In this document: piece by piece, positions 1 through 43,323 of the stretch
How positions within the stretch are numbered: position 1 is the first letter of the stretch
Layout: every line of letters begins with the position of its first letter
IMG/VR virus record: IMGVR_UViG_3300044796_000202
Coordinates: 1-43,323 of that record
Direction: 5' to 3' (one strand)
Source of the DNA: a virus
DNA length: 43,323 bases
Program-made: the position numbers and the translations under genes
Notes under the pieces: generated by a model
What the model was told of the DNA's origin: nothing
The model's database searches: none
The model's input: the letters and a program-made list of their open reading frames with translations, nothing else

Positions 1-771
1 ACAAACAGTCCATCTCCAAAGACTGCACCGCAACAATTGCAAACCCAAAGCACCGCTCCAACATCCGAACTCTTATCCCCATCGCTCATCAACCAAATAG
101 AGCCGAGCATTGTCGAGGTGAATTGTTATTCAGCAGACGAATCAATCGAGTCCAGTGGTTCTGGATTGTCGGCCCGTTTTTCAGACGTAAATTACGTTGA
201 AACCAATTATCATGTCATCGGTGATGCGGTCGTCAATGGCCAGTGGCCTGACTGTTATGCCGTTTATCCTGAAGCTCCCGATTTTTTATATAACGGCAAC
301 TATGGCGATTATCAGCTCACCTTGTCTGCATGGCATTACAACCCCGATATTTATCAAGACGTTGCCATGCTCACGCTCGGAGCACCCGTTTCCGATAGCG
401 TTCCATTAAACAAAATTCCCGCGATAAACGATTTTTATCATTCTGTACAAGATGAAATGCCAAGCGTTAATGTCACGTCATCTTTCTGCTTACCTTCGGA
501 AGTGGATGTCGGTGATACTCTGACAATTTTCGGCTATCCAAAATCAGGCAATCTGCTTGGCATTTCGGAAACGATCACACAAGGATCAATAGCGGGGATT
601 CTCCCTGGGCCGATTTACAAGACAGACGCGCCGATCGATCACGGAAACTCCGGCGGCTTTGCCATCTTAGATAAAAATCTATGCTCACTTGGTATTCCGA
701 CTCTAGGCGAGTCTGGGCTTACGGCGGGAATTGGCTACATTCAGGCCTACACGCTAGCTAATGGGCAGTAA
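1..771 (+). CDS. Trypsin-like serine protease, 5' truncated by window edge
   Basis: The frame is open from base 1, so the N-terminus lies outside the window; the first in-frame start-like codon (TTG at 37) is probably not the real start. The visible product begins with a Ser/Thr/Pro/Gln-rich linker, followed by a chymotrypsin-fold domain with the expected triad: His in NYHVIG, Asp in YQDVAML, Ser in GNSGG near the C-terminus. This resembles S1C/DegP-type proteases without a visible PDZ domain. The linker suggests an N-terminal anchor or signal upstream, hence an exported or membrane-tethered enzyme, but that part is not visible. It lies on the opposite strand to nearly all phage genes and to the left of the 79-bp repeat, so it may be host or other DNA. 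Confidence 0.75.
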   Translation, partial: TNSPSPKTAPQQLQTQSTAPTSELLSPSLINQIEPSIVEVNCYSADESIESSGSGLSARFSDVNYVETNYHVIGDAVVNGQWPDCYAVYPEAPDFLYNGNYGDYQLTLSAWHYNPDIYQDVAMLTLGAPVSDSVPLNKIPAINDFYHSVQDEMPSVNVTSSFCLPSEVDVGDTLTIFGYPKSGNLLGISETITQGSIAGILPGPIYKTDAPIDHGNSGGFAILDKNLCSLGIPTLGESGLTAGIGYIQAYTLANGQ

Positions 772-824
772 ATTAGCTTTATAAGATTCTCTCAGCATGG
801 AAGGTTTTCCAATAGCGAAATTTT

Positions 825-1301
825 TCAAGTAATGATATGCGCCAAACGCATCCCCATCGGATGCGCCCCGCGAGCATTGCTCAGTCTGCTTGTCTTCCTT
901 TTTTGATAAGACGTTTGCTGGTAGGGTATTCGGATGCACTGCCTGCAAAGCGGTGGCTTCAAGGGATAGTAATGAAACAGATATTTGACCCGCTTCCGGC
1001 ATCCATTGCAGACGAAGTAGAATATCGCACCCTTGTTGAGATTTGAGGGGATAGCAACGACTCCCTGAGCGTTCCAGACGGGCAGTCCGTCCTCCGATCC
1101 CAAGAGAACTGCCGACTTGTAGGACGTATTTTCGGGGATGTTTATGAGGCGGCATACTCGCATCACATCATCGTCGTTTCTCAACCTGACCCGCGTATGC
1201 TCCTGTTCTGAGAGGTAGACGAGGAATCTCCGCAAGTAATCCGTGATGTCAATGCGTTCGAGAAATTCGCTTTTATAGTTGATTCCCTGACTCTTGTACA
1301 T
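825..1301 (-). CDS. Zinc-binding hypothetical protein
   Basis: 158 aa with an ATG start. The second half carries two Cys pairs (CNGC and CRQC, about residues 98-120) spaced as in the treble-clef or ribbon domains common in proteins of mobile elements; a DNA or RNA contact role is likely but not shown. It is convergent with the protease gene and sits in the left 1.3 kb that is not part of the proposed phage circle. No family name can be assigned. The intergenic stretch upstream (1302-1342) is AT-rich with a short inverted repeat. Confidence 0.55.
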   Translation of the reverse strand: MYKSQGINYKSEFLERIDITDYLRRFLVYLSEQEHTRVRLRNDDDVMRVCRLINIPENTSYKSAVLLGSEDGLPVWNAQGVVAIPSNLNKGAIFYFVCNGCRKRVKYLFHYYPLKPPLCRQCIRIPYQQTSYQKRKTSRLSNARGAHPMGMRLAHIIT

Positions 1302-1342
1302 AATCGCTAATGATTACTAGTTAGAGATTTTGCGAAGTGACT

Positions 1343-1633
1343 CTATGTATATTTAGTAACTTGGAGTAAATCCTCCGTCCAAGCTCCATCCTTGGCCGCC
1401 TTGATATAGGTTTGCCCCGACGAGGAAACGACCCCAAATAGATATACTGTGTTGCCCTGTTGATCTACTAAATACGCTTTTCCTTTCTTGTTGACGATCC
1501 AATCGTACATGGATTGACGGGCAGTTTCTCCGGTTTTCTGGTCTTGTTCGTTAACCCACTTAAAAGAAACAATGCTCAAATGAGGGTCTTCAAATTGCCC
1601 AGAAGCTGTTTTTATACCAGTAATTTTTATCAT
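1343..1633 (-). CDS. DUF3892-like protein (alternative 3' end)
   Basis: 96 aa. It starts MIKITGI and carries the small domain order seen in DUF3892 proteins: a beta start, a WVNE segment, a MYDWI helix, KAYLVDQQGN, and a C-terminal WTEDLL. In this reading the gene stops at the left edge of the 79-bp repeat, exactly where the left arm diverges. If the genome is closed through the repeat, the frame instead runs on into 43323-43028 and gives 168 aa. Its ATG overlaps the TGA of the 40-aa gene upstream (ATGA). Function is unknown. Confidence 0.7.
   Translation of the reverse strand: MIKITGIKTASGQFEDPHLSIVSFKWVNEQDQKTGETARQSMYDWIVNKKGKAYLVDQQGNTVYLFGVVSSSGQTYIKAAKDGAWTEDLLQVTKYT
1344..1422. repeat. 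79-bp exact direct repeat, left copy
   Basis: Identical base for base to 43245-43323, where the window stops. The bases just left of the two copies differ (C at 1343, A at 43244). It lies inside the DUF3892-like gene. The size and the truncation by the sequence end fit a k-mer overlap that closes a circle; a true biological repeat that continues beyond the window is the alternative. Confidence 0.9.
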
Positions 1634-1752
1634 GGAGAAGACAAATCAGTCATCACATCATAGGCGATTTTATCACGCCAGTAGTTACACCCCAAATAAA
1701 GAAATTGGTCAAACCCCGCATCTTTCAGTTTTTCCGCTAACTCGTAGTTCAT
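1630..1752 (-). CDS. Small protein, N-terminal part of a split phage family
   Basis: 40 aa, beginning MNYELAEKLKDAGF. From memory of phage proteins this is the typical N-terminus of a small family whose C-terminus reads like PSLEELIES...ANLWLALN; that C-terminal part is present at the right end of the window, fused in frame behind the DUF3892 domain. The gene therefore looks like the first piece of a disrupted or rearranged gene. It overlaps the next gene by ATGA and is preceded by the A/T-rich leader ending TAAAACC before ATG. Confidence 0.6.
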   Translation of the reverse strand: MNYELAEKLKDAGFDQFLYLGCNYWRDKIAYDVMTDLSSP

Positions 1753-1764
1753 GGTTTTAGTATT

Positions 1765-2028
1765 TTATTTACCGCATCGTATACACCGCCCCAAGTTACC
1801 AATCACACATCTCAAGCACTTCGGCATATCCTTTTGCACATAGGGACAACTGAAATGGCAATCCGATGAGAGCAACATCCCGCATACGGGACAATGGCCT
1901 GCTTTCTCGAAAGGAGAGATGAAGGGGTGGCCGCGCTTGCCCTTCCATGGCTTCCGATGGTCAGCACGCCACTTACGTTGCCAGTCCCGCTTATAGGCTT
2001 TTATTTTTTCTGATGGCATAGTAATCAT
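1765..2028 (-). CDS. Zinc-ribbon hypothetical protein downstream of terminase
   Basis: 87 aa when started at the ATG that overlaps the terminase stop as ATGA (2025-2028); a longer form from 2049 is possible. The N-terminal half is basic (KAYKRDWQRKWRADHRKP), and the C-terminal half has three Cys pairs (CPVC, CLRC, CIRC) and further Cys/His residues, so it should bind zinc. The basic stretch suggests nucleic acid binding. No HNH catalytic pattern is clear. Confidence 0.6.
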   Translation of the reverse strand: MITMPSEKIKAYKRDWQRKWRADHRKPWKGKRGHPFISPFEKAGHCPVCGMLLSSDCHFSCPYVQKDMPKCLRCVIGNLGRCIRCGK

Positions 2029-3677
2029 AGATCGGTTTTTGTTCCCCATTGGAGCATCACGCCGCCATTCTCAACAATTGGTCCTCGCGGTATGCCTTCC
2101 ATGATATTTCCTGGCCGGATGATCTTCGCCATATCGCCACCGTACTTTTGCAGTCCTACGATGGCATAGAGAAGCGCGTGGCAATAATCGTCATGGCCAT
2201 TGCGCTTCCATACATATTCAGGCCCGTACAAACTCCGGTCATCCTTTTCTGGCGTATTCTTTGAGGTAATAAGTTCCCGATAGATATGGTCGAATTGCGC
2301 CGCAAAGCTCGCCCATTCGTCTTTCGTACCATTCAATTGAATACGCCCCGTATCCCGTAGTTGTTCAACCATAAGCGTCATCATGCGGTTACGGTCAACG
2401 TACACCTCGCCATATTTATCTCCTTCGCCCCATTGCACCATCTCTGTTGTCTTGCGGTCTTTGCGATAGAAGCATAGGAACACACGTCCTGGATATTCAG
2501 CTTGTAGTTTCCTAACACCAATCAAATCGCCTCCTTGGTCAAATACTGCCTTTGACTTCGGGAAACGCCTCAAATGGCCACGGATAACGTCATAAGGATC
2601 TTTGCTCGCTGTTATCAGTTCTGCCCTATCGTAGAAAAATACGCCCTCCTTGTTCATCAGGACGTAATTAATGCCGTGCGATGTATCAGCCCCGATTATA
2701 GTTATTCCCTCTTGGCTATTCACTCGGTCTACACAATTTCGCAAAACAACCGATGGCTCGATCCTATCCTCACTCCCGATGTAGGGAAGCCCTAGGACGT
2801 AGTTATAGAAGTATTGCTTGTCCTTTTGCGGGTCGTTGAACGCTTTGATGATGTCTTTCGCGCTCTTGTTGTAGAGCATAAGTTGGGAGATGTGATAGCC
2901 CGAAAAATCGGGTTGTTTGTCACCAACGTAATTTTGCTTCCATCTCCCGTTAATTCTTTGATCATCTGAAATAATTTCATGGCACTCTCGACAGATATAA
3001 GTTCCGGCATCTCGATCAACATTTTCGGGCCATTGTAGGTATTGTTCGTGTCCATTTTTGCATTTAATAAACCATTCTTTTTTATCCGATTGTTGCCAGT
3101 ACACGTCTACTCCATGTCCGCTCAAGCTGGGGTGACTAAAATACCATCGCCAACCGCCATCCTCTTGTGCTTGCAAACGGTTCTCATATTGCGTGATAAC
3201 ATCCTGATCGCTCGCGTCCACCTCGTCGTGGATATTCAGACCGGATGGAATCATCATAGCTTGCTTGGCCGTGAACGTACCGCGATAGAATATCATCGCC
3301 TCGCCAACCTGTTTCTGTTCAACGGTATCATGGTCTTTCGTCCAATCCTGCAAGATAGCGTTCTGGGCGATAATACGATTGAACGAACCACCAACCATGT
3401 CCTGCACGTCTCCCATCGTGGGAAGCGTATAGATTATCTGCCGCCGCAATTTCTTAGCTATGTAGAATGCTTTGAGAATGTTGCATACCGTCATGCCAAC
3501 CTGCGGCGGTTTCAAGATTACTTGTAAAGGACTGAGGTCGTTATAAATATCAAACAAAAACTTGCGCTTTTGAAACTCAATGGGGAAACCAACCTCATTC
3601 TTTATCTTGTGCTTGATCGCCCACAGTGCCGGACTCCCTTCCATCGCTTGACTCACCTGTTCCTCGGTATAGATCAT
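2025..3677 (-). CDS. terL: Terminase large subunit (gpA-like)
   Basis: 550 aa packaging motor and headful or site-specific nuclease acting at the portal. The ATPase half shows a Walker A-like KPPQVGMT near residues 56-63 and a Walker B segment IHDEVD near 149-154. A zinc knuckle follows (Cys206, His210, Cys229, Cys232), typical of the lambda gpA/GpA family. The nuclease half has Asp in GADTSHG (about 329-335), a second Asp in AVFDQGG (about 380) and the late NGHDDYCHALLY acid/His cluster. It overlaps the small subunit by 83 nt if started at 3677; an internal Met (residue 12) would shorten that. On the circle it precedes the portal gene with only small genes between. Confidence 0.93.
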   Translation of the reverse strand: MIYTEEQVSQAMEGSPALWAIKHKIKNEVGFPIEFQKRKFLFDIYNDLSPLQVILKPPQVGMTVCNILKAFYIAKKLRRQIIYTLPTMGDVQDMVGGSFNRIIAQNAILQDWTKDHDTVEQKQVGEAMIFYRGTFTAKQAMMIPSGLNIHDEVDASDQDVITQYENRLQAQEDGGWRWYFSHPSLSGHGVDVYWQQSDKKEWFIKCKNGHEQYLQWPENVDRDAGTYICRECHEIISDDQRINGRWKQNYVGDKQPDFSGYHISQLMLYNKSAKDIIKAFNDPQKDKQYFYNYVLGLPYIGSEDRIEPSVVLRNCVDRVNSQEGITIIGADTSHGINYVLMNKEGVFFYDRAELITASKDPYDVIRGHLRRFPKSKAVFDQGGDLIGVRKLQAEYPGRVFLCFYRKDRKTTEMVQWGEGDKYGEVYVDRNRMMTLMVEQLRDTGRIQLNGTKDEWASFAAQFDHIYRELITSKNTPEKDDRSLYGPEYVWKRNGHDDYCHALLYAIVGLQKYGGDMAKIIRPGNIMEGIPRGPIVENGGVMLQWGTKTDL

Positions 3678-4047
3678 TAAGTTTTGAGGTCAATTCCTTG
3701 ATCTCGGGAGGTGCTTCGACCTCCATATTTACATTAATATGTTTATCAGGTGCGTACGACCCTTGCACCTTGAACACTTGGTCTGCCGCTGATAATCTCG
3801 AACTTGCGACCACATTCTTGTCATAGAGGATTTCAGCTACAACTTGTTTAGCACCTTCCTCGCTAAAACCTAAATTATTAAGCTCGTTCTTAACTCCTTG
3901 TGCCTCTAAAATGATGGCTGGGTTCGCTGAAGCGGTAATTTCACTATAGCCAGCAGAAACCAATAAATCCTTTTTTTGTCTAGTGCGCTTTAATTTAGCG
4001 TCCAAGACGATCTCTTCAGCTAGTTTTTTCTGTAATCTTGTGGACAT
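3595..4047 (-). CDS. terS: Terminase small subunit
   Basis: 150 aa. The N-terminal region holds a helix-rich segment, KKDLLVSAGYSEITASANPAI, matching the DNA-binding helix-turn-helix common in small terminases, followed by an oligomerisation-type middle (LNNLGFSEEGAKQVVAEIL) and an acidic, flexible C-terminus. It lies directly before and overlaps the large subunit, as expected. It should recognise the packaging start site and load DNA on the large subunit. Sequence alone does not tell whether packaging is by headful or cos cleavage. Confidence 0.8.
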   Translation of the reverse strand: MSTRLQKKLAEEIVLDAKLKRTRQKKDLLVSAGYSEITASANPAIILEAQGVKNELNNLGFSEEGAKQVVAEILYDKNVVASSRLSAADQVFKVQGSYAPDKHINVNMEVEAPPEIKELTSKLNDLYRGTGESSDGRESGTVGDQAQDKE

Positions 4048-4309
4048 AAGGATGAATTTCGTACAAACCTATATCTTTACGATATGAAGGGCTAAATCCC
4101 ATTACATTTAATCTTTCCCTCACCTCATCAGCTTTTATATAATCAGCGACCTTATGGGCATTCATCCACATGATTAACCCAGTTTCGGGGCCAACAATAT
4201 CCCCAACTTCATAGTTCGCTTCTACGGGAAAATGAGCGAGAACATGAGCATTAATTCGTTCATTCCACAACCTACATTCTGATCCGCATAAGCTACACTG
4301 ATTATTCAT
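4016..4309 (-). CDS. Hypothetical protein
   Basis: 97 aa, not recognised. It has one CSLCGSEC motif at the N-terminus and a mixed alpha/beta remainder. It overlaps the next gene (terminase small subunit) by 32 nt and the previous gene by a few bases, so it belongs to the same tightly packed transcription unit between GroEL and terminase. Confidence 0.6.
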   Translation of the reverse strand: MNNQCSLCGSECRLWNERINAHVLAHFPVEANYEVGDIVGPETGLIMWMNAHKVADYIKADEVRERLNVMGFSPSYRKDIGLYEIHPYVHKITEKTS

Positions 4310-4604
4310 GTGTTAAAATGAGTCCCAAAACAGTTTCGGGGTTAATATCCCTTACTACCACCATTTTCTCGTTCCTAATGCCCCACCCGCGCCAATTACC
4401 GTCTTTTTGCCTTATTAAACTTATCGCATTTGGATTCTTCGCCGGATCATGCTCATTCACGATTTCCTGCGTTTCTGCCTCTAACTTCTTATTCTCTTCA
4501 ATCGCATTATATCTATGACAAATCGTGCAAACTTTATTGCGACATTGAAGCAAGGGGGCATCTCCCGCGCATTTTTCGCAACATGCTTGTTTTATTTCTT
4601 CCAT
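4302..4604 (-). CDS. Zinc-binding hypothetical protein
   Basis: 100 aa from the ATG at 4604, which overlaps the preceding stop by 13 nt; a start at 4667 would overlap it by 76 nt and is less likely. The first 40 residues have three Cys pairs (CCEKC, CRNKVCTIC) suggesting a zinc ribbon. The C-terminal part carries IRQKDGNWRGWGIRNEK and ends in a strand-rich segment. Function unknown. Confidence 0.6.
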   Translation of the reverse strand: MEEIKQACCEKCAGDAPLLQCRNKVCTICHRYNAIEENKKLEAETQEIVNEHDPAKNPNAISLIRQKDGNWRGWGIRNEKMVVVRDINPETVLGLILTHE

Positions 4605-4834
4605 GGTAGTGAGTAAAATAGTTCCTTTTTCTTTACCAATTCGACCTGTGTGCTTCCACACTTGCATCCGCTTGAATAGATTTCTACATGGGTTATCGGA
4701 TTTAATTCGCCAGTGATTTCGTCTACGTAGGGATTAGGTTTTATGGGAATCCTCAACGTATGCGGTATGTAGGGATACTGACATTTCGCGCATCTTCCTA
4801 CAAATTGTGGGGCTAGACCATAGAGAAGTTTCAT
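4592..4834 (-). CDS. Zinc-ribbon hypothetical protein
   Basis: 80 aa with CAKC and a CKCG pair about 45 residues apart, a likely split zinc ribbon. It starts by ATGA overlap with the 52-aa gene upstream (4831-4834). Part of a run of four consecutive small Cys-pair proteins between GroEL and terminase. Function unknown. Confidence 0.6.
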   Translation of the reverse strand: MKLLYGLAPQFVGRCAKCQYPYIPHTLRIPIKPNPYVDEITGELNPITHVEIYSSGCKCGSTQVELVKKKELFYSLPWKK

Positions 4835-4989
4835 TTTGGTTTTACGGCTTCTTCGGCCTTTTTAGCGCAACCTTTACATAGTTCCTTCTGGCTCGTAGCT
4901 TTTGATCCAGTAGGAATAGTTATCGTCCTCGGCTTCACTTGCCAGCGAAATTTCAGGGCTTTGCAGTTTTCACAACGCTTTCGAAGCAT
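4831..4989 (-). CDS. Small CxxC...CxxC protein
   Basis: 52 aa, beginning MLRKRCENCKALKF and carrying a second pair CKGC near residue 40, so a minimal zinc ribbon. Basic overall. Its stop overlaps the next start as ATGA, and its start overlaps the end of the 31-aa gene, so the position in a coupled chain supports it as a gene. Confidence 0.55.
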   Translation of the reverse strand: MLRKRCENCKALKFRWQVKPRTITIPTGSKATSQKELCKGCAKKAEEAVKPK

Positions 4990-5065
4990 GATTTTGTTTA
5001 GCTTTTTTTCTTTCTGCTATCCTTCGCAAGGTTCTAGGACGAGGCTGTTTTGGCTTTTTGTTCAT
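4970..5065 (-). CDS. Small basic peptide after GroEL
   Basis: 31 aa, almost half Lys/Arg. Its ATG overlaps the GroEL stop as ATGA (5062-5065), the arrangement used throughout this genome for translational coupling. No conserved motif. It may be a nucleic acid binder or a chance frame; the coupling is the main support. Confidence 0.4.
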   Translation of the reverse strand: MNKKPKQPRPRTLRRIAERKKAKQNHASKAL

Positions 5066-6726
5066 TGTTGCACTGATGTTCTTTGATCGACCATTTTCTC
5101 GACCATTCCCGACAGGCTTTCTGTTTCCCGAGGCAATGTAACGACTGTGCCGATCGTGAGAATTGAAGCCGCCACGCCGATTGCATTTTTAATTGCTGAG
5201 AGGACTACTGACGCAGGGTCAATGATTCCTGCCTCAAACATATCTACTATTTTCCCCGATTTACTGTCAAATCCATAGATTTTTTTATCCCCTTGTAAAT
5301 ATCCTAATGCTATTTCGCACATTACATCATCACTGTTCGCCCCTGTATTTCTGATGATTGTTTCTATCGGTTTTTTCATCGCCAAGTCAAGTATAGTAGC
5401 CCCGATAGTAGTATCATTACCATTCAACAATGCTTCGCTTGCATGAGATAATGCCAATCCCCCCCCCACTACAATCCCATTCTGCAAGGCCACTTGTGCG
5501 GCGTTTAGCGCGTCTTCAGTTTTCAAGCGACGGTATGCTAAAGCACTTTCACTGTGCGCTCCCACATGATAAATAGCCGTCTTCGTGTTCAATCTCGCTA
5601 TCCGGCGCAAAGCATCATCGCTACCGTCCTCTTGTAATGATTTGATATAATCAAAGACCATACCACTTCCTTGTTCCAATTTTGTGAAGTCTTTTATGCC
5701 GTCGAGGTAAGTTGCTTCCGTATCAACTTTGATTTTCGCTACTCTCCCAAGGTGTTCCATTTGAACTTTCTTGAGCTTGATACCAGAAGCCTCATCAATG
5801 ACCGTCGCTCCCGTGGCATGTGCCAAATCCACCCACCATTCATCGTTTAGGATTACTGGCATTTTGATTACCAAAATCCTCATGCCAAGCTTTTGTGGCG
5901 CACGGGCGAGAACAAAACTGTTTATCATCAAAGGCTCTACCTCATCCACGAAAATGACCAGTCCTTTTCTCTGTTGGTTCACAAGGGTCATCACCAGATT
6001 CTCCAAATCGGCTTGAGATGATATCTTGCGGCGAGCCAGTAAGATAAGCGGATTTTCGAGAGTAGCCTCGTTCTTGAAGTTTGTGCCGGCCATATCGCAC
6101 ATATAGGGAGAAACATAGGTTGCCCCTTCGATTTTTAGCCCCGTACCAATGGAATACCAATCGTCCGGCGTTTTGGAGGCCTCCCATGAAATAAGGCCTT
6201 CCGCGCCTATTTTCTCGTAAATCTCTGCTATCATCTTGCCTATTCCCTCGTCTTCGGCCGAGATTTCGGCCACTTGCTTTAAGAGTTTAAAATCAATCAC
6301 GCCATCTTTGACTAACTCCTTTTTCTGTTCGTTAATTGATTTTTCTATCAAGGGAATGCAAGCTTCGAGGGAACGCTTAATTTCCATCGGAGAAGTTTCA
6401 CCGATATGTTTCAAGCCTTCTTCGAGGATCGCCGCCGTGAGAACACAGGTCGTGGAACTGCCATCACCACTCGATTTGTTCGCGCGTGAGACCGCCTCAA
6501 AAAGGATGCGACGTCCCATTTCCTCTAGGGTATCTTCAAATCGAATTGAAGCCAAGATCGATATGCCATCGTTCGTAGTATAGAAGCCTGGATTTTGGAT
6601 GGCCTCAATCAAACTATTACTTCCTCCAGTCCCAAGGGTAACGCCTACTGCATCCGCCGCACGTTGCACTCCTCGCATAAGCTTCTCTCTCGCTATATCT
6701 TTTGTGAACAGATTGTCTTTAATCAT
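5062..6726 (-). CDS. groEL: Phage-encoded GroEL-type chaperonin
   Basis: 554 aa, full length for group I Hsp60. The ATP site is intact: VTLGTGGSN (bacterial LGPKGRN) near residue 29, NDGISI with the Asp of the catalytic pair near 53, GDGSSTT at 87-93, an EDAL motif matching the catalytic Asp398 region of E. coli GroEL, then GIVVGGGLAL and the GIIDP...AI..A segment near the C-terminus. The GGM tail of bacterial GroEL is missing; the end is MVDQRTSVQQ. The apical domain is divergent. A GroES-like gene lies two genes upstream. Likely role: folding of capsid or other virion proteins in a host whose own chaperonin is insufficient (inference). The start lacks a Shine-Dalgarno site. Confidence 0.95.
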   Translation of the reverse strand: MIKDNLFTKDIAREKLMRGVQRAADAVGVTLGTGGSNSLIEAIQNPGFYTTNDGISILASIRFEDTLEEMGRRILFEAVSRANKSSGDGSSTTCVLTAAILEEGLKHIGETSPMEIKRSLEACIPLIEKSINEQKKELVKDGVIDFKLLKQVAEISAEDEGIGKMIAEIYEKIGAEGLISWEASKTPDDWYSIGTGLKIEGATYVSPYMCDMAGTNFKNEATLENPLILLARRKISSQADLENLVMTLVNQQRKGLVIFVDEVEPLMINSFVLARAPQKLGMRILVIKMPVILNDEWWVDLAHATGATVIDEASGIKLKKVQMEHLGRVAKIKVDTEATYLDGIKDFTKLEQGSGMVFDYIKSLQEDGSDDALRRIARLNTKTAIYHVGAHSESALAYRRLKTEDALNAAQVALQNGIVVGGGLALSHASEALLNGNDTTIGATILDLAMKKPIETIIRNTGANSDDVMCEIALGYLQGDKKIYGFDSKSGKIVDMFEAGIIDPASVVLSAIKNAIGVAASILTIGTVVTLPRETESLSGMVEKMVDQRTSVQQ

Positions 6727-6741
6727 TGAAATTATTTTTAT

Positions 6742-6975
6742 TTAATCGGGTAAAGCCCAAGGGTACTCTCGAAAAAAAAGCGGGTCGTCGGCTCTCAATA
6801 TACTTCTGATATGAAAACTCATGTATATGTGATTTGGTATTCCCCTCCTGAAATTCATTTGCATTCCGCACCTCGCACATCGTTCAAGCGAACCTCCTTG
6901 GACTATGCCGACCTGCTTAAAGTCATGGAGAATGCCACGGCGACACACACTATTCTGGTATCTCGTTTTGAACAT
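6742..6975 (-). CDS. Hypothetical zinc-finger-like protein between GroES and GroEL
   Basis: 77 aa, not recognised. A single CARCGMQM motif follows a His-containing stretch (ILHDFKQVG); with the early Cys this could form a small metal site. It overlaps the end of the GroES-like gene by 26 nt and ends 15 nt before GroEL, so the three genes are co-transcribed. It might be a chaperonin accessory only by position. Confidence 0.55.
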   Translation of the reverse strand: MFKTRYQNSVCRRGILHDFKQVGIVQGGSLERCARCGMQMNFRRGIPNHIYMSFHIRSILRADDPLFFREYPWALPD

Positions 6976-7234
6976 TTGGTTTTTCTATAGCACGGATATC
7001 CTGCCACCGAACTAACCAGTAGTAATCATCGTCATCTTCGGCATCTGGCTTGGGAAATTTAGCAGCCAACCACGAATCGAAGAAGACGGTGTCTCCTACT
7101 GCTGTGTAAAAATGAGATTCCGGTGGTACTGCTAGCACAATGCCAATCTCTTGATACGTGCCGTGCTCGCTTGGCAGATAAGTCTTGTGCTTCAGCGGTT
7201 CAATGAGCAGATGACCGTTTATTGGAGTAATCAT
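6950..7234 (-). CDS. groES: GroES-like co-chaperonin
   Basis: 94 aa, the usual length of GroES. The order of elements fits: INGHLLIEPL (GroES: LHDRVIVKR), a loop region of about 15 residues, IGIVLAVP (GEVLAVG), VGDTVFFDSW (VGDIVIFND), and the final LVRWQDIRAIE (LIMSESDILAIVE). The mobile loop is rewritten and lacks a clear GGIVL tripeptide, so partner specificity may be restricted to the phage chaperonin. An acidic insert (DAEDDDDYYW) precedes the last strands. Identification rests on this pattern and on the adjacent GroEL. Confidence 0.7.
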   Translation of the reverse strand: MITPINGHLLIEPLKHKTYLPSEHGTYQEIGIVLAVPPESHFYTAVGDTVFFDSWLAAKFPKPDAEDDDDYYWLVRWQDIRAIEKPNVQNEIPE

Positions 7235-7434
7235 TAGATTTCAAATTTCACATCTTCATCTTTTTCGACCTTGGGCATTACTATTTTTGCCATTTTCTTT
7301 TCGGGAGATTGAATATCAGAAACTATGGGATGTATTACCCCACAAGCCGATCTAAATTCCAATCCTGTCGGTTTTTCGATAACCCGATACCCACTCATTG
7401 TCCACAAATTTTTAACTCGCTGGATAATGGTCAT
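7234..7434 (-). CDS. Hypothetical protein
   Basis: 66 aa, not recognised. Strand-rich N-terminal part (YRVIEKPTGLEFRSACG), then a Lys-rich C-terminus. Its stop shares one base with the GroES start (TAATG), so it is coupled to the chaperone genes. Confidence 0.5.
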   Translation of the reverse strand: MTIIQRVKNLWTMSGYRVIEKPTGLEFRSACGVIHPIVSDIQSPEKKMAKIVMPKVEKDEDVKFEI

Positions 7435-7441
7435 ATTTTTA

Positions 7442-7648
7442 TTATATCAGTTTCGTGTGGTATTGCCACCCCCCCCAGATTCCTTGCCTCTTTTTCCACT
7501 TCCCCAACTCCGCCACCTGCTTCGCCGTGCCCCAAATCCCATATTTCACATAAAACGCTTTCTCCTCTTTCGTCTTCCCTGCTGGCAATGACCCTTTCTT
7601 CCGATGATCGCCGGTTTTGCCTCTGGTTTCGACTTTTGAGATAGGCAT
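7442..7648 (-). CDS. Small basic hypothetical protein
   Basis: 68 aa, basic, with a KAFYVKYGIWGTAKQVAELGKW segment that could be a short helix-turn-helix-like pair of helices. Separated by only 4 nt from the upstream gene. No family recognised. Confidence 0.5.
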   Translation of the reverse strand: MPISKVETRGKTGDHRKKGSLPAGKTKEEKAFYVKYGIWGTAKQVAELGKWKKRQGIWGGWQYHTKLI

Positions 7649-7652
7649 GTTC

Positions 7653-8318
7653 TTATTCCCCTTGATTTTCTTTGGGTAGGAGGGATTGCAGAGCTTTTAG
7701 CCGTTCAAGTTCTTCTGTCAAATTCTCTGAATCAATCGCTATCTTAATCGCCTCCCTCGCCACAATTTCCCGCTCATCGGCACGGGCGTTATCAATAGTT
7801 GCATCAATATCAATCGGAGTATCATTATGATTCTTAACCATCAAATGGTTTTCAGCATATAATTTTGTAACTTCCTCCTTCCCTTTTTTGTAGGCGGCAG
7901 ATTCGATGCGGGAGATCAATTCTCTGAGAACTAAATCTTTTTGACATTGGAAACAAGGACTGCCACAAGCTCCGCGTATATCATTCCCAGAACGTATATG
8001 AGTAAAATCTTTCAGTTCATTTTCCCAATCTCTATTCTCCTCCCTCAATCCACTGTCAATCGGCTTGCCAGAGGTCTCATGGAATATACGCGGGCGAGGA
8101 AGTGCACATCTCTGGCAGTATTCCGGCCGCGTGCCGCAGTAATGTAGTTTTTCGTGGCGATTTTGTTTTTGACATTTATGTACATCACCCATCTTTCCGT
8201 TATCACAACAACTTTTATCGAGCGGATTATTTTCGCAACGACAGTTCCTGTTACAACATTTACCATTGAGCCACGAATGGAAATGACCACAATCGCACTT
8301 TTTTTGATCTTCGTTCAT
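7653..8318 (-). CDS. Cys-rich protein with C-terminal coiled coil
   Basis: 221 aa. The first 65 residues contain many Cys and His residues (CDCGHFHSW, CCNRNCRC, SCC, CGTRPEYCQRC), suggesting two or three zinc sites. A later pair of Cys motifs (CGSPCFQC near 120) is followed by a long charged helix region ending in LERLKALQSLLPKE. Likely a structural zinc protein or nucleic acid binder. Lies in the block of small early-middle genes. No closer family can be named. Confidence 0.6.
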   Translation of the reverse strand: MNEDQKKCDCGHFHSWLNGKCCNRNCRCENNPLDKSCCDNGKMGDVHKCQKQNRHEKLHYCGTRPEYCQRCALPRPRIFHETSGKPIDSGLREENRDWENELKDFTHIRSGNDIRGACGSPCFQCQKDLVLRELISRIESAAYKKGKEEVTKLYAENHLMVKNHNDTPIDIDATIDNARADEREIVAREAIKIAIDSENLTEELERLKALQSLLPKENQGE

Positions 8319-8355
8319 ACTCTTGTTATAGGGAGATTTTATTTATTCGGGGCGA

Positions 8356-8535
8356 CTAATTATGATATAGCTTTCTATGCAACTTCATTTGACCCGCAGG
8401 AATCCATGCACAATTTCCAACAGTTCTCCAATTACATTCTAGGCATAATTCAGAATTAGATGGCACTCCCTTTGTCTCTGGCCAATATCCCAAATTTATA
8501 ATCATTTTCCAGACAAGTTTTAAACGCTTCTTCAT
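8356..8535 (-). CDS. Small protein with CxxC
   Basis: 59 aa, MKKRLKLVWKMIINLGYW at the N-terminus (basic, amphipathic), then CLEC and a C-terminal HRKLYH that could complete a C2H-type metal site. ATG start preceded by the A/T-rich leader ATAAAATACT. It fills the gap between the neighbouring genes. Confidence 0.55.
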   Translation of the reverse strand: MKKRLKLVWKMIINLGYWPETKGVPSNSELCLECNWRTVGNCAWIPAGQMKLHRKLYHN

Positions 8536-8541
8536 AGTATT

Positions 8542-8916
8542 TTATTTCTTATTAGTGGGGAGGGATTTGATGAGAATTTCGTCTAACCCACAATCACATT
8601 TCGGCGTTTTATCTATTGGTCGGGCTTCATACCATACGCCGTTATATTTATCTTCATAGCCCCCTTCCGTTGGTCGTCCACCTTCTAATTGCGAACGGAT
8701 ACACCAACTTCGATGCTCGACATAATCCCTAAACGCTTCAATCTGTTGGGTGGCGTACTTGGGGAACTGGGAACGGATGAATTCGGCAACTTCTTTTTCG
8801 TCCAAGACTTGTTCGTGCGGCGGATAGTCCAAAACATCACACAAACCACCATGCGTAAATAGCTTTTTAGCTTTCTCCTCAAACTCTTTCACAATCTCTT
8901 CTATATCGTGTTTCAT
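8542..8916 (-). CDS. Hypothetical protein
   Basis: 124 aa. A Lys/Glu-rich N-terminal helix is followed by EKEVAEFIRSQFPKYATQQIEAFRDYVEH, a helical segment, and a CDCG near the C-terminus. Not recognised. Start and previous stop overlap by four bases (8913-8916). Confidence 0.55.
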   Translation of the reverse strand: MKHDIEEIVKEFEEKAKKLFTHGGLCDVLDYPPHEQVLDEKEVAEFIRSQFPKYATQQIEAFRDYVEHRSWCIRSQLEGGRPTEGGYEDKYNGVWYEARPIDKTPKCDCGLDEILIKSLPTNKK

Positions 8917-9221
8917 GGGAGTGGGGTTATAACCATCACATCACTCGTTGCGTTTTTAGGACACCTCATTTCATATCCGATGTTTTCGGCCAAGTCGGTA
9001 TCAGTTGTAACCGTCATGCCGTTTTTGAGAACGCAGGGGATCAGATCAAGAAATGGCTTTACCCGTGCCGCGCTCGAACTCTGGTTATATGCCTCCCAGT
9101 ATTGCGTGTCGTACGCTTGTTGATTGTTCAAACCGGCGTTGTAGCCATCCTGGTATGTGGCATACACACCTAAGCCCAGCAGTACGATAAAAATTATCCA
9201 GATGATGATAGTTTTTTTCAT
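8913..9221 (-). CDS. Membrane-anchored hypothetical protein
   Basis: 102 aa. One N-terminal transmembrane segment (TIIIWIIFIVLLGLGVYA, residues 4-21) precedes an extracytoplasmic domain with two Cys residues that could form a disulphide (PCVLKNG and MRCPKN). Type II membrane protein or uncleaved signal anchor. Could act in superinfection control or host envelope change, but nothing proves this. Confidence 0.6.
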   Translation of the reverse strand: MKKTIIIWIIFIVLLGLGVYATYQDGYNAGLNNQQAYDTQYWEAYNQSSSAARVKPFLDLIPCVLKNGMTVTTDTDLAENIGYEMRCPKNATSDVMVITPLP

Positions 9222-9223
9222 AG

Positions 9224-9718
9224 TTAGAAGTTAATCAGCTTTTTTAGTTTCGCCATTTCGGATTCAAGGGCAGAAATGCGAGGTTCACAGGGACAAAGAG
9301 TCCGAGTGTCCGAAGAACCAAGTGTCTTAGTGCTACGAGAATCGCGGGAGAACAGCTGGCGACTATCGTCCCACTGACTCGAGTTCGAAGCATCGTAGGC
9401 ATACACGCTCCAGCCAGCGTTGTCGCCGCACCAGTACGCGCTCACCAAGCGAGGAATGGCGTCCTTGTCTTTGCAGTACGCCAGCAACAACACGGAATGG
9501 TCGAGGGTTTTCAGAGTTGCATAGAGTTCCTCGATTGAGATTTCGCTTGGTTTCAACTCGGCCAAGATTTCTTGGCTCGTCATCACTCGCGGCAATTTTT
9601 GCGAGATGATCTTAGCTAGCTTCGCTTTTTTGTTAAATTTCATCGGAAAGAACCACGCTTGGAAATCAGATGATGTCCATGCGATAGGAGCTGTTGAGAA
9701 TTTTTGTTTTGTCGTCAT
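9224..9718 (-). CDS. Conserved-looking hypothetical protein
   Basis: 164 aa. A short helical N-terminal half (AKIISQKLPRVMTSQEILAEL) precedes a compact alpha/beta part with LVSAYWCGDNAGWSVYAYDAS; the C-terminus has a Ser/Arg-rich linker and a terminal coiled-coil segment (SALESEMAKLKKLINF). The arrangement fits an early phage protein, and no enzyme motif is visible. Confidence 0.55.
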   Translation of the reverse strand: MTTKQKFSTAPIAWTSSDFQAWFFPMKFNKKAKLAKIISQKLPRVMTSQEILAELKPSEISIEELYATLKTLDHSVLLLAYCKDKDAIPRLVSAYWCGDNAGWSVYAYDASNSSQWDDSRQLFSRDSRSTKTLGSSDTRTLCPCEPRISALESEMAKLKKLINF

Positions 9719-9734
9719 GGTTATTTCTTTTTGG

Positions 9735-9908
9735 TTAGCAAATTATTGTTTGTACCGTCGGGTCAGCAAGATATATCTCGGCGCACATTTGTGCTTGCAT
9801 GACTTCCTGCCGCCATTGCACGATGTCGGATACGGACGTGGAAGAGGTGAAACCAAAACGTATACCGATTACCAGTTGCATGAGGGTTATGAGGGTTGCG
9901 GGGGTCAT
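9735..9908 (-). CDS. Small protein with hydrophobic N-terminus
   Basis: 57 aa, MTPATLITLMQLVIGIRFGF at the start, which could be a weak membrane segment, then a helix with QEVMQAQMCAEIYL. The start is preceded by AAATAAAACC, the same leader as the tiny frame at 11465. Fills the gap between its neighbours. Confidence 0.5.
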   Translation of the reverse strand: MTPATLITLMQLVIGIRFGFTSSTSVSDIVQWRQEVMQAQMCAEIYLADPTVQTIIC

Positions 9909-9912
9909 GGTT

Positions 9913-10167
9913 TTATTTCTCTTGTGATTTTTCGATTACAAACATCAGAGAATCTTCGGAATTGAACAATCGGTAGTATCCCCCTTGACACTTAGCGACT
10001 TGATAATCTACATGTTCTCGCTTCTCAACGAACGATCCCCATTTTTGCGAAACGACTTTCAGCTCGTCATCGGGCGCAATATACTTCAACGCCTGCTTTT
10101 CGTGGTCTGTTTCCGGCGTCATCATGATCTGCTTTGCACCTTCGGTGAAAACGATTGATATTTTCAT
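9913..10167 (-). CDS. Hypothetical protein
   Basis: 84 aa, alpha/beta, start MKISIVFTEGAKQIMMTPE. Strands and helices alternate as in a small single domain. Not recognised. Its ATG overlaps the previous stop as ATGA (10164-10167). Confidence 0.55.
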   Translation of the reverse strand: MKISIVFTEGAKQIMMTPETDHEKQALKYIAPDDELKVVSQKWGSFVEKREHVDYQVAKCQGGYYRLFNSEDSLMFVIEKSQEK

Positions 10168-10256
10168 GTTTTTGGTATTTTAGTTTGCCCATATTTCGAC
10201 ATAAACAGGGCTACAGGATCACGGGCTTTGCTGTCCGACTGCTTCAACTTTTTCAT
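10164..10256 (-). CDS. Possible small basic peptide
   Basis: 30 aa, MKKLKQSDSKARDPVALFMS and a Lys-rich end. It overlaps the 3' end of the 55-aa zinc-finger gene in another frame and ends with an ATGA overlap into the next gene. That coupling is the only support; the frame also stays open upstream to 10349 by chance. Confidence 0.3.
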   Translation of the reverse strand: MKKLKQSDSKARDPVALFMSKYGQTKIPKT

Positions 10257-10386
10257 TTTCTTGCGCAAGTTTTTTAATTTTGTAATCGTAGTACAGATGC
10301 ACACACTTTTTCGGTTCCGAGCCGCGGCGTTCGAGGCCACACTTCGCACAAACGAATTTTATTGGCTCAAATGCTTTTTCAAACAT
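10219..10386 (-). CDS. Small zinc-finger-like protein
   Basis: 55 aa, with CAKCGLERRG near residue 13 followed by CVHLYYDYK, a plausible C-x2-C...C-x-H metal site. This frame is preferred to the overlapping frame that runs to 10349 because it shows a compact motif, an ATG directly after the neighbouring gene and protein-like composition. Confidence 0.6.
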   Translation of the reverse strand: MFEKAFEPIKFVCAKCGLERRGSEPKKCVHLYYDYKIKKLAQENEKVEAVGQQSP

Positions 10387-10388
10387 GA

Positions 10389-10709
10389 TTATTTTTCTAG
10401 CTTTAATCTTTCGTACAATCCTTCGACTTTTTCCGTGGCCTCATCACTCAACCCGATCCGTTCAGGTGAACCTCGCAGTTTCATTCCTTCAAGCGTTGAG
10501 CCAGTCGAAACGTAATACTGGACAATATCATCCGCGGGCGACATTTCTCGGATTGCACTACGTTTGATGACTTTATTTTCCATGATGATGAAATCATTGC
10601 CATCGAGAATTGCTTTTTGAATCTGCCTGAATTTCGGTTCGTCAATCAAATCTTCCCAAGTTTCATATGCGCCTTCCGAAGTATAGTAATTTAATTTGAA
10701 ATATCTCAT
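10389..10709 (-). CDS. Hypothetical protein
   Basis: 106 aa. N-terminal strands (MRYFKLNYYTSEGAYETW), then an ILDGNDFIIMENKVIKRSAI segment and a Ser/Glu-rich helical end. Overlaps the replication protein stop by four bases (10706-10709), so translation is coupled to it. No function assigned. Confidence 0.55.
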   Translation of the reverse strand: MRYFKLNYYTSEGAYETWEDLIDEPKFRQIQKAILDGNDFIIMENKVIKRSAIREMSPADDIVQYYVSTGSTLEGMKLRGSPERIGLSDEATEKVEGLYERLKLEK

Positions 10710-11416
10710 GTGATTATTGCGGCTTTGGTTTTTGCGACTGTTTTATTTTTTTCCTGCTTATAAAATGCGAGTAATTTTCCTAGGTTTTCTTTGAGCTGTC
10801 TTGGGGTCGTGATTCTAGGGGCATATGGCTTGCTTATAATTTCTGGCAAAGCCAAAATCATGCCTCGACATTTTTCCGGCCCATAACGATCTAGGAGCCA
10901 CTTCATTGCTTCGCGTTCCACGGGGCGTTTAAACAAATCGGCATAAGATGGGTTTATTTCCTCAAAGAGTTTGATAAATTCATTCACTTCCGCGCCAGCG
11001 GATACAGTCTTATTGTTTATGTCTACTGTAGTGTCTTCTTTGTTTCCGCCACTTTGGCTGATCTTACCCGCCACTTTTGGCGTATCTGATGGCTTATACC
11101 CGCCACTTTTGGCGTATCTCTTTTTTGCTTTATTAAGGGTAATTACCAATCCATAAGGGGTTCGTCGAACGCCTATATATCCATATTTTTTGAGGCATGA
11201 AATCCAACGGCTATAAGTGCGCTCGGATATTCCCAATTCTTCTGAAATATGTTGAAATTTTATCGGTTTTCCACCTAGAATTTTGCCCACTCCCTTGTCG
11301 TCAATACTCGTCATCTTGTCGAGGAAAAACATAAAAAGCCAAACTGCCTCTCCCATCGCTTTACGATGCTTAGGATCGAGTAAATTATTGGTTATTTCTA
11401 TGTAAAATCCTTTCAT
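10706..11416 (-). CDS. Replication initiator with winged helix (O/DnaD-like)
   Basis: 236 aa. Residues 1-95 form a winged helix-turn-helix typical of phage replication proteins: KPIKFQHISEELGISERTYSRWISCLKKYGYIGV with a hydrophobic wing after it. A Ser/Gly/Lys linker (100-135) leads to a helical C-terminal domain (INPSYADLF...LLDRYGPEKCRGMI...YAPRITTPRQLKENLGKLL), a pattern I associate with initiators of phages and plasmids. It probably binds the phage origin and recruits host replication proteins, since no polymerase or helicase was found in the window. An origin was not located. Confidence 0.75.
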   Translation of the reverse strand: MKGFYIEITNNLLDPKHRKAMGEAVWLFMFFLDKMTSIDDKGVGKILGGKPIKFQHISEELGISERTYSRWISCLKKYGYIGVRRTPYGLVITLNKAKKRYAKSGGYKPSDTPKVAGKISQSGGNKEDTTVDINNKTVSAGAEVNEFIKLFEEINPSYADLFKRPVEREAMKWLLDRYGPEKCRGMILALPEIISKPYAPRITTPRQLKENLGKLLAFYKQEKNKTVAKTKAAIIT

Positions 11417-11417
11417 G

Positions 11418-11465
11418 TTATTCGCAATCCCCTTTTCCCCAAGCGCAGTCTTTTTTGTGGGTCAT
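11418..11465 (-). CDS. Possible 15-aa leader peptide
   Basis: Tiny frame MTHKKDCAWGKGDCE that ends 1 nt before the ATG of the replication gene and starts after ATAAAACC, the leader sequence also seen before other genes here. Could couple translation into the initiator gene. Low support because of length. Confidence 0.25.
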   Translation of the reverse strand: MTHKKDCAWGKGDCE

Positions 11466-11478
11466 GGTTTTATTTATT

Positions 11479-11497
11479 CAACGACAAGTCGTTGTCG
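11479..11497. promoter_or_regulatory. Palindrome before the replication gene
   Basis: CAACGAC-AA-GTCGTTG is a perfect 7-bp inverted repeat (11479-11494), nested with a second one, CGACAA-GTCG-TTGTCG (11482-11497). It lies about 14 bases upstream of the 15-aa frame and 60 bases upstream of the replication gene. It could be an operator for a dimeric repressor or an RNA hairpin; not distinguishable here. The rest of 11466-11549 shows nothing else. Confidence 0.4.
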
Positions 11498-11549
11498 AAT
11501 TGCCTTTGATGTTTTAGTTTGAGGAGGTTTTGAGGTCTGCGGCGACTTT

Positions 11550-11978
11550 TTATTTAATAACTTCAAAGAAAACTTTTGTGTATTCTGTCATCCCTTGTTC
11601 GGCCGCAAGGATCAGGTGCATAACTATCTCCGGCGTGAATGGATATGATTTTCGGTTCTTTTGCCTGATTTCGTCCGTTATCTTCTTCCCGTATTGCGCT
11701 ACCATATGGCCGTCATATCTTTGTTGGACATTCTTCGGCGCAGAATTCATGAATCCGCCATTACAGGGCTTGCACTGGAGATGAACGGCGTAAGGATGGA
11801 ATAGGATGTAGTTGCCCCGTCCGGCGAGCCAGTGGCCTGCATCGCCGTTTCGCCAATGGATTTCCTTGCCACAGCTAAAGCAAAATCCCACGCCATTCTC
11901 ATCGGTTCCCTCTTTGCGAACCATGATGGAGAATTTTGGCCAGAAATAATCTTTAAGTTGTTTGGTGATGTTAAGCAT
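11550..11978 (-). CDS. NinG/Rap-like recombination endonuclease
   Basis: 142 aa. The central segment has CFSCGKEIHWRNGDAGHW, then a His-rich strand and LQCKPCNGG, the Cys-pair/His layout of lambda NinG (Rap), a Holliday-junction and branched-DNA endonuclease. The following YDGHMVAQYGKKITDEI helix is also typical. Position between recombination genes and the replication gene supports this. Family assignment is by pattern, not by search. Confidence 0.75.
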   Translation of the reverse strand: MLNITKQLKDYFWPKFSIMVRKEGTDENGVGFCFSCGKEIHWRNGDAGHWLAGRGNYILFHPYAVHLQCKPCNGGFMNSAPKNVQQRYDGHMVAQYGKKITDEIRQKNRKSYPFTPEIVMHLILAAEQGMTEYTKVFFEVIK

Positions 11979-12171
11979 TTAATCGTGCATATTCAGCTTC
12001 TACTTCCTTTCGCGTTGCTAGATTCTGGCAATCCTTGCAATGCACTGGTGCAGGATTCTTTTCTGCGGTTGGAAAAGTGCTTATCTGCCACCCACATCCT
12101 AGAGTTTGGCAAAGGTAGATATACTTTTCATTGAATGTTTGATCTGGTTTTGCTGGTGTTGCTTTGTACAT
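11971..12171 (-). CDS. Small Cys-containing hypothetical protein
   Basis: 66 aa with CQTLGCGW and CKDCQNL, a likely zinc ribbon, and a C-terminal helix. Overlaps the NinG-like gene by 8 nt. Function unknown. Confidence 0.55.
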   Translation of the reverse strand: MYKATPAKPDQTFNEKYIYLCQTLGCGWQISTFPTAEKNPAPVHCKDCQNLATRKEVEAEYARLNA

Positions 12172-12218
12172 GATGGTGAATTTCTTGTGAGGGAGTTAGG
12201 AAGAAAAAAATCTGCATT

Positions 12219-12386
12219 TTATTTTTTTATGGTCGACCGGATTTTTTGGCATCCGAAGCAAACTTGGGTCAACGCATCGTGAAACGTGGAATAAATTGCC
12301 TGTTGCGTATGCTTACCTTCACACTCTTGGATATGTTTGCGCACATCTTCCATTTTCTCGATATATTCGTAGATAAAATTGATCAT
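12219..12386 (-). CDS. Small hypothetical protein
   Basis: 55 aa, mostly helical (MINFIYEYIEKMEDVRKHI), with CFGC near the C-terminus and CEGKH earlier, so a possible metal site. Its ATG overlaps the stop of the repeat protein gene by four bases (12383-12386). The 47 bases between it and the next gene are A/T-rich leader. Confidence 0.55.
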   Translation of the reverse strand: MINFIYEYIEKMEDVRKHIQECEGKHTQQAIYSTFHDALTQVCFGCQKIRSTIKK

Positions 12387-13255
12387 TTTTTCTTTATTTC
12401 TTTCCCAAATTTATCGCATTCAAACAAGACCTTTCCTTTTCGGAATGCGATTTTATAGGGATATGAGGGGCTATTTTTCCATTCATGCAAGTCTTCCAAT
12501 GCTATTTCAATGGCGATATAACGATCTCCGATATTGTTTCGAAATTCATCGCAGAAATAAGGCCGCGAACAAGCATGGAACTTTCCCTCGCCGCATTCTT
12601 CACGATCGGGACTCCAATTTTTATGCGTTAAAGTCTTCCCTATTTTCCAGTGGGTTTCATTTGCAGTTTTCTCTCGTGTCTTAAAATCTTTTGAGACTTT
12701 TTTATACAGGATTACCTTTTTCGTCTGTTCAATGCAATTTCGTTCAAACCAACCCAAATCTTGGGTAGTTTGGATTATGGCGTATTTCGATTCTTTCTTG
12801 ATATCTACTTTGATGGAGATAGGCAAAAAGGCCACTGAAAAACCATGAAGGATGACTTTTGCGGTATCCCAGAAGATTCTTACAATGCTATTTCCCCAAG
12901 CCTCGACCGAGCTATTTCCCCAAGCCACGACCGAGCTATTTTCCCGAGCCTCGACCGAGCTATTTCCCCAAGCCACGACCGAGCTATTTTCCCAAGCCAC
13001 GACCGAGCTATTTCCCCAAGCCACGACCGAGCTATTTCCCCAAGCCTCGACCGAGCTATTTTCCCAAGCCTCGACCGAGCTATTTTCCCGAGCCACGACC
13101 GAGCTATTTCCCCAAGCCACGACCGAGCTATTTCCCCGACGTCCGATGATCACAATTCTTTCCTTGGTATCTTTGAGATAAATATAGGTATATACCTCAA
13201 ATTTTTGAGGAAGTTCATCGAATTCTTTTTGAGTTTTTATGTATATTTCTGCCAT
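12383..13255 (-). CDS. Octapeptide-repeat (beta-solenoid-like) protein
   Basis: 290 aa. Residues 41-128 are eleven tandem 8-residue units of the form [GE]NSSV[VE]A[WR], the last one degenerate (GNSIVRIF). Such short regular repeats with an inward V/A pattern suggest a narrow beta-solenoid. The C-terminal domain (about 150-290) has EECGEGKFHACSRPYFCDEF and a strand-rich end, YPYKIAFRKGKVLFEC, possibly a metal-binding or effector domain; I recall similar repeat-plus-domain proteins in phages and bacteria without known function. It lies in the early region, so it is not obviously a virion fibre. Confidence 0.7.
   Translation of the reverse strand: MAEIYIKTQKEFDELPQKFEVYTYIYLKDTKERIVIIGRRGNSSVVAWGNSSVVARENSSVEAWENSSVEAWGNSSVVAWGNSSVVAWENSSVVAWGNSSVEARENSSVVAWGNSSVEAWGNSIVRIFWDTAKVILHGFSVAFLPISIKVDIKKESKYAIIQTTQDLGWFERNCIEQTKKVILYKKVSKDFKTREKTANETHWKIGKTLTHKNWSPDREECGEGKFHACSRPYFCDEFRNNIGDRYIAIEIALEDLHEWKNSPSYPYKIAFRKGKVLFECDKFGKEIKKK
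12872..13135. repeat. Eleven tandem 24-bp coding repeats
   Basis: Each 24-bp unit encodes one octapeptide of the repeat protein. Copies differ mainly at three positions, giving Gly/Glu, Val/Glu and Trp/Arg in different combinations. Because the unit is a multiple of three, several frames on both strands stay open; only the minus-strand frame with start and downstream domain is taken as coding. Confidence 0.9.
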
Positions 13256-13257
13256 AG

Positions 13258-13590
13258 TTAATAATTTACATCGCTATTTTTCTTTGCCACTCGCACCAAT
13301 TCGTCAATCGTATAGATTTTCGCCTCTTGATTTTTCATCTCGACATATTCTTGTGTCGCTTCAATTTCTACTTCGGCCGCCGCGACGTTTTTCTTTTCCT
13401 GTGAGGTGAGAATTGATAACTTTTTCGCGGCGACCTTCTGTGCCAACCCATTGAATTTATGGGCTTCATCCTCACGCAACAGCGACAGATAAAAGGCGGC
13501 TTCAAGCCAAAGTTCACGATTGAGCGGTTTTCGCTCACCGACAATTTTTTTCAAGTCCCCTATTATCGTGTCTGCTGTGCGTGGTGTCAT
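13258..13590 (-). CDS. Hypothetical helical protein near SSB
   Basis: 110 aa, largely alpha-helical and charged (REDEAHKFNGLAQKVAAKKLSI...AAAEVEIEATQEYVEMKNQEAK). The position just behind the SSB-like gene suggests a role in recombination or replication, perhaps as an accessory factor, but no motif shows it. Confidence 0.6.
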   Translation of the reverse strand: MTPRTADTIIGDLKKIVGERKPLNRELWLEAAFYLSLLREDEAHKFNGLAQKVAAKKLSILTSQEKKNVAAAEVEIEATQEYVEMKNQEAKIYTIDELVRVAKKNSDVNY

Positions 13591-13593
13591 GGT

Positions 13594-14052
13594 TTAGAAA
13601 GGGATTTCTTCCGGCTTTATTTCTTCATCTTCAAGAGGAGGAATGTTAGACGCGTCCTCTCCCTCTTTCACGATCAAGGCATAGCCATTCTCGTCATCAA
13701 TCCTCTTGAATCCTTCGGGAATGAGATAGAGTGCCGTTACTGCCTTGCCTGCTACCCGCATCTTTTCCGTTTCAACGGAAAGATACTGTCCTTGCCATGC
13801 TTTTGAATCCTCTCCAAAAGCTCGAACAAGGCCGTTGATTGTTGCACTGTTCAAAGATACATTGAGGGCTTCGCCCATGCCTTCAAACTGCACTTTCGCA
13901 ACGTCCTGCGTCTTTGCAGAACCATCCTTATTCAAGAAAGTGCTGGGTTGGGGCTTGGTTTCGCTCACGATCTTCGCCCTGATGCCATTCTTGATTTCAG
14001 CCGCCTTTGCCCACTTACCGCCTACCGTGCTTCGTTCTTTGTAATTAGCCAT
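13594..14052 (-). CDS. SSB-like single-strand DNA-binding protein
   Basis: 152 aa. A strand-rich body of about 120 residues is followed by an acidic tail ending PLEDEEIKPEEIPF. The terminal acidic-plus-IPF tip is the hallmark of bacterial and phage SSB proteins, which use it to recruit repair and replication enzymes. The body is not clearly a canonical OB fold by eye, so this may be a divergent SSB or a functional analogue. The neighbouring nuclease gene supports a recombination module. Confidence 0.65.
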   Translation of the reverse strand: MANYKERSTVGGKWAKAAEIKNGIRAKIVSETKPQPSTFLNKDGSAKTQDVAKVQFEGMGEALNVSLNSATINGLVRAFGEDSKAWQGQYLSVETEKMRVAGKAVTALYLIPEGFKRIDDENGYALIVKEGEDASNIPPLEDEEIKPEEIPF

Positions 14053-14054
14053 GA

Positions 14055-14501
14055 TTATTTATTGTTGATTAGTTTGTAGAGCACACTTGCCGCCTCAAAC
14101 CCTTTCTTCATCGCCGCCGCATCATACTGATATTGCGGCTCAACTTTCTCTGCACCGAATGGAAAAACGATGTAACAATCGAATAATCCATCCAGCTTGT
14201 GAGCACTATCTGCTGGTATTTCAGCCATAGAATTACCGTTGTCATCGAACAATCCATTTTCGCTCACTTCGATGTCGTATCCTGCAATCTGGATGAATTG
14301 CGAGAGATACGCTTCTTTCGATGACTTGAAGTCAATGATTGCCAGCTTTCCATCGTTCAATTCGGCTATGCAATCGGTAATGCCACCAACCCAAAGCCGT
14401 TCGCTATAACAATGAGCTTCGGATGCGATAAAGCGTTTGACGTTTTTTATCGCCCAATCAGCAAAAATCTTGACTTGAGGACTTTCTGTTTCGTACTTCA
14501 T
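14055..14501 (-). CDS. PD-(D/E)XK nuclease, C-terminal part of split gene
   Basis: 148 aa carrying the catalytic core of a RecB/Cas4-type exonuclease: Glu28, Asp43 in GGITD, the Asp57-x-Lys59 motif in IIDFKSS, and the QFIQIAGY motif at 69-75. It lacks the N-terminal helical part normal for such phage nucleases; that part is encoded by 15022-15441 on the other side of an HNH gene. The start overlaps the HNH stop by ATGA. The two halves probably associate to form the enzyme used in recombination or end processing. Confidence 0.75.
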   Translation of the reverse strand: MKYETESPQVKIFADWAIKNVKRFIASEAHCYSERLWVGGITDCIAELNDGKLAIIDFKSSKEAYLSQFIQIAGYDIEVSENGLFDDNGNSMAEIPADSAHKLDGLFDCYIVFPFGAEKVEPQYQYDAAAMKKGFEAASVLYKLINNK

Positions 14502-15025
14502 TTTTTTATTCTGTAATACCTTTTGCTAATTGTTTTTCTGGTTACTGCATAAAATTCTCCGATAGCCTTAAACGTCATTCCCTGATCCCTCATCTTGATT
14601 ATCTTTTTATTTTCAGAATTGGATATTTTATTTTGCCCGTCGAACTCCGAATGACACGGAACGCACAATACTTTCCAATCCCTTACATCTCGAAGATATT
14701 TTCCGCTTATGTTCGCTCGATGCAATTTTCCTTTCGCCCCGCACGACGAACATTCTTTTGCGGAAAGATAACGTCTTATCCACATATGAATTCCCGAATA
14801 CCTTATCTTTTTCTTTTGCCGTTCCTTTTTTTCCCTTCCTTTTATCGCCAAACCGGCGCATGTCCTAGAACAGTATCTTGCTTCTTTTTCCCTGAAGGGG
14901 AAGACCCAAAAATCGTTTCCACACTTACATCTACGCCACTTCCCACGCCTATTGGCATTACCTATGTTTTCCTTCCATTTCTTAGTCCTTTTGGGTATTC
15001 TCCTGCCAATTGAATCTAATCTCAT
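14498..15025 (-). CDS. HNH homing-type endonuclease inserted in nuclease gene
   Basis: 175 aa. Basic N-terminus with an extra zinc knuckle (CKCG...CSRTC, about 33-56), then the HNH core: CSSC at 92-95, LHRANISG with His102, and CVPCHSEFDG at 121-130. A C-terminal helix-turn-helix (KIIKMRDQGMTFKAIGEF, about 140-158, continuing to 172) should add DNA contacts. It sits precisely between the two parts of the PD-(D/E)XK nuclease and overlaps both by ATGA, as a selfish homing gene would after insertion. Confidence 0.85.
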   Translation of the reverse strand: MRLDSIGRRIPKRTKKWKENIGNANRRGKWRRCKCGNDFWVFPFREKEARYCSRTCAGLAIKGREKKERQKKKIRYSGIHMWIRRYLSAKECSSCGAKGKLHRANISGKYLRDVRDWKVLCVPCHSEFDGQNKISNSENKKIIKMRDQGMTFKAIGEFYAVTRKTISKRYYRIKK

Positions 15026-15441
15026 ACTTCTAAAGGTACACCATTATTATCCTTAATGCAAGCGATAATAAAATTGGACAAATCGAGGTGCATATCCGAA
15101 CCCTTATCCGCTGCCTTATCGAGCTTCACGGAATGAGCCTTGTACGCTTTGTCGAGGAGTTTCACAAAACTCTCCGGCTCCATAGCTTTCAATTCAAGTA
15201 AATGGACTCCCGCACTTTCCAAACGCTGTTTTTTATTCTCCTCAATTTCTTCTTTTGTTGGCTTCGGCTTACTATATGCTGTGAGTTCTTTGACCCATCC
15301 CAATTCTGCAACTGCAAGCCCCGATGCCCACCATGTTAATGGCTTCGCAATCACGCTAACGACAGTGGATGTACCAAGAAGCGGCTTGCCATCCAATTCG
15401 TGAAGATGCTCTCCTTTTGAATCGTAGTATTGGTATCTCAT
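15022..15441 (-). CDS. PD-(D/E)XK nuclease, N-terminal part of split gene
   Basis: 139 aa with the helical N-terminal elements of phage RecB-like nucleases: LLGTSTVVSVIAKP, a WWASGLAVAELGW helix, and KAADKGSDMHLDLSNFI, the conserved helix with Gly and His that packs next to the active site. It ends at VPLEV with no catalytic DxK motif, and the continuing part is found at 14055-14501 in a different frame. Its stop overlaps the HNH start by ATGA. Confidence 0.72.
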   Translation of the reverse strand: MRYQYYDSKGEHLHELDGKPLLGTSTVVSVIAKPLTWWASGLAVAELGWVKELTAYSKPKPTKEEIEENKKQRLESAGVHLLELKAMEPESFVKLLDKAYKAHSVKLDKAADKGSDMHLDLSNFIIACIKDNNGVPLEV

Positions 15442-15578
15442 GCGTTTAGTTCTTCGATAGCCATTTCGTCGCCGACACCGATAATATTGTCTAATTCTTC
15501 GGTTTCACCCCTCAAATCAATCGGCTCGATGCCAACCGATGAGAGAATGCCGTCTACTATTTTTTTTGTGTTTGTCAT
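15438..15578 (-). CDS. Small acidic hypothetical protein
   Basis: 46 aa, acidic (EETEELDNIIGVGDEMAIEEL). Its TGA overlaps the nuclease start as ATGA (15438-15441), so the two are translationally coupled. No motif recognised. Confidence 0.55.
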   Translation of the reverse strand: MTNTKKIVDGILSSVGIEPIDLRGETEELDNIIGVGDEMAIEELNA

Positions 15579-15635
15579 AATTCGTTGTATCCCCTCCCCT
15601 CTCGCGGATAGAAGCGATTTGCTTCATTGATGGCT

Positions 15636-16082
15636 CTATGGAGAGAAATTAGGATAAGTTACGAATAATCTTGCCTGTTTCCTAGCGTTACATCTTCTGC
15701 ATAACGGTTGGATATTCTCGATATTGTGAGAACCGCCTTTGCTTAATGGGATTATATGATCTTCAGTTAATCTAATTTCTGGTTCAGATTTTAGACATGA
15801 TGGGCATTTGAAGTTATATTGCGCTTTCAAATTTTCCCATTCTCCCAAAGTATGATTGCCATTTGCACCAAGTTCTCTAATTCGACGAACTCTAGCTTGA
15901 TGAATGAAATACTCTCGATTTGTAGCAAACTTTTTCTTATACCATTTGTCGTGCTGTTCTTTGAATTTATCTGGATGCAATACTCTCCACTTTTTAGAGT
16001 TCAAAGATTTTTGGCGACGGTGTAGTTTGTTATAAACCTTGTCGTACTCACTTTTTCGTTTTTTATTCCTCCACTGTTTCAT
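15636..16082 (-). CDS. HNH endonuclease (free-standing)
   Basis: 148 aa. A long basic helical N-terminus (residues 1-70) leads to a classic HNH domain: Cys93 and Cys96, EDHIIPLSKGG with Asp108-His109, His119-Asn120, and CRRCNARK with Cys128, Cys131 and Asn132. All catalytic and zinc residues are present. It is bounded by non-coding DNA on both sides, with a structured stretch immediately upstream, so it may be a mobile homing gene. No interrupted gene is evident around it. Confidence 0.88.
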   Translation of the reverse strand: MKQWRNKKRKSEYDKVYNKLHRRQKSLNSKKWRVLHPDKFKEQHDKWYKKKFATNREYFIHQARVRRIRELGANGNHTLGEWENLKAQYNFKCPSCLKSEPEIRLTEDHIIPLSKGGSHNIENIQPLCRRCNARKQARLFVTYPNFSP

Positions 16083-16136
16083 TTCTCTTCATAGAACCAT
16101 CTTATTCCTCTCAAGGCGGTGTCTCCCAGCCAGATT

Positions 16137-16306
16137 CGCTAGGCAAGCGGGAGAGCGACTCCTCACCTGCTTACCTAACGAACCTAACCGAGAGAACCTA
16201 TTGCATGATTCGCTGGTAAGAGCCAAATACGTTCGGGATAATTTTTCACCTCGGATGCCTCCGACGCATTTCTTCCCCATAACTGGCTCATATCAGCGAA
16301 CCATGC
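16137..16306 (-). ncRNA. Putative structured RNA upstream of HNH gene
   Basis: In the 278-bp gap 16083-16360 there are several paired arms. Stem 1: 16137-16148 with 16169-16180 (12 bp, two wobbles). Stem 2: 16203-16215 with 16294-16306 (13 bp, one mismatch or wobble), continuing after a 4-nt internal loop as GAGCCA 16220-16225 with TGGCTC 16284-16289. Stem 3: TCGGA-TGCC-TCCGA at 16251-16264. GGAC-TT-GTCC lies at 16327-16336. Strand is assumed from the neighbours. It could be a ribozyme, intron remnant or regulatory RNA; no class was recognised. A 63-aa frame here is not convincing. Confidence 0.5.
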
Positions 16307-16360
16307 TCCTTTCGGAACCCATTTGAGGACTTGTCCGCGAGAGGAGAGGATTGTTAATTT

Positions 16361-16873
16361 TTAATCTGCTACGATGCACATCACCATTCCCACTCCGAGT
16401 AACAAAACTACCGAAATAATTTCTCCTAGTCCCAGAAAAACATTCCAAAAGAAATAATGATTTTGCTTCCACCACAAATCACTAATCACTTGTATAGTTG
16501 AAGAATTATCATCTTCTTCCTGCGCGGTTATCTGGCTGATAGCCTGCTGATATGCCATCGTCGTAGAATCCTGTCCAACAAACGCGTGCATTCTCGTCTG
16601 AAGTGAAAGGATTGCATCGAAGTTTTGCTGATAGCTATTGTCTGGCGTCGGGAAGAATATCGCATCATTTCCAGACAAATTCGCTGCCTGTACTGCTGAA
16701 ACAAACTGATCGAGATATTGCGACTTCACATCCAGTGAAGATGCCTTTACCGACAAATTCCAATAACTTCCAATGGTATTGTCGTAAACATAATTATCTC
16801 GAACTAAATCTATTACCATCCACGTGCCGAATATCACACCGGCGACCATCAATAGGATTCCTGATGTTTTCAT
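16361..16873 (-). CDS. Membrane protein with two TM segments
   Basis: 170 aa from the ATG at 16873 (an upstream GTG at 16894 is less likely). Transmembrane segments at about 4-20 (GILLMVAGVIFGTWMVI) and near the C-terminus (FWNVFLGLGEIISVVLLLGVGMVM) flank a helical loop of about 110 residues, probably outside the membrane. Product of an early gene; it might alter the host envelope or block superinfection. Function not shown. Confidence 0.6.
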   Translation of the reverse strand: MKTSGILLMVAGVIFGTWMVIDLVRDNYVYDNTIGSYWNLSVKASSLDVKSQYLDQFVSAVQAANLSGNDAIFFPTPDNSYQQNFDAILSLQTRMHAFVGQDSTTMAYQQAISQITAQEEDDNSSTIQVISDLWWKQNHYFFWNVFLGLGEIISVVLLLGVGMVMCIVAD

Positions 16874-16886
16874 TTTATTTTTGGAT

Positions 16887-16926
16887 TGTTCCACCGGCCA
16901 GTGTTACCGCTAACCGGCAGAACAAT
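16887..16926 (-). promoter_or_regulatory. Stem-loop in leader of membrane protein gene
   Basis: TTGTTC and GAACAA arms plus an inner CCGG/CCGG pairing form an interrupted 12-bp stem just upstream of the start at 16873, with a smaller TTAGCGGTAA inverted repeat in the loop. It may be a terminator for the upstream genes (no strong T tract), an operator or an RNA element. Confidence 0.4.
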
Positions 16927-16938
16927 GTAACCCTGTTT

Positions 16939-17133
16939 TTACTTCGACTTTAATTTTTTTATTTTCACCGCACCATTCACCTTCGACGCCGCCCAAGCGC
17001 GTAAGATTCCCGTGAGGCGAGAACTGACATACTCGGCTTTGTCGTACTGGCCTGACTTCAAACAGATGTCCATGAGGTGCGTTGCATTCCGTAGGATTCT
17101 CGCTCGATTTTTAGTTGTGGAGTCTGTAGTCAT
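16939..17133 (-). CDS. Small helical hypothetical protein
   Basis: 64 aa, basic and helical (KNRARILRNATHLMDICLKSGQ), with a Lys-rich C-terminus. Overlaps the preceding gene by ATGA. No motif. Confidence 0.5.
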   Translation of the reverse strand: MTTDSTTKNRARILRNATHLMDICLKSGQYDKAEYVSSRLTGILRAWAASKVNGAVKIKKLKSK

Positions 17134-17312
17134 TGCAATCTTTTACCGCACCGCGCACATTTCACGTCTACATATCCATCTTCCTCGCCTGAAAAGTCAT
17201 TGGTGCTTTCCACATGGCCTTCTTCCGCGCAAACTTCTTCAAGGGCTTGCTGTCGTCCTGCCTCGAATGCGAGATGGACTATCGTATCTTCTTTTCCAAG
17301 TGTTTGTTGCAT
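17130..17312 (-). CDS. Small hypothetical protein with CARCG end
   Basis: 60 aa. A helical N-terminal half (VHLAFEAGRQQALEEVC) and a C-terminal KCARCGKRLQ that, with an upstream Cys/His, may bind zinc. Coupled to the next gene by ATGA. Confidence 0.5.
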   Translation of the reverse strand: MQQTLGKEDTIVHLAFEAGRQQALEEVCAEEGHVESTNDFSGEEDGYVDVKCARCGKRLQ

Positions 17313-17313
17313 G

Positions 17314-17454
17314 TTATTTCCAATTTCTGAACTTTATCCGGCAATTTTCGAGGAACAGGACGATCCATCCGTTCTCCTGTCGTACTTCGAGAATCTTGCC
17401 GATATCCATGTCCTCGAAGTCTTTGATTGACCAATCGTTTTTCGTTTGTGTCAT
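17314..17454 (-). CDS. Small hypothetical protein
   Basis: 46 aa, compact alpha/beta look (DIGKILEVRQENGWIVLFLE). Its start overlaps the stop of the 43-aa membrane peptide by ATGA (17451-17454). Confidence 0.5.
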   Translation of the reverse strand: MTQTKNDWSIKDFEDMDIGKILEVRQENGWIVLFLENCRIKFRNWK

Positions 17455-17582
17455 TTCAAGAGGTGAACACCCAAGAGAACGACAACGGCCAACACGGTAA
17501 GGAATCCAAGTACCTTTTGTTTCCTATTGCCTCGCACTATGAGGTGATGCTCGGCGAGGAGGTCTTCTACTGTTTCGTTCAT
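17451..17582 (-). CDS. Small single-pass membrane protein
   Basis: 43 aa. An acidic N-terminus, a basic turn (VRGNRKQK) and one transmembrane helix (VLGFLTVLAVVVLLGVHLL) give N-in topology unlike a signal peptide. Coupled with its neighbour by ATGA. Likely envelope-located early peptide of unknown role. The 58 bases upstream (17583-17640) are A/T-rich without a gene. Confidence 0.5.
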   Translation of the reverse strand: MNETVEDLLAEHHLIVRGNRKQKVLGFLTVLAVVVLLGVHLLK

Positions 17583-17640
17583 GGTATTATTAGGTTTATA
17601 TTTTCGACCTTTGAATCTATTTTATCATAATTAGTTAATC

Positions 17641-17805
17641 TTACGCAAGCGAGTTACGCACAGGCAATTTAGCCCTTATTTTACGGGCTTTTTTCGCTAT
17701 TCTCGCTTCTACCATCATTTTTGCATGTGCGCTTCTTTGTGCTTGCGTGGTTTTATTCCACCGGATACTTACCAACATTTGTGCCGCTAAATTTTTTTCG
17801 TTCAT
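17641..17805 (-). CDS. Small basic helical protein
   Basis: 54 aa, strongly basic, one long amphipathic helix (AHAKMMVEARIAKKARKIRAKL). A weak SD-like AAAGGA lies 11 nt upstream. Possibly nucleic acid binding. Confidence 0.5.
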   Translation of the reverse strand: MNEKNLAAQMLVSIRWNKTTQAQRSAHAKMMVEARIAKKARKIRAKLPVRNSLA

Positions 17806-17807
17806 AG

Positions 17808-18071
17808 TTATAATGTTCCTTTCAAAACCATTTTTAAATCGTTTTCCAATTCCGCATCACCACCATTTTCCTCTCGGTGATATTTCAGAGCTTTAATGAT
17901 TAGCTTCACCTCATCGGGACTCAATAAAATTCTAAGCCCCTGTCTCCGTTGTATAGGTTCAAAGATTCCCTTGATTATTTCATGGCAACAATCATCACAA
18001 TAATAAGGATTTTTTCTTTCACGTTCCTTAATTTTTCCGCACTTCTCGCAAAGATTTTTATTTTTCTTCAT
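17808..18071 (-). CDS. First early gene: zinc-finger protein
   Basis: 87 aa from the ATG at 18071; a second in-frame ATG at 18077 is only 1 nt from the -10 element and would start before the predicted transcript. N-terminal CEKCGKIKER and CDDCCHE form a clear zinc ribbon (about 7-33), followed by a helical domain with LLSPDEVKLIIKALKYHRE. As the first gene after the strong promoter it may be an early regulator or host takeover factor. Start choice implies a leaderless transcript. Confidence 0.65.
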   Translation of the reverse strand: MKKNKNLCEKCGKIKERERKNPYYCDDCCHEIIKGIFEPIQRRQGLRILLSPDEVKLIIKALKYHREENGGDAELENDLKMVLKGTL

Positions 18072-18078
18072 GTTCATT

Positions 18079-18107
18079 ATTGTATTCCTATCTTACGTAG
18101 AAGTCAA
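18079..18107 (-). promoter_or_regulatory. Strong sigma70-like early promoter
   Basis: Reading the minus strand: TTGACT at 18107-18102, a 17-nt spacer, TACAAT at 18084-18079. The ATG at 18071 follows the -10 by 7 nt, so transcription should begin at or next to the start codon. It is placed at the head of the early gene run. Confidence 0.7.
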
Positions 18108-18174
18108 TACCTCAAGAGATTGTCAAAGTAACGAAAAGTGTCCTACTGCGTTTACTATTATGATATATGTAAAG

Positions 18175-18231
18175 AGCCGCCCGGCCGTTTATGGCATACT
18201 GCTTCCCAAAGGAGCCTCGGGGTGGCTTTTT
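18175..18231 (+). terminator. Plus-strand terminator-like hairpin
   Basis: AGCCGCCC (18175-18182) pairs with GGGTGGCT (18220-18227) with one wobble, followed by TTTTT. A small inner hairpin lies around 18201-18214. No plus-strand gene ends here; a weak TATGAT at 18159-18164 might start a roughly 60-nt RNA that ends at this terminator. Confidence 0.45.
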
Positions 18232-18245
18232 ATTTGCAAAAGAAC

Positions 18246-18271
18246 GGGCCGCTTAGCATTGCTTGCGGCCC
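18246..18271 (-). terminator. GC-rich hairpin ending the late transcripts
   Basis: Perfect inverted repeat GGGCCGC/GCGGCCC with an inner AGCA/TGCT stem; on the minus strand it is followed by GTTCTTTT. It lies after the last late gene (18321) and before the early promoter, the expected place for the main terminator of the circular transcription programme. Confidence 0.5.
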
Positions 18272-18320
18272 ATATGACTCCCGATCTGACGCCGGGATAT
18301 CCAGTGATGCGAACGGTAGA

Positions 18321-18521
18321 TTACTCGACCACCCCCCTTTGAACGTAACACATCTCACGGCTGAACAAGTCGAGTTGGACGGCTGTGCGGACTCGGCAGT
18401 TCAGCTTCTCGACTTGCTGAGCTTCCACTTTTCCCTTCGGATTTTTGCCGCACGAATGGCAGCGTGTCGTGTCCGCCAAAGCGAGAGCGATGTGGCATTG
18501 ACTGCAGTATCGTTTTTCCAT
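18321..18521 (-). CDS. Small zinc-ribbon protein, last late gene
   Basis: 66 aa, CSQCHIALALADTTRCHSCGKN is a complete zinc ribbon at residues 6-26, followed by a basic and then LDLFSREM segment. A long plus-strand frame over the same bases (18138-18560) is rejected as its shadow. Confidence 0.6.
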   Translation of the reverse strand: MEKRYCSQCHIALALADTTRCHSCGKNPKGKVEAQQVEKLNCRVRTAVQLDLFSREMCYVQRGVVE

Positions 18522-18522
18522 T

Positions 18523-18594
18523 TCATTGATATCTCCCTAAAAGAATGTATCCAAGAATGAAGACTGCCACGGCGGAGAGGATATACTCCGTCAT
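18523..18594 (-). CDS. 23-aa membrane peptide
   Basis: MTEYILSAVAVFILGYILLG is nearly all transmembrane. Its start overlaps the upstream stop by ATGA (18591-18594) and it ends one base before the next ATG, so both ends are set by neighbours. Near lysis genes, it may be a small spanin-like or antiholin peptide (speculative). Confidence 0.4.
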   Translation of the reverse strand: MTEYILSAVAVFILGYILLGRYQ

Positions 18595-18899
18595 GCTTCA
18601 CCGTCGGGTTCAATCCCGATAGCCCTTTCAAACGCCCTGTCTTCGGCTGTTATCATCGGAGCTTTGAGCAGGAGCGGCGGCCGGACCGGCTTTATTTTGC
18701 GACTGCTCGCTTCGTCTAGTTCGTGGGCAAGCCACGCAATATGCGAAGCGAAGTTTTTATTTTCAAGCGTTGTTTTGCACTTCGGGCAGGTCGCATGGAA
18801 TAGGAACTCGCCATCTGCCGCGAACCACACGTTTATATCAACTCCCAACAGATTACATCGAGGGCAAAGCATCGTCATCGGATGCCACAACATACTCAT
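18591..18899 (-). CDS. Zinc-ribbon hypothetical protein
   Basis: 102 aa with CPRC near residue 12 and CPKC near 38, a classical ribbon, then a helical C-terminus. One of the few genes here with a good Shine-Dalgarno sequence (AAAGGAG, 7 nt before ATG), which suggests it is not made from a leaderless message. Confidence 0.6.
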   Translation of the reverse strand: MSMLWHPMTMLCPRCNLLGVDINVWFAADGEFLFHATCPKCKTTLENKNFASHIAWLAHELDEASSRKIKPVRPPLLLKAPMITAEDRAFERAIGIEPDGEA

Positions 18900-19045
18900 C
18901 GCATTTCTCCTTTCGTATTAAGTTTGAAAAAAGCTGGTGAAGGCGTCCCCTTACGGAGCAGACTGGTAAGCCCTTTTATGCGCCCTCAGCGGAGGCCATG
19001 TGGGAATCACTAGTAGAAGTCCCACACATCCTCCCCTGAAAGCAC
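18900..19045. other. Non-coding stretch after holin gene
   Basis: 146 bases without a convincing frame. It contains a 7-bp inverted repeat TGTGGGA/TCCCACA (18999-19005 with 19020-19026) and a weaker CTTAC/GTAAG pair around 18950-18970. Possibly a leader or processing site for the downstream SD-bearing gene. Confidence 0.4.
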
Positions 19046-19276
19046 TTACTGCCCTGACACTGGCTTACCGAGCGTAGCCGATGACTGTGCCGCACCCACG
19101 ACTTCCTGCTTATGGAAGTAGGTCGCCGAGATGAAACTAAGAACGCTTACGCCTGTCCCGATCCAAGCTACATTCGGGAACTGGGCATACAAAGAAGTGA
19201 AAACCGCCGAGAGAACCAAAACGACTGATGACCAAAACGTCGGAGACTTGAAGAACGAGAAATTGAAATTTGTCAT
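19046..19276 (-). CDS. Holin candidate
   Basis: 76 aa with two hydrophobic segments, about 11-30 (FWSSVVLVLSAVFTSLYAQF) and 36-53 (AWIGTGVSVLSFISATYF), a short turn between and a polar tail. Size, topology and position right after the endolysin gene fit a class II-type holin. Not proven; the next membrane protein upstream is an alternative. Confidence 0.6.
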   Translation of the reverse strand: MTNFNFSFFKSPTFWSSVVLVLSAVFTSLYAQFPNVAWIGTGVSVLSFISATYFHKQEVVGAAQSSATLGKPVSGQ

Positions 19277-19300
19277 TTATTTGTTGATTATTAGCGACCT

Positions 19301-20506
19301 TTACAACAGATTTTTTATCTGGGTATTCTGATTGCAATTGGTGAGATGCTTGAGCAAAACCGCGACATAGTCATCCCATTCCTGTTGTGTTAGCGGATCA
19401 CCGTATTCTTTTGCGAACTGGGATATATTGCAGGGTTTCGGATAGCCAAGAAGCTGATTATTAGCGACATCGGTGCAGATTTGAGCAATCGCTTTTTCTC
19501 CTGTTGCCATATCAGGAAAAATAGCTAAATTATTTTCGCCATATCCAGTAACGCCTAAACTCGCTTGGTATTTGTTTCCTATCTTGCCTCGGATATCGCC
19601 AGGATTGTTATATTTCATTCCGCCTTGGGTTCCATGCCCTTCCGCGTCAATAACTCCAGCGACAAGGTTTTGAATCTGGGAAACGGGTGGATATACTCCA
19701 TCACTTTGAGTATTCAGCAGATCAGCCATTCGTACCCAGTAAGCAGACATTGTGCCGAGCCATTTTGTGAGGGCATTATTTGAATTGAATGGAATGAAGC
19801 ACGGATAGCCCTCGACATAGCCATTGATGATGCTCCTCGGAAAGCCATAATGCCCCTGTACGCTCCCGGGCGCGTCCACGCCCCACGAACCCTGATTGTC
19901 CTCAATATCAGCTCCAAAGGCCAGATTATCGCCCCCAAACATCGTCAGGTGGCCTCCCAAGGCATTCAGAGGAGTTCCTTCCGGCACTATGCCATTCACC
20001 GTATTGTTCCAGCTCGAGTACCAGATGAAGCCTACGGCGCACGGGGATTGGAACTGGATGATTGCGGCATTCATGCTGTCTTTCATGTCTTTGCCGTTAT
20101 TGGGATAAATCCAAAGGATTGCATCGGCAGTTTCCCTTATGCCATTGGTAACTTCGCCAGTTTTTATTTTCCAGCCTGGATCCACAGCAACCGAAGCGGC
20201 CGTTTGTGCATCTACGCCGTCCGGATCATTCTCATAAGCCATTTCATCTGTCCAATACTGATCAGTGTCATAAACCTTTCCTGTAATCGCGGCGCGCAAA
20301 GCGCACATGCAAAAAGCGGTACAGCGATCGAGTGATCCCTGATCCAAAACTGGCGAAGTAAACAAAGTCTTTGCTGTTCCAACCGCACCCAACTTGGTTA
20401 GTCTCTTTCGCAAGAGATGGTTGAAAAAGTTGCTCCGATGGAGCCAAGTATGTTTCTTATATGGTTTTGAGAAGATTCTATCCATGTTTTGAGAGATTCT
20501 GTTCAT
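19301..20506 (-). CDS. Endolysin: papain-like peptidase plus lysozyme-like domain
   Basis: 401 aa starting at the ATG that overlaps the previous stop by ATGA; the frame is open to 20623 but that would run through the upstream gene. The first half is a C1-type cysteine peptidase: Gln56 in LDQGS, Cys62 in DRCTAF, His186 in GGHLTMFGGDN, Asn204 in DNQGSWG. The C-terminal 110 residues look lysozyme-like: VIDAEGHGTQGGMKYNNPGDIRG with Glu289, and a FAKEYGDP helix region typical of a bacterial NNPGN(L/I)R muramidase family. A bifunctional peptidoglycan hydrolase (peptide and glycan cleavage) is the best reading. No signal peptide, so a holin is needed. Confidence 0.75.
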   Translation of the reverse strand: MNRISQNMDRIFSKPYKKHTWLHRSNFFNHLLRKRLTKLGAVGTAKTLFTSPVLDQGSLDRCTAFCMCALRAAITGKVYDTDQYWTDEMAYENDPDGVDAQTAASVAVDPGWKIKTGEVTNGIRETADAILWIYPNNGKDMKDSMNAAIIQFQSPCAVGFIWYSSWNNTVNGIVPEGTPLNALGGHLTMFGGDNLAFGADIEDNQGSWGVDAPGSVQGHYGFPRSIINGYVEGYPCFIPFNSNNALTKWLGTMSAYWVRMADLLNTQSDGVYPPVSQIQNLVAGVIDAEGHGTQGGMKYNNPGDIRGKIGNKYQASLGVTGYGENNLAIFPDMATGEKAIAQICTDVANNQLLGYPKPCNISQFAKEYGDPLTQQEWDDYVAVLLKHLTNCNQNTQIKNLL

Positions 20507-20901
20507 TTCATTGTTGATAGCCACATTATTAGTTTGATAATCGCATAGACAGCCGTCGCAACCCCCCCGATATATAAAATAATCTTCCCCGTTTCGTAGA
20601 GCCAGTTCCTCGTGGTGTCCCATGGCTTCAAACTGTTCCTAAAATCTTCCATATTCTTATCCTGTTCGGTGAGATGAATCGCTATCTTGTCGATTTTTCC
20701 GTTCACGGTAACTTTAACCGCGTCTTCGATCTTGGTTGCGATAAATTTGGCAGTAGGCAAAAGTTTAATTGCGTCCTCGATCTTCCCAAATCGGACATTG
20801 TCATCTTTTTCGTGCCGCCCCTGCCACGCGGAAATCTCGCGCAAAACCTTATTTGATTTTGTGTGGGATTTCTTTAGATTTTGGAGATCTTTTTCAATCA
20901 T
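20503..20901 (-). CDS. Coiled-coil protein with C-terminal TM (holin or spanin-like)
   Basis: 132 aa. Charged helical body (KKSHTKSNKVLREISAW...KIDKIAIHLTEQDKNMEDF) and one C-terminal transmembrane helix (IILYIGGVATAVYAIIKLIMWL). A tail-anchored protein directly before the endolysin suggests a lysis role. Confidence 0.55.
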   Translation of the reverse strand: MIEKDLQNLKKSHTKSNKVLREISAWQGRHEKDDNVRFGKIEDAIKLLPTAKFIATKIEDAVKVTVNGKIDKIAIHLTEQDKNMEDFRNSLKPWDTTRNWLYETGKIILYIGGVATAVYAIIKLIMWLSTMK

Positions 20902-20903
20902 AG

Positions 20904-21257
20904 TTACTGGGATTCGGTTAAGTTCGGGTTAGCGAGCGACGTGATATCTATTGGTTGTCCCGAACTAGCAACATTTTGAACATCTTTGATTTCGCTATTT
21001 ACCGTATCCAGCTGTGCTTGCAGTGAGGCAATTTGGCCTGTAAGGGCTTGTGATTGGGCTTGCAGGTTGGACAGGGACACGGGAGTAACTGTTTGGGTGA
21101 CTTGCTCCACCGCTCCATTCAAGTTGAGCTGTAGGGTTACGCTCTGCAATGGCGCGGCCTGATTGTTGAGATGCGGAACAAAAGAAGCTAAGGCGATTGT
21201 GGCTACCGAAAAGAATACGAGCGCTAACACCGAGGTGATGAGGATTTTTTTATTCAT
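20904..21257 (-). CDS. Exported coiled-coil protein
   Basis: 117 aa. N-terminal signal sequence or anchor (KKILITSVLALVFFSVATIALASF) followed by a Ser/Val/Thr-rich part and a heptad helix (LSNLQAQSQALTGQIASLQ). Could trimerise like a fibre or chaperone segment, or be a lysis accessory. Part of the run of exported late products. Confidence 0.55.
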   Translation of the reverse strand: MNKKILITSVLALVFFSVATIALASFVPHLNNQAAPLQSVTLQLNLNGAVEQVTQTVTPVSLSNLQAQSQALTGQIASLQAQLDTVNSEIKDVQNVASSGQPIDITSLANPNLTESQ

Positions 21258-21266
21258 ATTTTTATT

Positions 21267-23396
21267 TTATAAAGAGTTACAATTTCCACTGGTGAGCAGG
21301 TTGGCTATGGTTATATATCCCAATTTTCCGGTTGAGGTATAACAAGCAATGGCGGTACTTGCTCCCGTCCCATAATGGGGCGCGGCCTTTTCGTCGGTGA
21401 TATCGCCATTCACATCAAGCGCCGTTGCTGGCGTTGAAGTATTTATTCCCAAGCTAGTCCCTGTTGCATTCCATAATGCAGACCCATTCAACGCTAATAA
21501 GGTATCCGTAGCATCGGGGACGATAATCGTCCTATTTGCCGTTACTTCACTCGTATCAAATCCCACCTGATTACGCGTATCAGCGTCTTCTATGACAAAT
21601 TGTCCCTCTTTATCATCGGCTATCGTGTAATCAATGGTAAGCCCGCTCCCCGTGCCATAGGTTGTGGAAGCATCCGTGGCCGCGACATAATCAGTGCCGG
21701 CCGAAGCGGGGTCTATGGCGGTCACTTGGCCAGAACTGATACCAGTAACTATGAAATAGGCATCGTCATTGCCGCCAGAGAGGGCAACTTCATCACCAAG
21801 CACATAGCCGCTCCCTGCGTTGTTTATAGCGAATGTATTCGGTGTACCGGTAGCATTTTGTGAATTTGCTCCTGGCTTTGCGAGTACGTTCCCGCCGAAT
21901 GCACCTCCGCCTCCTCCGTAGGAATCGACATTGCCACCTGATAATGGGCCGCCCCCTCCATATTGATTGGCTGAACCTGGATAGCCAGAACTATTCGCGC
22001 CCCCTGCGGCACTATTAACGCTTCCTCCTTGCGTAAATCCTGTATTTTGGGCATCTAAATTGATCGTCCCTCCCTGTCCGTAGACGTTGGTGACGGGGGT
22101 GCTGGCTGATGGCTGAATTGAGAATCCAGGGTCAGAGTAATAGAAATTATTATTGCTTGTCCCGTCAAAGATGAAATTTGCGCTTCCCGCACTCTTGATG
22201 GCAACTTCTGCATTGGAAAAATCACCACACCCACCGATTTCCAGATGGCCATAGATATCAAAACAATCAACCGTGCTTGAGCCAATATATAAGTTGACCA
22301 GATTCCGTAAAGCGATTGCCCCAAAAAGAAACTGATTCTTTGGCACTGTTAATGAAAGTTGTGCTTGCGGGGTACTCGTACCGATGCCGACACCATCAAT
22401 GCCTGAATACAGTAAAGGGTTTCCATTATTGTCATACGTCCCAAAAACCTGCGCGGGAAGTTGCTGGACAGTAACATTGGTGATATGGCCTACGAAAGTC
22501 GAGGTAGCAGTTATAATAATTTCGTTTTGCGTGTTTCCCGTGGTGTAATCAATGAAAGACACGCTACCCGCATTATAGGCAAAGGTATGGCTACTGCCCG
22601 AAGAGCCAAGCTGGATGGCAAGCGAACCAGCAGAGCCGCCGATGGTCGCCGTCACCTTATATAAGTAAGGATTTGAAATAGCAATCGTCTGTGAAAGCGT
22701 CAGGGCACTTGCAGGGGAGATGCTGTCCACGGTGAATGTCGCTCCCATGCCTGAACCATAGAGAACGCCGTAGGTCGAGCCGACATTATAACCAACCCCT
22801 TCTTCTCCTGGCCCATCAAGATTCCATCCGGTGATAGCGCCACTTCCATCTACGGTATTTATATCTATCCCCGCATTGCCGTCCCCGCCATCTAAGCCGA
22901 CGACATCTCCATTGGCATATCCCGTCCCCGCATTCACCAGTGTTGCCGTAAGTGGCGCTCCGGAGGTCGGATAAGTAAAGTTCTCCTGGTTGGTTCCATT
23001 AGTCCAACCGCTTCCCACAGTCCAATCGCTATCACTTGAAAAATTGCTTTGGGATACTAAATTCGAGCCAAGTGGCGTGAGAGGTTGCGTGATAACGACC
23101 GCACCTGTTGAAGATGATTGGACAGTAGAAGAAGAACCGAGAGAACCAGATGCTCCATAATAAGGAAAATAAGATGGCGTACCGGTTGCTGAACCGCCGC
23201 CGCCGGAACAGCCACCCTCAATTCCTTTGCAGGAGATAATCCAGTTAGGACTGAGGGGCGAAAGATATGCTTGAGTTGTCGAGGGTACGAAACTATCCGT
23301 CGGCGTGAGCAAAAGATAATTCGGTGATGCGGCAGTGCAAATCTGGGCTATGCAGAGTCCTAAGATTATTGATGAGATTGTAAAGATTTTTTTCAT
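21267..23396 (-). CDS. Exported fibre-like protein
   Basis: 709 aa with a typical signal peptide (KKIFTISSIILGLCIAQICTAAS). The mature part is rich in Gly/Ser/Thr/Asn and strand-forming stretches and contains GIGTSTPQAQLSL and LGINTSTPATALDV, motifs I associate with S74-type fibres and with surface proteins of Patescibacteria. Two related segments (NAGTGYANGDVVGLDGGD and NAGSGYVLGDEVALSGG) look like an internal repeat, followed by a Gly-rich linker (GGGGAFGG). A C-terminal peptidase S74 domain is not visible. Host binding is likely, but a signal peptide is unusual for a virion protein. Confidence 0.7.
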   Translation of the reverse strand: MKKIFTISSIILGLCIAQICTAASPNYLLLTPTDSFVPSTTQAYLSPLSPNWIISCKGIEGGCSGGGGSATGTPSYFPYYGASGSLGSSSTVQSSSTGAVVITQPLTPLGSNLVSQSNFSSDSDWTVGSGWTNGTNQENFTYPTSGAPLTATLVNAGTGYANGDVVGLDGGDGNAGIDINTVDGSGAITGWNLDGPGEEGVGYNVGSTYGVLYGSGMGATFTVDSISPASALTLSQTIAISNPYLYKVTATIGGSAGSLAIQLGSSGSSHTFAYNAGSVSFIDYTTGNTQNEIIITATSTFVGHITNVTVQQLPAQVFGTYDNNGNPLLYSGIDGVGIGTSTPQAQLSLTVPKNQFLFGAIALRNLVNLYIGSSTVDCFDIYGHLEIGGCGDFSNAEVAIKSAGSANFIFDGTSNNNFYYSDPGFSIQPSASTPVTNVYGQGGTINLDAQNTGFTQGGSVNSAAGGANSSGYPGSANQYGGGGPLSGGNVDSYGGGGGAFGGNVLAKPGANSQNATGTPNTFAINNAGSGYVLGDEVALSGGNDDAYFIVTGISSGQVTAIDPASAGTDYVAATDASTTYGTGSGLTIDYTIADDKEGQFVIEDADTRNQVGFDTSEVTANRTIIVPDATDTLLALNGSALWNATGTSLGINTSTPATALDVNGDITDEKAAPHYGTGASTAIACYTSTGKLGYITIANLLTSGNCNSL

Positions 23397-23749
23397 GTGT
23401 ATATCGAATAACTTACGCCATCCCCTGCGTTTGCAACGGCGAGATAGAGCAAAGAGGCATCTACTACATCAAATCGTTGTGAAGCTCCCTGAACCAACTG
23501 CTCGCCTAATCCTACTTTTCCTCCAGTTATCGGTTCTGCTTTTGCGTTCGCATCTCCTATGGCCACGGTGTTTCCATTCGTGTTATAGGCATATACGACT
23601 ACCCAACGACATGGCGTGGAAGTATTGATGAGCTTCGCCGCCACCGTGGTAAATTCATTTGTCTGCATTCCTGTGAGCGTGTTGAAAGCACACATCGGCA
23701 ACGGCACGAAATTATCCTCGCGTGGGACGTTAGTAGGTTTCAGATTCAT
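23393..23749 (-). CDS. Small structural-type protein with REDNF motif
   Basis: 118 aa, beta-rich, beginning with VPREDNFVPLPM. The same R[DE]xNF[IV] start is present in 34041-34397 and 34398-34673, so this is a paralogue or shares an attachment motif. Overlaps the fibre start by four bases. No signal peptide. Likely virion component such as fibre adaptor or decoration. Confidence 0.55.
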   Translation of the reverse strand: MNLKPTNVPREDNFVPLPMCAFNTLTGMQTNEFTTVAAKLINTSTPCRWVVVYAYNTNGNTVAIGDANAKAEPITGGKVGLGEQLVQGASQRFDVVDASLLYLAVANAGDGVSYSIYT

Positions 23750-24056
23750 GGATGTCGTATTTCTTTTCCCATTCCTCCTGTTTCTTTCCTTGCAGTTTTT
23801 CCTTGCACGGCACTTTTACCCATGGGAACCAAGTTTTCCACGGAAGGTTTAGGGGGCAGACGAAAAACCTATTATCTCTGTTTTCCCGTAACAGGACCTC
23901 ATCGCTCATCTCAAAAAGGACATGATGCTTGCCGCAAGACCAGAGAAACCCATTGAAATTCTTTTGTTCATCAACGTTAAAATTCTGCGCGATAAAATCT
24001 TTTATCGTCACGGGTGAGAATTCAGGCGTGAGGTCGAATGGGGAGTATTTTTTCAT
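23730..24056 (-). CDS. Hypothetical protein
   Basis: 108 aa, aromatic and Lys-rich (KNFNGFLWSCGKHH, LPWKTWFPWVKVPCKE). Overlaps the next gene by 20 nt and the previous by four bases. Not recognised. Confidence 0.5.
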   Translation of the reverse strand: MKKYSPFDLTPEFSPVTIKDFIAQNFNVDEQKNFNGFLWSCGKHHVLFEMSDEVLLRENRDNRFFVCPLNLPWKTWFPWVKVPCKEKLQGKKQEEWEKKYDIHESETY

Positions 24057-24841
24057 GGGATCACAATTATTTTCCTTCTACAGGATGTTATATCCACCAT
24101 TGTTTGCCCCAATCCCCCATTGTAGAGATCGGATATTTCTTGGCTGGAAAGTGCTTTTGACCAAAGCCCTATTTCATCCATTGCGCCGTTATAGAAGAAG
24201 TTATTGCCAGAACGATTTCCAAAGTAAAGATTTGTTGAAAAATCGGTAAAAGTTACCATACCAGAAGCACCCTGAGAAACATCGTTGATATAAAGAGTTA
24301 CCGCAGTTCCCGATCTAATAAAAACAAGATTTGACCAACTAGAAGTGGAAAGTGTAACCGACCACGATGGCCAACTATCGGAATTTTTTGAAGCAAATAT
24401 GATAGTTTGAGTTCCGCTGGGATTATAAAGACCGATGCCATATCCATTGGTTCCATTTGTGTTGTCACGTTTATCAATAAGATTGTTCAAATTTCCCGTG
24501 CTTGGAAGAGAATTCGGTTTTACCCAAAAACTCCAAGACATCGTGGAAGGAGTGAGGTCTGAATTTTGAGCTATAGCGATACCACTGGATGAACCGTTAA
24601 AACCTGCTCCCTCTCCCACGATTCCATTACCAGTTGAATAGGTAATAGTTGTATCCACTCCATTATTCGTTCCGACATAATCGTTGGAATTACCTTGCAT
24701 ATTCCAGTAGGAAACCAAGTCTGTAGTAAGGGTTCCTCCAGATAATGTATTCACTTGGAACTGTTTACCCAACGTACACGCATAAACTGGTGTCGCACTT
24801 ATAAACAGTATTGATAGAAATAAAAGAAATATTTTTTTCAT
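24053..24841 (-). CDS. Exported LamG/concanavalin-like protein
   Basis: 262 aa from the ATG at 24841; the in-frame TTG at 24847 is not needed. Signal peptide KKIFLLFLSILFISATPVYAC, where the Cys could be a lipidation site though the lipobox is imperfect. The mature part has LamG-type motifs: LVSYWNMQGNSNDYVGTNNG, MSWSFWVKPN, WSNLVFIRSGTAVTLYIND, MDEIGLWSKALSSQEI. Such domains bind glycans or proteins. A cell-surface or tail-tip binding role is likely. Confidence 0.72.
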   Translation of the reverse strand: MKKIFLLFLSILFISATPVYACTLGKQFQVNTLSGGTLTTDLVSYWNMQGNSNDYVGTNNGVDTTITYSTGNGIVGEGAGFNGSSSGIAIAQNSDLTPSTMSWSFWVKPNSLPSTGNLNNLIDKRDNTNGTNGYGIGLYNPSGTQTIIFASKNSDSWPSWSVTLSTSSWSNLVFIRSGTAVTLYINDVSQGASGMVTFTDFSTNLYFGNRSGNNFFYNGAMDEIGLWSKALSSQEISDLYNGGLGQTMVDITSCRRKIIVIP

Positions 24842-24921
24842 TTCCAAAATTTTTCACCATGCCAACAGGAAGCATCGGCAGTAAATATATTTTTTATAAT
24901 TGCGATGAATTTTTTGATCAT
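24838..24921 (-). CDS. Possible 27-aa peptide
   Basis: MIKKFIAIIKNIFTADASCW..., amphipathic N-terminus. It ends by ATGA overlap at the LamG gene start and fills the gap after the upstream gene. Only the coupling supports it. Confidence 0.3.
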   Translation of the reverse strand: MIKKFIAIIKNIFTADASCWHGEKFWK

Positions 24922-24925
24922 AATA

Positions 24926-25765
24926 TCAGTACTCAATTTGAACAGTTGCTCCGGTTGAACTTGCGGCGGACATGACAAGCCGAACTATCGCACCAACACC
25001 GATTGTTGTAGAACCATTTGGCGTCAAAACAGTCGTCGTAGCGATATTCGTACAAGTTTGTCCCGAAGTGAATGCGCTCGAGGATGCCGATGTCCGCGTA
25101 CCACCCCAAACGATATTGAAGGTAAAGGTGTTGCCGGAAGCATTATCATTGATACACTCCACCCTTTGGAGCGTCGTCGTTGCGGGCATATCAATGTTGA
25201 ACGGGATGTCATCGGTTGAAGATGGCGCGTAGTCATAGATTGTTTTAGAGGTGGTGGCAATCGAGGGAAGAGGGGCGGCGATATAGATTGTTCCCGTAGC
25301 TGAAACCGCTATTCCTGTCCCCGTTTGGAAAGTACCCGAGGCAATGCCACCGATAGAGATGCTGGATGTTGTGATAAATCCAGAAGTATTTACGAAATTG
25401 ATGACGCCATTCGATCCTACATTTATGTCGGTTCCCGACGAGTAGGCGAGAAGATTCAAAAAGAGCTGTGCCGTCGTCGTGGTGATGGTGGACTGGGACG
25501 AAGTGCCAATGATAGTGAACGTAAATGTCGGGCCTTGGACACCATTTATAGTCGTTGTTGCTCCCGTCGGATTCGCATATTGATAGGTTAAAAATGGCGA
25601 TGTAGAGGCTACTTGGAGATACTGCCCTACTGCCGTGCTTGAAGCCGTGCCTATTCCGGTGCATCCTTGATAGCCGGCGCACACCACGGCAGAAGCCGAA
25701 TCAACAGCCAAGAGAGAGCCGACAACCGCGCCCGCGATAATCAAAAGGGATAGAAATTTCTTCAT
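24926..25765 (-). CDS. Exported fibre-like protein of late promoter P3
   Basis: 279 aa. Signal peptide (KKFLSLLIIAGAVVGSLLAVDSASA), then a Ser/Thr/Gly-rich, strand-forming body (ATTTINGVQGPTFTFTIIGTSS, LLAYSSGTDINVGSNGVINF), the composition of fibre proteins seen in phages from Patescibacteria-rich samples. The C-terminal third (RVECINDNASGNTFTFNIVWGG) looks like a beta-sandwich. A late promoter lies just before the ATG. Surface-exposed fibre or host-surface modification; function inferred. Confidence 0.6.
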   Translation of the reverse strand: MKKFLSLLIIAGAVVGSLLAVDSASAVVCAGYQGCTGIGTASSTAVGQYLQVASTSPFLTYQYANPTGATTTINGVQGPTFTFTIIGTSSQSTITTTTAQLFLNLLAYSSGTDINVGSNGVINFVNTSGFITTSSISIGGIASGTFQTGTGIAVSATGTIYIAAPLPSIATTSKTIYDYAPSSTDDIPFNIDMPATTTLQRVECINDNASGNTFTFNIVWGGTRTSASSSAFTSGQTCTNIATTTVLTPNGSTTIGVGAIVRLVMSAASSTGATVQIEY

Positions 25766-25771
25766 ATTTCA

Positions 25772-25811
25772 AGGGTAGCAAGGGTTTCGGAATGTACAAT
25801 TTGCGTGGATA
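25772..25811 (-). promoter_or_regulatory. Late promoter P3 (fibre gene)
   Basis: Minus strand: box TATCCACGCAAATTGTAC ending in the -35 TTGTAC at 25799-25794, a 16-nt spacer, -10 TACCCT (25777-25772) with an upstream TGC, and ATG 6 nt further at 25765. Same arrangement as the sites at 30.2, 40.9 and 43.0 kb. Confidence 0.8.
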
Positions 25812-25867
25812 TAAGTTAGGGGTTGCAATAAAATGGGAAGTATGCTTGTATTATGGGTATAAGGTCG

Positions 25868-25918
25868 CGCGGCAACGTGGCTATAAACAAGCTCCGTGTT
25901 GCCGCATGGAGCTTTTTT
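25868..25918 (+). promoter_or_regulatory. Leader with terminator/pseudoknot fold
   Basis: Plus-strand leader of the only plus-strand cassette. AGCTCC (25890-25895) and GGAGCT (25908-25913) form a perfect stem followed by six T, a rho-independent terminator. The 12-nt loop contains GTTGCCGC (25898-25905), complementary over 8 bp to upstream GCGGCAAC (25869-25876). The RNA can thus form an antiterminator-like or pseudoknot alternative. A promoter with TTGCAA at 25823-25828 and a poor -10 near 25846-25854 is possible. Confidence 0.6.
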
Positions 25919-25940
25919 ATAAACCTAATAAATCAATAAT

Positions 25941-26594
25941 ATGTCAATAGCACAAATCATCTCTTTAGTGTTTTCCCTGAAAGCACAATTAGCCGTTCTA
26001 CAGAATGAGCTTTTGAGCTTGCAGAACGCCAGCACATCAGCGCAAGTAAGTTCAACGCCAGTAGGATTCGTTCCTTGGACGCCAAGTTCCACATGGCAAC
26101 AGCCAAGTTCAAATATGCCCTTGGGTGCGGCAGAACCGACGAGTATGCCTGCAGAAACTATGGGAAGCATCCAGTTGTCTGGTAATGGAAGCACTCTTTC
26201 GGATGGGATAGAAGTTTTCCCTACAGGAGAAATGCTAGGGGGAGGAACATGTATCGTGATTTTAGATCAAAGTGGCAATCCGATAACTGATGCCTCTGCG
26301 ACAATTACGACCGATAGTTTGACAAACACCCAGCAAGCAAATGGCCGGTGGACAGCAATTGGCTCTTATGATGTGAATAATCAAGTAACGCAAGTTACCG
26401 ATTTTTCAACACCTAATTTTCCAAACTGTTCTTACATTGCATCAGTAAATTCAAAAGGCACTGATACGTTTGCATCTGCGCCAGGCTATCATTTCTTGTA
26501 TGCGCCCCCTAGCGATGGGTCACATGATATCATTGTTTCAGCCCTAGGTTCAACACAGTCGGTTACGATTGAATCAACATCTTCGGGACAATAG
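25941..26594 (+). CDS. Moron-like plus-strand protein
   Basis: 217 aa, opposite to all surrounding genes. N-terminal helix (AQIISLVFSLKAQLAVLQNELLSLQ) may be a weak anchor or coiled coil, then a Ser/Thr/Pro-rich linker with Trp (VPWTPSSTWQQPSS) and a beta-sandwich-like domain (GGTCIVILDQSGNPITDASATITTDS, a pattern like an Ig/carboxypeptidase-regulatory-like fold with one Cys pair). Exposed at the cell surface is plausible. No SD; the leader above may regulate it. Recently acquired accessory gene by position (inference). Confidence 0.6.
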   Translation: MSIAQIISLVFSLKAQLAVLQNELLSLQNASTSAQVSSTPVGFVPWTPSSTWQQPSSNMPLGAAEPTSMPAETMGSIQLSGNGSTLSDGIEVFPTGEMLGGGTCIVILDQSGNPITDASATITTDSLTNTQQANGRWTAIGSYDVNNQVTQVTDFSTPNFPNCSYIASVNSKGTDTFASAPGYHFLYAPPSDGSHDIIVSALGSTQSVTIESTSSGQ

Positions 26595-26596
26595 AA

Positions 26597-26734
26597 ATGG
26601 AAACGTTTGCAGGAATCTGTGGTGCGGGAGTGATGATAGGAGTAATACTATTCGCTCCTGAAATTGCATTGCCTGTAGCCATCCTCTTTATCTTAGGTTT
26701 CGTAGGGATTAAAGTTTGGCAGTATTACTCCTAA
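26597..26734 (+). CDS. Small two-pass membrane protein
   Basis: 45 aa: METFAGICGAGVMIGVILFA and a second hydrophobic run ALPVAILFILGFVGIKVW, separated by PEI. It follows the plus-strand gene by two bases, so the two form an operon, and its end overlaps the convergent minus-strand gene by 26 bp. Small membrane partner or holin-like; function unknown. Confidence 0.6.
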   Translation: METFAGICGAGVMIGVILFAPEIALPVAILFILGFVGIKVWQYYS

Positions 26735-28763
26735 GCGAAACAAGCCCTTTTTTGCCGGAAGGTTGTTTTATATCTACAAGCCCTTTTTGGGGTTTTGTAG
26801 TTTTTTTAGGTGGCGTGATATCACGCATATCTTTTTTGACTATTTTAACTAAACCCTCTTTTGTGGTGGGCTTTTTGGCTTCATCTTTCGGCACGTTCAC
26901 GCCTCTCTTTTTCAACGCCGCCATGAGGTCATTGTACGCTTTTGGTTTAGTATCCCGTAAAGTATTCAACGCCGTCTTCATACCCTTTGTCTCAAAAATG
27001 TTATTGCCAAAGTGATTGGTAATTTTGTCGTTCAGTTTTTCCCCCACCATGCCACCGATGATTGCACCAACAGGACCGCCTAATTTGTCACCGATATAAA
27101 TTTCAGCCGCCCTCGCGCCTTGCCGCAAAAACGACTCCCACATCCCCTTATTTTTAGGCAATTTTTTACCCTGCACATACTTCTTTAGGTTCTTTGCGTT
27201 CGTAAGATCACGCGACATTTTCGTCAATTTGTCGTACAGAGGCTTGTCTTCCTCCTTGATCCGTCCACGAATACTCTCCCCGTAAGCATGGGCTAATGCT
27301 TTATGAGCAAGCATTTCTGCGTTTGGTTTAGGATTAGAATAACTTGCCTTTGATGCCAGATGATGAGTTTTTTGAGCGGCACGTCGTTCTTTGTCGGTCA
27401 TTTTTCCTCTCCCTCCGGAATCAGCCTTTAATTCTCTTTGCACTATATCAGCCGCTTTATTTCTATCATCTTTGGTGTTAATTCTGTCTCCTTCGATAAA
27501 ACTACCCGCACGATTAGAATCTCCCAGAGTAGAAACCGGTACACTTGAATTTTCTTGTGCGTCAATAAGATTATCTTTTCCTTCTTCGACGGCTCCTTCG
27601 ACTTGTTGTCGTTTTTCCTCATTAAACGATGCACGTCCATTCCCGTCGTCTTCTATAAGTCCGAATTGCGAAGCCGTATTTACAGAATCCTTGCCCGCCG
27701 GAGTATTTGCATAATTTGAAGCTGGCTGATTCCCCTGCATGATTTGGCTAACACCATTTTTCAATGTTGCCGATGCCGCAAGAGCCGCTAAAGATTCCGC
27801 ATCGGGTTGAGTGGTCTGGGCGGGTTGAGCAGGTTCTCCGGCGTTCACTTGTGCTTTCGCGGGTTCGGCTTGGTTTTGGTCGTTTATTGGTGCGGGTTGG
27901 TCAGCGGGAGCGGATGTAGAAGACGTGTCAGTCGGAGGGGGCGTTGAATTGCCACCACCAGCGATATCCTGTACTACGCCTTGTGCTACGCCCGTTACTG
28001 CCCCTCCCACTGCTCCCACCACGCCTCCCCCTAGTGGATCAACGGCTTCCCCTCCCACTGCTCCAATTCCTGCGTCCACGGCGGCATCAGTGAGGGGTTT
28101 TGAAACATAAGGAGAAATTAAAGACCACAAACTCCCTAATCCAGCGAGACCTAATCCTGCCACTTCTTCTGCGGGATTAAGGGATGAACCTGAAGAAGAA
28201 CTTGAAGGCGCACTGCTTGCGGCATCGGCGGTGTTTATCCCTGTTGCTTGATTAAAATACTTCTCTACTTCATTCACATAATTCTGAGTACTGCCATAGG
28301 TGTTGTTCGCTCCATAGGTTGGATCAATATACGCATCGGGATTTCCCGCGTTCCATGCACTCGCAATCTGAGCAGGGGTTAATTTCCCCAATTCGGGATA
28401 AGCTGGATCGCCTGTCGTACCCCATTCATTTATGATGCTATAAGCAATTTCGTTTTGTTGTTGAGGGGTAAGTTGCTGTCCTGGCGTATATTGTACTCCC
28501 GCTTTCGGTGCATATTCTTCTAAAAATGCAGGAGTCATTTGAAACGCACCAGTTGAGTTTGCATTATCTCCCGTACTATCTCCCGCATTATAATCTCCAC
28601 CCGATTCAGCCATTCCGATTGATTTTGTAAGAGCCAAAACACCAGGATCAAGAGATTGACCTTGCGATTGAGTCTGCGCGATGGGTTGGGGCTGTGTCTG
28701 GGCTACCGGCTGTGGTTGCGTCTGCGCCCCGCCCTGAATTGTTGGGGTGGCGTTTGGTTCCAT
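26709..28763 (-). CDS. Internal virion protein with transglycosylase domain
   Basis: 684 aa. Gln/Pro-rich N-terminus (1-38), then an SLT/lysozyme-like domain with catalytic Glu53 in GMAESGG and GAFQMTP at 72-78, followed by PAQIASAWNAGNP. A long Ala/Gly/Ser-rich linker with a glycine-zipper region (AAVDAGIGAVGGEAV...GGGVVGAVGGAVTG, about 227-265) may insert into the membrane. The C-terminus is basic and charged. This matches ejected core proteins of podoviruses that open the cell wall for DNA entry. Confidence 0.72.
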   Translation of the reverse strand: MEPNATPTIQGGAQTQPQPVAQTQPQPIAQTQSQGQSLDPGVLALTKSIGMAESGGDYNAGDSTGDNANSTGAFQMTPAFLEEYAPKAGVQYTPGQQLTPQQQNEIAYSIINEWGTTGDPAYPELGKLTPAQIASAWNAGNPDAYIDPTYGANNTYGSTQNYVNEVEKYFNQATGINTADAASSAPSSSSSGSSLNPAEEVAGLGLAGLGSLWSLISPYVSKPLTDAAVDAGIGAVGGEAVDPLGGGVVGAVGGAVTGVAQGVVQDIAGGGNSTPPPTDTSSTSAPADQPAPINDQNQAEPAKAQVNAGEPAQPAQTTQPDAESLAALAASATLKNGVSQIMQGNQPASNYANTPAGKDSVNTASQFGLIEDDGNGRASFNEEKRQQVEGAVEEGKDNLIDAQENSSVPVSTLGDSNRAGSFIEGDRINTKDDRNKAADIVQRELKADSGGRGKMTDKERRAAQKTHHLASKASYSNPKPNAEMLAHKALAHAYGESIRGRIKEEDKPLYDKLTKMSRDLTNAKNLKKYVQGKKLPKNKGMWESFLRQGARAAEIYIGDKLGGPVGAIIGGMVGEKLNDKITNHFGNNIFETKGMKTALNTLRDTKPKAYNDLMAALKKRGVNVPKDEAKKPTTKEGLVKIVKKDMRDITPPKKTTKPQKGLVDIKQPSGKKGLVSLRSNTAKL

Positions 28764-28765
28764 GA

Positions 28766-30232
28766 TTATTGATAACCGCTAAAGATACTTCCCGATAATG
28801 CACTCGGAGGATTCGTCCCGCCAGGGACAGATGTTACGGAAGAACCGCCAGATACTGTTCCACCCCCTGCCGCACCCGAAGCACGGTTGTTGTAGGTAGA
28901 TTGAGCTTCTGCGGTAAGTTGAGCGAGGACTTGTGATATCGTCTGATTATTAGCCGATCCATTCACCAATGATTGTTGAAGCAGTCGAGAAGCGTCCGTT
29001 ACTGTCCCGCCCGGCGCGAGAAGGGGAGCCATCTGTGTCGCAAAGGTAGTGAGATAATTTCCAAGAGTCTGGTACTGCGCACTATTCGCGCCACTGTACT
29101 GACCCGCCGCCCATTGGCTCGCAAGGTTCCCAAGATTCAAGGAGCTTGAATTAAGACTTGGATTTGCCGCGAGATAACTGGTTATGTTTGCCGCCGCACC
29201 ATTTCCCGCATCGAGTGCCTGTTGAAGCGGGATAAGAGCCGCACCAGCCGCTTGTGCGCCCTGAAGTTGACCCACATGAACCAAAGCCGCTTGAGCAGAT
29301 GTGCCAGCAGTCCCTGCACTGTTCGCCGCAAGAGGACTATAGGTATTCGTAAGTGGATTATACGATTGCGTTGCCGGATTCTGGCCAGGTTGTGGAGCCG
29401 CCAATGTTCCCGCGGCGTTAAGACCGCTCTGTTGCGTGCCTTGCTGTGCGGTTGCGGCCGCCGCTTGTGCCTGAGAAGCAGTAAGTTCAGTCGCAATCGG
29501 AGCTTCCATCCCTGCTAGTGTATTTTGAATTTGACCTGATTCTCCCGTGGCTCCTTGCAAAGAAATACCAGGCGTATTATTTACACTACCCTGTGCTTGT
29601 GCGGCTTGCCCTTGGAGGGTGGCAAGTTGCTGTTTTTCTTGCGCCGCCGCAGTTTGAGCCGCTGTATAATCCGCCGATGGTTGCGAAGCAGTAGAAGCTA
29701 AAGAACCTACGAGTCCGGGGAATGTAGGAGCGGAAGAGGTGTAGGGATTCTGGTTTTGTGAAGATGCAGGGTTTGTTGAAGGAGAATAATTTGAACTTAC
29801 CAGAGGGGGCGTTCCCGTTGATTGCGTGTTGCCCGAAGCAGGTGCGGTGTATTCCTGTCCTGCATTATTCAATAATTGTCCATTGGCGGAAAATTGATAT
29901 CCTGCAGGCATACTGGTAAGACCATACTTGGCTAGATTTTGTTGATTCTGTGTAGTTGCGGGAGCAGTTCCATTATTCGCCCCACTCGCAAAAGTAGGAG
30001 TAATTCCTCCATTCGGATCGGTAAATCCCGTAACGCTGGGTGATGATGCGGGCTGACTTCCTATGCCTAAAGTTCCCGCGCTCGCACTGCCACCCAATAC
30101 CAATCCCTGTTGGGGAGAACGAATAGGACTTGAACCGGTTTGAGTATTCAGGTTTTGTGAGCCAAGAAAAGGAGACAAAGGAACCAATCCTTTTGTCCCT
30201 GTCGCCGTTACGGTGTTATTCATTCCTGCCAT
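28766..30232 (-). CDS. Probable internal virion (ejection) protein
   Basis: 488 aa, low complexity: Ser/Gly/Thr/Asn/Gln-rich first third, Ala/Gln helical middle (AAQEKQQLATLQGQAAQAQG, TASQAQAAAATAQQG), then a helical domain near the C-terminus (QTLGNYLTTFATQMAPLL, SQVLAQLTAEAQ). Size, composition and its place between the adaptor and the transglycosylase fit an ejection protein. Preceded by late promoter P4. Confidence 0.6.
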   Translation of the reverse strand: MAGMNNTVTATGTKGLVPLSPFLGSQNLNTQTGSSPIRSPQQGLVLGGSASAGTLGIGSQPASSPSVTGFTDPNGGITPTFASGANNGTAPATTQNQQNLAKYGLTSMPAGYQFSANGQLLNNAGQEYTAPASGNTQSTGTPPLVSSNYSPSTNPASSQNQNPYTSSAPTFPGLVGSLASTASQPSADYTAAQTAAAQEKQQLATLQGQAAQAQGSVNNTPGISLQGATGESGQIQNTLAGMEAPIATELTASQAQAAAATAQQGTQQSGLNAAGTLAAPQPGQNPATQSYNPLTNTYSPLAANSAGTAGTSAQAALVHVGQLQGAQAAGAALIPLQQALDAGNGAAANITSYLAANPSLNSSSLNLGNLASQWAAGQYSGANSAQYQTLGNYLTTFATQMAPLLAPGGTVTDASRLLQQSLVNGSANNQTISQVLAQLTAEAQSTYNNRASGAAGGGTVSGGSSVTSVPGGTNPPSALSGSIFSGYQ

Positions 30233-30238
30233 TTCTTT

Positions 30239-30279
30239 AGTGTATAAGTTTATTTATTAAGTACAATTTAAGTGGATTA
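30239..30279 (-). promoter_or_regulatory. Late promoter P4 (internal virion protein gene)
   Basis: Minus strand: TAATCCACTTAAATTGTAC with -35 TTGTAC at 30266-30261, 16-nt spacer, -10 TACACT (30244-30239), ATG 6 nt on at 30232. It overlaps the stop codon of the adaptor gene and differs from the other boxes at two central bases. Confidence 0.75.
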
Positions 30280-31596
30280 CTGATTCGAAGATGGGCTAAA
30301 TAAAAATAAATTGGGATTCCTTTGCACGGGTGATTGGCTCAAATCAACATTCACCTGTTTCGTACTAAGATATGCTTTCATCAATTCTAATTTATTTTGC
30401 AGTATCGTATTGAACGCTCCAAATTTATCAGTATCTTTCACAATGGAAGTGAAGTATATCGTCAAAACCCAATAAGCGATAATATCGTGGAAATCCCCTT
30501 GAAGGAATGGGTATTGTCCAAGCGTGAAACTTACCCCATTCGTTGCCGGTGCATAGACGAGAGGTTTCAATAGAGCCAACGTATTGTTTCCCGTGAACAT
30601 TTGGACTTGATAATAGAGTCCATCACCGCCAGGTTGTGGAATAGTGATAAACAGATTTTGGTTCGTTATGTCTATATTTTGCGGATAGGTACTAAACGGA
30701 GTAGCCGATGTCGTTATGAGATTCGATCCCGCCGCGGCTCCGCTTGTTGCAATCGTTCCCGTAATGTCAGCAAAATTCATGTCGGCAATGTTAATCTGGC
30801 AATAGATCGTGATGACGTTTCCCGTATTCGAAGGAATCGGCCAGAACTGAATTTTGTTGTCATAGATAAAGAAATATGCAGGGATGGATGAGGTGTAGGG
30901 TAGGGCGTTTAGTTTAGTCCATTCCGTGACGGATTCAACGGGATAAGGAGTATAAACAAGTTGCCCGATCGTGATTGTGGCGTTCTTTATTTTCGACACG
31001 TTCGCCCCTAGGGGATACGACTGAACACCTACGCATGAGATTGTCGTGTTCGTAGGAATAACGTTGACGTACGACTGGACTGCTTCTGCCAATCCCCCGC
31101 TCCAACTGATGGCGGTTGAATTTTGAGTGAAGGTGATGGTAGCCGTTGAGCCATCCGAGAAAGAAGCCAAGGATGTCTGCGTTGCGGTAGGCCATGCAGT
31201 CTGAAGCGTAGCCGAAGTCGCACCGCTTGGGATTGCGGCGGTTGTTAAAAACTGTTGTCCGGCAAGTCCCGATATCCAAGTGATTTTCGTGGAATTCTGA
31301 AAAAAGTTTACTGGTCGTTGTTCGCCGTCTGAAAAAACAACGAGTTGGGAACAAGTGGCATACGGCCATGTCGCGCTCAAGGTCGCCGAAGTAGCACCTA
31401 CGACAGGCGTTGTGGTCAGTGATAAGGTTTCCGGCCCGATAGTCGTGATGGTCGTCGTTTTCTCGTTATCGAAATACTTTTGGATGAGATAGCGATGCTG
31501 GTCGTTGATAAGCGTCTGAATCAACGTAGTGATGACCGCGTTCGTGTTCAACGAAAGCGAGTTTATCATAGTGGTGAGAGCGGTGTAGGATTTCAT
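30277..31596 (-). CDS. Head-tail adaptor-like tail protein with duplicated insert
   Basis: 439 aa. Helical N-terminus (NTNAVITTLIQTLINDQHRYLIQKYFDNE), typical of podoviral neck proteins, and a matching C-terminal helical region (DFHDIIAYWVLTIYFTSI...LELMKAYL). Inserted between them are two homologous beta domains of 58 residues (GATSATL at 67 and 125; TITF/VNFF and WISGL/WSGGL ends). Next to the nozzle-like gene, this should connect portal to tail. Confidence 0.65.
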   Translation of the reverse strand: MKSYTALTTMINSLSLNTNAVITTLIQTLINDQHRYLIQKYFDNEKTTTITTIGPETLSLTTTPVVGATSATLSATWPYATCSQLVVFSDGEQRPVNFFQNSTKITWISGLAGQQFLTTAAIPSGATSATLQTAWPTATQTSLASFSDGSTATITFTQNSTAISWSGGLAEAVQSYVNVIPTNTTISCVGVQSYPLGANVSKIKNATITIGQLVYTPYPVESVTEWTKLNALPYTSSIPAYFFIYDNKIQFWPIPSNTGNVITIYCQINIADMNFADITGTIATSGAAAGSNLITTSATPFSTYPQNIDITNQNLFITIPQPGGDGLYYQVQMFTGNNTLALLKPLVYAPATNGVSFTLGQYPFLQGDFHDIIAYWVLTIYFTSIVKDTDKFGAFNTILQNKLELMKAYLSTKQVNVDLSQSPVQRNPNLFLFSPSSNQ

Positions 31597-31597
31597 G

Positions 31598-32053
31598 TTA
31601 GAAAGTAGTAAAGGTTATAAATACCGTCGCGTTTCCTGCGGAACTTGAAACAATCGTAAGAGGTTTCTGGGTGTAGTAAGTCGTGTTCGCAAGCGATACT
31701 GCCCCCACCAGAACTCCTGAACTCGTCCCCTTTGCGATTGTTGCAACGGTAGCAGTGTTATTTTTTATAGTGATATTCCCTGCCGTTGTATCACGTGCGA
31801 TGAGATAAACTCCCGTGATAATTGCGTTGAATGGTGCCCCTGCCAACCCGAAGACATTTACCGCCGTCGTTCCCGTTGTGGTTGTTGCTACGCAGAAATA
31901 ATCGGGGGAGTTTAGGATATTTCCATATTCAATCCTGGGACTATTTATTCCCGTGTGCGCATGGAAAGGGACTTTGACAACGGAAAACTGGCTGTCATTG
32001 GCAGACTGTGCCAGTTGTTGGGCTACATAGGTTTTAATCTCTTGGGAAATCAT
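31598..32053 (-). CDS. Small tail or virion protein
   Basis: 151 aa. Helical start (EIKTYVAQQLAQ), a VPFHAHTGINSPRI motif of the HTHNGxDSP type found in phage tail proteins, and a beta-sandwich-like body. Overlaps the nozzle gene stop by four bases (32050-32053). Probably a tail-attached or receptor-side module. Confidence 0.6.
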   Translation of the reverse strand: MISQEIKTYVAQQLAQSANDSQFSVVKVPFHAHTGINSPRIEYGNILNSPDYFCVATTTTGTTAVNVFGLAGAPFNAIITGVYLIARDTTAGNITIKNNTATVATIAKGTSSGVLVGAVSLANTTYYTQKPLTIVSSSAGNATVFITFTTF

Positions 32054-34041
32054 TTTGTGCCGTAAGAAGAAGTCAGTTTGAGCGTCAATCCCTTCACCCT
32101 GATTTGCGTCAGTCGGTCATACGATGGCGTGGAAGATTGACTTGTAAGAATCGCCTTTGTGATGAGCCACTGGCTAGGGGGCAACGCATTAGGCCAGAGA
32201 TAAGAAAGCGTGTTTGTTCCTCCTGTTACCGAACCGATTTCTACATAACTTCCTGTTTGCCCTAACATGTCAGCCAGATTATTTGCCCCATATAAAGCAA
32301 CCGACTCGCTCGACTGTAATGGCACGGAAAGCTTGAACTCAAATTGTGCGGGCGTCTGCGGTTCGAGATTTGTTCCTATAGGAATAAGGTCGGAAATGAT
32401 ATATGACTGCCCTCCCGTGTAAGGAGCGGCGATTGAAGCGTCTATCCCGTAATTCGGGGTTCCTCCATCGCTCCATCCGGCAAGCAGTCCATATCCTACG
32501 TTTGGTCCATAGGTCGCTTGTTGCGAAGAAACCCCTAACGCACTCACATAGCCCGCATACGTCCCATAGGACATTTGGTTGCTGTTCCACAATGCCCCAC
32601 TATTCAAATCAACACACCAGATGCCTCCATATCCGCTTATGCTTCCTCCGGCCTGTGGACCAACTTGGCAACCGAAATACAGGCGGTTTTTGTTTGCTAC
32701 TGCCGTTCCTGTAGGGGCGCTGGCAGTTTCCGAACCGCCCCAGAAGAATAAAGGCTCAACTGTCCCCGAAATATGGTCAGGTACTTTTTTCCATTCATCA
32801 GCTTGGCTTCCGTTCGTGATGTAGATGATTCCCCTGTTTCCCGCGAAGACATACGCATTGTTCCCCACGGTAACGATGCAAGAGATATTCGATTCAGGGA
32901 CAAGGATAGCAGGAGCTGTATATTTCAATGCCAACCCTTCGACATTCCACGGATAGATATAATTCAACCTTCCCCCGATCAGGACATTCTGGTTCAAGAA
33001 CGAGAGGCACTGCGCGACATCGTTGGGGGGGAGAATGGCAAAATTATTAAAATAATAGGTAGTCTTATCTTGAGGATTGAATCCAGTATATGAACTGCTC
33101 GCAAGAGCAGGAATGTTTTGTGCGAAAACGGCTACATAAAATGAATCGCAATAAACGGCAAAATTCGGCAATGTTTGAATCGCCATGTGGGGATTATTTG
33201 TTAAGGAACTTGTTTGAAGATATCCTCCTCCACCACCTACAGTTCCAGTAGTAGGATTCCATTGATAATTCCAAACTATACTAGTATTCGCATTATCAGA
33301 AATGATTTGCGTGTAATCAATTTGGCTATTTCTCCACACAAACAACCATTCATCATAAGTGGCAGGAGTTCCTGTTGCTCCTGTGCCGTTATGAATCGTT
33401 TGGTAAATCAAGATTCCGTTGCCATTTGCACTGGTGTCAGCACTTACTCCTAGCTTTCCCGCATTCCCAATCCATGTCCATGATCCGGTAGACGGCCCTC
33501 CCCCAGTTCCCGTCAAATATCTATCGCTCCATACGAGTCCCAACGAATCAATCATAAAGCTATAGGAGCCTGACTTCGTGAAATACTTTGTAAGGGATGG
33601 GACAACCGTATACCATGTAACCGCGCTATTTCCCGTAATCGTTACGGCGGAATTGGCAGGAAATTCATTACTCCCTTGCGTGTATAATTGATATTCATAA
33701 TTCAGCCCGCTTTGACCGAAATAGAACAACTGATAGGGAGTATTCAATGTCAATCCGCTAGTGCCTACAGATGTAAAAATAACCCATTGGTAGGATTCAA
33801 CATTCAACGAGGTCGGTATCAAAAGCAAATTCGAGGCAGTCGTTACCGTGGTCGTCTGGCTTCCCGTGTTCGGCGCGGCACTCACCGATTTCGTGCCGAA
33901 GCTCACGCTCGCTTCGTTCGGGATGCTGCCGATATTCACGGACTTTAAGTCAGTAAGGCCGGAATAAGGATCGGTTCCGATTCCTTGGCTAAAGCCCGAG
34001 ATCACGATGTCGCCGTTTTGGGGATCGATTGAATATGCCAT
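32050..34041 (-). CDS. Tail nozzle-like beta-propeller protein
   Basis: 663 aa, nearly all beta. The start MAYSIDPQNGDIVISGFSQGIGTDPYSGLTDLKSVNI and repeated strand pairs with YFFNN, VYVFAGNRGIIYI and LYFGCQVGP segments resemble podoviral nozzle or packaged-DNA stabilisation proteins that read like propellers. The C-terminal part (DLIPIGTNLEPQTPAQFEFKL) is a further beta domain. Position next to the adaptor supports it. Confidence 0.65.
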   Translation of the reverse strand: MAYSIDPQNGDIVISGFSQGIGTDPYSGLTDLKSVNIGSIPNEASVSFGTKSVSAAPNTGSQTTTVTTASNLLLIPTSLNVESYQWVIFTSVGTSGLTLNTPYQLFYFGQSGLNYEYQLYTQGSNEFPANSAVTITGNSAVTWYTVVPSLTKYFTKSGSYSFMIDSLGLVWSDRYLTGTGGGPSTGSWTWIGNAGKLGVSADTSANGNGILIYQTIHNGTGATGTPATYDEWLFVWRNSQIDYTQIISDNANTSIVWNYQWNPTTGTVGGGGGYLQTSSLTNNPHMAIQTLPNFAVYCDSFYVAVFAQNIPALASSSYTGFNPQDKTTYYFNNFAILPPNDVAQCLSFLNQNVLIGGRLNYIYPWNVEGLALKYTAPAILVPESNISCIVTVGNNAYVFAGNRGIIYITNGSQADEWKKVPDHISGTVEPLFFWGGSETASAPTGTAVANKNRLYFGCQVGPQAGGSISGYGGIWCVDLNSGALWNSNQMSYGTYAGYVSALGVSSQQATYGPNVGYGLLAGWSDGGTPNYGIDASIAAPYTGGQSYIISDLIPIGTNLEPQTPAQFEFKLSVPLQSSESVALYGANNLADMLGQTGSYVEIGSVTGGTNTLSYLWPNALPPSQWLITKAILTSQSSTPSYDRLTQIRVKGLTLKLTSSYGTK

Positions 34042-34397
34042 TATGATGTTGAATAAAGAAAAATTACTTCGGTATTCGCTGGCACGCCATTCGGATAGCT
34101 TCCGACCGTGAGGGTTACAACATTTCCCGATAGCGTATAATCGGTAGTCGGCGTTTGGATAATTCCCTGTACGGAAAGATAAAAATCGAATGCTACTGTA
34201 TTACTGGCATCGAAGACTGTCTGGCCAGAAGTAGCCACGAATACATCCTTCTGCATCGAACTCGACACATCCGACGCCGCGTCAACGAGAATCCGTCCTG
34301 TTGCTTGATTGATCTGCCCAGGCATCACTTCTCCTGGTTCACCGTCTATTTCGAATAAGGCGGTAGGAATGAAGTTATTATCTCGTGGTGCGTCCAT
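34041..34397 (-). CDS. Small structural protein with RDNNF motif
   Basis: 118 aa, MDAPRDNNFIPTALFEIDGE at the start, then GRILVDA, and a beta-domain with SVQGIIQTPTTDYTLSGNVVTL, a pattern often seen in phage tail-associated proteins. Shares one base with the nozzle start. Likely fibre or decoration adaptor. Confidence 0.6.
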   Translation of the reverse strand: MDAPRDNNFIPTALFEIDGEPGEVMPGQINQATGRILVDAASDVSSSMQKDVFVATSGQTVFDASNTVAFDFYLSVQGIIQTPTTDYTLSGNVVTLTVGSYPNGVPANTEVIFLYSTS

Positions 34398-34673
34398 TTA
34401 AGTGTTTATGAGTAATGCTCCAGCCGAAGTTGCAACAGCCGGATAAGTCTTGCCGTCAGTTCCCTCGAATAACCAGACTCCGATATATCGTTCATTCCCT
34501 GGATAGAAGGGTTGCATGGTAAAGGAAATCGTTGAAGTCGTATCAGTCAAGATTCCTCCCGTATCGGGATCAATTTTAATCTGTACCATGTTCGTGCCTT
34601 GTACAGTATCCGTGTTCAGGCAGGCAAGCTTTCCAACGATGAAATTCCGATCGCGTGAAGTTATTTGCGTCAT
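34398..34673 (-). CDS. Small structural protein with RDRNF motif
   Basis: 91 aa, SRDRNFIVGKLACLN then MVQIKIDPDTGGIL, paralogous in layout to its neighbour (short motif, cross-over, ILVD/ILTD end, beta domain). Its stop is directly followed by the next ATG. Confidence 0.55.
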   Translation of the reverse strand: MTQITSRDRNFIVGKLACLNTDTVQGTNMVQIKIDPDTGGILTDTTSTISFTMQPFYPGNERYIGVWLFEGTDGKTYPAVATSAGALLINT

Positions 34674-35368
34674 AGTCGTTTTTTATCTCGTTCGAGCATC
34701 GCGTAACGGTCTCGTATCTTGACTTTATCGCGCTCAATCTGCGCTCTATCCTCTGCATTTTGTGCCTCTTTCTTGGCTAAATTCGCCTCGTTTCGGGCTA
34801 GGATATGTTCTCTGGCGTCTAGTGCCTCTTTTGCCCTTTCCTCGGCTAAAACGGCCTGTTCCTGCATGTTTTTGGCTACCATGAGGGCTAGTTTGGACTC
34901 CTTGGCATCTTCAAATGCCGATACTTGGAGCGTTTCTGCTTCTTGGAGCCGCACTTCTGTCGTTTTCTGATCTGTGAGAGCTTTTTTCAGGCTTATGGCT
35001 AGGCTTTTTTCCTGCTTTGCAAGTTCAATAGCTTTTTCTTCGACAACTTTCTCTCGTTCTTTCACGGATGCGGCGAAATTATCGACATCGAACTTTGCCC
35101 ATGCTACGTCCTCCATGCCGATCTGTTTTTCGGAACGAAGTCTCCGGACTTCCGAGAGAATCCCATCACGTTCGGCGGCCGCTTGAGAAATTTCTCTAGT
35201 GATTTCCGATAAAGACTTATCACGGAATTTGGAAAGGGACTGCTCCTCTTTTGTCTGTAGTTCACGCAAGCTATCCACTCGTTCAGCCAGCTTCATGCCT
35301 TCATCCTGTTGCTGTCGTTTTTGCACGGCTTGCGATTTTGCCACTTCGCTTTTGGCGAGCAACTTCAT
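34670..35368 (-). CDS. Long coiled-coil protein
   Basis: 232 aa, almost entirely heptad coiled coil rich in Lys, Glu, Ala and Leu (KAIELAKQEKSLAISLKKALTDQ, RNEANLAKKEAQNAEDRAQI). Could be a virion rod, a scaffold or a tail assembly protein. No globular domain. ATGA overlap with the next gene. Confidence 0.6.
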   Translation of the reverse strand: MKLLAKSEVAKSQAVQKRQQQDEGMKLAERVDSLRELQTKEEQSLSKFRDKSLSEITREISQAAAERDGILSEVRRLRSEKQIGMEDVAWAKFDVDNFAASVKEREKVVEEKAIELAKQEKSLAISLKKALTDQKTTEVRLQEAETLQVSAFEDAKESKLALMVAKNMQEQAVLAEERAKEALDAREHILARNEANLAKKEAQNAEDRAQIERDKVKIRDRYAMLERDKKRL

Positions 35369-35370
35369 GG

Positions 35371-35892
35371 TTATTCGGACTCGAATTTCTTTGCCAAATC
35401 CTGAAGGCCTTGACCTTGTTTTACGACGCGAGTATTGATTCTTCCCTCATCGTCCTTGCTCAATGTGGATTCGAGCTTAGGCCGTTCGGTAGATTCTTTC
35501 ACGGTCGCTCTTTTCACCGGCAACGGATTAAGGCCCATCTGAATCAAAGCAACGAGGTCGTTTTCCGAGTACGTTCCCGCTTTTGAGAAAGAGGAAAGAC
35601 GGGGCGAACCATCGTCATTCCGTTCCTGTTTCAAAAGCATCTTATACTGTGGGCCTTTGTAGTATTCACGTTCCGCTAAATCTTTTGCCAACTTCTTCCT
35701 AATCTGTTGGGTATCCAAAAGACTTGCATCAGGAATTACTAAAGGGGACATCGTATGGGCAGGGAAAAGATACTCTTTATTGTTCCACTTGCCCGTGAAG
35801 TCTTCGTCCGAATAATTCGAGAAATAGAATATACCCTCAAAATCTTCAGGGAGAGTGTTCTCCACTTTCATCAGTTCTTTTTCTGTTTGCAT
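35371..35892 (-). CDS. Conserved virion-module protein
   Basis: 173 aa from the ATG at 35892; the frame is open upstream from a TTG at 35964 but that region forms the hairpin leader. The domain FEGIFYFSNYSDEDFTGKWNNKEYLFPAHTMSPLVI with IRKKLAKDLAEREYYK is a pattern I recognise from capsid-module proteins of environmental phages; its function is not known. C-terminus is charged and flexible. Confidence 0.6.
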   Translation of the reverse strand: MQTEKELMKVENTLPEDFEGIFYFSNYSDEDFTGKWNNKEYLFPAHTMSPLVIPDASLLDTQQIRKKLAKDLAEREYYKGPQYKMLLKQERNDDGSPRLSSFSKAGTYSENDLVALIQMGLNPLPVKRATVKESTERPKLESTLSKDDEGRINTRVVKQGQGLQDLAKKFESE

Positions 35893-35900
35893 GGTAGTTT

Positions 35901-35931
35901 GGCCTTCCGGCCGATTTCGCCCTTTCCAGGG
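35901..35931 (-). promoter_or_regulatory. Twin tetraloop hairpin leader (site 2)
   Basis: Reading the minus strand: CCCT-GGAA-AGGG (35931-35920), a CGAAATC linker, GGCC-GGAA-GGCC (35912-35901), then 8 nt to ATG. Nearly the same layout stands before the scaffold gene at 38611-38642. Confidence 0.65.
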
Positions 35932-35986
35932 ATTAGATTTATTTACCGCGAGGGGATGAGACAATTCCCATCCCCCATCAAATTAC

Positions 35987-36745
35987 CTAGAGGTCTAAGT
36001 TCACTGGGTAATACTTCGCACTTACTGTCGTGTAGAAGGAATTACCGATGACCGCCGTATTCGTGGCAAACAGCGTGATTGCCCCTGCCGTCGCCGTGGA
36101 AGGAGAAACTGCTCCGCCTACCGTAGCAGCCGTCGAGTCACCCAAGACCGACCACTGTCCTTTCGTAGCCACAAAGCCATAATTCGCCGCCGTGATCGGA
36201 TAGAACGTTACGCCGCGCGGAACGTTCGTCGGGGTCGTCGGATTCACGATGACACCATTCCCTGGCTGTGGGAACAATGAAATCTTGCTCGTTGTGTCGA
36301 GTGCCGTATTCGGAGCATCTGCCAAAGTGATTACCAATGCGCCATTGGTCGTCGCCTGTGCCGGATGGCTCTGAATCTGTAGAGACTGACCAGCACCCGC
36401 ACCGTCAACTACGAAAGCGTAGCCCAACTGATACTGGTTTAACGTCGCGGCCGTACCACCAAGAGTAACCGTCACCTGTGCAGGAAGGTTCGTGGTCGTT
36501 GAATACGCCGTGAACGCCGTTACTGCCATATTCTGATGGTTCGCTACGTCGGCCGCATCCTGCATCAATTTACCGACTGCAAGATTTGACGCTCCAGCGA
36601 GAACCATCGTCAGTTCCCGACCGTCTTCCAAATCCCAGCGAGTGCCAAGCATCGTCTGCAAGCTCGCATCCGTCGATTGCTGGAACGTACCTGACGCCTG
36701 ATAAGCGAGAGGGGCTGTTGCAGCACGATTTACAATTCTGGACAT
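35987..36745 (-). CDS. Capsid-associated (decoration-like) protein
   Basis: 252 aa, beta-rich with Ala/Thr/Gly bias, right after the major capsid gene. N-terminal part RIVNRAATAPLAYQASGTFQQSTDASLQ, then DLEDGRELTMVLAGASNLAVGKLMQ, and strands up to the end. Position and composition fit a decoration or minor capsid protein; no enzyme motif. Confidence 0.65.
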   Translation of the reverse strand: MSRIVNRAATAPLAYQASGTFQQSTDASLQTMLGTRWDLEDGRELTMVLAGASNLAVGKLMQDAADVANHQNMAVTAFTAYSTTTNLPAQVTVTLGGTAATLNQYQLGYAFVVDGAGAGQSLQIQSHPAQATTNGALVITLADAPNTALDTTSKISLFPQPGNGVIVNPTTPTNVPRGVTFYPITAANYGFVATKGQWSVLGDSTAATVGGAVSPSTATAGAITLFATNTAVIGNSFYTTVSAKYYPVNLDL

Positions 36746-36777
36746 AATTTTATTAGATTAGTTTGTTTGGACCTTTG

Positions 36778-37827
36778 TTAAGCTGCCGATGTGATTCCCG
36801 TCAAAACTCCCTGGCGAAACGGAAGCGTGCAGATCAAGTTACCGCCCAAGATAACGAATCCGTTGATCGTTCCCTGGTTGTAAGCTTCGATCATGCCCGT
36901 CCATGTAAACGCACCTTTCGGCGAGTACATCGAATCCGTGTACACGTTGCCCTTGATGTTCTTCGCTTTCGGAGAAATCGCCTCGCCCTTCCACCACTTC
37001 AACGCGTGCCACTCAAGGAACTTTGTGTTCAGCATGTAGAAGTATCCGGTCGTGATCTTTTTATCGCGAGAGATAATCATGCCGTCCCACCGCTGTTCCG
37101 AGTAACCCGATGACTGCGCAACGGTACGATCTTGGACTTTGAAATCCATGTTGTTCCGTTGGAACGGCGTTTGAAGCTGCTCGAAATAACCCCACGTGGT
37201 GTAGTCCGTGATAATCATGTCCGGAATCACCGAACCGTCCGAGATGTTATTCCAAAGCGTCCGAACCTGTACGAGCGAGATCGTGCCGCCCGATGCCGTA
37301 ACCGTAGAGTTAAGGGCATTGTAGGAAGCGCGGGTCAAACCGCCGTAGGTCGAAGCAACCGTACCGTTGTCCACCGTGTTCGCCAAACCATTCGGAGCCT
37401 TGCCGCCGAATGACGTACCGTCGCCCTGCAAGAAGTTGCCGATGTCGTCCGAAGCGTCTTGTGCGCGAGATTCCATCGTCGTCTTCATCAGATTGAGGGT
37501 TTGCATGTCCGTCGCGTTGATAGACAGGTCAGTTCCTGCGAGCGAGATATTCGTTGCAATGAACGTCGCATAAAACGTTTCGTTTACCGTCGTCGGCTGT
37601 TGGGAGATCGGAAGAAGGTCATAGCCGTTGAAAGCCACCGAAGCCAAACCCTTTTGGTACTTAAGCGGGACTAATACTTGGCTACCGTTCCACTTCTTCG
37701 TCTTCTCCATCATCATCCCGAAAAACTTGTTGTCCCGAAGTACACCATCAACCAAGAACGGAGCCAGGTACTGGTTCGTATACGAGGTAATGTTTACTCC
37801 AGGCGCGATTCCACCTTGTGATGCCAT
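36778..37827 (-). CDS. Major capsid protein (HK97-fold candidate)
   Basis: 349 aa, the usual size. N-terminal arm with NITSYTNQYLAPFLVDGVLRDNKFF, an E-loop-like region with WNGSQVLVPLKYQKG, a helix with MKTTMESRAQDASDDIGNFLQGDG, and beta strands with MIITDYTTWGYFEQLQ, typical of capsid proteins of the P22-like/podoviral group. It lies between scaffold and decoration genes. A -10-like TATATT 7 nt before ATG suggests its own promoter. Confidence 0.8.
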   Translation of the reverse strand: MASQGGIAPGVNITSYTNQYLAPFLVDGVLRDNKFFGMMMEKTKKWNGSQVLVPLKYQKGLASVAFNGYDLLPISQQPTTVNETFYATFIATNISLAGTDLSINATDMQTLNLMKTTMESRAQDASDDIGNFLQGDGTSFGGKAPNGLANTVDNGTVASTYGGLTRASYNALNSTVTASGGTISLVQVRTLWNNISDGSVIPDMIITDYTTWGYFEQLQTPFQRNNMDFKVQDRTVAQSSGYSEQRWDGMIISRDKKITTGYFYMLNTKFLEWHALKWWKGEAISPKAKNIKGNVYTDSMYSPKGAFTWTGMIEAYNQGTINGFVILGGNLICTLPFRQGVLTGITSAA

Positions 37828-37834
37828 GATAAGT

Positions 37835-37840
37835 AATATA
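37835..37840 (-). promoter_or_regulatory. Possible -10 element of capsid gene
   Basis: TATATT on the minus strand, with 7 nt to the ATG at 37827, the same distance as in the proposed leaderless promoters. No good -35 and no late box are present, so this is weak. Confidence 0.3.
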
Positions 37841-37875
37841 AATTTAATTTATTTACCGACATAGACTTAGAATGT

Positions 37876-38601
37876 TTAAATCAGGTCATTTTCACGGAGG
37901 AAGCGTTCCGAGGCGTCATCCACAATCCGTGAGGGTTGCGATGCACCGCTTCGGGTCATCGAGCGATTGGACAGTTCCTGCCTTCGGGAACTCGCACGCT
38001 CTTTGAGGCGCAAGAATGTTTCGGCTACTGCATCGGGGTCGGCGTACTCTTTGACGTTGCCATCCTTATCCTTGGGAGACATTCGCTCCATAAGCGCGAA
38101 ATAATTGCTCCTATCGGTTGAGTTGGACATATCAATGCCATAATCGTCCTCAATGCGTTCTTCGATATCATCCACCGTCTTGTCTTCCTCTTGTTGTGCT
38201 TTCACATCGTCGCCGCGTTCGGCTTGGATGCGTTGAAGAGCTTTTTCAACCGCTCCTTCCTCTCGCGCACGCAATGCCTTTTTCAAGATATTGCCCGCCG
38301 CGATATGTTCCGGAGTATCCGTGCCATAGATAGAGTCAATTTCCTTGAGGTCATCGTCGCCGACTTCCTGTTTGAATTTGCCTACCTCTGTCAGCACTTT
38401 AATCCGTTCGTTGAGTTGGAGTGTCAGATTTTCAGCGTCCTTCAATCTTTGGTCCAACCGACGATTTTTGCGATTGATTCTGCGCTCCTCGATTTCGGCA
38501 TCCGTTTCCTCCTTTCCAGGTATCTCCAGATTGCCTCGATCAGCGAAAGCGTCCTGATTATCAACTTCTAAATCCTTCAAAAAATCTTGTTGTTCGCTCA
38601 T
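37876..38601 (-). CDS. Scaffold protein
   Basis: 241 aa, acidic and helical with charged coiled-coil segments (RRINRKNRRLDQRLKDAENLTLQL, KALRAREEGAVEKALQRIQAE) and a basic, flexible C-terminus (RASSRRQELSNRSMTRSG) that probably binds capsid. Gene order portal side, scaffold, capsid is standard. The leader has the twin hairpins. Confidence 0.75.
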   Translation of the reverse strand: MSEQQDFLKDLEVDNQDAFADRGNLEIPGKEETDAEIEERRINRKNRRLDQRLKDAENLTLQLNERIKVLTEVGKFKQEVGDDDLKEIDSIYGTDTPEHIAAGNILKKALRAREEGAVEKALQRIQAERGDDVKAQQEEDKTVDDIEERIEDDYGIDMSNSTDRSNYFALMERMSPKDKDGNVKEYADPDAVAETFLRLKERASSRRQELSNRSMTRSGASQPSRIVDDASERFLRENDLI

Positions 38602-38610
38602 GTTGTTGGT

Positions 38611-38642
38611 TCCTTTTCCAAGGAGTTTCGCCCTTTTCAGGG
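38611..38642 (-). promoter_or_regulatory. Twin tetraloop hairpin leader (site 1)
   Basis: Reading the minus strand: CCCT-GAAA-AGGG (38642-38631), CGAAAC linker, TCCTT-GGAA-AAGGA (38624-38611), then 9 nt to the scaffold ATG. Loops are GAAA and GGAA, GNRA-type. Matches 35901-35931 in order, linker and distance to ATG though hairpin 2 differs in sequence. Confidence 0.65.
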
Positions 38643-38693
38643 AAATTAGTTTTTATTCAAGCTCTTAGTGGGAGAACTTTACAGCCAAACCGA

Positions 38694-38789
38694 CTAGACC
38701 GTTCCTTCCTCAACCTTTTCAGGTTCAGCAACCACTTCCTCTGGTTTCACTTCTGCTACTTCCACTTCTTTCAATTCTTGTTCATCCAT
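38694..38789 (-). CDS. 31-aa acidic peptide
   Basis: MDEQELKEVEVAEVKPEEVV and a similar end: Glu/Val/Lys only, extremely acidic. It starts after TAAAACT leader. May be a real virion-side peptide or a remnant; low support. The 92 bases to the scaffold gene are mostly the hairpin leader. Confidence 0.35.
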   Translation of the reverse strand: MDEQELKEVEVAEVKPEEVVAEPEKVEEGTV

Positions 38790-38804
38790 AGTTTTAGTGT
38801 TTAG

Positions 38805-38987
38805 TTATTCCCCATCCTCCTTATTTTCCTTCATCTCCCTCTCTTCGTCCCGCTCATCCTCTTTGTTCGCCCGATCCTCCGTATCCTTCCCCTTATGTTC
38901 TTTGGATGAGTGCTTTTTCGACCCGCATTTAGCACACTCCATTTCTTTCATCTTTTTTTTCAACGCTTTTGTTTTTGCTTCAGACAT
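38805..38987 (-). CDS. Small charged protein with CxxC
   Basis: 60 aa, starts SEAKTKALKKKMKEMECAKCGSKKH, then a long acidic and basic low-complexity tail. The KTKALKKK start resembles the KTKALRKKQ ends of the small proteins at 39939 and 40109. Confidence 0.5.
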   Translation of the reverse strand: MSEAKTKALKKKMKEMECAKCGSKKHSSKEHKGKDTEDRANKEDERDEEREMKENKEDGE

Positions 38988-39012
38988 TTTGTTGGTAGTT
39001 AATTATTGACCT

Positions 39013-39534
39013 TTAGTGAGCCGCAGGGCTGAATACGAAATCAAACGTTGATGAGGATGTATCGAAGTAGCCCGTATAATTCATTGCGGTTGTCGAAGTA
39101 ATCACAACCGATGATGCGCTACACGTTGTGAGATAACTCGACGTTGCGCTTGTGTTGCCCTGTGAACACTTAAAGACATCGCCCGTTCCTGCCGCGAAGG
39201 TTGCTGTATTCGTCCCATCATTTACGATAAGACCGGAAACTGACGCTCCCAAGTTATTTGAAAGCGATGGACATGCCGCAAAGGTACTCGCACCAGCCGG
39301 AAAGGTTATCGTTACCGCGGCCGCTGTGTTTGCTACTTGGATATTCGCAGGAGAACAGAAAACCGTTGCCGCAATCGTTGAAGAAACCGAATATCCTCCT
39401 ACAAACCCCTGTGCTGAAACTACGGGCGGATTATAACCTCCGAGCGGACTTGTCTTAGGAGCAAGTACCTCGCCCGCGAAGAAAATCCCCACCGCCGCCA
39501 CGATTGCCAAACCTCCGATAATGTATTTATTCAT
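39013..39534 (-). CDS. Membrane-anchored or exported protein
   Basis: 173 aa with an N-terminal hydrophobic segment KYIIGGLAIVAAVGIFFAGEVLA, then a Ser/Thr/Ala-rich beta domain with four Cys (VFCSPAN, FAACPS, FKCSQ, TTCSAS) probably in disulphides. Exported late product in the head module. Preceded by a weak late-promoter-like site. Confidence 0.55.
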   Translation of the reverse strand: MNKYIIGGLAIVAAVGIFFAGEVLAPKTSPLGGYNPPVVSAQGFVGGYSVSSTIAATVFCSPANIQVANTAAAVTITFPAGASTFAACPSLSNNLGASVSGLIVNDGTNTATFAAGTGDVFKCSQGNTSATSSYLTTCSASSVVITSTTAMNYTGYFDTSSSTFDFVFSPAAH

Positions 39535-39539
39535 GGTAG

Positions 39540-39567
39540 ATAGTGGTTAGTTTATATAAGAATCCAA
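39540..39567 (-). promoter_or_regulatory. Weak fifth late-promoter candidate
   Basis: TTGGAT at 39567-39562, exactly 16 nt, CACTAT at 39545-39540, 5 nt to ATG. AAATTG is shared with the late box, but the upstream TATCCACGC part is not conserved and the region is coding. Confidence 0.35.
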
Positions 39568-39929
39568 TTTGTGCCGTTTGAAACGGGATTTAAGGCCGCG
39601 TACTGTGCGATGCTCTGCGTTGATGCGCCGTCAATCGTCTGGCCTGCGGGAGCCGCTAACGTAACCGTTCCCGAAACCGAATTTTTGATGATGAAGCCCA
39701 TACCGTAAAATCCAACCGCCGTTGGAAGCATGATTGTATTTGACCCCGATGTATTTTCAACGAGATAATGGCATGTTCCCGCGTTGCCATTCGTGTTCAT
39801 GACAAGCGTGGTATTTGCCGTTACTGCTGTATATTCCATTGAAACCTCTGCCCTCCGAACCTTTGCGCCAGAATAGAACGCTGGCACGTATTGATGAACC
39901 GGAAGATTAGTGTTTTGTGCTGTTGCCAT
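39552..39929 (-). CDS. Small virion-type beta protein
   Basis: 125 aa. The segment TCHYLVENTSGSNTIMLPTAVGFYGMGFIIKNSVSGTVTLAAPAGQTIDG is a known type of phage tail or capsid decoration domain (strand pattern with AAPAGQTIDG). No signal peptide. Likely structural. Confidence 0.6.
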   Translation of the reverse strand: MATAQNTNLPVHQYVPAFYSGAKVRRAEVSMEYTAVTANTTLVMNTNGNAGTCHYLVENTSGSNTIMLPTAVGFYGMGFIIKNSVSGTVTLAAPAGQTIDGASTQSIAQYAALNPVSNGTNWILI

Positions 39930-39938
39930 AGTAGTTTG

Positions 39939-40106
39939 TTATTTTTGTTTCTTTCTTAATGCTTTCGTCTTTCGACCTTGCTTTACATGATTTGGTAAAT
40001 GTTTCTGATCTGTTTTACTCGCCCATTCCTTTGCATCGTGTTTCATCTCGCTTCCGAGATAACCACCGAATGCGGCTCGTTCTTGTGCTTTGGATTTGAA
40101 AGGCAT
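39939..40106 (-). CDS. Small basic protein
   Basis: 55 aa, starts MPFKSKAQERAAFGGYL, a start often seen in small phage proteins, and ends RKTKALRKKQK. Very basic C-terminus. Possibly binds DNA or protein in the capsid. It runs from 33 nt to 10 nt away from its neighbours. Confidence 0.55.
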   Translation of the reverse strand: MPFKSKAQERAAFGGYLGSEMKHDAKEWASKTDQKHLPNHVKQGRKTKALRKKQK

Positions 40107-40108
40107 GA

Positions 40109-40297
40109 TTATCCTGTATATTTTTCGAAACCTTTATGAGATTTGCCACCGGTTTCACGATTCCCAGCCGCCCAATCCCCACCTTTGCTAGATTGTTTCT
40201 TCCTCAATGCCTTTGTCTTGTTGGGAGAATGTTTTTTTTCGTAGGCGAGTATTTCTTTCTCTGTTCCTCCATTTTTTGCTTTTCTATAATCAAACAT
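40109..40297 (-). CDS. Small basic protein (KTKALRKKQ)
   Basis: 62 aa from the ATG at 40297 (MFDYRKAKNGGTEKEI); an extended frame to 40318 is less likely. Ends with Gly/Lys-rich stretch; contains NKTKALRKKQSSK. Related by motif to the two neighbours. Confidence 0.5.
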   Translation of the reverse strand: MFDYRKAKNGGTEKEILAYEKKHSPNKTKALRKKQSSKGGDWAAGNRETGGKSHKGFEKYTG

Positions 40298-40302
40298 GTT
40301 AG

Positions 40303-40458
40303 TTATTTTTGATACCATTTCTTTTTATCATCCCCTTCCAACCTTTCCAAAACTTCCAGTATCTCAAGCAACACTTCGACCACAACCTGATGCGTGCCAC
40401 CCTGTTGTGCGGGGAGCTTAGGCAAACTCTTGATTTCGTCTTTGCGTTCTTGGGTCAT
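40303..40458 (-). CDS. Small helical protein
   Basis: 51 aa, one leucine-rich acidic helix (VVVEVLLEILEVLERLEG) that could dimerise. ATG start with TAATAAC leader. Unknown function. Confidence 0.5.
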   Translation of the reverse strand: MTQERKDEIKSLPKLPAQQGGTHQVVVEVLLEILEVLERLEGDDKKKWYQK

Positions 40459-40470
40459 GTTATTAGTTAT

Positions 40471-40899
40471 CTATTGGACTTGATAATTAGCTGTTACGGT
40501 CGATGTCGCTCCCGTCATATCGACCACCAGGCCATTCTGATACTGTGCGTCATAGGTCTGTACGAGTGGAACGGTATTCGTCATAGTGATTGTCCCAATC
40601 AATTTCGTCGTGCCAATCACAATCGTCGTGCTTGCGTCGTCGTAGACTGAAATGATTGAACCCGAAGCGGCAGTACCGACATCAATCGTATGGAGAACGC
40701 CAGGAACGGAAGCTATCAGGCTTCCAACGCTCGTCGAACTATTTGTCGTCGCATCGGCAGTTACCTGATACTGGGGAACATAGAGGACGGAACCACCCAG
40801 AGCTTTTGAAGAACCATGAACGAAATAACCGACCGCAAAAATACCTAGACAGGCGAATGCTATCGCCCCGTAAAACAAGATTTTTTCTCCAATCGTCAT
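40471..40899 (-). CDS. Membrane-anchored late protein under promoter P2
   Basis: 142 aa from the ATG at 40899 (an in-frame TTG at 40923 is upstream of the -10 and cannot be used). Transmembrane segment about 7-26 (FYGAIAFACLGIFAVGYFVHG) and a Thr/Val-rich beta domain. Same build as 39013-39534: anchor plus beta domain. Possibly surface protein made late. Confidence 0.6.
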   Translation of the reverse strand: MTIGEKILFYGAIAFACLGIFAVGYFVHGSSKALGGSVLYVPQYQVTADATTNSSTSVGSLIASVPGVLHTIDVGTAASGSIISVYDDASTTIVIGTTKLIGTITMTNTVPLVQTYDAQYQNGLVVDMTGATSTVTANYQVQ

Positions 40900-40905
40900 A
40901 ATGTA

Positions 40906-40945
40906 AGTATTTAATAGTTTCAAGTTCCTGCAATTTGCGTGGATA
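40906..40945 (-). promoter_or_regulatory. Late promoter P2
   Basis: Minus strand TATCCACGCAAATTGCAG with -35 TTGCAG at 40933-40928, 16-nt spacer, -10 AATACT (40911-40906), ATG 6 nt on at 40899. It lies just after the end of the portal gene. Confidence 0.8.
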
Positions 40946-40947
40946 GT

Positions 40948-42978
40948 CTACTTAGTCGGTTTCGGACTAGGTTGTGCCACCGCTTTCGCCTTTGCCGCCT
41001 CCTCTGCCTGCTTCAATTTAAGTTGATGCTCCTGCTCGGCGTGGCTCATGCCCTGCTGATGAGCCGCTTCCTTTTGCTGAAGTCCTTGCTGTGCCGCTTG
41101 TGCGCCCTGTTGCTGTTTTTGAGCCGCACCCTGCGCCGCTTGAGCTTGCTGTTGGGCAACGCCTTGCGCCTCCTGTTGCTGTTGCTGTGCAACCGCTTGC
41201 TGTTGTTGAGCCATTTGCTGTTGGACAATTTGCTCGACTTGCGCCCAAAGCTTGGGGAAGTTCATTTGCAGGTAGGTCTTGCCAGCGTCAGTTTCAAGAC
41301 TCATCTTCCACAAGACTCCATCCCCAGCCGCTTCATCCGGATCGGGATAATCAACCGCCTCCAAGTAGGTCTTTGGCCCAATAGCCCCTGCCTCAAACAA
41401 AGCATTCGCTTGGTTCATCTTGCTCAACTCATCTCTCGGCTTCATCGAATTCGGAGTAACGCCAACGATGAGGGGAAGGTTAATATCCGATGATTGGAGT
41501 TCAACGTATTCCGTAGCTTTACCTGACCCCATCACCGCGCCAAAATGCTTCTCGTCGTAAAACACGCAATAGAGTTGCACGAGCCAGTCGTAACAAGATT
41601 TGGCAACGGACTGTTCGAGAACATCCACAATCCCTCCGCCGATACGAGATGTGTCCCGTCCTTGATTTAACATTTCACCTTTCGCCGTTTCATTCGGCTT
41701 CTGTTGTTGAGAGGCGATGCCTTGCGTACCCCATGAGGAACGTAAATCGTTTTTGGTGTTGTCGAGGTCATCAAAGAATCCAGCTTGCACTGCCGGAGCT
41801 GGAAGACGGATTATTGCTTCGTTTATCGGCCCTCCCGCGGGAGCGAGAATGAAACCTTTGTCTTGGTCTTTCATTGCTACAACCGCCTGCCGTCCTGTTT
41901 CTTGGTTAAAATTGTTCTCGGATAAAACCGTGCTATTCACCGCCATACCTAACGCGCTGTCCAATTGATACTCGCGGCGATTGATACGAGATTGGTTTGG
42001 GATATTCTGTTCAATAAGTCCCGTGAGATCATGGGGTCTATCTCCCAATGAAAACACCGAAAGGAAGATATAAGGCTTTTTAGGAATGGCGAAATGGTTA
42101 TGGGGCTTTTGCATCACGGGTTCCCCAAGTTCATCCATAAAATCACCCTCAACCTTTTTAGGATATTTGAAATACTCGTTTTTATGTTTATCTAAAACCT
42201 TATCTTTGAATGTCGTAAAGCAGTAATCGTCATTCCACCATTCCGTATAGCAACATTCGGTACCCATTTTTCCCTCGACAAGCATGGTGATATAAAACTT
42301 GTGCTTGGGGAATAATTCGATGAGCTTTGCCGCAGAGACGTAAATCCGTTCACCGAGCCATGAATTAAAATCGCCATAGACATCCACGGAACCATTCGGA
42401 TCAAACACAAAGTCCTGTATCTTCCGATTCTCAATAGCTACGTCGTTGATCTGTAAATTCCAACCTGGCTTTAATACTCCTAGGTGGTGAATTGACCACT
42501 GGCGAGTCATCAGAGCTAACTTTCTGCGAAGTAAGAGCTGTTGAGCATGAAACTCCAGCATAGTCTGAGTGTCATTGGCCAACTTATTCCCTTCCGGACT
42601 CCCATCGGAAAATACGAATGGCGCAGGGTCTTGCGCCGTGGCCGCTGGCAAGAAAGTCTCTTCGGATTCAAATTGCAAGTTCGCCGCCATAGGGCCGTCA
42701 TCCGGCCATCCATCGTTCTCATTCAAACCCAAATAAGAACGCATATTGCGCTTCGGTACTTGTTTTATCTTCTCCTCATAAGGGCCATACGCCGTTTCCC
42801 AGTCATCGCGGAGTTTCAATAACTCCTCATCGGTCATCGGCAAATCCAACTCGTCCACTTTCTGGTCTGATATGCCTTCGGGGTTACTGCCATCAATGCC
42901 AGTTTTATTGGTAGACGATTCTACAAGATCGCCCACGCCGGCGATATTGAGCGCAAAATTGTCGATATCATCCCTCAT
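40948..42978 (-). CDS. Portal protein
   Basis: 676 aa, consistent with podoviral portals. Body has motifs such as ANLQFESEETFLPAATAQDPAPFVF, KLALMTRQWSIHHLGVLKPGW, FVFDPNGSV, WTE/YTEWWNDD strands and a helical central region (ETAKGEMLNQGRDTSRIGGGIVDVLEQSV) typical of P22-like portals. From residue 585 on the sequence becomes Gln/Ala-rich (AQQQQAVAQQQQQEAQG) and then KLKQAEEAAKAKAVAQ, a barrel-like or disordered tail. First gene after late promoter P1. Confidence 0.85.
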   Translation of the reverse strand: MRDDIDNFALNIAGVGDLVESSTNKTGIDGSNPEGISDQKVDELDLPMTDEELLKLRDDWETAYGPYEEKIKQVPKRNMRSYLGLNENDGWPDDGPMAANLQFESEETFLPAATAQDPAPFVFSDGSPEGNKLANDTQTMLEFHAQQLLLRRKLALMTRQWSIHHLGVLKPGWNLQINDVAIENRKIQDFVFDPNGSVDVYGDFNSWLGERIYVSAAKLIELFPKHKFYITMLVEGKMGTECCYTEWWNDDYCFTTFKDKVLDKHKNEYFKYPKKVEGDFMDELGEPVMQKPHNHFAIPKKPYIFLSVFSLGDRPHDLTGLIEQNIPNQSRINRREYQLDSALGMAVNSTVLSENNFNQETGRQAVVAMKDQDKGFILAPAGGPINEAIIRLPAPAVQAGFFDDLDNTKNDLRSSWGTQGIASQQQKPNETAKGEMLNQGRDTSRIGGGIVDVLEQSVAKSCYDWLVQLYCVFYDEKHFGAVMGSGKATEYVELQSSDINLPLIVGVTPNSMKPRDELSKMNQANALFEAGAIGPKTYLEAVDYPDPDEAAGDGVLWKMSLETDAGKTYLQMNFPKLWAQVEQIVQQQMAQQQQAVAQQQQQEAQGVAQQQAQAAQGAAQKQQQGAQAAQQGLQQKEAAHQQGMSHAEQEHQLKLKQAEEAAKAKAVAQPSPKPTK

Positions 42979-42987
42979 AGTGATTTA

Positions 42988-43027
42988 ACACTATGGCAGA
43001 ATCGCAAAGGTGCAATTTGCGTGGATA
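42988..43027 (-). promoter_or_regulatory. Late promoter P1 (portal)
   Basis: Minus strand TATCCACGCAAATTGCAC with -35 TTGCAC at 43015-43010, a 16-nt spacer, -10 TAGTGT (42993-42988), 9 nt to the portal ATG at 42978. Start of the late transcription unit. Confidence 0.8.
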
Positions 43028-43323
43028 CTAGGACTTCCTATTCAACGCGAGCCAAAGGTTTGCGACTGCGATTTTAGGATTTAAACCTTCTCCAAAATAC
43101 GCATGTTCTTCACCATCTTGGGAAGTAATCACCTTTGCTTGCCATAAGGCATTTCCAAAACTATCCAGTGAAAATTGAGGATATCCAATGGATTCAATGA
43201 GTTCCTCCAGAGAAGGACATTTTATATTTCTCTCTGGCTCATAATATGTATATTTAGTAACTTGGAGTAAATCCTCCGTCCAAGCTCCATCCTTGGCCGC
43301 CTTGATATAGGTTTGCCCCGACG
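43028..43323 (-). CDS. C-terminal part of DUF3892 fusion gene
   Basis: Partial at the window end. Frame is the continuation of 1633-1423 if the 79-bp repeat is joined: 168 aa. The C-terminus reads CPSLEELIESIGYPQF...LWQAKVITSQDG...IAVANLWLALN, the end typical of the small family that begins MNYELAEKLKDAGF. Thus a DUF3892 domain sits inside that family, between its N-terminal (1630-1752) and C-terminal parts. Ends just upstream of promoter P1. Confidence 0.7.
   Translation of the reverse strand, partial: SGQTYIKAAKDGAWTEDLLQVTKYTYYEPERNIKCPSLEELIESIGYPQFSLDSFGNALWQAKVITSQDGEEHAYFGEGLNPKIAVANLWLALNRKS
43245..43323. repeat. 79-bp exact direct repeat, right copy
   Basis: Identical to 1344-1422 and cut off by the end of the window. 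Suggests closure of a circle of about 41,901 bp. Confidence 0.9.

Follow-up and report, generated by a model that had tools for sequence, protein, structure and literature searches.

How does the gene of a phage exonuclease come to lie in two pieces on either side of another gene, and can an enzyme that is encoded in this way still be assembled? This question is raised by a locus in the 43,323-nucleotide stretch of DNA analysed here, referred to as the window, which is one entire IMG/VR virus record (IMGVR_UViG_3300044796_000202) from an uncultivated phage. In this locus, the N-half of an exonuclease, an HNH-like gene and the C-half of the exonuclease form three consecutive minus-strand open reading frames (ORFs) in three different frames (Table 1). 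An initial annotation had described these ORFs, an ATGA overlap at both seams and the location of the two halves in different frames, all of which is found in the sequence exactly as described, and had proposed that one PD-(D/E)XK nuclease was split by an HNH homing gene. We consider it likely that an HNH-like homing gene was inserted, that this left the exonuclease as a gene in pieces, that the insert was moved by homing with co-conversion of its flanks, and that the product is a two-chain exonuclease, as predicted from the retained residues. The evidence drawn on is of the sequence kind and comprises the layout of the locus, intact homologues, a second split phage, an incongruent phylogeny, a shared flank and the retention of the catalytic motifs.

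Table 1. Features of the split exonuclease locus, in window coordinates
Feature	Position	Strand	Remarks
N-half of RecB/MGME1-like exonuclease, 139 aa (P0001)	15022..15441	minus	helical part and motif Ia His118
HNH-like homing-type nuclease gene, 175 aa (P0002)	14498..15025	minus	Cys motifs and C-terminal helix-turn-helix
C-half of exonuclease, 148 aa (P0003)	14055..14501	minus	Glu28, Asp43, Asp57-x-Lys59, Gln71-x3-Tyr75
Seam 1, ATGA	15022..15025	minus	N-half TGA stop overlaps ATG start of HNH-like gene; same in L002
Seam 2, ATGA	14498..14501	minus	TGA stop of HNH-like gene overlaps C-half ATG start; same in L002
Probable co-conversion tract, N side, 77 bases	15022..15098	minus	84% identical to L002 (blastn)
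A AAA AAA heptamer, zero frame, directly 5' of TGA of HNH-like gene	14501..14507	minus	possible -1 frameshift or transcript slippage site

The seams taken by themselves prove little. ATGA junctions are carried by 12 of the 69 adjacent minus-strand gene pairs of the window, as counted with a crude gene call, and the small gene that precedes the N-half is also joined to it by such a junction; the seams were therefore rejected as special evidence. What we regard as standing above chance is the existence of intact homologues and the occurrence of the same architecture in a second phage.

The C-half matches the exonuclease family phrog_298 (E 1.4e-11, profile positions 138-209), and the match of an intact homologue on contig L044 to this family covers positions 63 to 216; the two halves are hence parts of one protein. 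Fourteen close homologues from IMG/VR and genome contigs, one of them from a Patescibacteria MAG, are each encoded by a single uninterrupted ORF of about 260-290 amino acids, and the N-half of the window aligns to residues 1 to about 135 of these proteins, with His118 being invariant. Among 104 more distant homologues, 103 continue through the insertion site and the remaining one is cut by the end of its contig. Together, the family matches and the uninterrupted homologues bear out the proposal that a single nuclease was split, and the converse possibility, that the halves are separate genes throughout the family, was checked and does not hold. The host gene is thus a contiguous ORF in relatives, as it is in the Aeh1 nrdA/mobE case discussed below. 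When the junction is aligned to the intact homologues, the insert falls in a loop of variable length between a YVKxCI helix and an FxxWAxENVxKF helix, and in an AlphaFold model of the intact L044 protein (mean pLDDT 84.5) the seam is located in the loop between the helix formed by residues 86-128 and that formed by residues 141-153. Judging from this model, a chain break at this point is structurally plausible.

As for the gene between the halves, its designation as HNH is weaker than the initial annotation implies. The insert protein has cysteine motifs, with the core RYSGIHMWIRRYL..CxxCGAxGKLHRANIS..DWKVLCVxCHSEFDG, and a C-terminal helix-turn-helix, and its similarity to PHROG HNH families is weak (E 0.009), with a better value for its homologue in the second split phage (E 1.7e-7). 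However, neither of these two proteins gave a match to the Pfam HNH models at the curated cut-off, and because of this we use the label HNH-like only, for what is a weak assignment by remote similarity. The predicted structure of the insert protein is poor (mean pLDDT 45), the exception being the C-terminal helix-turn-helix, which is confident in the structure model and weak in Pfam, and a sequence search of the PDB returned no relative. Distant relatives of the protein were found in 2 of 380 Patescibacteria genomes, where they are located between genes. One such relative in a Patescibacteria genome (L129, 1255-1725, plus strand) has a four-base overlap at its start with the preceding gene and slightly overlaps the next gene; these overlaps suggest that the nuclease family to which the insert belongs inserts as ORF-only cassettes.

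Group I introns harbour many of the HNH genes by which phage genes are interrupted, and for the ICP1 genes with HNH-containing group I introns splicing has been demonstrated by RNA-seq and RT-PCR (PMC10448857). By analogy, the HNH-like ORF might sit in a divergent self-splicing intron, in which case the spliced mRNA would encode a normal one-chain exonuclease. We regard this as highly improbable, since an Rfam search of both split loci at E up to 10 returned only unrelated RNA models and no intron core, and the window has no Rfam intron match at the gathering level either; moreover, the ORF takes up the entire insert, so that a ribozyme core would have no non-coding sequence to occupy, and each of the exonuclease halves has its own stop and start. 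An intein was ruled out by the three different frames and the stop at each seam. At the DNA level, no intron or intein was found around the nuclease gene, and the absence of both is likewise a feature of the Aeh1 nrdA/mobE arrangement.

The second split exonuclease is present in IMGVR_UViG_3300014838_000066 (L002), in which the N-half (3088..3474), the insert (3471..4004) and the C-half (4001..4420) are again joined by two ATGA seams, and the insert proteins of the window and L002 are 60% identical. The split contigs total two, these being the window and L002: further copies of the insert were found neither in IMG/VR, as searched by protein, alignment and DNA pattern, nor in phage or plasmid records. 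The window, L002 and a third contig with an intact exonuclease, L050, are otherwise related, their TerL proteins being 70-82% identical, their major capsid proteins about 75% identical and their gene order similar, and it follows from this relationship that intact and split alleles coexist in one phage group. The L044 contig has only the exonuclease in common with the window in the gene comparison. The window allele of the exonuclease is closest to that of L044, and the other window genes match L050 and L002, which amounts to allele exchange at this locus.

In an exonuclease tree from which the seam columns were excluded, the window exonuclease is sister to the intact L044 protein (support 97/95), and that of L002 pairs with the intact L050 protein (99/96). 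A tree joining both split genes is rejected (dlnL 108.7, p-AU 1.2e-25), and a split clade is also rejected by the N body alone (p 8e-5) and, marginally, by the C body alone (p 0.044). Vertical inheritance of a single split was rejected on this result. When the seam columns are used alone, they unite the two split genes with a support of 95/96. This is reflected in the identities between the window and L002 proteins. In the N-half, they rise from 36% in the body to 86% over the final 21 residues, and in the C-half they fall from 73% over the initial residues to 50% in the body; overall, the seam is 81% identical versus 43% in the bodies, and the seam identity of the split pair lies 5.8 residual SD above the relation found in 91 intact pairs. 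At the seam, the split genes compared with their own intact sisters are 22% and 40% identical in the N tail and 27% and 18% in the C head. With blastn, only the 77 bases adjoining the insert align between the two N-halves, and on the C side the DNA match between the split genes is longer and does not have a sharp end. Seam residues and a 77-base flank upstream of the insert that no genes but the two non-sister split ones have in common are, on our reading of these alignments, the pattern predicted by homing with flank co-conversion. Mobility of the insert to the same site is thus indicated indirectly from phylogeny, since two alleles that are not sisters carry this insert and have the seam in common, and it seems to pass from phage to phage, with the exonuclease kept in two pieces.

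The relatedness of the window, L002 and L050 with their similar gene order, and the union of the split genes by the seam columns, would also agree with a single ancestral split in the window and L002, after which recombination replaced the surrounding exonuclease and L050 lost the insert. However, this scenario needs a replacement close to the insert on both sides and a clean loss in L050, as opposed to one homing event with co-conversion, and the bodies reject a split clade; it seems unlikely to us.

With regard to the function of the two halves, the best structural match of the intact L044 protein is human MGME1 (E 7e-7), followed by other RecB-type nucleases. In MGME1, Asp238, Asp251 and the motif Ia residue His180 jointly bind the A-site metal, the B-site metal is supported by Glu223 of motif I, and Lys253 as well as Gln271 and Tyr275 of motif IV are also important (PMC6237815). 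Although the overall sequence similarity between MGME1 and the phage exonuclease is very low, a profile alignment pairs the MGME1 motif Ia FHEALE with the phage sequence GTDMHAELE, and the MGME1/RecB-type set of residues, namely the motif Ia His, motif I Glu, motif II Asp, motif III Asp-x-Lys and motif IV Gln-h-x-x-Tyr, is found in full. By alignment, His118 of the N-half corresponds to motif Ia, and Glu28, Asp43, Asp57, Lys59, Gln71 and Tyr75 of the C-half correspond to motifs I-IV; these motifs are invariant in the family and retained in both split phages. Whereas MGME1 is a single chain, motif Ia and motifs I-IV are here distributed over two chains. Since the metal-binding His is located in the N-half and motifs I-IV in the C-half, and since all of them are retained, the two exonuclease chains are predicted to form one active enzyme with a shared active site.

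It could be argued instead that the split inactivated the exonuclease and that its halves are decaying in a phage that relies on another nuclease. A Glu that is invariant in the 14 intact proteins and lies four positions beyond the motif Ia His is replaced by Ser in both split N-halves, and the activity of the two-chain form is a prediction. However, this Glu-to-Ser change lies inside the stretch that is common to both split N-halves and was probably co-converted, and its positional counterpart in MGME1, Glu184, is not essential: the activity of the E184A variant is only slightly weaker, whereas that of the H180Q variant is significantly lower (PMC6237815). In addition, both halves remain open in two divergent phages with motifs Ia and I-IV kept, and decay is disfavoured because the split genes, with branches of 0.36 and 0.28, do not exceed their intact sisters (0.41 and 0.25) in branch length. 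A dN/dS test says little on selection, as dS is saturated. We therefore think it improbable that the exonuclease is decaying.

The end of the HNH-like gene deserves separate mention, as the A7 heptamer before its TGA (Table 1) is present in L002 too. A -1 frameshift or transcript slippage at A AAA AAA TGA could fuse the HNH-like protein to the C-half in a fraction of the product, and this chimera could be the working nuclease. In favour of this, both phages have a perfect zero-frame heptamer immediately 5' of the stop, and the minus strand of the window contains no other A7-TGA, but a stable stimulatory structure is absent (z 0.43 and 1.52), the first seam has no comparable slippery site and the A-rich end may simply be common by descent. 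We consider such a fusion very unlikely. There is likewise only a slim chance, in our estimate, that the HNH-like protein, or its A7 frameshift fusion with the C-half, is now a working part of a recombination-type exonuclease that may serve the insert's own repair pathway. A search for a regulatory hairpin over the internal starts gave no strong structure (z -0.39, -1.63, 0.43 and 1.52).

According to the explanation that we favour, a free-standing HNH-like homing endonuclease gene would have entered the loop-coding stretch of a RecB/MGME1-like exonuclease gene without an intron or intein, the inserted DNA being essentially the ORF alone. Because the start and the stop of the insert overlap the N-half stop and the C-half start, all three ORFs are probably translated from one message by termination-reinitiation, and their translation would thus be coupled. 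We infer that the insert protein is active as an endonuclease with a target in the unsplit gene, and that it would cleave uninterrupted alleles of co-infecting phages. Repair templated by the split allele would then copy the insert gene plus short flanks, and for this reason two different exonuclease alleles would have the insert and the seam residues in common. The two chains would presumably assemble into an active enzyme, to which the N-half would supply the metal-binding His and the C-half the Glu, Asp, Asp-x-Lys and Gln-x-x-x-Tyr residues.

Several other features of the window were recorded. A second, clear HNH gene (15636-16082, minus strand; Pfam HNH_5 E 7e-16, HNH 2.6e-13) is located close upstream of the split exonuclease, and no similarity between this gene and the insert was found. 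Just upstream of it, at 16117-16199, lies a very stable hairpin whose stem measures about 30 bp (-64.7 kcal/mol for a 141-nt fold, z -6.8); weak Rfam microRNA matches at this position were set aside as mere hairpin resemblance, and none of the other loci compared contains a copy of the hairpin. A 24-base tandem repeat at 12887-13137 (10.5 copies, 93% matches) lies inside the ORF 12383-13255, which encodes GNSSVVAW-like repeats and belongs to phrog_15773, a family of unknown function. The window also encodes a phage GroEL-like chaperonin (5062-6726, minus strand; phrog_5725, E 1e-89), which is about 55% identical to those of the L002 and L050 phages and, among the matches listed, at most about 34% identical to phage records. 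Of 380 Patescibacteria genomes, 5 contain relatives of the window TerL protein (2025-3677, minus strand) that are 35-38% identical to it, as compared with at most 26% identity to phage records among the matches listed, and a Patescibacteria host for the window phage is therefore plausible.

Enzyme genes in pieces have been described previously. The nrdA-a, mobE and nrdA-b genes of phage Aeh1 constitute a genes-in-pieces ribonucleotide reductase (Friedrich et al. 2007, via PMC2988022 and PMC3653736), and Edgell, Gibb and Belfort discuss, besides Aeh1 mobE in nrdA, the topoisomerase gene of T4 with mobA inside it and gene 43 of phage 25, which is likewise split; activity has been reported for the split reductase of Aeh1 and for the polymerase of phage 25 (PMC2988022). 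The initial annotation had likened the locus to an intron-free split of nrdA in a T4-like phage, and the closest precedent is indeed nrdA/mobE of Aeromonas phage Aeh1, which is T4-like, rather than T4 itself. In both cases, an HNH-type gene free of intron and intein splits the gene of a DNA-metabolism enzyme that is contiguous in relatives, and both enzyme pieces are kept as separate ORFs, which in Aeh1 give an enzyme reported to be active. Here, however, the host gene is a RecB/MGME1-like exonuclease gene in another phage group, the nuclease is unrelated or remotely related, and two alleles that are not sisters contain the same insert and have a flank in common; furthermore, the start of Aeh1 mobE is controlled by an RNA hairpin (PMC2988022), whereas none was found at the window locus. 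Free-standing homing genes between enzyme pieces are also seen in T4, where mobA lies in the gene of the large topoisomerase subunit, and in Aeromonas phage 25, where seg43 lies in the split gene 43 and the polymerase pieces co-purify and are active (PMC2988022). These two differ from the window case in their host genes; in addition, seg43 is a GIY-YIG gene, and gene 43 may already have been split when seg43 entered it (PMC2988022). Finally, at the UAAUGA junction of T4 nrdA and mobE a stop/start overlap suggests that the homing gene is coupled to upstream translation (PMC2988022), as we propose here; T4 mobE, however, lies between two genes and not inside one, while the window insert has four-base overlaps at both of its ends. 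From the sequence comparison, we take the window case to be of the Aeh1 nrdA/mobE 'genes-in-pieces' kind, with a new host gene and a new phage group but not a new category, and the sequence evidence for movement of the insert is unusually clear.

Known examples of free-standing homing genes that split an enzyme into working pieces are few, and a review of the subject lists three, all of which are from T4-like phages (PMC2988022). The locus described here would add another enzyme class, in a very different and uncultivated phage group. As intact and split alleles occur in one group and the insert is found in two non-sister alleles, its movement and the accompanying co-conversion can be read from sequence, and the location of the metal-binding His and the remaining active site on separate chains makes a sharp test of the predicted two-chain enzyme possible. 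In T4, exonucleases influence homing efficiency and co-conversion (PMC2988022). If end resection is among the roles of the exonuclease in the window phage, the selfish gene would occupy a gene of the very pathway that is needed for its own homing.
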